A stretch of DNA of 33,531 nt from a virus. Of this stretch, positions 1-33,531 are shown in pieces. The position numbers and the translations under genes were made by a program. Under the pieces are notes generated by a model. That model was not told the DNA's origin and made no database searches. It worked only from the letters and a program-made list of their open reading frames with translations. Numbering within the stretch: position 1 is the stretch's first letter; the number at the start of each line of letters is the position of its first letter. Location: positions 1 to 33,531 of IMG/VR virus record IMGVR_UViG_3300033149_004194; one strand, 5' to 3'.

Positions 1-1
1 G

Positions 2-334
2 AGAAAAGAAAACAATCAGACAAAAGACAAGGCAGAAGTGCAGGAAAAAAATGAGTATATGGTAGAGGTAATCCGTAAGGATAAAGACGGAAAAGAACTT
101 GGTCGAGGCAAGTGTCATGCTTACACTGTTACGCAAGCGGGTTATGAATTGGCATTGAAACGATGGGGTTTAAAGCGCATCATGACAGATTTCAACCGGC
201 AATTAAAAACAGATTATGGTAATGACCTGGCTCGGAAAAAATCTGTCAATGCTCAAGTGAAAGCCAAAAGAAAAACCAACACTGCTTTCGATGCTAAGAT
301 GAGAGCCCTCGAGGTGGAGTACGGCATCAAGTAA
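2..334 (+). CDS. Unknown protein, 5' end outside window
   Basis: I do not recognise this protein. The frame is open from the first bases of the window, so the gene probably begins upstream. The GTG at 38 and the ATG at 56 are both possible internal starts, and neither has a convincing ribosome site. The product is hydrophilic and lysine/arginine-rich, with a beta-like segment near the GTG start and a basic, helical C-terminal half rich in Lys, Ala and Arg. No enzyme motif, membrane segment or signal peptide is visible. It is followed 16 bases later by an intrinsic terminator, so it is the last gene of the preceding transcription unit and not part of the packaging operon. The terminator context supports a real gene. 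Confidence 0.65.
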   Translation, partial: RKENNQTKDKAEVQEKNEYMVEVIRKDKDGKELGRGKCHAYTVTQAGYELALKRWGLKRIMTDFNRQLKTDYGNDLARKKSVNAQVKAKRKTNTAFDAKMRALEVEYGIK

Positions 335-350
335 ATCTTAACCTTTTAAA

Positions 351-386
351 TAGGTGCAATCAATTATAGGTTGCACCTAATTTTTT
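351..386 (+). terminator. Intrinsic terminator closing the upstream operon
   Basis: A perfect 9-bp stem (351-359 TAGGTGCAA with 371-379 TTGCACCTA) with an 11-base loop is followed by an A and six T residues (381-386). This is a textbook Rho-independent terminator just after the stop codon at 334. It separates the first gene from the packaging operon. Confidence 0.85.
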
Positions 387-535
387 GTCCTGTAATTGGA
401 ATCATACTAATTATAGAATCATTCTCACTGCAAGCAAAATTCATACCATATTCTTAAAATCATGCGAATTTTTTGCATTTTTTATGCTGTTGGGTACATT
501 CTCTAAACTCACAAAAAATTTCAACTTGATAATCA

Positions 536-574
536 CTTTTGTTTCACTTTTGTTTCACTTTTGTTTCACAAAAG
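536..574 (+). repeat. Three 11-bp direct repeats ending in a hairpin
   Basis: The unit CTTTTGTTTCA occurs three times without mismatch (536-546, 547-557, 558-568). The last copy runs into CAAAAG (569-574), which is complementary to its first six bases and gives a 6-bp stem with a 5-base loop. Helically phased 11-bp repeats are typical of protein-binding arrays. What binds is unknown. Confidence 0.8.
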
Positions 575-597
575 AATGCATCCATGAATTATAAGGC

Positions 598-628
598 TTT
601 TTGATAATCAGGTTATGATTATCAAAAA
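598..628. promoter_or_regulatory. 13-bp perfect inverted repeat, putative operator
   Basis: TTTTTGATAATCA (598-610) and its exact reverse complement (616-628) flank a 5-base spacer. Each arm contains the TGATWATCA core, itself a palindrome around one central base. The same 14-mer as 597-610 recurs directly at 693-706, and the 10-base core also occurs at 526-535. Repetition of one palindrome upstream of a promoter suggests a dimeric regulator site. The dyad could also fold as an RNA or DNA hairpin. Confidence 0.55.
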
Positions 629-695
629 ATGCTTCAGAAGTAATTGGATAGATTTAAAATGTAGCTATAAAAATTTACAGGATCATGAGGGACTT

Positions 696-708
696 TTTGA
701 TAATCAAA
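696..708. promoter_or_regulatory. Perfect 13-bp palindrome upstream of promoter
   Basis: TTTGATAATCAAA is symmetric around A702. Its centre lies about 70 bases before the predicted transcription start near 772, a usual position for an activator site. It shares its core with the inverted repeat at 598-628. The identity of the binding protein cannot be read from the sequence. Confidence 0.5.
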
Positions 709-736
709 TGCCAGATTGAATATAAAAACAAGGCAC

Positions 737-765
737 TTGACATAGAGCATATATTGGAATAGAAT
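737..765 (+). promoter_or_regulatory. Near-consensus sigma70-type promoter for late operon
   Basis: A perfect -35 hexamer TTGACA (737-742), a spacer of exactly 17 bases and a -10 hexamer TAGAAT (760-765) point towards the small terminase gene. The predicted start near 772 leaves a leader of about 75 bases. It lies downstream of the terminator and of the repeated palindromes, as expected for the promoter of the operon that follows. Transcription has not been shown. Confidence 0.6.
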
Positions 766-846
766 TGAATCATATAGAGATCTATCAATGAAATATAGGA
801 TAAGGTGCAATGAAATGTGAACTAGAAATATTAATTGAGAAGATGA

Positions 847-1314
847 ATGGCATTAAAAACATTAAATCCAAGACAAAGAGATGCAGTGAGAAGACTGGTG
901 GTCGGAGAGTCTCCAGTAGAAGTGAGCGAAGAATTAGGGATCTCAGCCGATACAGTGAGAAGATGGATACGTGAAGAGCCGGTATTTCAAGCTGCATTGA
1001 GCGATTTGCAATTGAGGATGGAGACAAATATTGTTGATGCTAGTGAAAGGCTAGATGCGCTTGATATTTTAAATGCCGCATCTGCCGAGGCAGCAGCATT
1101 TGATGTTGAGGTGATGAGAGATGTGTCTGCTGGTATTACGGCTAGGCAGAAATCTGCATGGGACATTCTAGATCGATCAAAGGGTAAACCACTCCAAAGA
1201 ACTGCCAGTGTAAAGATGGATATTACTGATTTAATCATTGCAGCACATGATGATATGAGAGCAAAAGAAAAGCCTTTTGATGTTACACCAAAGAAAGAGA
1301 TAGATAATGGCTGA
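847..1314 (+). CDS. Terminase small subunit
   Basis: This 155-residue protein probably recognises the packaging start on phage DNA and loads the large subunit. Residues 10-46 form a helix-turn-helix of the type seen in small terminases (conserved ISADTVRRWI in the recognition helix). A helical, Ala/Asp-rich oligomerisation region follows, then a charged tail (KEKPFDVTPKKE). Length and position immediately upstream of the large subunit fit the family. The ATG at 847 sits behind a weak GAGAAG site. The ATG at 843 is out of frame. The 3' end overlaps the large subunit gene by 8 bases. The sequence alone does not separate this family from other HTH proteins, so the call leans on context. Confidence 0.8.
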   Translation: MALKTLNPRQRDAVRRLVVGESPVEVSEELGISADTVRRWIREEPVFQAALSDLQLRMETNIVDASERLDALDILNAASAEAAAFDVEVMRDVSAGITARQKSAWDILDRSKGKPLQRTASVKMDITDLIIAAHDDMRAKEKPFDVTPKKEIDNG

Positions 1315-3826
1315 TAATGAAGCTGTCTTTAAGTTACTTCAAGGGTACTTCTATAATCCTGTTGGGTTTGTAAAAGATATTATAGGTGCTGACCTAGACC
1401 CTTGGCAAAAGAAAGCTTTTGAGAATTTACTAGAATACCATTATATAGCTATTAGGGCTGGTTCCGGTGTAGGGAAATCTTTTTGGCTAAGCATGGCTAC
1501 TTTGTGGTTTCTATTTACACGGCCGAGATCAAAAGTTCCTACTACTGCACCATCGCAGCATCAGCTGAATGATATTCTCTGGAGTGAGCATTTTAAATGG
1601 ATTAGCAGGAGTCCAATTTTATCTGCTGCTATGGAATGGACACAAACGAGAATTGGCGTCAAGGGTCATCAGCCTGAGTGGTATGCTGTCGCTAGAACTG
1701 CACAAGTTAAGCCTGGATCAGAAGTTGCTGAAGGACTCCAGGGCTTTCATGATGAGCATTATTTATTATTTGTGATTGACGAAGCCTGTCACGATGATCA
1801 AACTGAGGTTTTAACTAAAGATGGGTGGAAATTTTTTAAGGATGTTAATGTTGAAGTTGATACTGTTTTGTCTATGAATCCAGAAACATTATTTGCAGAA
1901 TATGTAAAACCTGTAAGTAAAGTTGAAATGTTTTATGATGGAGATATGTATTATGGAAAACAAAGGTCTCTTGATTTTGCTGTTACAGCAAAACATAAGA
2001 TGCTTTTTAAAACTCGATCTCATAGTAAATATTCTAATTGGAAGCTGAAGCCTATTGAAGAAATTAGTGATGGTGCAGATTTATATATGACAAAAACTTT
2101 TAAGTGGGTTGGTACTTTTAAAGATGAAAAATTTAATATACCAGCACTTAAAACAGAACGTAGATTATATGAAGCATTAGAATTTTCTACTATGGACTGG
2201 TTTGACTTTTTAGGTTGGTATCTTTCTGAAGGATCTTTATCAGAAGATAAAAAAGTTGTTATAATAACGCAACAAGATGAATTTAATAGAGATATAATAA
2301 TAAATATATTGAATAATATGGGTTTAGACTTTAAAGTGTATGGTAATAAATATATAAATATTTATGCACCACAACTTGCTGATGCTTTAATAGAGTTTGG
2401 TAAAAGTGCATCTAAATATGTACCTTGGTATATTAAAGATGCTACACCAGAAATGATAGAAGCATTTCTTGATAGCTTTCATCTTGGTGATGGTTATTTT
2501 AAAAGTGGTAAAAGAGTCTATTATACATCTTCAAAAAGAATGGCTGATGATTTACAAGAGCTAATTCAAAAAACAGGTAAAGCTGCTTCTGTATTAAAAA
2601 GGCCAAAAGAAGATGCTAAATGGTATAAAGATCATTACATACAAAGTAAAACACAAGCATATGTTATTTCAGAGTATATAAAACCTGGCATAAAAATAGT
2701 TATTTATAAAAATGTATTAATTAAAAATTATAAAGGTATTATATATTCTTTAGATGTGCCACCTCATCATTTATTATTTACAAGAAGAAATGGATATTGT
2801 TTATGGAGTGGAAACTCTGGGGTACCTGACGCTATTTTTCCAGCCGTTGAAGGTGCTCTTACAAATGAATTTGCATACTGTATTTTAGCTGCGAACCCAA
2901 CAAGGCGTAGAGGGTACTTTTTTGATACTTTTAATAACAGATCTATACGAAATATGTATAAACAAATGCATATTTCCTGTTATGACTCTCCAAGAGTATC
3001 AGAACGGTATCTAAAAATGATGGAGGAGCGGTACGGTAAGGATCATCCTGTCTTTCAAATTAAAGTTCTTGGTGAATTCCCATCAGCAGATACGGAGCTT
3101 TTGATACCGCCCGATTTCGTTGATCACATGATTAACAATTTGGCGCCAAATGTCGCAGCTTTTCCAATAGAATATGGGGTTGATGTTGGTAGGACTGGGG
3201 CATCCAGTATTCTTTGTGCTCGTCAAGGCACTAAAGTTATAAAATGGGATGAAAAACATAAACCGGGGGAAGTTACTGATACTAATGAGCAAGTGAGATG
3301 GATTTCTGAGCATATAATGGAAGATGATCCTCAATATGTTAAAATTGATGCTGTAAATATTGGTGCAGGTGTATATGATGGATTACACGCTATTTATGGG
3401 GATAAAATTGTACCAGTTATAGGTCAAGCGCATTGTGCTCCAGAGTTTAAAGACAGGTATTTGAATCTAAGAGCTCAAGGCTGTTGGGAGCTTAGAGATA
3501 TGATACCAAAACTTTATTGCAAAAAATGGCCTGACAGATGTATTTCAGAGTTATCAGACATTCGTACAAAACCAGCTCACAAATTACAGATCGAATCTAA
3601 AGATGATATGAGATCTCGGTCTATGAAGTCTCCAGATTATTTTGATGCACTTTGGATGGCATTTTTGGATGCAAATCTTTGTGATCATGTTAGAAATGTC
3701 CAATTCACATTTCCAGTGCATATTATAACTACAGAGGAAGCTTTGAAGAAACCCGCATTTAATTTAAACAGGCCTAGAACTTCTAGATTCAGCCGTTTCC
3801 AGAGAGGTTTATATGGGAATAATTAA
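1307..3826 (+). CDS. terL: Terminase large subunit (with intein)
   Basis: This is the packaging motor ATPase and nuclease. The 839-residue precursor contains a 343-residue intein (161-503), so the spliced protein would be 496 residues, the normal length. Walker A is GSGVGKS near residues 52-58, and Walker B is LFVIDEA ending at 160. After the intein come the coupling motif ILAANPT (about 526-532) and an RNase H-like nuclease with candidate metal ligands D626 (GVDVGRTG), D681 (YVKIDA) and D780 (PDYFDALW). Splicing is needed to restore the ATPase, because the intein separates Walker B from the rest of the fold. The gene overlaps the small subunit by 8 bases and the portal by 14. The exteins match their neighbours in base composition, while the intein is far richer in AT. 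Confidence 0.95.
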   Translation: MADNEAVFKLLQGYFYNPVGFVKDIIGADLDPWQKKAFENLLEYHYIAIRAGSGVGKSFWLSMATLWFLFTRPRSKVPTTAPSQHQLNDILWSEHFKWISRSPILSAAMEWTQTRIGVKGHQPEWYAVARTAQVKPGSEVAEGLQGFHDEHYLLFVIDEACHDDQTEVLTKDGWKFFKDVNVEVDTVLSMNPETLFAEYVKPVSKVEMFYDGDMYYGKQRSLDFAVTAKHKMLFKTRSHSKYSNWKLKPIEEISDGADLYMTKTFKWVGTFKDEKFNIPALKTERRLYEALEFSTMDWFDFLGWYLSEGSLSEDKKVVIITQQDEFNRDIIINILNNMGLDFKVYGNKYINIYAPQLADALIEFGKSASKYVPWYIKDATPEMIEAFLDSFHLGDGYFKSGKRVYYTSSKRMADDLQELIQKTGKAASVLKRPKEDAKWYKDHYIQSKTQAYVISEYIKPGIKIVIYKNVLIKNYKGIIYSLDVPPHHLLFTRRNGYCLWSGNSGVPDAIFPAVEGALTNEFAYCILAANPTRRRGYFFDTFNNRSIRNMYKQMHISCYDSPRVSERYLKMMEERYGKDHPVFQIKVLGEFPSADTELLIPPDFVDHMINNLAPNVAAFPIEYGVDVGRTGASSILCARQGTKVIKWDEKHKPGEVTDTNEQVRWISEHIMEDDPQYVKIDAVNIGAGVYDGLHAIYGDKIVPVIGQAHCAPEFKDRYLNLRAQGCWELRDMIPKLYCKKWPDRCISELSDIRTKPAHKLQIESKDDMRSRSMKSPDYFDALWMAFLDANLCDHVRNVQFTFPVHIITTEEALKKPAFNLNRPRTSRFSRFQRGLYGNN
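1787..2815 (+). mobile_element. LAGLIDADG intein inside terL
   Basis: The inserted 343 residues begin with Cys (CHDDQTEVLTKDGWK, block A) and end with Gly-Asn before an extein Ser (SGN/S). Block B has the TxxH motif (intein T67-H70). Two LAGLIDADG-type helices are present: FLGWYLSEG at 141-149, and FLDSFHLGDG at 227-236, both with the acidic catalytic residue. Block F reads IYSLDVPPHHLLF. The usual penultimate His is replaced by Gly, which some active inteins tolerate. A hand-counted 60-base sample (2281-2340) is 17% GC against 37% in extein at 2881-2940, pointing to recent arrival by homing. Confidence 0.93.
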
Positions 3827-5054
3827 AAAGTTAAGAAAGCTAAGAAAGCCAAAAACTTACAAACATGGGATATATACAACGGAAATAGGTAAGACTGGTT
3901 TAAAACAGCATGCTGGTTATTTGTCTGAAGAGTTTTTGACTGCTTTACGAGGCAGCTCTGGTATCAAAGTATATCAAGAAATGAGTCTCAATGATCCTAT
4001 TGTAGGTGGTACACTTTTTGCTATTAAGCAGATTTTGAGAGAACTTAGATGGTCAGCTAAGGGTGGAGATTTAAAGGATAGAGATTTTCTTGAAAATAAT
4101 ATGCATGGGATGACACATACTTGGACAGATTTTATGACTGAGGTCAACAGTATGTTCCCCTATGGATGGTCCTTTTTTGAGCAAGTTTTCAAGCGCAATG
4201 AGAAAGGCCAAATTGTTTGGAAAAAGTTACCTATCAGAACACAATCCTCTTTAGACCACTGGGAAGTAAAAGAAAATGGTGACACTGTTGGTATGTATCA
4301 ACGCTCCTACCCCACTTTCGCTCTAAAATATATTCCATTTGCTAAGGGCATATTATTTAGACCCGATCATGCAAACAATAATCCTGAGGGTAGATCTATA
4401 TTAAGGAATGCTTATCGCCCGTGGTATTTCAAAAAGTCTATAGAAGAAATTGAAGCTATTGGCCTTGAGAGAGATCTTGTAGGGATACCTGTTATGACAA
4501 TGCCCGAGGGCTTGAAGCTAGATGATGATAATACGGAAGCTACAACAGCTATTAACTGGGCAAAAAACATCCTTGTTAATATTAGAAATGACGAACAAGC
4601 TGGATTACTCCTGCCTTATGACTGGGGCTTTGAACTTGCTGGATCACCTGGAAAGAAAGCCTTTAACACAAGTGAGATAATAAGAAGGTATAGCTCTGAG
4701 ATAGCTGTATCAGTGCTCGCACAATTTATAATGCTTGGTATGGAACGAACAGGGTCATATGCATTATCAAAAAATATTACTGATATGTTTTATTTGTGTA
4801 TTGAAGGATGGGCAGATATCATAGGCAGTGTAATAAATCAACAAGCTGTAAAAACACTTTTTAGACTTAATGGTGTAGTAGACGAGGTTATACCATCTAT
4901 CGTACATACATCAATTCGGAGGACTAGTCTAAAAGAAGTAGTTGATTTTGTGGGCGGTCTAGTGAAAGCTGAAGCTATAGATATAACTGAAGAACTAAAA
5001 GAGTATTTAGCAAAATATGCTAGGCTTGAGGAATTTTCAGAAGGGAGAAAATAA
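3813..5054 (+). CDS. Portal protein, DUF935/Mu-like
   Basis: This 413-residue protein should form the dodecameric ring through which DNA enters the head. It follows the large terminase and resembles the DUF935 portal family: an N-terminal basic segment, a block around residues 55-80 (QEMSLNDPIVGGTLFAIKQ), the conserved YGWSFFEQVF segment around 113-122, the central RPDHANNNPEGRSILRNAYR region, and a helical stem and wing after it. The overlap with terL is 14 bases and the stop overlaps the next start. A minor head protein such as Mu gpF usually follows this portal type, but none is seen here. Lysis genes follow instead. Confidence 0.85.
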   Translation: MGIIKKLRKLRKPKTYKHGIYTTEIGKTGLKQHAGYLSEEFLTALRGSSGIKVYQEMSLNDPIVGGTLFAIKQILRELRWSAKGGDLKDRDFLENNMHGMTHTWTDFMTEVNSMFPYGWSFFEQVFKRNEKGQIVWKKLPIRTQSSLDHWEVKENGDTVGMYQRSYPTFALKYIPFAKGILFRPDHANNNPEGRSILRNAYRPWYFKKSIEEIEAIGLERDLVGIPVMTMPEGLKLDDDNTEATTAINWAKNILVNIRNDEQAGLLLPYDWGFELAGSPGKKAFNTSEIIRRYSSEIAVSVLAQFIMLGMERTGSYALSKNITDMFYLCIEGWADIIGSVINQQAVKTLFRLNGVVDEVIPSIVHTSIRRTSLKEVVDFVGGLVKAEAIDITEELKEYLAKYARLEEFSEGRK

Positions 5055-5500
5055 TGCTAAATGATGCTATATGGGAAGGCATAAAATGGTTTGAACCATG
5101 GGAATTTGAAGATTCGAAGCATCCTGGAAGTGGCTACAGAATTGATAGTAATATCTTATATAAGATGGAACAAATACGAATTAAAGCAAATTGTCGAATT
5201 ACAATAACTCAAGCTGTTGATATGCTAGGTGAGCATGGACATTCAGACAACAGTTTCCATTTGTTTAAAAATGGATGCTCTGCTGTGGACTTTTTTATGC
5301 ATACTGATAAATCAATACGAGAACAATATGCTATTGTTGAAAGTTTTGTTTTCGGTGGCATCGGTGTTTATTATGACTGGAAATATAAAGGTGTGCGTGT
5401 GCCTATAGGATTTCATATTGATCCTCGTAAGCGTGTGCAGAGATGGAAGAGAATCAAAAAGTTTGGAAGAACTAAATATATCTATTTATTAGAGGGGTAA
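5054..5500 (+). CDS. M15-type peptidoglycan peptidase (endolysin)
   Basis: This 148-residue protein probably cuts peptide bonds in the cell wall at lysis. It matches the M15 (VanY/M15A-like) zinc peptidase pattern: HGHSDNSFH with H69, then G-x2-A-V-D with D79, an aromatic GIGVYYDW segment (about 102-109) and FHIDPRKRVQRW with H121. H69, D79 and H121 are the likely zinc ligands. There is no signal peptide, so access to the wall would need the holin encoded two genes downstream. A virion-associated peptidase is possible given its place after the portal, but the adjoining holin favours endolysin. Spacing between the first ligands is a few residues longer than usual. Confidence 0.7.
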   Translation: MLNDAIWEGIKWFEPWEFEDSKHPGSGYRIDSNILYKMEQIRIKANCRITITQAVDMLGEHGHSDNSFHLFKNGCSAVDFFMHTDKSIREQYAIVESFVFGGIGVYYDWKYKGVRVPIGFHIDPRKRVQRWKRIKKFGRTKYIYLLEG

Positions 5501-5502
5501 TT

Positions 5503-5919
5503 ATGCCTATTCCTATAGTGCTTGAAATGAATCTGTTTGGATGTATAGCTGTTGTTGCTGGTGTAGCTGGCGTAGGATCATATGGCATTGCAGCTTTAAG
5601 AATCCGGCGTGACACTCAAGAGATAAGTAAGGATAGCAGTAATGGTGAGTCTCTTACTTTTAAAAAAGTTTATGAGATTGTTGAGAAAAAGATAAAAAAC
5701 TTTAAAGATGGCCATTGTGCTGATCGAGAAAAGCAAGTTGAAAAATTTCTTACTCTCTATCAAGAAATATATCGATCAGAATTAAGTAGCACTACAGAAA
5801 TTTTAAGAGGTGAGATTTTATCCATTCATACTGCACTTTCAGACAATCATACTAGGTTTGAAAACACTATGGATGAGACTATAAAAGAAATAAAAATAGC
5901 AATTAAGAATAGAGGATAA
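5503..5919 (+). CDS. Membrane-anchored coiled-coil protein of lysis cassette
   Basis: I do not recognise a named family. The 138 residues comprise a short N-terminus, one hydrophobic segment (about 10-32, Gly/Ala/Val-rich), a basic stop (RIRRD) and a long charged, helical region with heptad-like spacing to the end. This build resembles inner-membrane spanins or other lysis accessory proteins, and it lies between an endolysin-like peptidase and a 3-TM holin, two bases after the first. A ribosome site (GAGGGG) precedes the ATG. A structural role is also possible. The spanin idea is inference from topology and place only, and no outer-membrane partner is apparent. Confidence 0.55.
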   Translation: MPIPIVLEMNLFGCIAVVAGVAGVGSYGIAALRIRRDTQEISKDSSNGESLTFKKVYEIVEKKIKNFKDGHCADREKQVEKFLTLYQEIYRSELSSTTEILRGEILSIHTALSDNHTRFENTMDETIKEIKIAIKNRG

Positions 5920-5920
5920 A

Positions 5921-6373
5921 ATGGCATGGTATGATATGTTTAATCCTGTAGCAGCTGCTATAAAGCCTGTGTTAGAGCCATTGGCTGGTGCAGCTAAGTT
6001 TATAGGTGAAAGAGTGTTGCCACCTAAAAAGATGTCAGAAATGGAGAGATCGGGTCATTATGTTGATTTGTTTAAAATTTCGGAAGATTCTACTGATTCT
6101 GCAAGGAAAATGTATCAAGTTGCAATGCAGACTCAGAAACAATCTTGGCTGATAAAGTTTCTGAATGGTTTAGTGAGACCCTTTGGAGGTCTTGGTGCAT
6201 TATTGACTGAATTTTACTCGATGTGGGGTGAAAATTTTTCTATATGGTTTGATTTTCCTTATAGAGAGATGAGTTTAACAGTACCACAACATATTGTACT
6301 CGGAACAATAATTGGGTTTTATTTTGGATCGAGATTGAAAGAGACTCTTACTGGTATATCTACAAGACGATAG
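5921..6373 (+). CDS. Holin, 3-TM GTA type
   Basis: This 150-residue protein resembles the GTA_holin_3TM family. It has an amphipathic N-terminal region and a conserved central segment SARKMYQVAMQTQ followed by WLIKFLNGLVRPFGG. Hydrophobic stretches follow (about 83-105 and 124-138), ending in the family-typical FYFGSRLKE. Holins of this type permeabilise the inner membrane to release endolysin at the end of infection. It starts two bases after the previous stop, in the same unit as the M15 peptidase. The next gene begins the sugar island 24 bases later. Confidence 0.75.
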   Translation: MAWYDMFNPVAAAIKPVLEPLAGAAKFIGERVLPPKKMSEMERSGHYVDLFKISEDSTDSARKMYQVAMQTQKQSWLIKFLNGLVRPFGGLGALLTEFYSMWGENFSIWFDFPYREMSLTVPQHIVLGTIIGFYFGSRLKETLTGISTRR

Positions 6374-6397
6374 CTTGTAATTTCAGAGGGCGAAGTT

Positions 6398-7384
6398 ATG
6401 GACAATATAGATATTCTCATCTTAGCTAAGGCAGATTTTTCAAATGTTGGATATTTATTTGAAAGGGCTTTAAAAGAGGTGGGCATTAAAGCTGAATCTT
6501 GGGCTGTACGTCCATCACCGAGAGGTTATGGTAAGCATGCTAATTTATTTAAAGACTTACAAGCTCAAATTGTGCCCAGAGCAAGACAGGCTAAAGCTAT
6601 TATGTTAATGCATAGTAGACGTTTTAGTGCAATAGATATAAGGAATAAATTTGTTACAGTCTTTCATGGTGGATCGAGGTATCGTGGTGCTGCAGAAAAA
6701 ATGAATGCTATTTTTAATCCAATAGTTGATATAAGCATTATTCAAACAGGTGATTTATTAAACTTAGGAGCTAAAAATCAGGTTTGGATACTTCCCTGTA
6801 TTGATGTTCAAAATATACCACATAGACCTGATCAAAGAGACTCAACACTTTCTTTTTGTCATTATCCACACAAAGGATATATTAAAGGTACAGCTGAAAT
6901 TTTTAGAATCCTTGGTAGGTTACAAGATGAGGGCATTAAATGCAAATCAAATTCTAGAAATGACAGATGGAAATTTTATATTAATGAAAGTGTTGTACCT
7001 TGGGAAGATAATATCAAACGTATGTCTAATGCAGATATATACATTGAAGCTTGTGAGCCAGATTTAAGAGGTCATAGATATGGTGAGTGGGGTGTAACCG
7101 CTCTTGAAGCTGCAGCAATGGGTAAAATAGTTATTACTCATTTTATGTCATCACAACGGTATGCTAAAGAATATAATACTAAATGCCCTTTTTTTGTTGC
7201 AAATAACCCAAAAGAATTTGAAATTGCTGTGAGAAAAATTTTAGATATGTCTCCTGAGCAAGTTGAGCATACTCGTCATATTTCTCGTGCTTGGGTAGAA
7301 AAATATCATGGCTTTAAAGCAATTGGTCAAAGATTAAAGGAGAAAGTCTATGGAAGATTATTTACCAATGAGGTTCTGGAGTAA
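6398..7384 (+). CDS. GT-B glycosyltransferase (GT4-like)
   Basis: This 328-residue enzyme probably transfers a sugar from a nucleotide donor. The C-terminal half carries the GT4-type donor-binding signature (YGEWGVTALEAAAMGKIVIT, an E-x7-E pattern, around residues 229-248), followed by the usual helical finish. The N-terminal domain begins with a Rossmann-like strand (IDILILAKAD) and includes VTVFHGGSRYRG. There is no membrane segment. It is the first gene of the island and has its own GAGGG ribosome site. Its end overlaps the next gene by 35 bases. Acceptor and sugar cannot be inferred. Confidence 0.75.
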   Translation: MDNIDILILAKADFSNVGYLFERALKEVGIKAESWAVRPSPRGYGKHANLFKDLQAQIVPRARQAKAIMLMHSRRFSAIDIRNKFVTVFHGGSRYRGAAEKMNAIFNPIVDISIIQTGDLLNLGAKNQVWILPCIDVQNIPHRPDQRDSTLSFCHYPHKGYIKGTAEIFRILGRLQDEGIKCKSNSRNDRWKFYINESVVPWEDNIKRMSNADIYIEACEPDLRGHRYGEWGVTALEAAAMGKIVITHFMSSQRYAKEYNTKCPFFVANNPKEFEIAVRKILDMSPEQVEHTRHISRAWVEKYHGFKAIGQRLKEKVYGRLFTNEVLE

Positions 7385-7979
7385 ATACTCAAAAGCCCAC
7401 CCAATGGCATGGAACAAGCCTGAGAATTACATTGAAATGGATATGCTTATTAGATGGATAAGGCAGTATTCAATAGAAGGTAATATTTTAGATGTAGGAT
7501 CTGGTTGGGGCAGACTTTGTAAAAGGCTTCGAGAACGAGATATCCGTAATAAGATTGCTATGTGTGATATTTCACCAGAGTATATAAGAGAAGCAAAAGC
7601 TCTTACTGATATTTTACCTACATGGTGGGATGGTAAAACATTACCATATGAAGAAAATTCTTTTAATCTCATTGTAGCTCAAAGTTTACTACTTCATGTA
7701 AACTCTAGATCAATACGCAAAGTATTCAGTGAGCTTATACGAGTTTCTAGAGAATATATTTACATCGCAACATCAAATCCAAAGAGGACAAAGGAGAGAA
7801 TTAAAAAGAACCAGGATTCTAGAGCTTATGTTTTTACACATGATTACACACATTTAATTAAGGATTTTCAATTGGAGATTGTAGAAGTTAAATGCCCCAA
7901 TGAGCTTCGTATTGCATGGCTATTAAGGAAACCTAATGAAAATACTCGTAGTAAGTTATCTACCAGAGAAAAAGTTTAG
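7350..7979 (+). CDS. SAM-dependent methyltransferase (class I)
   Basis: This 209-residue protein has the class I fold signature: motif I ILDVGSGWGRL at about 46-56, an acidic CDISPEY strand end near 73-79, and a motif IV-like FNLIVAQSLLLHV near 104-116. The substrate is unknown. Surrounded by glycosyltransferases, it most likely methylates a sugar or glycan. The ATG at 7350 has a strong AAAGGAGA site inside the preceding gene. The 3' end overlaps the next glycosyltransferase by 44 bases, which implies translational coupling. Confidence 0.8.
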   Translation: MEDYLPMRFWSKYSKAHPMAWNKPENYIEMDMLIRWIRQYSIEGNILDVGSGWGRLCKRLRERDIRNKIAMCDISPEYIREAKALTDILPTWWDGKTLPYEENSFNLIVAQSLLLHVNSRSIRKVFSELIRVSREYIYIATSNPKRTKERIKKNQDSRAYVFTHDYTHLIKDFQLEIVEVKCPNELRIAWLLRKPNENTRSKLSTREKV

Positions 7980-8910
7980 TGCGAGACAACATTTAGCTTT
8001 TTTAAGACTTTTAGAAAAATATCATGACCATGAATATATTTATATACATGGCTCAAATGTTCTTGAAAAAGGCCTTACAGCTTTAGATTTATTTCATAAG
8101 TATAGCCCTTCTATTGTCATTCACTATGATTCTCATGCTCCTTCTGGCAAAGAAACTAGGTTTTCTCCAGGGTATTTTAGAAATCTGCCTTGTTTAAAAG
8201 TCATGATTGAAACTGATTTTGGTAAAAAGGCTGGCTGGAATAGTCATCCTTTAAAGCCAAGATGGGGCACTACAAAGTGGTACAATACAAATCAATTTGA
8301 TCTTGTTATACGCAGGGGCTCATATCTAGGCCAAAAAGATATTGATGGTATTCCATCTGTGTGGTTGCCTTTTTCCGCAAATGATGAGTTTTATTCCGAT
8401 CCAGAGATAAAACGTGAACAAAAAATTTGCTTTGCTGGTGCATACAGGTATGAATTTTATACCCAAAGACGTATTGCATTGAAAGTGTTGTCTAATGCAA
8501 GTCTACTAGTTCAGAAAGCTTACCGAACACCTACGAATAATTATCTCTATCCGATATTTCTTAGAAGTTTTATTGCATCACTTACATCTGCAGAAGTAAG
8601 ATCAGCATATGGAAAAGTTTTTGAGGTTATGGCATCGGGCACAGTTTTGCTGACGCCTGATTTTGACCATAAAAAAGATCTTTTCGGTGATGATGAATGC
8701 TTTGTTGAATATAAAGATGATGCTTCTGATCTAGCTGCTAAAGCTCAAAAAATCATAAATGAGCCTGCATGGGCAAAATCTGTAGCTCAGAATGCGTTAA
8801 AAGTAATTGCTAGTAAACACACACATAAACATAGGATCGCAGAACTAAATGAGCATTTATGTAATACTTATTTGGGTAGACCAATTAAACATAGATGGGA
8901 GATTGAATAG
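7936..8910 (+). CDS. GT-B glycosyltransferase, CgeB-like
   Basis: This 324-residue protein matches the CgeB-like/Glyco_trans_1_2 pattern. It has an N-terminal Rossmann domain (KILVVSYLPE), a middle strand IKREQKICFAGAYR, and a C-terminal donor domain with SAYGKVFEVMASGTVLLTPDF, then FGDDECFVEYKD and the family-typical KHTHKHR near the end. It should transfer an unidentified sugar. Translation starts at the ATG at 7936 (AAGGA six bases before) within the end of the methyltransferase gene. Its stop abuts the cysH-like start. Two different GT-B enzymes flanking a methyltransferase suggests a multi-sugar product. Confidence 0.75.
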   Translation: MKILVVSYLPEKKFSARQHLAFLRLLEKYHDHEYIYIHGSNVLEKGLTALDLFHKYSPSIVIHYDSHAPSGKETRFSPGYFRNLPCLKVMIETDFGKKAGWNSHPLKPRWGTTKWYNTNQFDLVIRRGSYLGQKDIDGIPSVWLPFSANDEFYSDPEIKREQKICFAGAYRYEFYTQRRIALKVLSNASLLVQKAYRTPTNNYLYPIFLRSFIASLTSAEVRSAYGKVFEVMASGTVLLTPDFDHKKDLFGDDECFVEYKDDASDLAAKAQKIINEPAWAKSVAQNALKVIASKHTHKHRIAELNEHLCNTYLGRPIKHRWEIE

Positions 8911-9618
8911 ATGGAAACAATAGCATCCAAAATAAACCATAGTTTAGAAATTATCGACCATGCAATTGAGACTTTCCCTTTAATATCTGTTGCTTGCAGC
9001 TTTGGAAAAGACAGCATGGTGGTATTAGATCTTGCTTTGCGTATTAATCCTTATATCAAAGTGTTTTTTATTGGCACGCAGTTTAAGCCTCAAGGAACCT
9101 TTTCATATCGAGATTTAATTATGCGGAAGTGGCATATCCATGTAGAGACATTGATGGCTTCTCAACAAGTTTCTCCTAATTTGCCAAAGGAAAACCCAGA
9201 AGAATGCTGTAGGCTTTTAAAAGTAGAGCCAACTAAAAGAGCTTTAGCAAACTTAGATGCTTGGATAACAGGATTGAGAAAGACTGAAGGAAAAACTAGA
9301 ACTGATTACAATGAGCTTGAACCTTCTTTCAAGAAAGATTTAATAAACAACTATCAAGATGATAGTATAATCACTAAAGTAAATCCTATCCTTTTATGGA
9401 CTGAATTAGATATCTGGAAATATATTGCTATTCAAGATATTCCTGTACATCCTTGGTATGCAATGGGATATCGTAGTCTTGGATGTGCTCCTTGCACAAA
9501 TATTGTAGATGATGATGCAACAGAAAGATCTGGAAGATGGGTTGGTACTAGTAAATGTGGTGGGGAATGTGGTATTCATACTATGCATAAGAAGGATGAA
9601 AAATGTTTGAATATTTAG
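8911..9618 (+). CDS. cysH: CysH-type sulfonucleotide reductase
   Basis: This 235-residue enzyme belongs to the APS/PAPS reductase family, which reduces activated sulfate to sulfite. Visible motifs: PP-loop SFGKDS (30-35); EECCRLLKVEP with C99-C100; DAWITGLRKTEGKTR (116-130); and GYRSLGCAPCT with C192 and C195. Near the end is GGECGIH with the catalytic-type C220. The CC plus CxxC set is the 4Fe-4S ligand pattern of the APS-reductase branch. All key cysteines are present, so an active reductase is plausible. Inside a glycan island its role is unclear. It might supply sulfur for a modification or simply support host sulfur metabolism. Confidence 0.88.
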   Translation: METIASKINHSLEIIDHAIETFPLISVACSFGKDSMVVLDLALRINPYIKVFFIGTQFKPQGTFSYRDLIMRKWHIHVETLMASQQVSPNLPKENPEECCRLLKVEPTKRALANLDAWITGLRKTEGKTRTDYNELEPSFKKDLINNYQDDSIITKVNPILLWTELDIWKYIAIQDIPVHPWYAMGYRSLGCAPCTNIVDDDATERSGRWVGTSKCGGECGIHTMHKKDEKCLNI

Positions 9619-9677
9619 GTATTATATCACTATCTTTCATTTTATAGAATTTGAAATTTTTAAATTAGGCAGAAATA

Positions 9678-9902
9678 ATGGATAATATCCTACTTGGAAT
9701 TTTTATTGGGGCAGCAACTATTGAAATCGCAAATTACCTAGCTGCTAAAACACTAAAAATAAGGAGATTTGAAATGCCAAAAGGTGATAAAACAGGGCCA
9801 CCTACTGGATCAGGTGGAAGTCGCACTGGTAAAGGTGGTGGTAAAGGCCGTGCTCCAGGAAAAGGCACTGGAAAACAAACTGGCGGTAAAAGGAATACAT
9901 AA
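9678..9902 (+). CDS. Small membrane / Gly-Lys-rich basic protein
   Basis: The 74-codon frame has two parts: a hydrophobic N-terminus (residues 3-23) and a tail from residue 33 composed almost entirely of Gly, Lys, Thr, Pro and Arg. There are two plausible starts. ATG 9678 gives the membrane form behind a poor AGGCAG site. ATG 9774 (residue 33) has an excellent AAGGAG site at 9761-9766 and gives a soluble 42-residue basic peptide beginning MPKGDKTGPP, reminiscent of short DUF5320-like Gly-rich proteins but without cysteines. The stop overlaps the deacetylase start by one base (TAATG). No function can be assigned. A highly basic tail could bind nucleic acid or anionic glycan. Confidence 0.55.
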   Translation: MDNILLGIFIGAATIEIANYLAAKTLKIRRFEMPKGDKTGPPTGSGGSRTGKGGGKGRAPGKGTGKQTGGKRNT

Positions 9903-10507
9903 TGAAAATTCTAGTTATAGCACCACATGCAGATGATGGAGAAATTGGATGTGGTGGTACTATAGCTAGACTTGCAGAAGAAGGCCATACAATATTCTAT
10001 CTGGTTTTTGCTAGCGTTGATCCTAAACTCTCTGAAGTTCAGAATGGCCTTAAAGCTCTAAGCATTCCTTCAAGTAGCATACTTTATGCCCCTATGGAAA
10101 TTAGAGAATTCACTGCCCATCGTCAGGAGTTACTTGAACATCTTATAGAGTATAAAGAATCTATATGCCCTGATTTGGTTTTTGTGCCGTCGACAAAAGA
10201 CACGCATCAAGACCACAAAACAGTGACAGAGGAGTGCTTTAGAGCTTTCAAAAAATGTTCTTTACTTGGATATGAGATACCTTGGAATAATCTGCATTTT
10301 ACTACCAATCATTTTGTTGAACTTACTGAATCGCATGTAATTAAAAAATTTAAAGCTGTCTATTGTCATGAGTCACAAAGGGATAAGGACTATATCTCCG
10401 AGAATTTTATTTTTGCTCTTGCAAGCGTTCGTGGTGTACAAATTGGTGTCAGATATGCTGAAGTCTTTGAATCTATAAGATGGGTCTCTAAAATAGGGCA
10501 AAGTTAA
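9902..10507 (+). CDS. PIG-L/LmbE-type deacetylase
   Basis: This 201-residue zinc hydrolase probably removes an N-acetyl group from an amino sugar such as a GlcNAc derivative. The family metal motif is present as PHADDGE (H9, D11, D12, E14; AHPDDxE in most members), and the second motif as HQDH (H102-H105). GCGGTIARLAEEGH after the first motif is also typical. Length is normal for the bacterial family. It is coupled to the genes on both sides by one-base stop/start overlaps. With the acyltransferases downstream, it could exchange one N-acyl group for another (inference). Confidence 0.85.
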   Translation: MKILVIAPHADDGEIGCGGTIARLAEEGHTIFYLVFASVDPKLSEVQNGLKALSIPSSSILYAPMEIREFTAHRQELLEHLIEYKESICPDLVFVPSTKDTHQDHKTVTEECFRAFKKCSLLGYEIPWNNLHFTTNHFVELTESHVIKKFKAVYCHESQRDKDYISENFIFALASVRGVQIGVRYAEVFESIRWVSKIGQS

Positions 10508-11130
10508 TGGGTGTAGATACTAGAAAAGATAATGATGAAATTACTAGAAAATATTTTCAGTCACGTTCAGATGCATACGGAGTCTCGCTGAAGGCACTTG
10601 CTTGGAACTCCCCTGCCAGTCAGGATGAACGCTTCCATGCCCTCTTCTCCCCTCCCCTCCCTCTGGAGTTTTCGGCCTTGGATGTCGGCTGTGGGTTCGG
10701 TGATCTTCTTCCTTACCTAGAGGGAACAGATTATAAAATAACAAAATATACAGGTATAGATTTTATATGTGATTTTATAACTGAAGCACGTAAAAGGCAT
10801 GCTGGCACTTGTATTAATACTGAATTTATTGTTGGTAGCACTTATGGCGGTGGTATAGCTAAGCATGATATTGTAGTTGCATCAGGCATATTTAATAAAA
10901 GGTGTAATGGTTGGTATAAATATACTGAAGATTTAATAAAAACTATGTTTGATCTTTGTACTCATTGTGTATGTGCAAATTTTTTAAGCATATACAGTGA
11001 TAACAAACAGAAAAATGCTTATTATGCTGATCCAAATAAAATACTTAATTTAGCTTTTAAAATCGGTAAGAGAGTAGTCTTGAAACATGACTATAGAAAA
11101 AATGATTTTACAGTGAGAATATACAAATGA
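10507..11130 (+). CDS. SAM-dependent methyltransferase with GC-rich insert-like patch
   Basis: This 207-residue class I methyltransferase carries motif I SALDVGCGFGDLLPYL (about 56-71), followed by YTGIDF (about 81-86) as the acidic strand. The substrate is unknown, presumably a sugar intermediate given the island. Residues about 21-71, which include motif I, are encoded by a stretch much richer in GC than the rest of the gene (60% at 10621-10680 by hand count) and use CCC and CTC codons otherwise rare here. The reading frame is intact across it. This looks like a recombined segment from a GC-richer relative. The start overlaps the deacetylase stop by one base, and the end overlaps the WbqC-like gene by four. 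Confidence 0.8.
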   Translation: MGVDTRKDNDEITRKYFQSRSDAYGVSLKALAWNSPASQDERFHALFSPPLPLEFSALDVGCGFGDLLPYLEGTDYKITKYTGIDFICDFITEARKRHAGTCINTEFIVGSTYGGGIAKHDIVVASGIFNKRCNGWYKYTEDLIKTMFDLCTHCVCANFLSIYSDNKQKNAYYADPNKILNLAFKIGKRVVLKHDYRKNDFTVRIYK

Positions 11131-11801
11131 AAACAATAATACATCAACCTACATTTATGCCTTGGGCAGGCCTCTTCCATAAAATACTCATAGCAGACAC
11201 TTTTATTTTCTTAGAAAATGTACAATTGTCTATGGGTCGTAATTTTGGTACAAGAGTTAAAATTAAGACTCCTATCGGTAATCAATGGTTGTCTGCGTCT
11301 TGTAAAAAGACTGGATATAGCAATCAATGGATTAGAGATGCTAAATTAGATGATACTACCAAATGGCGTGAGAAGCATCTTAAGACTTGGCATCATTGTT
11401 ACTCTAAAGCACCTTATTATGAATCTTATAAAAAATTATTAGATATCTATAATGCGCCTATTGATAAACTTGCGGATTTTAATGTAATTTTTATATTAAC
11501 AGTTGCAGATGCACTTGGTATCAAATGTAATTTTGGTAGAGCTGCATTTGAAACTAATCTCAGAGGTGATGATTTGCTTATAGAGATTTGCAGGTCAACT
11601 GGAGCTGATACATATATTTCAGGTAAGGGTGGTGCGAATTATCAAGATGAATATAAATTTACTGAGGCTGGTATAAAACTTAAATATGACAATTTTGTGT
11701 ATCCAATGCATAATCAGTTATGGGGGGATTTTATACCAAATCTTTCAATTATGGATCTTATATTTAATTGTGGTCCATATGCTATAAACTTTTTAAAGTA
11801 A
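11127..11801 (+). CDS. WbqC-like family protein
   Basis: This 224-residue protein fits the WbqC-like family found in O-antigen and glycan clusters. It starts with the family signature HQPTFMPWAGLFHKI (about 6-20), then ADTFIFLENVQLS (23-35) and the conserved NQWLSA segment. The C-terminal third holds GADTYISGKGGANY (about 155-168) and the closing SIMDLIFNCG. Biochemistry of the family is poorly defined. Members accompany biosynthesis of unusual N-acylated or aminated sugars, so a role in building such a residue is likely. The start overlaps the previous stop (ATGA), and 12 bases separate it from the acyltransferase that follows. Confidence 0.82.
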   Translation: MKTIIHQPTFMPWAGLFHKILIADTFIFLENVQLSMGRNFGTRVKIKTPIGNQWLSASCKKTGYSNQWIRDAKLDDTTKWREKHLKTWHHCYSKAPYYESYKKLLDIYNAPIDKLADFNVIFILTVADALGIKCNFGRAAFETNLRGDDLLIEICRSTGADTYISGKGGANYQDEYKFTEAGIKLKYDNFVYPMHNQLWGDFIPNLSIMDLIFNCGPYAINFLK

Positions 11802-11813
11802 AGGAGATTTGCC

Positions 11814-12404
11814 ATGAGAGCAGGTAGACAATACGGCAAGAGATTTAAACAGGGTATTTATTGTATCATAGAACCGGATGTGGAAATTGGTGATAATGTA
11901 ACACTGGGTCATCATGTTACATTAAAAAATGGTACAAGAATTGGTAACAATGTTGACATAGCAGACTATTGTTGCACTACTGGTATCTGTATTATTGGTG
12001 ATGGTGTGAATATCAGAACAAGATCAACTATTTCTAAAGGTGTGATTATTAATGATTGTGCTTTTATAGGTGCTGGCATAATGACTTCACATACTAAAAA
12101 TATTTATCATCATCGTCCAGACGTGCCTAAGCAACAACTTATAACAAATATTGGATATGGTGCCCTTATAGGATCACATAGTAATTTGAGAGCTGGTCTT
12201 ACTATTGGTAATAATGTCATAATAGGATACGCTAGCAGTGTCTTAAATGATATTGTAAACAGTGGACTTTATTATGGTAATCCATTGAAACGCCAAGGTG
12301 ATGTGCCAGATGGAATGTTTGTTGATGTACCTATAACTTATAAAAGCCGTAACTTTGATCCTAAACTGCTGAAAAAATATCTGCCTTACGTATTGCATAG
12401 CTAA
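11814..12404 (+). CDS. Left-handed beta-helix acyltransferase
   Basis: Residues about 17-165 are hexapeptide repeats ([IV]-G-x-x-x pattern: IGDNVTLGHHVTL, IGNNVDI, IGDGVNI, IGNNVIIGYASSV). They form the left-handed beta-helix of trimeric acyl-CoA- or acyl-ACP-dependent transferases. A loop with paired histidines (NIYHHRPDVP) interrupts the helix, as in active members. The 196-residue enzyme likely acylates an amino or hydroxyl group of a sugar. AAAGGAG lies just before the ATG at 11814. The product could use the amine exposed by the PIG-L deacetylase (inference). The next gene overlaps by one base. Confidence 0.82.
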   Translation: MRAGRQYGKRFKQGIYCIIEPDVEIGDNVTLGHHVTLKNGTRIGNNVDIADYCCTTGICIIGDGVNIRTRSTISKGVIINDCAFIGAGIMTSHTKNIYHHRPDVPKQQLITNIGYGALIGSHSNLRAGLTIGNNVIIGYASSVLNDIVNSGLYYGNPLKRQGDVPDGMFVDVPITYKSRNFDPKLLKKYLPYVLHS

Positions 12405-13255
12405 TGGATATCATTACAGATACATATAAACAGGTAGATCCATATTTTTCAGTTATGATACCTATGTTTAGATCTTACTATATAGGATGGGTTTGCTTGG
12501 AGTCTCTAATAAGACAACAAGGTGAAATACCACCATGGGAACTTATTATAGCTGAAGAGCAAGATGATGAAACTTTTGGATTAAAAATGGCATTCTACTA
12601 TTACAATATACTTAAGAAATTGAATTGTGTTAGATTAATTTATATTTCATTAAGTGATTGGATACCTTTATCTAATAAAATATCTGTTCTAATAAATAAT
12701 GCACATCCCAAGTCACAAATTTTTATAAACCATGCAGCAGACTATTATTCATCGCCTATGAGGTTTATAGAAACTGTTGAAGCTTTTAAAGATCCTAAAG
12801 TTGTGTGGTTTATACCACCTAAAATTTATAAGTATCATATATTATATAATACTATTATTTTAGTCGACAAAAGTAAAATGGTAAGAAAAGATGATACATC
12901 TGGAAAGGCTCTTAGAGCTTCATTAGCACGTAATATTGTTTATTGTCTTAAAGATAGGGATATAGGCATAGATGGTCTTATAAGAATAGGTTTTGAAAAA
13001 ACTCTAGGCCATAAAATTAATTACACTATAAATAAATCTGGGAGTTGGCAAAATAATTTATGCATTGATGGTATGGGCACTCTTTCTAATACCAATGTGG
13101 ATAAATTGTTTGCTAAACGCATAAAACAATTAGATAATGCATATAGTTATTATCCTAGAAGCTTATCAAGTATAATACCTGCATCTATGGTTCGTAGAGT
13201 TTTAAGACTTAAAAATGATTTAAACAAGCATAATCCGAGGAGAAGATCATGGTAA
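12404..13255 (+). CDS. GT-A/GT2-like glycosyltransferase
   Basis: This 283-residue protein has the opening of a family-2 glycosyltransferase: YFSVMIPMFRSYYIGWVCLESL (about 13-34), then WELIIAEEQDDE. The segment IFINHAADYYSSP (about 106-118) sits where the DxD metal-binding motif is expected but shows only a partial match. The C-terminal part is basic, with no clear membrane helices. It is less typical than the two GT-B enzymes upstream and could have a shifted metal site. It is coupled to its neighbours by overlaps of one and seven bases. Confidence 0.65.
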   Translation: MDIITDTYKQVDPYFSVMIPMFRSYYIGWVCLESLIRQQGEIPPWELIIAEEQDDETFGLKMAFYYYNILKKLNCVRLIYISLSDWIPLSNKISVLINNAHPKSQIFINHAADYYSSPMRFIETVEAFKDPKVVWFIPPKIYKYHILYNTIILVDKSKMVRKDDTSGKALRASLARNIVYCLKDRDIGIDGLIRIGFEKTLGHKINYTINKSGSWQNNLCIDGMGTLSNTNVDKLFAKRIKQLDNAYSYYPRSLSSIIPASMVRRVLRLKNDLNKHNPRRRSW

Positions 13256-13761
13256 ATTTTAAGATTGGCAAGGATACAGTCATTGAAAGAACAGCTATAA
13301 TTGAAGAGGGGGTCACAATAGGTGACAATTGTTACATTGGTCATTATACTATTATCAGACCAAACGTAGCTATCGGTAATAATACGGAAATAAGAGCTCA
13401 TTGCTTTATAGCTGAAGAAGCTAAGATAGGTGATCATGTTAGAATTTTCCATTTCAGTAATATTTGTAAATTAGCTGTAATTGAAAATTATGTTTATGTT
13501 GGTGTGAGAGCATTACTGACAAATACAAAAAGAATTGCATGGTCAAGATCATATAAAGCTGAGTTAGAGCCACCACATATTTGTGAAGGTGCTAGAATTG
13601 CATCTGGTGCAATTGTACTTCCTGGAGTGACAGTAGGTAAAAATGCTCTAGTGGGTGCTGGATCTGTTGTTGCTCGTGATGTACCTGAAAGGCAGATATG
13701 GTTTGGTCTACCTGGGAGAAAGCGTGGTACAGTACCAGAAGAAGAATTGATAGTTAAATGA
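13249..13761 (+). CDS. WbpD-like sugar N-acetyltransferase (beta-helix)
   Basis: This 170-residue hexapeptide-repeat transferase has repeats from about residue 5 to 150 (IGDNCYIGHYTII, IGNNTEIRAHCFI, IGDHVRIFHFSNI, VTVGKNALVGAGSVV) and the closing RDVPERQIWFGLPGR typical of the family. It resembles WbpD/WlbB enzymes, which N-acetylate a 3-amino group on UDP-amino-sugars. The resemblance gains weight because the next gene, overlapping by four bases, is a Gfo/Idh oxidoreductase of the WbpB/WlbA kind, the usual pathway partner. No aminotransferase (WbpE-like) is present in the island. GAGGAGAAG precedes the ATG at 13249. Exact substrate is inferred, not shown. Confidence 0.75.
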   Translation: MVNFKIGKDTVIERTAIIEEGVTIGDNCYIGHYTIIRPNVAIGNNTEIRAHCFIAEEAKIGDHVRIFHFSNICKLAVIENYVYVGVRALLTNTKRIAWSRSYKAELEPPHICEGARIASGAIVLPGVTVGKNALVGAGSVVARDVPERQIWFGLPGRKRGTVPEEELIVK

Positions 13762-14477
13762 AAGAGCTTAAAACTTTTGTATTGCTAGGTGATGGTAAAA
13801 TAGCTGAAAGACATAAACAAGCTATTGATTTTGTGGGAGGTAAGATTACCCATGTCTATGATCCATTTAAATATAATCAAACAGTAGATGAACTTAGAGA
13901 ACACTTGTCAGTGGCTGAATATGCTGTTATTTTATCTCCTAGCTATTTACATGCTATGCAGACGAAATTAGCACGATCACATAATTGTAAAGTTATTGTT
14001 GAAAAGCCTCATCATTTACCTTGGCAACCTTATGAAAATGATGACCTTATTTTTGTATGCTTGCCTTTTAGATATGTAAAATTGCCTGATGCTAAACCCG
14101 ATGATTGTGTTAAAGTTTCTTTTTTACGTGACGCAGATTACTGGAAAGGATGGCAAGGTGATTTTTTTAAAAGTGGTGGTGTTCTTAGCAACCTTTTTAT
14201 ACACTACATTGACATCGCTATAAGGATGGGTGTGCCTTTTAATGGCCAAGTTAGTGAAAATGAAGGCATTAATTCTAGAATGTATAGTAATATTGATTTA
14301 TCTCTCATAGATATGAATAATTTGTATAGAAGAATGTATGATAGTATAACTGATGGATTTGATCTTTTTACCATATTACCAAAAGATCTATATTACTTAG
14401 ATTGGATTATCAATAAATATACTAATGCAAATTATTATATTAAATTATCACTTTGGGATTGGGTTAATATTTCTTGA
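13758..14477 (+). CDS. Gfo/Idh/MocA oxidoreductase, shortened
   Basis: This 239-residue NAD(P)-dependent sugar dehydrogenase begins with a Rossmann motif (LLGDGKIAERH, 8-18). It has AVILSPSYLHA (56-66) and the EKP element (VIVEKPHH). The catalytic-domain signature YWKGWQGDFFKSGGVLSNLFIHYIDI matches WbpB/WlbA-type UDP-sugar 3-dehydrogenases. Family members usually have 310-330 residues. Here the C-terminal helix region is recognisable (LYRRMYDSI...), so roughly 70-90 residues of the central beta-sheet appear to be missing. Whether it still oxidises its substrate or acts as a scaffold is open. Its stop codon lies within the -35 element of the next promoter. Confidence 0.75.
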   Translation: MKELKTFVLLGDGKIAERHKQAIDFVGGKITHVYDPFKYNQTVDELREHLSVAEYAVILSPSYLHAMQTKLARSHNCKVIVEKPHHLPWQPYENDDLIFVCLPFRYVKLPDAKPDDCVKVSFLRDADYWKGWQGDFFKSGGVLSNLFIHYIDIAIRMGVPFNGQVSENEGINSRMYSNIDLSLIDMNNLYRRMYDSITDGFDLFTILPKDLYYLDWIINKYTNANYYIKLSLWDWVNIS

Positions 14478-14502
14478 CAAAAGATTTAATAACCCTTATT
14501 AT
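14474..14502 (+). promoter_or_regulatory. Near-consensus promoter for capsid genes
   Basis: TTGACA (14474-14479), a 17-base spacer and TATTAT (14497-14502) form a near-perfect sigma70-type promoter that overlaps the stop codon of the oxidoreductase gene. Transcription would start around 14509, so the Shine-Dalgarno AAAGGAGG (14508-14515) would lie at the very 5' end of the message. It would let capsid and tail genes be made independently of the sugar island. It could also be chance in AT-rich DNA, but both hexamers and the spacer are close to ideal. Confidence 0.5.
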
Positions 14503-14520
14503 AAAGTAAAGGAGGCAATT

Positions 14521-15150
14521 ATGCCTTATCCAAATGAACATGCTTGTAGATTACTACCACCTATTAAGGATGCAAATACTAATCGTATAAATAATGATAG
14601 AGAGCACAATGGTAAATCTTATGATGTGATCTATCAAGAGCAAGAGAATGGTAAATTTGCACAGCAAGCTTTTAGATATGATCGGACTAAGTGGTCTGCA
14701 AGTGAAGCTGAATCGCATTGTAAAAGCCATAATGGCACTTTTGAGGCTGCATTGGGCAAGGATATGACTAAGCCTGATGTTAAAATTTTGTTCAAAGATA
14801 AAAAGAAGCAAATTGTTTTCGGTGTTGTTTTTGAGCCAGATTTTGTTGATGCTCATGATGAATGGATTAGTAAAGATGATATCGAAGAAGCTGCTTTTAA
14901 TTATCTTGTCAATTACAGAAATACAAAGCTGAGTCATAAAGTTGATATTAATGAGGATGTGCAACTTGTTGCAAGTATGCCAATACCTGGTGATATGACT
15001 TATAATGGCACGTTGATTAAGGCTGGAACATGGCTAGTCGCTCACAGAATAAAAGATAATGATCTTTGGGAAGCTATAGAAAAAGATACCATCGTTGGTT
15101 ATTCTGCGGGTGGAACTAAAATTTTTGTACAAGGGGGTGATAATAAATAG
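14521..15150 (+). CDS. Prohead protease, XkdF type
   Basis: This 209-residue protein resembles the putative phage serine protease XkdF, which trims head proteins during prohead maturation. Typical segments are VFEPDFVDAHDEWISKDDIEEAAFNYL (about 103-129), LSHKVD (138-142), VASMPIP (150-156), AGTWLVAHRI (168-177) and LWEAIEKDTIVGYSAGG. I chose ATG 14521 because a strong AAAGGAGG lies five bases upstream. The longer frame from 14425 would add a hydrophobic leader overlapping the previous gene. Relatives often carry the scaffold domain in the same chain, but here it is in the next gene. Confidence 0.8.
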   Translation: MPYPNEHACRLLPPIKDANTNRINNDREHNGKSYDVIYQEQENGKFAQQAFRYDRTKWSASEAESHCKSHNGTFEAALGKDMTKPDVKILFKDKKKQIVFGVVFEPDFVDAHDEWISKDDIEEAAFNYLVNYRNTKLSHKVDINEDVQLVASMPIPGDMTYNGTLIKAGTWLVAHRIKDNDLWEAIEKDTIVGYSAGGTKIFVQGGDNK

Positions 15151-15187
15151 GCTAGGGTATAAGGTTTAATCTTTATTAGGTGATATT

Positions 15188-16075
15188 ATGGCAAAACAAA
15201 TTAAACCTTTTGTTGCAGAGATTTCGCTGGCATTTGATCCGGCAAATCAAAAAAAGTTTCTTATGAAGAAGGAGGCTAAAATGCCAAAGAGTTTAATAAA
15301 AATTCTTCAATCTGAAGATGCGCTGGTCAAAGAAACTGCAATTGATGCTGCTTTGGAGGCTATTTCTAAAACCAATAAAATGTCTAAAGATGCACAATCC
15401 GCTGTTAAAGGTGCATTGAAGATATTGACGGCTTTTGAAAAAGAGCTACCGGAAGGTGTTCTTTCAACATTGTTTAAGGACATACCGGAATATGAGGTTT
15501 TTATAGCATCCAGTCCTGCAGAAACTGATGCAGACAGAGACGTACGTCTCAAAAAGGAGCGTGAGGTCTTGGAGAAAGAGATTCGAGAGGCTGTTACTAT
15601 AGAAGTTAGAGCTGCTTTGGAGAAAGAATACAAAGGAGGCGATGCAGAAATGAAAAAGACTATTACAGATCTCACAACCCAAGTTTCCACGCTGAAAAAA
15701 GATCTTGATGAAAGCAAAGATGAAAAGCGTAGAGGTGAAATAACTACGATGCTCAAGGAAATAAACGTCATTGGTGATGTGGAAAAAATGACAAGGTCTC
15801 TTTTTACTCTGGAAAAGATGGACAAAGAGATGTTTAAAGATGAGATGAAAAGATTGACTGAGACCAGTACACTTCTTGAACAGTCCGAGCTTTTCAAAGA
15901 GCAAGGATCAAATGGTGAAGGCGATCTTAGTGGTTCAAAACCAGCTTATAAAAAGCTAGTGGGACTTGTTAAAGATCTCATGAACAAAGAAAAATTGAAG
16001 GAATCAGAAGCCTGGATACGGGTAGGCAAAGAGAATCCAACTCTGTATAAAGAATACAGGGAAGGTGCAAAATAA
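15188..16075 (+). CDS. Capsid scaffold-like protein
   Basis: This 295-residue, highly charged protein is mostly predicted helix and coiled coil (Lys/Glu-rich between about 110 and 230), the usual build of a phage scaffold. Its first residues (VAEISLAFDPANQKKFLMKKE) look like the linker that follows the protease domain in XkdF proteins, so protease and scaffold may derive from one split gene. ATG 15188 follows AGGTGA. Two internal in-frame ATGs have better ribosome sites: M32 at 15281 (AGAAGGAGG) and M155 at 15650 (AAAGGAGG ten bases before). The decoration protein and major capsid genes follow immediately, as expected for a scaffold. Confidence 0.7.
   Translation: MAKQIKPFVAEISLAFDPANQKKFLMKKEAKMPKSLIKILQSEDALVKETAIDAALEAISKTNKMSKDAQSAVKGALKILTAFEKELPEGVLSTLFKDIPEYEVFIASSPAETDADRDVRLKKEREVLEKEIREAVTIEVRAALEKEYKGGDAEMKKTITDLTTQVSTLKKDLDESKDEKRRGEITTMLKEINVIGDVEKMTRSLFTLEKMDKEMFKDEMKRLTETSTLLEQSELFKEQGSNGEGDLSGSKPAYKKLVGLVKDLMNKEKLKESEAWIRVGKENPTLYKEYREGAK
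15266..15283 (+). promoter_or_regulatory. Internal ribosome site and start (M32) in scaffold gene
   Basis: AGAAGGAGG (15266-15274) is followed after six bases by the in-frame ATG 15281. It is much stronger than the AGGTGA before the annotated start, so a 264-residue form lacking the XkdF-like linker is likely also made, or may be the main product. Confidence 0.5.
15632..15652 (+). promoter_or_regulatory. Internal ribosome site and start (M155) in scaffold gene
   Basis: AAAGGAGG (15632-15639) precedes the in-frame ATG 15650 by ten bases. It would give a 141-residue C-terminal product, comparable to nested scaffolds such as lambda Nu3. The same bases encode the residues YKGGD, so the match could be incidental. 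Confidence 0.4.
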
Positions 16076-16103
16076 TTAATGCCAATTAATTGGAGGTCAA
16101 ATT

Positions 16104-16478
16104 ATGGCGGTCGAACAAAGAATTTATGATCTCACATTACAGGCGCAGGAAGATCTATCTACAAAACAGTTTTACTGGGGTGCTGGATCAGGAGAATTTG
16201 GTGTTGCATTGTCTGGTGCTGCTGATGAAGATCTTGTTGGTATTATCCAAAATAAGCCAACGACCACAAGAACTGCGTCTGAGATTAGACGTGTTGGTAT
16301 CTCCAAAATGATTTGCGGAGGTGCTATCACAGTATGGGATAAAGTTACGTCTGATGCTGCTGGTAAAGGTGTAACTGCGTCCGATGGTGAAAGGTACGGA
16401 GCTATAGCTCTTGAAGCTGGTGTAAATGGTAGAATAATCAGCGTCCTCATGGAGTTTGGCTACGTTGAAATGAGTTAA
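16104..16478 (+). CDS. Capsid decoration protein (DUF2190-type)
   Basis: This 124-residue beta-rich, Gly/Ala-rich protein resembles DUF2190 head-stabilising proteins that bind the outside of the capsid lattice. The segment RRVGISKMICGGAITVWDKVTSDAAGKGV is typical: a repeated beta pattern with a conserved G-x-A-x3-GD/WD-type turn. It lies directly before the major capsid gene and after the scaffold gene, the usual place for a decoration protein, and has a strong GGAGG site. No enzyme motif is seen. Confidence 0.75.
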   Translation: MAVEQRIYDLTLQAQEDLSTKQFYWGAGSGEFGVALSGAADEDLVGIIQNKPTTTRTASEIRRVGISKMICGGAITVWDKVTSDAAGKGVTASDGERYGAIALEAGVNGRIISVLMEFGYVEMS

Positions 16479-16503
16479 TTTTTAATTTTGAAGGAGGCTT
16501 GCA

Positions 16504-17478
16504 ATGCCACAACCTACTGGATCAGATCTTCATATTGATGTATACTTGAGCAATCTAAGTATCGCTTATATGAATGAGCCTTCAGCTTATATTGCAGACA
16601 GGGTCTTTCCTGTGGTGATGACACCCAAACAATCGGATAAATATCCGATCTATGAGAAAGACTACTGGTTTCGAGACGGGGCTGCTAAACGTGCAGTATT
16701 AACTGAAAGCGCTGGCGGAGGTTACGAGCTTGCAGACCCTGGGGAGTTCTTTTGTGATGAATGGGGTTATCACAAAGACATTCCAGATCAGGATATTTGG
16801 AACGAAGATGATATTTTTGACTTGGACCAGGAAGCTGTTGAGTTCGTTATCGAGAAGTTCCGAATACGCCGAGAGCGTGATTGGGCCAGTAAGTATTTTC
16901 AAACAGCTGTTTGGGGTACTGACTGGACAGGTGGTGTAGATTTTACTGCATGGTCTACGGCTGGTAGTACACCGATTCAAGATGTTGAAACTGCCAAGAC
17001 TACTGTAAAAGAATCTATTGCCTTAACACCAAATACACTGGTGGTTTCAGAGAAAGTTTTTGCTACTCTCAAAAATCATGCAGCTGTTCTTGATCGGTTT
17101 AAATATACACAATCTGGTGTTATTACAGAGGCTTTACTTGCTTTGGTTTTTGGCGTAGATAATTTCTTTGTAGCTAGTGCTGTATATGCATCTAATGCTG
17201 AAGGAGATGCTGAGGTCATGGACTTTATTGTTTCCGAAACAGATGCTTTGCTCGTTTATGTGCAGCCCAGGCCTGCTAAAAGACGTCCTTCTGGTGGTTA
17301 TACTTTCAGATGGTCACGTCCTATGATCAAGGGCAGAGAAGGGGAACCTTTGGCTGTAACTATAAAGAGATTCTATATGGAATCGGTTGCAGGTACAAGA
17401 ATTGAAGGCGGAGTTTTTGAAGATCTTAAACTCGTAGCTTCAGACTGTGGTCTTTTCTTTAGCGGAGCGATTGCTTAA
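16504..17478 (+). CDS. Major capsid protein
   Basis: This 324-residue protein should form the icosahedral shell. The N-terminal region has the pattern seen in this capsid family (LSIAYMNEPSAYIADRVFPVV, about 18-38; KQSDKYPIYEKDYWFRD, 42-58; then ESAGGGYEL). The C-terminal half has the alternating strands and NTLVVSEKVFATLKNH segment expected of an HK97-like A-domain. There is no sign of an N-terminal delta domain, in agreement with the separate scaffold gene. AAGGAGG lies before the ATG at 16504. Neighbours are the decoration protein upstream and connector genes downstream. Confidence 0.88.
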   Translation: MPQPTGSDLHIDVYLSNLSIAYMNEPSAYIADRVFPVVMTPKQSDKYPIYEKDYWFRDGAAKRAVLTESAGGGYELADPGEFFCDEWGYHKDIPDQDIWNEDDIFDLDQEAVEFVIEKFRIRRERDWASKYFQTAVWGTDWTGGVDFTAWSTAGSTPIQDVETAKTTVKESIALTPNTLVVSEKVFATLKNHAAVLDRFKYTQSGVITEALLALVFGVDNFFVASAVYASNAEGDAEVMDFIVSETDALLVYVQPRPAKRRPSGGYTFRWSRPMIKGREGEPLAVTIKRFYMESVAGTRIEGGVFEDLKLVASDCGLFFSGAIA

Positions 17479-17505
17479 CCGCTCTTTGTAAGTTCACCAA
17501 GTGAA
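17461..17505 (+). terminator. Possible attenuator hairpins after capsid gene
   Basis: AGCGG (17461-17465) pairs with CCGCT (17479-17483) across the capsid stop codon, with an inner AGC/GCT pair. TTCAC/GTGAA (17493-17497, 17501-17505) forms a second small hairpin. No T-run follows, so complete termination is unlikely. mRNA protection or partial attenuation after an abundant protein is possible. Confidence 0.3.
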
Positions 17506-17527
17506 GTTACGGTGAGAGGAGGTTAAG

Positions 17528-17932
17528 ATGACTTTCAGTTATGATACTGCAGATCTTAGTACAGAGCTAAATAAGATACGTCTGTATATAGGTGATGTAG
17601 ATTCTAATGATGTGCTACTGGAAAATGAAGAAATTGCACTCATACAAGCCGACAGTTCAACTTTTTTGAAAAGATGTGCTGAGTGCTGTCGGCTTATTTG
17701 TGCAAAAGTCATAAGAAGAGTAGATGGCAAATTTGGTAATCTTACAGAGAAGTCTAGCTCTATCTATGATCATTATAAAGAAAAGGCTGACACCTTTGAT
17801 AGTCTAAGTTCATCTAGTTATCCTTGGATGGGTTCATTGTATCAGGATGATAAAGATGACATGGAAGATGAACAAGATGATGGCACATATACTGCACCTT
17901 CTTTTAGACGAGGTGCAATGGATAATAAATGA
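17528..17932 (+). CDS. Head-tail connector adaptor (gp6-like)
   Basis: This 134-residue helical protein resembles HK97 gp6-type adaptors that form a ring under the portal. Characteristic elements are KIRLYIGDVDSNDVLLENEEI (about 16-36), then a Cys/Ala-rich helix (CAECCRLICAKVIRRVDGKFG) and the SSSIYDHYKEKAD helix. The acidic C-terminus may be disordered. It lies straight after the capsid gene, behind a GAGGAGG ribosome site, and overlaps the next gene by four bases (ATGA). Family identification relies on pattern and position. Confidence 0.75.
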   Translation: MTFSYDTADLSTELNKIRLYIGDVDSNDVLLENEEIALIQADSSTFLKRCAECCRLICAKVIRRVDGKFGNLTEKSSSIYDHYKEKADTFDSLSSSSYPWMGSLYQDDKDDMEDEQDDGTYTAPSFRRGAMDNK

Positions 17933-18240
17933 AACGTTTAGGCCAGTATTTGAAAGATACAATTACAGTAGTTAAAGTTACTTTATCATCTGGAGATAGG
18001 ACAGAAGTCCAAGTTCCTGGTATAAAATGTGCCATTTTTAAAAATAGAGTATTTGTTAGATCACCAGCTGGAGATTATTATGAGGATAAGACTTTTATAG
18101 GTTTACCATATGACACTGATATTACTATGCAAGATGATGTCATTGTAAATTCTGTGCAACGTCCTGTAAAAGATATAACTCCTGTAAGAGAATCTAGGCA
18201 TTCATCTGCTATAGATCATATTGAGGTAGAAATTGGCTGA
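17929..18240 (+). CDS. Head closure / stopper protein
   Basis: This 103-residue, mostly beta protein sits where small head-completion (stopper, SPP1 gp16-like) proteins are found, between the adaptor and the tail-completion protein. The pattern is a beta-barrel with Val/Ile strands (TITVVKVTL, VPGIKCAIF, VFVRSPAGDYY) and a loop that could plug the portal. There is no other recognisable motif. It overlaps the gene before by four bases and the next by eight. The identification is mainly from gene order. Confidence 0.6.
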   Translation: MKRLGQYLKDTITVVKVTLSSGDRTEVQVPGIKCAIFKNRVFVRSPAGDYYEDKTFIGLPYDTDITMQDDVIVNSVQRPVKDITPVRESRHSSAIDHIEVEIG

Positions 18241-18694
18241 GATCACTGTAGATGTAACAAATTTTAAAGCACTTTCAATTTTAGCTACTAAAAGAGTTCT
18301 TAATGCGTCTGAAAGAGGTATGAAATTAGCCGTTCTATCTTTTATGGATGACTGTTTAAAAGAAGACCCTGCATGCCCACAGAGAAGTGGTGCTATGGCT
18401 GCTAGTCATTCTGGTTTTGTGGATAATAAACTAGTAGGTATTTCTCATGTACTAGTTACTGGTAAAGGTAAAGCAACGCCTCTAAGATTTATCGGTACTG
18501 CATCTAAAGATTTGGTTGGCAGTTTAGTAGTTCACAAACCTTATGCAGCTGCACAACATGAAGGTAGTCAATCTAGTGTATCTTATAAGAAATATACCAA
18601 GCCTGGAACCGGTAAAAAATGGGTTGAATCTAAACTTCTAAGGCATTTTAGTTTGTATTTTTCTATGATTGCTAGTGAGATAAAAAAATTATGA
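18233..18694 (+). CDS. HK97 gp10-like tail completion protein
   Basis: This 153-residue protein resembles HK97 gp10-type minor tail proteins that join head and tail. It has a helical N-terminus (SILATKRVLNASERGMKLAV), the segment CPQRSGAMAASHSGFV, and the hallmark KPYAAAQHEG (about 105-114), followed by the short C-terminal helix common in this family. The start is TTG at 18233, because no ATG lies before the conserved region and a GAGGT site is correctly spaced. It overlaps the previous gene by eight bases. Rare start use may keep its level low. Confidence 0.75.
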   Translation: MAEITVDVTNFKALSILATKRVLNASERGMKLAVLSFMDDCLKEDPACPQRSGAMAASHSGFVDNKLVGISHVLVTGKGKATPLRFIGTASKDLVGSLVVHKPYAAAQHEGSQSSVSYKKYTKPGTGKKWVESKLLRHFSLYFSMIASEIKKL

Positions 18695-19068
18695 GTTTAG
18701 TTTTAGACATAGCTACTTATATTGCTACTAATAGTGCTCTAGTACTTAATACATCTATATTTATAGGTGAAGAGCCGTCAAATGTTGCAAACACATATGC
18801 TCTTGTAATGCCTTCTCCAGGTGGCTTTGATAATGAATCAGGAGTGGAATTTAGGCCTATACAAATACTTTGCTATGCTTTGTCTTTTATTGATGCTGAG
18901 ATATTAGCATATACAATTTATAATCTTTTAAAAAATAAGCCTGGATTTGATACTGTTAGTAGCGTTTTCTATTGTGAAGTCTTAGGCAGCCCTTATCCTG
19001 CAGATAGAGATACTAGAGGCAGGTTTGTTTTCAGTTTAAATTTTATGATTAAGAAAATAACAACTTAA
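18691..19068 (+). CDS. Tail terminator protein
   Basis: This 125-residue alpha/beta protein occupies the position of the tail terminator, directly between the gp10-like protein and the tube. The pattern fits minor capsid/tail-terminator proteins: an N-terminal helix (LVLDIATYIATNSAL), strand segments FIGEEPS and YALVMPSPGG, the central FRPIQILCYALS, and the C-terminal strand RFVFSLNFMIKK. It would cap the growing tube and bind the head. The start overlaps the previous stop (ATGA). Confidence 0.68.
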   Translation: MSLVLDIATYIATNSALVLNTSIFIGEEPSNVANTYALVMPSPGGFDNESGVEFRPIQILCYALSFIDAEILAYTIYNLLKNKPGFDTVSSVFYCEVLGSPYPADRDTRGRFVFSLNFMIKKITT

Positions 19069-19083
19069 AAAAGGAGATATATC

Positions 19084-19602
19084 ATGGCAGTAGGTGATTT
19101 GGAATTAGGGCCATGTCAAGTGCTCTTTGGTGTTGAGGATGCAGAAGCTGACCTTGGTAGAACTGAGGGTGGTGTTACTGTTGATTGGAGTACAGATCTT
19201 GCCGATCTCATGTCAGACCAATATGGTACTCGACCGGAAGATCAGGTTATTACAGGCACAGGTGTTATTATCACTGTACCTCTTGCAGAGCAAACTTTTG
19301 TTAATCTTGGTATCGCTTTAAACCAAGATGTCTCTGCAGGCGGTGGGTTAATTGAAGGTGTAAGTCTTGTTGGTACAAAGCTGTCTACATTTGCACAAAG
19401 TTTGCTGCTTAAAAAATATGTAGATGGTTCTGTCTCTGCGAATAAAGACGATTGGGTGAGATTCCCTTATGCAGCGCCTCAAGGCAATTTTCAAACCATC
19501 TATAATAAAGATGGTCAAAGAATCATCGAAGTAGTGTTTATTGCTTTTCGTGATCCCACTACAAATGATCTGTATTACATTGGTGATGAGAGCGAGTCCT
19601 AA
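19084..19602 (+). CDS. Major tail tube protein
   Basis: This 172-residue beta-rich protein should assemble as hexameric rings of the tail tube. Features are LELGPCQVLFG near the start, the long Asp/Gly-rich segment ending in YGTRPEDQVITG, and the strand-rich C-terminal part closing with IIEVVFIAFRDP. It has one of the strongest ribosome sites in the window (AAAAAGGAG before the ATG at 19084), fitting a protein made in many copies. No added Ig-like domain is seen. Confidence 0.8.
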   Translation: MAVGDLELGPCQVLFGVEDAEADLGRTEGGVTVDWSTDLADLMSDQYGTRPEDQVITGTGVIITVPLAEQTFVNLGIALNQDVSAGGGLIEGVSLVGTKLSTFAQSLLLKKYVDGSVSANKDDWVRFPYAAPQGNFQTIYNKDGQRIIEVVFIAFRDPTTNDLYYIGDESES

Positions 19603-19630
19603 AATAACATTTTAAAAAAGGAGTTTTCAG

Positions 19631-19972
19631 ATGAAAACTGAAAAAAATGTTGACATTTTGTTAGAAGAGGGATCTTTGGAACTTACTATAGGTGGTAAGG
19701 TTTATACTATTGTAGACATTGGCTTAGATGCTTTCTTAAAAATGATGGGCACAAAGAAAACTATAGAGGATTCGTCCGATGAAGCATCAGATGAGGATCT
19801 CAGTGTTCTTCATAGCCAATTTGCTAATATTGTAGATGTCGATATTAGTGAGATTCAAAACATTGGTTTTAAAGCTATCGGTATTGCTATGAAATTTATA
19901 CAGGAATGGTTATATGATACCAATAGTGAAGAATTGCCTGATAAAAAAGATGCTAAACCATCCCGCCCTTAG
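19631..19972 (+). CDS. Tail assembly chaperone, upstream frame (gpG-like)
   Basis: This 113-residue acidic protein begins with beta strands (SLELTIGGKVYTIVDIGLDAFL), continues with a charged linker (EDSSDEASDEDL) and a helical C-terminus (GFKAIGIAMKFIQEWL), then a Lys/Pro-rich tail. Between tube and tape measure it should be the first tail chaperone, which coats the tape measure. A strong AAAAAGGAG site precedes it. Its stop TAG (19970-19972) abuts the next frame, with a candidate -1 slip on CCT/CCC giving a longer chaperone as in lambda G/GT. Confidence 0.75.
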   Translation: MKTEKNVDILLEEGSLELTIGGKVYTIVDIGLDAFLKMMGTKKTIEDSSDEASDEDLSVLHSQFANIVDVDISEIQNIGFKAIGIAMKFIQEWLYDTNSEELPDKKDAKPSRP

Positions 19973-20280
19973 ATGTGGCGTACTCTTTTGCTTTACTTGC
20001 ATCTTATTATGGATGGACTGATAATTATATACTTTCACTTACTGTGAGAAAATTTTTTCTATATTTAAATCAGATAGAAAAAATTGATGCTCGACTTGTC
20101 ATACGTTCATTTGATGCATCAGGTTATCCGCATATGAAAGACAGAGATAGATCAGCAATGGTACGCCACTATCAAAATATTATATGTCCCGAAATAGTTT
20201 CAAACCCTAAAGTTTCAAGAATAAAAGATTCTTGGAATAAACTTAGAAAGAGCAAACTTAGAGGTAGAAAAAATGCTTAG
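19957..20280 (+). CDS. Tail assembly chaperone, downstream frame (gpT-like)
   Basis: This frame is -1 relative to the gene before. It opens just after TAA 19954-19956 and runs to 20280. The first possible start is a GTG at 19975 without a ribosome site, so expression by frameshift is more likely than initiation. The fusion at CCT-TAG would be 216 residues. The encoded segment (FALLASYYGWTDNYILSLTVRKFFLYL...) has the helical character of lambda T-type domains and a basic C-terminus (KLRKSKLRGRKN). It overlaps the tape measure start by eight bases, as usual for this gene pair. Confidence 0.7.
   Translation, partial: TIPPLDVAYSFALLASYYGWTDNYILSLTVRKFFLYLNQIEKIDARLVIRSFDASGYPHMKDRDRSAMVRHYQNIICPEIVSNPKVSRIKDSWNKLRKSKLRGRKNA
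19966..19972 (+). promoter_or_regulatory. Candidate -1 frameshift at stop codon
   Basis: In frame the end reads CGC CCT TAG. One base back, the proline tRNA on CCT would re-pair with CCC (19966-19968), and reading continues TTA GAT GTG into the next frame. In the only usable window (19957-19972) this is the sole codon that re-pairs well after a -1 step. No classic X-XXY-YYZ heptamer is present. Confidence 0.45.
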
Positions 20281-23086
20281 TGCTGGCGATATCATAGCTA
20301 AATTAAAGTTTGACCGATCTGATTTCACATCTGGTATGGCTGCTGCTACTAAGCGTACTAATAAGTTTGCGAAACAGATGAATAGTAAAAATGTTGAAAT
20401 GCAGAAAAGTACTACGAGATTCGCAAAGTCCTCAATTAAACATGCTGAAGCTGTGGGTAAAGGCTGGTGGAGGACTTTTGGTAAAGTAGCTGTTGGTTTT
20501 ACCATTGCATATCGTGCTATGAATGCTTTTGAAGAAGGATTTAAAGCCTTCTTGCGTACTTTTGCGTCTGGCAGACAGGAAATAGATGATTTTAGAATGT
20601 CCGTTGTAAAAGTTGCAGCTTCTCTTCAGATGCTTACAGATCAACCTACAACGGAAGGCCTTGAGGCTTATTATCAATTCGCTAGAAGCGTATTTAATAA
20701 TCTTGAAGTAATTGCAGCTAAACATATTTCTACAGGTGAAGATCTTAGAGATGCTTATACTAAGTTGGCTACAATGGGGATAGTTCCAACAACAGAGAAA
20801 CAACTAGAACAAATGGCACGTCTCGTTGATTTGATAGTCATGCAAACAACGGGCCAAGACAAACAAAGGCAGATTTTAACTGAAATACGTTCTCTTGTTA
20901 AGGGAGAAATAAAACCCCAGGCCGTTGTTGCAAACCTATTATCTGAGCGTGTTCTAAATTACAAAAAAGTTGTTAAAGAAGTAAAGGAAGAAAATAGTGT
21001 AGTTAAAAAGACCAAAATGCTCTTTGAAGCTATCCATAAGCCATTGGATGCTATAGGAGCTGTCTCTAAAGATATTCAAAAGACACATACCGCTTTATGG
21101 ACTACTTTAGAAGCATATCTGGCTAAGATTCAACGTTTAGGCTTACTACAAATGTATGAAGATTTACTAGATACAATGATAAATATAAGAGATGCTATAA
21201 TAGATCAGAATGGACTGACAGATTTTGGCATTAGGTTAGCTGTTATTTATCATCAAACATGGGCTGCAGTATGGTCTGTTGTATATGGAGTTGGTAGTGT
21301 TTTGAGAGATATCTTCTGGTTAATGTCACCTTTAATTACATCACTTAAAGGATTGGCTGCTTTAACTGTATTGATTTTGGCCGGATGGGAAAAAATAGGG
21401 GCTGTTATTAAAGCCGTACTAAAGAGAGCTACGTTTGATTATTCTGCATATCATGATTTAGCTATAATACTTACTAACATCCATGAAAAGATGGTAAAAA
21501 GCCTCGAAGATATATTTATAACACCTGAGCAAATGAGAGCAAAGTATTTAGCCGGAATGAAAAAAGACCAAGAAGAAATAACAAATCAGATCAAAAAGTG
21601 GTCAACCGGTCAAAAGAAAGCTACGGATGAAACTATTAAGATGACAGAGAAATGGACTAAAAGCATTGAGAAACTAAAAAGTGAGTATGCTGTTTTATCA
21701 AAAACATTGGCTTTTATAGAAGCTAGTGAGTTTTTTACTCCAGAGGATATTAAAAGTACAAAATGGCTCTATAAACTTTTAGAGGATGCTAAAAAAGTAC
21801 CAGAAGAATTTAGATCAGCATGGATGCAAACACAAATTGCAATTTCAAGAAGTAATAAAGAAATAGCAAAAGGTGTTGAAAAAGCAAAAGAGCTTGAAAA
21901 TCTTGAAACTTTAAAAGAAAGAGCTAAGATTGCTGCTATAATTTATAAGAGGCTTGATCTTGGTGAAATCTTACGTGAGAATTTAGACTATGAGACTAAA
22001 CTTTTAGAGCTTGAATTTGATAGGAAGCATCTTGCTAAAATAATAGGTGATACAAAAGCTGCTGAAGTGTATTTATATGAAAAAGAACTTTTAGATATTG
22101 AAAAAATTTACTTTTTAGAAAAGAAACATGCTGATGATTATATTCAGGCTGCAAAAGATAGGGCTGCTATTGAATTTGCGGATTATCCGGCTTTTGATTA
22201 CGAATCACTAATTGCTGCTACGGCTAAAACTAGTGTAGAAGGTTTAGAAAGTGCTCTTAGACTTCAAAATCAGATGCTTAAACAAGCAGGTCGTAGTCGT
22301 CTTGTGCAATCTGAAAATGAAGCAGCTCTGGAATTAAAAGTAAGAAGAGATCTAATTCAGAGGTTAGAAGTAGATGGAGACACAAAAAATGCTTTGATGA
22401 TAAAAGCTAGAGAAGCTTATGCAAATAGGATACTCGAAATAAATGGCACTATTGTAGATGGAATGAGAAAAGGCCATAAAGATGTTATTGACAGTTTAAA
22501 GACATCTTTTGAAATTGGTGAAATAATTGTAAAAGAAGGATCTAGTGCTTTAATTGATGCTTTTGAGAATTCTTTTGTTAATCTAATGGAAGCAGATTTA
22601 GATTCTCTAACACAAACTTGGAGAAATTTTGGTCATAATGTACAAAAAATAATTGCTCAAATCTTAGCAGAGCAGACTAAGGCTGCTTTGTTTGGAAAAG
22701 AAAGCGGTTTAATAACACAAGCTATTAAAGTTATAGCTCCTTCAATTCTAGGTAGCTCTGATCTAGTTACAGGTGCTGTACTTCATCAAGGAATGACACC
22801 CATTCAAAGACAATCGGGTGGTTGGATACCTGAACCTGTGCTAGGCCGTGGTCTACGTTCAGGAAAACCATATACTTTTGCAGAGCATGAACCTGAGATG
22901 GTAAATCCTGGATCTCAAAGTAATGGTAGTGGTGGTGGAATTATGGAAATAACCATAAATGCTGTTGACGCAAAATCTTTTGCAGAACTTGCAAGTAGTA
23001 ATCCTGGTGCTATTACAGGCCCTTTTATTAAAGCATTATCAGGTGGTGATCGTGCATTGAGAAGTGCATTAAGGAGTGCTAAATAA
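20273..23086 (+). CDS. Tape measure protein
   Basis: This 937-residue protein sets tail length. By the common rule of about 0.15 nm per residue it predicts a tail near 140 nm. The N-terminus (AGDIIAKLKFDRSDFTSGM) is typical of tape measures. It is followed by helical, lysine-rich coiled coil and a hydrophobic zone with several possible membrane helices (about 320-380: IYHQTWAAVWSVVYGVGSV, LKGLAALTVLILAGW). A long helical section follows, and the C-terminus is typical, with GGWIPEPVLGRG and TFAEHEPEMVNP. No lytic transglycosylase or peptidase domain is visible. It overlaps the second chaperone frame by eight bases behind an AGAGGT site. Confidence 0.92.
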   Translation: MLSAGDIIAKLKFDRSDFTSGMAAATKRTNKFAKQMNSKNVEMQKSTTRFAKSSIKHAEAVGKGWWRTFGKVAVGFTIAYRAMNAFEEGFKAFLRTFASGRQEIDDFRMSVVKVAASLQMLTDQPTTEGLEAYYQFARSVFNNLEVIAAKHISTGEDLRDAYTKLATMGIVPTTEKQLEQMARLVDLIVMQTTGQDKQRQILTEIRSLVKGEIKPQAVVANLLSERVLNYKKVVKEVKEENSVVKKTKMLFEAIHKPLDAIGAVSKDIQKTHTALWTTLEAYLAKIQRLGLLQMYEDLLDTMINIRDAIIDQNGLTDFGIRLAVIYHQTWAAVWSVVYGVGSVLRDIFWLMSPLITSLKGLAALTVLILAGWEKIGAVIKAVLKRATFDYSAYHDLAIILTNIHEKMVKSLEDIFITPEQMRAKYLAGMKKDQEEITNQIKKWSTGQKKATDETIKMTEKWTKSIEKLKSEYAVLSKTLAFIEASEFFTPEDIKSTKWLYKLLEDAKKVPEEFRSAWMQTQIAISRSNKEIAKGVEKAKELENLETLKERAKIAAIIYKRLDLGEILRENLDYETKLLELEFDRKHLAKIIGDTKAAEVYLYEKELLDIEKIYFLEKKHADDYIQAAKDRAAIEFADYPAFDYESLIAATAKTSVEGLESALRLQNQMLKQAGRSRLVQSENEAALELKVRRDLIQRLEVDGDTKNALMIKAREAYANRILEINGTIVDGMRKGHKDVIDSLKTSFEIGEIIVKEGSSALIDAFENSFVNLMEADLDSLTQTWRNFGHNVQKIIAQILAEQTKAALFGKESGLITQAIKVIAPSILGSSDLVTGAVLHQGMTPIQRQSGGWIPEPVLGRGLRSGKPYTFAEHEPEMVNPGSQSNGSGGGIMEITINAVDAKSFAELASSNPGAITGPFIKALSGGDRALRSALRSAK

Positions 23087-23673
23087 TGGCAATTTTTCCT
23101 TCACTTGATACAATATCTATTATTAGTCCTCTTAGTCTTAGTATTGAAACTAAGACTTTAATATCTTTTTATAGTGGTGCTGGCCGAGAAACAAGAAAAC
23201 AAAAGTGGGTGTACCCTAAAAGAAATTTACGTGCTGTAGGTTATAAATGGTTAACTTTAGATGATGCTAATACTTTATGGCAATTTTATATGGATCGTGG
23301 AGGTGCATATGAAGCATTCAATACTTTTCTTGAACATTCAGATAGTTATGCAAACGAGTATCTAGGTACAGGTGATGGAGCTACTGTCTCTTTTAATATG
23401 CCTTCAAAAAATGCTACAAGTGAATTAATTTATGTAGATAGCATTTTAAAAACTGATCCCGCTGATTATGCTTTTACAGCTATAGGTGGCACTGATGGAG
23501 CAGATAAAATTGTATTTGTAGTAGCACCATCAGATGGATCTATTATTACAACCAATTTTACAGGCTATTTAAAAATACATAGCAGGTTTGCAGAGCATTC
23601 TTTAGAATATGATCTTTTCTTTCGTAAGTTATCTCATATGGGCATTTCTATTAAAGGTCTATTTAATGCGTAA
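23086..23673 (+). CDS. DUF2460-type distal tail protein
   Basis: This 195-residue protein resembles DUF2460 (gene-transfer-agent gp12-like) proteins that join the tube to the tip. The N-terminal segment has the family pattern SIETKTLISFYSGAGRETRKQKW, followed by the WLTLDDANTLWQFYMDRGG helix. The middle (YLGTGDGATVSFNMPS...) is a beta domain common in phage tail proteins. The start overlaps the tape measure stop by one base, and the end overlaps the next gene by eight. The order tape measure, DUF2460, DUF2163 matches known tail-tip operons. Confidence 0.8.
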   Translation: MAIFPSLDTISIISPLSLSIETKTLISFYSGAGRETRKQKWVYPKRNLRAVGYKWLTLDDANTLWQFYMDRGGAYEAFNTFLEHSDSYANEYLGTGDGATVSFNMPSKNATSELIYVDSILKTDPADYAFTAIGGTDGADKIVFVVAPSDGSIITTNFTGYLKIHSRFAEHSLEYDLFFRKLSHMGISIKGLFNA

Positions 23674-23980
23674 TATAAACGCAGCAATACTAGCACAACT
23701 TGCATCAGAAGAATTAAGGCCTTTTCTTCTTCTAGAGATGACTTTAGAAGGTACAACTTATTATTACACTAATTGTGATAAGTCTATAATTTGGGATGGT
23801 AATGTGTATGAACCACAAGAATTTATCATAAAAGATACTATTTATAGTGCAAACAAGATAGTAGATCAAGCAGAGGTTGAAATACAAAATCTCGATGATG
23901 TAATGACAGTCTTTTTTGTGGGTGGAACGCCTCAAGGATCTAAAGCTACTTTAAGATTGGTAACTCTTGTGTATGAATAA
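23666..23980 (+). CDS. N-terminal half of DUF2163-type tail-tip protein
   Basis: I place the start at ATG 23666 (AAAGGT 11 bases before, eight-base overlap with the gene upstream). The open frame extends to 23609, but that part lies inside the previous gene. The 104 residues correspond to the N-terminal domain of DUF2163/GTA gp13-like proteins: ILAQLASEELRPFLLLEMTL, YYYTNCDKSIIWDGNVYEPQ, and a strand-rich stretch ending LRLVTLVYE. Complete members continue with a cysteine-rich C-terminal domain. Here that domain is about 4.1 kb downstream (28119-28436). The half may still fold and bind its partner in trans, or may be a decayed remnant. Confidence 0.72.
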   Translation: MRNINAAILAQLASEELRPFLLLEMTLEGTTYYYTNCDKSIIWDGNVYEPQEFIIKDTIYSANKIVDQAEVEIQNLDDVMTVFFVGGTPQGSKATLRLVTLVYE

Positions 23981-23997
23981 TTTAATGGGGATAAACA

Positions 23998-24798
23998 ATG
24001 GGTACTATAACAGAATATGTTGATAATGAGATACTTGATCATATTTTTGAGAGTGGCGCATATACACCTGTAGCAGCGGTCTTTGTAGCTCTTTCTACTG
24101 CTGATCCAACACATGATGGTTCAGGTTTAACAGAACCAGCCACAGCAAATGGATATACTAGAGAAACATGTGCTTTTGGTGCAGCAGCTGCTAGAAAAAT
24201 AACACAAACAACTGATCCTATCACATTTCCAGCTAATACTACAGCGGACTGGGGATCTATTACACATTGGGCTATATGTGATAGTGTGGATCGTGCAACT
24301 GGTAATGTTCTAGCTCATGGAGCATTTGATGTAGCTAAAACTGTAAATAAAACAAATGTCTGCTCTATAGCTGTAGGCGAAATTGAAATTGGGTGGGATG
24401 CTAATGAGATGTCAGACTATTTAGCAAATAAAATACTTGATTTTGTTTTTCGTAATCAAGCATTCGCGCAGCCCACAATTCATATCGCACTTTGTGATGC
24501 AGTTATTAATGATGCTAATACAGGTGCTACAATTAGTGAACCTGCAGGCAATGCTTATGTAAGAAAAGCACACGCAGCTTGGGATGCAGCAGCAGGCGGA
24601 GCTACAGAAAATACAGGTGCTATTCAATTTGCTATACCGACAGGATCGTGGGGTAATATTACTGCGGTAGCTATTACAGATGCATTAGCTACTGGTGCTG
24701 GTAATTTGCTTTTCTATGGCAATGGCTTAGATGACGATCCGGATGATGGTGATACTGTTCAATTTGTTGATGGCGCACTTGTTGTTGCATTAACTTAA
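23998..24798 (+). CDS. Tail fibre protein with duplicated domain
   Basis: This 266-residue protein consists of two tandem copies of one phage tail-fibre domain. The first (about 3-132) starts YVDNEILDHIFESGAYTPVAAVFVALSTADP and ends with VGEIEIGWD. The second (about 138-266) starts YLANKILDFVFRNQAFAQPTIHIALCDA. Both contain GSITHWAI/GNITAVAI and NVLAHGAF/NLLFYGNG at matching places. Copies differ at most positions, so the duplication is old. It is the first gene of the cassette lying between the two halves of the DUF2163 protein. Host-range or virion-surface function is likely, and a specific receptor is unknown. Confidence 0.72.
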   Translation: MGTITEYVDNEILDHIFESGAYTPVAAVFVALSTADPTHDGSGLTEPATANGYTRETCAFGAAAARKITQTTDPITFPANTTADWGSITHWAICDSVDRATGNVLAHGAFDVAKTVNKTNVCSIAVGEIEIGWDANEMSDYLANKILDFVFRNQAFAQPTIHIALCDAVINDANTGATISEPAGNAYVRKAHAAWDAAAGGATENTGAIQFAIPTGSWGNITAVAITDALATGAGNLLFYGNGLDDDPDDGDTVQFVDGALVVALT

Positions 24799-24812
24799 TA
24801 GGAGTTTAAAAA

Positions 24813-25304
24813 ATGACGGCACATGGATATGGAGCTATAGGTTTAATTGGAAGTAATCCTGGTGATGTAGATGTAATTCCATCAGGAGATTTAGCAACTG
24901 GAGATATTTGTATAGCTACCACTGCAGATGCTACATATACTTACCGTTATCTTGCTACTTCAGGTGTAGCAGAAAACTCACCTTGGGTTATTGCACCTGA
25001 TGATATTGGTGTTAGTGATGGAAGATGGATACTAATCAATGTTGTTATTGATCCTTATGAATCTACTATGACTAGTGATGAAACTTTTACGTATGTAACA
25101 GGTGATAGGAGAAAATACTTCTTAGATCCTAATGGTGCAAATAGAAATTTCAATCCAAGTGGTGTTTTTCCTACGGGTACAGAAGCAGTAGTTATAAATA
25201 AGGGTGGGAGTTATAATATTATTTTTGACTCCACAGGTTCAGCACAAACAATAACACCTGGTGGTATGGGAGTTTATATATATAATGGTACTATTTGGAT
25301 GTAA
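24813..25304 (+). CDS. Fibre-associated beta-structured protein
   Basis: This 163-residue protein is rich in Gly, Thr, Asp and beta-strand sequence and lacks cysteine-based or enzymatic motifs. The segment ICIATTADATYTYRYLATSGVAENSPWVIAPDD (about 32-64), followed by GRWILI, is a pattern common in the shafts of phage tail fibres and spikes. The last third (FFP-like loop, NKGGSYNIIFDSTGSAQTI) resembles small beta-sandwich fibre tips. It has an AGGAG site and follows the duplicated-domain fibre gene by 14 bases. It may form the connecting piece between tail tip and spike. This is inference. Confidence 0.6.
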   Translation: MTAHGYGAIGLIGSNPGDVDVIPSGDLATGDICIATTADATYTYRYLATSGVAENSPWVIAPDDIGVSDGRWILINVVIDPYESTMTSDETFTYVTGDRRKYFLDPNGANRNFNPSGVFPTGTEAVVINKGGSYNIIFDSTGSAQTITPGGMGVYIYNGTIWM

Positions 25305-25323
25305 AATTAACTAAGGAGTGGAA

Positions 25324-25545
25324 ATGAAAAGTTTATTTAAGTTTTTTAAAGATATGATCTCTGAAGGTTCAGAAAGTTCTTGCATGAGATTTTGTGTAGT
25401 TATCATAGTGATTACTTATATGTTTAACTGGACATGGTTTAATGTAATTAATTCTCAACTGGTAAGCTTTGAGATTAAAGATCTTGTAGGGCTTTTAGGT
25501 GTTTTAGCTCTTAAAGTAGGGCAGAAAAAATTGGAGGCAAAGTAA
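25324..25545 (+). CDS. Small holin-like membrane protein
   Basis: This 73-residue protein has two hydrophobic segments (about 20-40, rich in Val/Ile, and 52-64 GLLGVLALKVG) separated by a short loop, with a charged N-terminus (KFFKDMISEGSESS) and a C-terminus QKKLEAK. This is the layout of small phage holin-like proteins whose N-terminal SSxxR segment precedes the first helix. ATG 25324 (AAGGAG five bases upstream) is preferred over the GTG at 25318, which overlaps that ribosome site. It is coupled to the following spike gene by one base. A second holin besides 5921-6373 would be unusual. Confidence 0.55.
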   Translation: MKSLFKFFKDMISEGSESSCMRFCVVIIVITYMFNWTWFNVINSQLVSFEIKDLVGLLGVLALKVGQKKLEAK

Positions 25546-27359
25546 TGGGAAAATATTTAAGCAAATTATTATCGCTATCTCTTTTTGTTGTACTATTTTG
25601 TTTATCTTCTGTAATAGGAATTAATATTGTATCCAATGTTGCAAATGCTTTTAGTATTGGCAGTACTAAAGCAACTATAGAATATGTAGTTGATTCTACA
25701 GAAGTAGACCAAGGCTTGATTGGCAATGGTAAAACTATTAAAGCCTATGTAGATGCTATTGGCGCTGTAAAAAAAGCTACTATCAAAATTAATCATAGCA
25801 GTGCAGGAAATACTACCACCTACACTTTCTCAACTTCTGAAACTGTTACATCAAATATAACTCTTGATATAGAACCAGGAGCTATTATAGATATTGCTGT
25901 TGAAAAAACCCTCACTATCAACGGCCCTTTCGATGCTGGACTTTATCAGGTATTTAATGGAGATGGAAGTGTTTATTTTGGTAAGGGAAACGTAAGCGGT
26001 ATTCGTCCTGAATGGTGGGGTGGGATAGGTGATGATTCTACTGACTGCACTGCCGCTTTTGCAAAAACCGTCACTGCTGCTGAATATGGCGTAGCAACAT
26101 ATAATGATCCGAAACAAAATATTTTGTTGAGTGCCGGAACTTATCAAGTGACTGCAACTACGGGTAATTACGCAGTCACTGTGCATTGTCCAATAAAGGG
26201 GGAAGGATCGAAGGTCTCTAACATTAAAAATATGGGGGAAGGCAGTGCATTAAAAATAGAAGGTTTAGGTGATGGAGAAATATACTATTCTCATTTTAGT
26301 GGGTTTAGTGTGGTCGGTAATGCGTCTTCAGAAGATGGAATATCTGTAAATCCCTCTATGGATTTGAATAAAGCTGTTGGATATTGTAAGTTTGAGGATG
26401 TCTACAGTCATGACCACGGAAGACACGGGTTAGTACATGATACATCTTGGGGCACTCATTATGCCAACTGTCAATTTTATCGCAACGGGGGTCTTGGTGT
26501 GTACCTTCCCGGAACTAATGCTTATAGCCAGCACAACAATATAATTTTTCGAGATTGCAACTCTCGGTGGAATGGCGGGACTGGAAATGCAAGCGCGGAT
26601 TATCTGAAGGGTGGTGTTAGAATTAGTGGCGTGTCATCTGGTGTTTACTGGGAGGGTGGAATTGTCGAAAGTAATAACGCATGGGGGTTCATTATTGGTG
26701 AAGATGCTACATATACTGCCTTTAAGGTTGTTATCAGAGGTGTATATGGAGAAAGTCATATGCCAACAGTTTCCGATTCTACTATCGGTGGATTCCTAAG
26801 ATTGTCGGCAAAGTATGAAGATGTTTCAGTAGCAGATTCTACAATCTATTATGGTGCCCCTGCCGGAAAAACTGGGTATGCTTTTTATGTAGCAAATATT
26901 CCTGAAGGTCCTCCAGGACTTCGGGAATGGGATAATACTGTACAGGAAGATGGAAGACCTGGAACGGCAACACGATCCTTTGGTGTTACAAATGCAACTG
27001 ATTTTAATATAATACATTTTACAAGAGCTTTAACTGATGCAAGCGGTAACGTTAGTTATACCGATATAGGATTCAAGCCAAGGCTTATAATCTTCCATGC
27101 TGGTTCTGGTACCGACCTTAAATACTGGTCAGTAGGTTCTGCAATGTCCAGCACAAATATGGGAGTAACGGGATGTGTCAGTACTACCGGTGAAACATAC
27201 AGCACTTCCGTTGCTTGTATATTGGCTTCAGAAGCTTGGACTGCCCATAAACAAGTGGCTACTTTGGTTAGTATGAATGACGATGGTTTTACATTAGACT
27301 GGACAAAGACAGGTACTCCAACAGGAACGGTTAGAATAACCGCTATTTGCTATAGATAA
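25545..27359 (+). CDS. Secreted-type beta-helix tailspike (depolymerase)
   Basis: This 604-residue protein resembles phage tailspikes. A head-binding/linker region (about 40-150) ends in the familiar RPEWWGGIGDDSTDCTAAF (about 153-171). A parallel beta-helix follows (about 175-430, repeated strands such as AVTVHCPIKGEGS, HYANCQFYRNGGLGVYL), then a C-terminal beta domain (GFKPRLIIFHAG...). Unusually it starts with a signal peptide: basic MGKYLSK, hydrophobic core to about residue 32 and an AxA site (A33-N34-A35). No catalytic triad can be assigned by eye, and polysaccharide cleavage is inferred from fold. The spike body is richer in GC (47% in 26401-26460) than flanking genes, implying separate ancestry. 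Confidence 0.75.
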   Translation: MGKYLSKLLSLSLFVVLFCLSSVIGINIVSNVANAFSIGSTKATIEYVVDSTEVDQGLIGNGKTIKAYVDAIGAVKKATIKINHSSAGNTTTYTFSTSETVTSNITLDIEPGAIIDIAVEKTLTINGPFDAGLYQVFNGDGSVYFGKGNVSGIRPEWWGGIGDDSTDCTAAFAKTVTAAEYGVATYNDPKQNILLSAGTYQVTATTGNYAVTVHCPIKGEGSKVSNIKNMGEGSALKIEGLGDGEIYYSHFSGFSVVGNASSEDGISVNPSMDLNKAVGYCKFEDVYSHDHGRHGLVHDTSWGTHYANCQFYRNGGLGVYLPGTNAYSQHNNIIFRDCNSRWNGGTGNASADYLKGGVRISGVSSGVYWEGGIVESNNAWGFIIGEDATYTAFKVVIRGVYGESHMPTVSDSTIGGFLRLSAKYEDVSVADSTIYYGAPAGKTGYAFYVANIPEGPPGLREWDNTVQEDGRPGTATRSFGVTNATDFNIIHFTRALTDASGNVSYTDIGFKPRLIIFHAGSGTDLKYWSVGSAMSSTNMGVTGCVSTTGETYSTSVACILASEAWTAHKQVATLVSMNDDGFTLDWTKTGTPTGTVRITAICYR

Positions 27360-27551
27360 AGTAATGAGTTCTCAACTAACCAAAATACTCTCAACCTGCT
27401 CAGTTTCAATAAGGACAATGAAGATATAAATGGATCAAGAAACTCAACAGATACATTCACTTTATTCAGTCAGCACTTATATGACTACTTAGACATTCTT
27501 CTCTAAGCTGCCTTTTGCTGAGGATATGTAAAAATATTTTAAGATAAACAA

Positions 27552-28436
27552 ATGGCTATTTTTGATTTTTATTTTGTAGATACCGATAATTTCATATGGA
27601 CAAATACTGATGATTTCATATGGACCAAACTAAACTCCATTGATCTTACAGTAAGTCCTATAGGTGTCTCTAGTATACCTGATAATGTAGCGTTAGATGT
27701 ATTACGCAACCAAATTGCTACCCCAGTAGGTGTGTCATCAACTGCTGATGATACAATTATCTTAGTTTTAAGACAACTAATAGGCATGATAAATCCTGCA
27801 TCATCAACTTCAGATGCAGTTGTTCTAGCAGTTTTAAGAAAATTTATATCTTCAATAGATGCATCTAGTACTACACCAGATGATGTTCTTTTAGAAGTCT
27901 TACGTAATTTAATAGCTTCAATAGATGTTACAAGTACTACACCTGATGACGTAGTTTTACTTATCTTAAGACAGTTGATCGCTAGTATTTCTACTGGCAG
28001 TACAACTACTGATGATATTCAGCTTTTAGTATTACGTTTACTTCTGGCAGCCATTGAAGCTGTGTCTTCCACATCAGATGACACTGCTCTTACAGTTACA
28101 ACTGGTAAACATTTGGTACCTGCAGGCGATGCAGCTGCAATAATTTTTGAAGGCACTATTGATTCATGGCATTTAGATGAAGAGAAACTAAATTTTACTA
28201 TTGTTAGCCTTTTTGTGCAATGGGCACAGAAAACGTTGCAACGACATGCACCGTCTTGTAGATGGAAAGTCTTTGGTGGAACTGAGTGTGGATATGTTGG
28301 TGGTGAAACTGAATGTGATAGAAGTTATGCAAGATGTTTAGAACTAGCTAATACAGACAACTTTGGTGGCTTTAGATGGCTACCAAGTATTGTAGATAAG
28401 GAAATTTGGTGGGGTAGACTACGTGGCGAAGATTAA
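27552..28436 (+). CDS. 22-residue-repeat protein fused to C-terminal half of DUF2163
   Basis: This 294-residue chimera has three parts. Residues 1-32 contain a short duplicated DxFIWT element. Residues about 41-182 hold six tandem 22-residue repeats with Leu-Arg at 51, 73, 95, 117, 139 and 161 and an SSTxxDD turn. Residues 190-294 correspond to the C-terminal domain of DUF2163/GTA gp13-like tip proteins (IFEGTIDSWHLDEEKL, SCRWKVFGGTECGYVG, NTDNFGGFRWLP, KEIWWG). The matching N-terminal domain is 4.1 kb upstream. No good ribosome site precedes the ATG at 27552. The gene overlaps the NlpC-like gene by 14 bases, so expression in the tip operon is preserved. Confidence 0.75.
   Translation: MAIFDFYFVDTDNFIWTNTDDFIWTKLNSIDLTVSPIGVSSIPDNVALDVLRNQIATPVGVSSTADDTIILVLRQLIGMINPASSTSDAVVLAVLRKFISSIDASSTTPDDVLLEVLRNLIASIDVTSTTPDDVVLLILRQLIASISTGSTTTDDIQLLVLRLLLAAIEAVSSTSDDTALTVTTGKHLVPAGDAAAIIFEGTIDSWHLDEEKLNFTIVSLFVQWAQKTLQRHAPSCRWKVFGGTECGYVGGETECDRSYARCLELANTDNFGGFRWLPSIVDKEIWWGRLRGED
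27672..28067 (+). repeat. Six 66-bp coding repeats
   Basis: Six units of exactly 66 bases (22 codons) encode a repeated module with Leu-Arg at fixed positions and Ser-Thr-x-x-Asp-Asp in the turn. Copies have diverged in DNA sequence but never in length, showing selection for the protein repeat. The array lies just before the orphan C-terminal domain. Confidence 0.85.
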
Positions 28437-28866
28437 ACTAAGACTAGCCGAAATCACACAAAAATATATAGGATCACCTTATAAATTAAATGGGTGGTCT
28501 GTTGATGAGGGCTTTGATTGCTTTAGTTTATTATACACTATTAGTACTGAAGAATATGGCTTTAAAATGCTTACTAAATTTGACGGTGTTAATCTAAAAA
28601 ACTATAGTAGAGAATGGATTTTAGATCAAGCATCTGCAAGAGATCTTTTTGTAAAATATCTATCAGAAATTTGCACTGAAATAAAGCCTGGTTTTAATAA
28701 AGCTGGTGATATTTTATTATTAGAAGGCAGTACCAATATCACTATAGGGATGCAAATAGGGCAAGATCTAATTATGTCTGCTTTTACAGATATTGGTGTA
28801 GCTTTAAACAGCCTAAGACCATATAAAATTATAAAGGTATTCAGATGGGTAGTCAAGCAGAAGTAG
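28423..28866 (+). CDS. NlpC/P60-like tail-tip protein, histidine-less
   Basis: In phage tails this family of cysteine peptidases cuts peptidoglycan at entry. The 147-residue protein has the N-terminal pattern (YIGSPYKLNGW...GFDCFSLLY, catalytic-type C33) and the later ITIGMQIGQDLIMSAF segment, which normally contains the catalytic His (HVGIY...). Here the His position is Thr/Ile, and the entire protein contains no histidine. The fold may persist as a structural tip protein without peptidase activity. The start is GTG 28423 inside the end of the preceding gene. The end overlaps the J-like gene by 22 bases. Confidence 0.75.
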   Translation: MAKIKLRLAEITQKYIGSPYKLNGWSVDEGFDCFSLLYTISTEEYGFKMLTKFDGVNLKNYSREWILDQASARDLFVKYLSEICTEIKPGFNKAGDILLLEGSTNITIGMQIGQDLIMSAFTDIGVALNSLRPYKIIKVFRWVVKQK

Positions 28867-31349
28867 TAAATACGGTGATTTCTATTGCTACAGTTGCTTT
28901 AGTAGCATCAGGACAATATCCAGCTGCTTATATTCTTGCTGGTAGTATGGCTGCGCAATATATCATTGCAAGTGTTCTAGGAGAAGATGCAAAGTTACCT
29001 TCTCTAGACACTGCAATGCAAGGTGGTACAGGTATAAGAGCTAATGCTAGATCTACTACAGAGCCTATCAAAGTGCTTTATGGGAGATTGAGAATTGGAG
29101 GTAATGACGTATACAGCGTTGTAACTGGAACTGATAATAATATCTTATGGATAGTACAAACTTTGTCTGAAGGGGAGTGTGATTCTATACATCAAGATGG
29201 TGGTGTAGACCAAGTATATCTTGGAGATTTGCGTTATGATGAATATGGCGGTAATGCAGAATACTGTTTTCATTCTGGTACAGCAGCTCAAGTTGTTGAT
29301 GCTACACTTAATGCAGCAGATGCTAATTGGACTGACCCTATGCGTTATACTAGTTACATTATATGGAAACTAACTTATGATAGAAACTACTTCCAAAGCT
29401 TTCCGAAACGTAGTATAATTCTTAATGGTAGAAAGCTCTATGACTTACGAGATGCTAGTACTATCTGGTCTGATAATCTTGTGCTTTGTTTGTATGATTA
29501 TATGACTAATAGTCGTTATGGTCTAGGTGTGCCAGCAGCTAATTTAGATGAAGATACTTGGAAAACTGCAGCTACATATTGTGATACAAAAGGATGGACA
29601 TTTAATTATCTTCTCACTGGCCAAGAAGTCAAACAAGATATTCTTGATCTCATGTGTTTACATGGCCGACTTCAACTCATATGGTGGGATAATAAATTTT
29701 ATTTAAAATATTGTGATCTTAATGATGAAGCATCTGTTATGACACTTACAGATGATCATATTGTACAAGATGGAGCTGGCAAAGACAATATTTCAATAAC
29801 AGAACCATCTATTTTTAAAAAACCTGATGCCTTATCCATTGCTTACACAAACCCCGACAATGATTATGTGATAGAAAATTTTCTTGTGGGTAATTCAGCA
29901 GGTGCTGTAGAAGAATTTCGTCTTTTAGGATGCACCAATAAACAACAAGCTGCTGACCTTGGTATATATGAACTAGAAAGACGCCAATTGAATAGACTTG
30001 TTTCTGGTATATTTCGTGATGATGCTATAAAATTAGAACAATTTGATGTTGTAACTTTCAATAGTACAGCACTTGGTATAGCTGACCAACTTATGCGTGT
30101 TACAGAAGCTACATACACTGCTAATGGCCAGATTTCATTGAGTCTCATGTATGAAAATTTAGCATTATATGATGATAGTTATAACTTAAATGAGGAAACT
30201 ATATATACATGTTCACTGCCTGATCCGACAGCAGAGCCACCAGCTGTAGCTAATGTCACATCTACAGAAGAGACATATAATTATAGGCTAAGAACTTTTA
30301 CAAGGCTTAAAATTACATTTGATCCACCAGCTGACTACAATTGGTATGATCACGTTGAAGTATGGATAAGCTATGATGATGCTACTTGGAAATATTTATA
30401 TGATACGAATACAGATTTTAATATTGATTCTGTCGAAGAAGGAACTAAGTACTACATAAGATTAAAAACTGTTTCTATATGGCATACTAAGCAGTTAGAT
30501 GCCAATGATTTTAAAATATCTCATTTGGTAGTGGGTTTTGATGATGCTCCTGATAATATGGATACACCAAGTGCTATTATCACGAGTGATGTTGTAAATA
30601 TCATAGGTGAAGAAGTTGATGCTACAGATGTAGTAGGATATGAATTTAGAGTTTCAGATCAGACTGTAGCATCTTGGAGTGGTGCTGCTTTTCTTGCTTT
30701 TAATAAAAAGCCTGTATGGTCACTTTCAGGTATGCGTTCAGGCAGTTTTCGAATATGGTGTAGCCCTGTAAGTAACAATGGCTCATATAGTGGTACACCT
30801 GTTCATGTAGATTTTACTGTTAATCAGCCAAAAGGTTATAGAGCTTATTTTTCTGCTGATCTTGATCAAGGCACTGGTGTTCATGATGATACAGAATTTT
30901 TTGATCAAGGTCTTGGTGACTATTGTTTGAGAATTGATCATGCTGCAGCTTTAACAGGCACTTGGACTTCTGCTGAAATAGATATAGGTGAAGAAAGAAA
31001 AGTTCGTGTTGAAGGTGATTTTATTACTAAAGTCATTTCAACAACAGCTACATGGGACGCTTTATGGCCCGATCCAGGTATATGGACTACAAAAGACGTT
31101 ATGGCCTTAACATGGTCTGAAATTTTTGGGCTAACGAAAGCTGCAATTATTAAAGCTAAATTAAAATGGGGTACGGTTTCAGGTGTGTATCCTAACGAAG
31201 TTAATCTTTTTGAATTACTGTCAGTTGACTGTTATGGCAGGTATTTTCAAGTTGAAGTAACAATTACTGACACAGCAGAAGATTATTATTTATTACTTGA
31301 CGGTGACCAAGATGATGATACTGTCTTAACCCTTACATTTTATATATAG
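28845..31349 (+). CDS. Central tail hub, J-like/GTA gp15-like
   Basis: This 834-residue protein should form the tail-tip hub and contact the host. An N-terminal hydrophobic Ala-rich segment (about 10-45) is followed by a conserved block, EPIKVLYGRLRIGG (about 73-86). The phage-tail_3-like region is around 190-440 (FPKRSIILNGRKLYDL, SRYGLGVPAANLDEDTW, QLIWWDNKFYLKY). A fibronectin-III-like domain is near 475-560, and further beta domains extend to the end. There are no cysteine-rich or enzymatic motifs. Gene order after an NlpC-like gene matches lambda K-I-J and gene-transfer-agent tips. The more variable C-terminal third may be receptor-facing (inference). Confidence 0.82.
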   Translation: MGSQAEVVNTVISIATVALVASGQYPAAYILAGSMAAQYIIASVLGEDAKLPSLDTAMQGGTGIRANARSTTEPIKVLYGRLRIGGNDVYSVVTGTDNNILWIVQTLSEGECDSIHQDGGVDQVYLGDLRYDEYGGNAEYCFHSGTAAQVVDATLNAADANWTDPMRYTSYIIWKLTYDRNYFQSFPKRSIILNGRKLYDLRDASTIWSDNLVLCLYDYMTNSRYGLGVPAANLDEDTWKTAATYCDTKGWTFNYLLTGQEVKQDILDLMCLHGRLQLIWWDNKFYLKYCDLNDEASVMTLTDDHIVQDGAGKDNISITEPSIFKKPDALSIAYTNPDNDYVIENFLVGNSAGAVEEFRLLGCTNKQQAADLGIYELERRQLNRLVSGIFRDDAIKLEQFDVVTFNSTALGIADQLMRVTEATYTANGQISLSLMYENLALYDDSYNLNEETIYTCSLPDPTAEPPAVANVTSTEETYNYRLRTFTRLKITFDPPADYNWYDHVEVWISYDDATWKYLYDTNTDFNIDSVEEGTKYYIRLKTVSIWHTKQLDANDFKISHLVVGFDDAPDNMDTPSAIITSDVVNIIGEEVDATDVVGYEFRVSDQTVASWSGAAFLAFNKKPVWSLSGMRSGSFRIWCSPVSNNGSYSGTPVHVDFTVNQPKGYRAYFSADLDQGTGVHDDTEFFDQGLGDYCLRIDHAAALTGTWTSAEIDIGEERKVRVEGDFITKVISTTATWDALWPDPGIWTTKDVMALTWSEIFGLTKAAIIKAKLKWGTVSGVYPNEVNLFELLSVDCYGRYFQVEVTITDTAEDYYLLLDGDQDDDTVLTLTFYI

Positions 31350-31356
31350 GTGTATC

Positions 31357-32016
31357 GTGGGTGATGAAGCAAGAGTTTTAGCTAGCGAAGATGGTAATAC
31401 ACGCTTTGAAATTGAACGTGTTAAAGATGGTGATAAAATTCATCTTGTTATAGGTGGGTCAGATCGTCTTTTTCAAGAAGATGGTCAGCCTTATTTTACT
31501 GTAAGACCCGAAATAAATATTGATGAGATTAAAAAGCAGCTAGTGCCTACACAAGTTCAAGCAGGTGTATTTTTCGGCTATTCCCTACCAATATATGCTG
31601 CAGATAATGAAGAGCTGTACTTTAGAACAGACGTGCCAGGACGTTGGACTGAAGAAGATGATATAATATTCCATGTAAAATGTTGTCTTGATCAAGCAGA
31701 AGATGTAGGTGATGAATTTAGATTACAGTTTTCTTGGGAACATGCACCTTATCCAGGTATTTTACCTGCAACAAGTAATGATGTTGAAGTTGAAACAACG
31801 TTAGTTGCTGGTAGAGTAGCACCATATGATCAATATGAAGTAACTTTTACTATAGATTATGATATAGATGGTGCTGGTAGTGAAATAAAATTCCACGAAT
31901 TATTGGGTGGTAGACTTAGGCGTGTTGCAGCTGCAGGTGATGAAATTGATGGTGAAATAATAATTCTTGACTGGCATTTACACTATCCCGTAAATAAATT
32001 TTACAATATAGAATAG
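31357..32016 (+). CDS. Unknown tail-tip associated protein
   Basis: I do not recognise this 219-residue protein. It starts at GTG 31357 behind TAGGTG, seven bases after the hub gene. It is acidic and beta-rich, with a small N-terminal domain (about 1-55), a Pro/Gln linker (KKQLVPTQVQAGVFFGYSLP), and a beta-sandwich-like C-terminal part (DEFRLQFSWEHAPY, YEVTFTIDYDID). No cysteine clusters, membrane segment or enzyme motif is visible. Position between hub and fibre suggests a minor tail or fibre-attachment protein, possibly carbohydrate-binding. This is inference from context. Confidence 0.55.
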   Translation: MGDEARVLASEDGNTRFEIERVKDGDKIHLVIGGSDRLFQEDGQPYFTVRPEINIDEIKKQLVPTQVQAGVFFGYSLPIYAADNEELYFRTDVPGRWTEEDDIIFHVKCCLDQAEDVGDEFRLQFSWEHAPYPGILPATSNDVEVETTLVAGRVAPYDQYEVTFTIDYDIDGAGSEIKFHELLGGRLRRVAAAGDEIDGEIIILDWHLHYPVNKFYNIE

Positions 32017-32027
32017 TAGGTGATGAA

Positions 32028-32315
32028 ATGATAATAATTGCATGTGAACTTTGTGGTTCATACCTTAATGAGATAACAACAGAGTCGGGTATAGAAACTG
32101 TACCTGTTGAAAATGTCATTTGTAAAAAATGTGAAAAACGTAATTTAGAAGAAGAGTGGGATCAAAGTTTATCTGACTTAGATAAAGAATGGAATAAAAT
32201 AGAAGCTGAAAGACGTAAGTTTCTAGAGCTAAATTTGAAACGTTTAAAAGATGAATTTTTTATGGAAAAGAAAAAGAAATTCTTTGGCCCACATTATAAA
32301 GGAGACAAAAAATGA
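32028..32315 (+). CDS. Zinc-ribbon and coiled-coil small protein
   Basis: This 95-residue protein combines a CxxC...CxxC zinc ribbon (C6, C9, C32, C35) with a charged helix rich in Glu and Lys (about 41-90). There is no hydrophobic segment. GTGATG precedes it without a strong ribosome site, and it overlaps the next gene by four bases. The metal-binding fold is clear but function is not. It might be a nucleic-acid-binding regulator or an assembly chaperone for the fibre made by the next gene, comparable to small fibre-assembly proteins by position only. Confidence 0.65.
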   Translation: MIIIACELCGSYLNEITTESGIETVPVENVICKKCEKRNLEEEWDQSLSDLDKEWNKIEAERRKFLELNLKRLKDEFFMEKKKKFFGPHYKGDKK

Positions 32316-33502
32316 GCCAAGATTATACTGTCGATCTATATGAGCCAAGTCATGTAGCAAACACAGATTTAGAAAATACAGAGAAAAATTTTGAAGCATT
32401 AAGAACAAGCTTTTCAGGCGCTGCTCAGCCTGCTAATATGATTGCTGGTATGTTTTGGTATGACACTACAAACCATATTTTAAAGCAACGTAATGAAGCA
32501 AATAGTGCTTGGTTAGATATATATGATCTTGCAAATGATCGTGTATATGACAGTGAAAAGCTGGCAGGTGTAGCAGCAAATGTGTATGTACAAAACTCAC
32601 GTCAAGTTATTGCTGGTACTGGTTTAGATGGTGGTGGCACACTTGCAGCGAACAGAACTATTAACCATACTGCACATACTGGTGATGTTACTGGTGCAAC
32701 AGCACTTACTATCGGTGCATCTAAAATTTCTCAATCAATGCTTAAGACTGCCGAAGAAGTAGAGACTTCATCAGACAGTACTGTTGCCCCTGATAATTGT
32801 GGAGCTTCGGGGCATGCAGTTTTTGCATCTGCAGGCATCTATGGACTAAATCTTCAACATAAATACGCTAAAACTGCAGGCGATGGCACTATTTCAAATT
32901 TTTCAATCACTTTAAATTATGCGTCTAATTGGGCAAGCTCTACGTCATATCAATCACCTATGCGTTATACTTGGGAAGCAACTTTTACCGTCTTCGGAGG
33001 TACATGCACTTCTTATCTCAAACGAAGATATGTCACATCCTCTGGTGAATACCACTGGATTTTTATCCTCAGAGATAAGACTACAAAATTTATTAAGCGA
33101 TTGCGATCTTCACCTGATCATCCATGTTTTGGTGATGGTAATCCAGACAGAGTACCACATCCTTGGGTTGATATGTATGACCCAAAGATACATGAAATTA
33201 TTGTCTGTCCACTTACTATTAATGAAGTTGAAGTGATGCTAAAAGCGGAATCAAAAGATTCTGAAAGAGATGTAGCAGAAATTATTACAGAGGATTATGA
33301 AGTTGATGAAGAATCTAAATGTAAATTTCCAACTAAGCCTGTAACTGTTGGATTGCCCAAAGTAATTAAAATCAAAGGGAAAGATACACTTGTCGATTGG
33401 AGATTTATGCCTCCAGGCACTAAAGTCACGCCTATTAAAAAAGTTATTACACAGCCTAAAGATGTGTTATGCAAAAAGTTACGTTTAAAGCGTTCCAAGT
33501 AA
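32312..33502 (+). CDS. Tail fibre protein with charged C-terminal domain
   Basis: This 396-residue protein begins like many phage tail fibres: an N-terminal domain (YEPSHVANTDLENTEKNFEAL, GMFWYDTTNHILKQRNEANSAW), then the collar-type repeat TGLDGGGTLAANRTINHTAHTGDVTG (about 107-132). After about residue 230 the sequence changes to a charged region (HPWVDMYDPKIHEIIVCPL...), followed by a Lys/Pro-rich end. The last part resembles neither shaft nor knob of usual fibres and may be a separate domain. AAAGGAGACAAAAA precedes ATG 32312. Cys residues are few. The gene is complete within the window. Confidence 0.72.
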   Translation: MSQDYTVDLYEPSHVANTDLENTEKNFEALRTSFSGAAQPANMIAGMFWYDTTNHILKQRNEANSAWLDIYDLANDRVYDSEKLAGVAANVYVQNSRQVIAGTGLDGGGTLAANRTINHTAHTGDVTGATALTIGASKISQSMLKTAEEVETSSDSTVAPDNCGASGHAVFASAGIYGLNLQHKYAKTAGDGTISNFSITLNYASNWASSTSYQSPMRYTWEATFTVFGGTCTSYLKRRYVTSSGEYHWIFILRDKTTKFIKRLRSSPDHPCFGDGNPDRVPHPWVDMYDPKIHEIIVCPLTINEVEVMLKAESKDSERDVAEIITEDYEVDEESKCKFPTKPVTVGLPKVIKIKGKDTLVDWRFMPPGTKVTPIKKVITQPKDVLCKKLRLKRSK

Positions 33503-33531
33503 GGTGGAGTTACTCGGGCGATTCCCGCAGG
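33503..33531 (+). other. End of window, short hairpin
   Basis: The last 29 bases after the fibre stop codon contain CGGG/CCCG (33515-33518 with 33524-33527), a 4-bp stem with a 5-base loop. They are richer in GC than the surroundings. The stem is too short, and the window too close to its end, to call a terminator or RNA. Confidence 0.3.

Follow-up and report, generated by a model that had tools for sequence, protein, structure and literature searches.

A baseplate hub gene divided by a gene cassette in an uncultured siphophage, and the probable completion of its attachment domain from two chains

The locus described here raises the question of whether a single tail hub protein can be divided between two genes, with other genes placed between them, and still be completed in the virion. 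The window, meaning the whole stretch that was analysed, is a metagenomic record of 33,531 nt representing a genome fragment. Its gene order is DUF2460, hub, NlpC/P60 and J, as in gpL/RcGTA-type hub loci, with a cassette interposed. An earlier note on this DNA had read two ORFs (23666-23980 and 27552-28436) as the separated domains of one tail-tip protein, and both exist exactly as claimed. The features of the locus are the following.

23086..23673, + strand: DUF2460 tail protein, upstream neighbour of the N-half (PF09343, E 5.7e-12)
23666..23980, + strand: hub N-half, 104 aa (PF09931, profile positions 3-71 of 160; family HMM; alignment A3)
23998..24798, + strand: cassette gene 1, a tandem pair of Gp80 fibre-type domains (PF23140, E 1.1e-58)
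24813..25304, + strand: cassette gene 2, 163 aa, possibly with a fibre- or depolymerase-like C-terminal part (weak match to PF25692, Phage_depo_C, E 1e-3, below cut-off)
25324..25545, + strand: cassette gene 3, membrane protein of 73 aa (hydrophobic segment visible in the sequence), resembling a holin by eye
25545..27359, + strand: cassette gene 4, 604 aa, spike-like by eye (signal-peptide-like N-terminus, also read by eye)
27552..28106, + strand: extension at the N-terminus of the C-half, about 185 aa, fibre-like (22-aa repeats in a 66-nt register)
28107..28436, + strand: hub C-half, remaining attachment-domain strands and four-cysteine domain (family HMM for the C part; alignment A2; four invariant Cys)
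28423..28866, + strand: NlpC/P60-like protein, downstream neighbour (weak PRK10838 match, E 7e-4)
28845..31349, + strand: gpJ-like central hub/fibre protein, the expected hub partner (phrog_31, central tail fiber J, E 2.4e-44)

The two flanking genes are those named in the earlier note. Homologues of the DUF2460 gene are present in 109 fetched loci and those of the NlpC/P60-like gene in 80, the putative identity of the latter drawing on a weak profile match and mainly on position and homologues in relatives. The DUF2460 ORF overlaps the start of the N-half (23666), and translational coupling of the two is likely. The N-half and C-half ORFs are 3,571 nt apart with four genes between. The spacing of 4.1 kb given before applies to the hub-derived sequences and not to the ORFs, because the C product carries the non-hub extension at its N-terminus.

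Two parts of one baseplate hub

The N-half matches PF09931 (DUF2163) with an E of 1.4e-5 and 25.8 bits, 0.2 short of the gathering score of 26, where the intact relative L003 scores 29.2 bits. Against the family HMM the same product is matched over positions 1-101 of 102 (E 1e-34 to 4e-37). In the C product the last 96 residues match positions 2-97 of 99 of the C-part family HMM (E 6e-47), and the hub-derived part is the last 108 residues or so, including Cys236, Cys246, Cys255 and Cys262, which are invariant in the family (alignment A5) and belong to a predicted Fe-S-type domain. The two matches fall in one family, do not overlap and jointly span the entire intact protein, the halves adding up to 212 aa (104 + 108) versus 211 aa in L003. 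Judged by these matches, the product of 23666-23980 and the end of that of 27552-28436 are complementary parts of one gpL/RcGTA-type baseplate hub. The view that they come from a single ancestral chain, the first being the DUF2163 N-terminal part and the second the cysteine-rich part, is thus upheld. A hub of this type is one chain; here it is encoded as two ORFs and is therefore filed as a split variant and not as an ordinary member.

No second hub match was identified within the 33.5-kb record, a fragment, nor in the records of the two other split phages described below (L014 and L018), so a complete DUF2163 gene elsewhere in the window was not found. Cultured-phage relatives of either half were absent at E 0.01 (tblastn), and L003 presented weak gpL-type matches of 23-25% identity, with E 0.02 or worse, among the matches listed.

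The interrupted loop and its inserts

The insertion had been placed at a domain linker. The break falls instead within the single attachment domain (PF09931/HDI), at the hairpin loop that joins predicted strands 93-101 and 113-125 of L003, and neither half therefore holds the whole domain. PF09931 covers residues 28-164 of L003, and in the AF2 model of this protein the block pLDDT around the loop is 81-90. Residues 1-149 of the model align as one domain (VIA) with T5 pb3 (Z 14.9), gpL (13.2) and the RcGTA hub (13.2), the modelled fold also matching the JBD30 hub. The C-half modelled alone is of low confidence (mean pLDDT 52.8), its extension being helical in that model. Neither mobile-element ends nor long flanking repeats were seen at the junctions, and terminator and promoter matches were at chance level only.

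The same loop holds in-frame inserts in intact relatives, comprising LamG in four distinct hubs (L008, L049/L052, L050/L053 and L063) and other inserts. Between L052 and L053, identity is 94% and 98% for the two hub parts and 36% for the LamG core, as if the core had been replaced. Two cassette kinds are present in the split phages, and the idea of a modular landing site gains from both observations. The best reading of these sequences is that the loop is a recurrently used, exchangeable insertion site.

The cassette of the window was described before as a host-recognition or depolymerase block with two fibre-type genes, a small membrane protein and a signal-peptide spike. Its first gene, by the Gp80 domains, is the only one that is clearly of fibre type; the 73-aa membrane protein and the 604-aa protein with a signal-peptide-like start are also there, while the supposed second fibre gene has only the Phage_depo_C match listed above. 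For gene 3 neither Pfam nor NCBIfam gave a family match, and gene 4 has neither a convincing family match nor a viral relative in the searches made. Homologues of the Gp80 gene, 46-49% identical, are located downstream of J in the intact relatives L052 and L043/L044, and in L052 a module of Gp80 and 22-aa-repeat fibre follows J. The extension of the C-half matches the L052 fibre at 39% in its repeat part, and the cassette may thus derive from a relocated operon-end module of this composition. One further contig, L002, matches the window without a difference over 5,663 nt and begins inside the repeat region; no such module was found in L002 right after the window's last gene.

A role in recognition may not extend to the whole cassette, and the block might be a moron-like lysis or exclusion unit that lies in the hub gene only by chance. 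The three split phages do all have small membrane proteins and signal-peptide-like N-termini among their cassette products. The Gp80 domains within the cassette, the fibre-like repeats fused to the C-half and the lectin-like domains at the same loop in relatives speak against this reading, which we consider unlikely, and which is in any case compatible with a hub of two chains.

Retention of both halves

Among the roughly 100 related contigs surveyed, two others, L014 and L018, have the hub broken at this loop too, by a different cassette. Both come from other data sets than the window, and their N-halves end in fibre-like extensions. Searches with the N-half profile and with the cassette gene adjoining the L018 C-half gave no further split loci, and no fusion of the L014/L018 N-half tail to the adjacent cassette gene turned up in a search for one. 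Because the two share flanking cassette genes, the split appears to be older than their divergence. The C-half tree suggests that the two split lineages may be independent, with an AU p of 0.32 in the clade test of the three split phages.

Between L014 and L018, pN/pS is 0.39 for the N-half (pN 0.36 and pS 0.92, synonymous sites being saturated), 0.24 for the C-half and 0.27 for J, versus about 0.95-0.99 in shuffled-partner controls. Given a split ancestral to both phages, these ratios show that purifying selection kept both halves afterwards, in agreement with the earlier proposal that both had stayed in frame and in operon.

A different reading is that the tail uses the C-half alone, together with its fibre-like extension, and that another protein has replaced the N-half, which would be a decaying or optional remnant. 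Branches are longer for the N-halves of the split phages than for their C-halves (0.67 vs 0.33 in the window), a somewhat smaller number of conserved columns is kept in these N-halves than in most unsplit hubs, and the window C-half bears a large new N-terminal part. However, the N-half ratio of 0.39 is close to the 0.34-0.37 of unsplit pairs, the window N-half retains 31 of the 39 columns conserved in other relatives, and the N-half frames are still open, where simulated neutral drift to the observed divergence produces no stop in only about 1.5% (window) to 11% of runs. Decay of the N-half is accordingly judged improbable.

An assembly artefact, with metagenomic reads mis-joining the cassette into the hub gene, has in its favour that the record is metagenomic, that a single contig shows the N-half junction of the window and that the related L002 starts within the repeat region. 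It is nevertheless very hard to credit, as the split recurs at this loop in L014 and L018, whose sequences differ, and the genes and strand of the window are continuous with no cassette-free hub copy alongside. Rejoining of the halves before assembly by an intron or a split intein, for which an intein-like insert in the terminase gene (1307-3826) could hint at protein splicing in the lineage, can practically be set aside, since the N-half stops directly after a strand (LVTLVYE) with no extension that could accommodate an N-intein, the C-half begins at a start codon of its own, no intein halves were identified at the C-end of the N-half or the N-end of the C-half and no intein matched in Pfam, the L014/L018 N-halves end fibre-like and not intein-like, and Rfam gave no match in the window at the gathering threshold for group I/II introns or other RNA elements. 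No tRNA was found in the window.

The two-chain hub and known systems

The preferred reading, which we hold to be quite probable, is that the hub is made as two separately translated chains and completed in trans at an exchangeable insertion loop; trans assembly itself is a supported inference. A block of fibre-type and membrane or secreted genes would have entered the short hairpin loop between adjacent attachment-domain strands. The N-chain would give the strands up to the loop, and the C-chain the rest of the strands together with the Fe-S-type cysteine domain, with the fibre-like extension at its own N-terminus. Most likely the two complete the same domain non-covalently during assembly of the hub trimer onto the distal tail protein and gpJ, and the loop, which displays LamG lectin-like domains in relatives, would become an open exit for larger appendages, some cassette proteins presumably having a role in the virion. 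A broader proposal, towards which we lean slightly, is that receptor-binding modules of uncultured siphophages use the hairpin loop as a natural landing site: some hubs carry an in-frame lectin-like domain there, which is swapped, and at least two lineages would have opened the loop into a two-chain hub completed in trans, with the loop hosting a whole gene cassette.

Tail hubs are usually viewed as rigid symmetric cores. A naturally split hub under selection, if true, would mean that two chains can make up the attachment domain, and would mark the loop as the place for adding or exchanging recognition domains in these phages. It would also give a testable explanation for adhesin-like genes inside a tail core operon.

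The RcGTA hub gene occupies a place in its operon comparable to that of the window hub. The RcGTA hub protein Rcc01696 (g13) comprises an attachment domain (1-142), a four-cysteine Fe-S domain and a sugar-binding-type insertion (PMC7296036). It resembles the split hub in the first two, but is a single chain and its insert (168-249) lies between cysteine pairs and not in the attachment-domain hairpin loop. Lambda gpL, the Chi baseplate hub 1 protein and the JBD30 upper baseplate protein gp50 share the attachment-domain fold (Z 12.5-13.2), and the lambda and JBD30 hubs have a four-cysteine C-terminal domain like that of the split hub (PMC11445458); these hubs are single chains and are not known to carry an insertion at this loop.

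A break inside the tail-tube-like domain of a hub was not found in earlier reports in our literature searches. Hubs in several chains are a known theme, since the single-chain hub of T5 (pb3) and LSH1 (gp25) is divided into gpL and gpJ elsewhere, with hypervariable additions at the break (PMC13243795). That division falls between the HDI/gpL and HDII-IV/gpJ parts, whereas the window adds a break inside HDI with several genes between. The LamG-inserted relatives belong to the same family and have a lectin-like insert at the same loop, but there the insert is in frame and the gene unsplit.

Hub halves and position of the break

The gpL/RcGTA-type baseplate hub of the window is carried by two products, both confirmed by translation:

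23666-23980, hub N-half, 104 aa
27552-28436, product bearing the C-half, 294 aa

The match of the first product to PF09931 spans positions 3-71 of the 160-position profile and misses the gathering score by a fifth of a bit. PF09931, formerly DUF2163, is the N-terminal attachment domain of phiJL001 Gp84. Family HMMs made from intact relatives match the 104-aa product strongly (N part, positions 1-101 of 102) and the 294-aa product (C part, 2-97 of 99) with zero overlap, and the two are complementary parts of one hub family, as the earlier note had proposed. Intact relative L003, at 211 aa, is as long as the two hub-derived parts together (104 plus about 108), and the C-terminal metal domain retains all four of its cysteines. 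No further hub match, complete gene included, was found in the window record. Directly ahead of the C-half ORF are 192 nt without a gene (27360-27551); by eye, its start has no clear ribosome-binding site and cassette genes 2-4 have strong ones.

PF09931 spans L003 residues 28-164. In an AlphaFold2 model of L003 from a 13-row alignment (block pLDDT 81-90 across residues 91-130) the break falls in the turn that joins strand 93-101 to strand 113-125. Residues 1-149 align as a single unit (Foldseek, VIA) to several known hubs: T5 pb3 1-172 (Z 14.9), R4C hub 2-142, lambda gpL 1-164, RcGTA hub 5-144 and JBD30 gp50 4-140. From this span, the modelled strands and the single-unit match, the break lies within the tail-tube-like attachment domain (HDI), whole in neither half, and not at a domain linker as first claimed.

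The 33,531 bases are a complete IMG/VR virus record, probably a siphophage fragment, with the gene order terminase, portal, glycan-type block, capsid, tail genes, DUF2460, split-hub region, NlpC/P60-like and gpJ-like. Two other features are:

1307-3826, terminase large-subunit ORF, 839 aa
6398-14477, glycan-/metabolism-type gene block between portal and capsid

By eye, the terminase is interrupted between about residue 164 (CHDDQTEVLTKDGW) and about residue 507 by an intein-like insert that includes a homing-endonuclease-like part; there is a weak match to a ribonucleotide reductase model known to include inteins. By eye, the block comprises glycosyltransferase-like, methyltransferase-like, PAPS-reductase-like, deacetylase-like and WbqC-like genes; it also has two NeuD-type hexapeptide acetyltransferases.

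Splits, inserts and selection among relatives

Searches by half and by profile recovered around a hundred distinct contigs and four genome contigs, most with a single-chain hub and a loop of 9-15 residues. Two other contigs, L014 (59.8 kb) and L018 (69.5 kb), are split at the same loop as the window, each ordered DUF2460, N-half, cassette (the genes between the halves), C-half, NlpC-like and J (the gpJ-like protein); no second hub was found in either record. Inserts, counted by profile at 20 residues or more, occupy three main sites, and only at the first, the break (hairpin) loop, were gene splits also seen. In-frame inserts there are LamG (PF13385) in L008, L049/L052, L050/L053 and L063; about 156 aa in L096; 80 aa in L142; and 44-50 aa in L017, L051, L065 and L118. 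The inter-cysteine loop, the site used by RcGTA, is occupied in L025, L071, L074/L075, L084 and L085, and the loop near residue 45-60 in L012, L097 and L146. Between the hub cysteines, L025/L040, L071 and L074/L075 have 120-250 aa, in a position comparable to the RcGTA sugar-binding domain. L122 (2024-6166 and 6163-6837), L123 and L124 each have two adjacent hub genes, one extended by a long N-terminal fusion of about 1,200 aa that by eye resembles LamG and beta-propeller domains, and the other plain. L035 has tandem overlapping hub genes (3-680 and 628-1335).

All three trees support a pairing of L014 with L018 (C tree 99/95, N tree 100/98, joint tree 100/99), and the two have junction genes in common; the split is therefore very likely older than their divergence. 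Given this ancestral split, both halves are under purifying selection in the pair: synonymous sites of the N-half are saturated (pS 0.92) at pN 0.36, a ratio of 0.39 (shuffled, 0.96; unsplit pairs over the same part, 0.34-0.37), and the C-half has pN 0.22 and a ratio of 0.24. Selection on both window halves is likely as well, since columns conserved in other relatives are retained (31 of 39 in the N-half, 43 of 45 in the C-half) and the N-half stayed open in about 1.5% of neutral-drift simulations to the observed branch length, a result only suggestive as that branch includes pre-split time. Assembly of the hub in trans from two chains would be a natural consequence. Modelled by itself, the C-half has low confidence.

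In the C tree the window groups with L003, L130 and LamG-bearing L008, and L014/L018 with L004, L030, L013 and L136. These different positions suggest that the split arose twice; in the joint-tree test a single origin is not rejected (p 0.32).

Exchange at the loop and role of the cassette

Between L052 and L053 the hubs share 94% identity in the N part and 98% in the C part, against 36% in the LamG core that separates these parts, and the DNA alignment ends within the LamG region. L014 and L018 share the junction cassette genes beside both halves (45% and 65-67% identity) and differ in the inner ones; the window cassette has no match to either at E 1e-4. Exchangeable modules at one site, as the earlier note suggested, are thus seen in the replaced LamG core and in the differing cassettes at the same loop, most relatives having none.

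Unsplit phage L052 encodes relatives of the window's Gp80-type gene and of the 22-aa repeats in its C-half extension, and there the two adjoin at the operon end, after J. Contig L002, identical to the window across 5,663 nt, extends 666 nt past its end with no Gp80/repeat module in that stretch. The simplest account is that a module of this kind was placed in the loop of the hub, a direction of movement that we infer.

Gp80 domains and fibre-like repeats are indicative of appendages on the virion. The cassettes of all three split phages also have small membrane proteins and signal-peptide-like N-termini, the latter unusual for virion fibres, and these features suggest exported or lysis-related functions as well. 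A purely host-recognition role is one candidate reading. Cassette proteins with such N-termini are:

window, 25545-25650
L014, 4777 and 6338
L018, 4851 and 5635

Comparison with known hubs

Neither a break inside HDI that leaves several genes between its two sides nor the hairpin loop as a hub insert site was found in the open-licence literature searched, and within that literature both are new. Domain insertions in hubs are already known (PMC7296036, PMC10038345). The hub is divided between a gpL part and a gpJ part in some phages, as against single-chain T5 pb3 or LSH1 gp25, and this gpL/gpJ break carries hypervariable additions (PMC13243795). The attachment domain of the RcGTA hub comprises residues 1-142, and that hub's sugar-binding insert (168-249) lies between two ion-binding-domain stretches (PMC7296036), whereas the break of the window is in the hairpin loop of the attachment domain.
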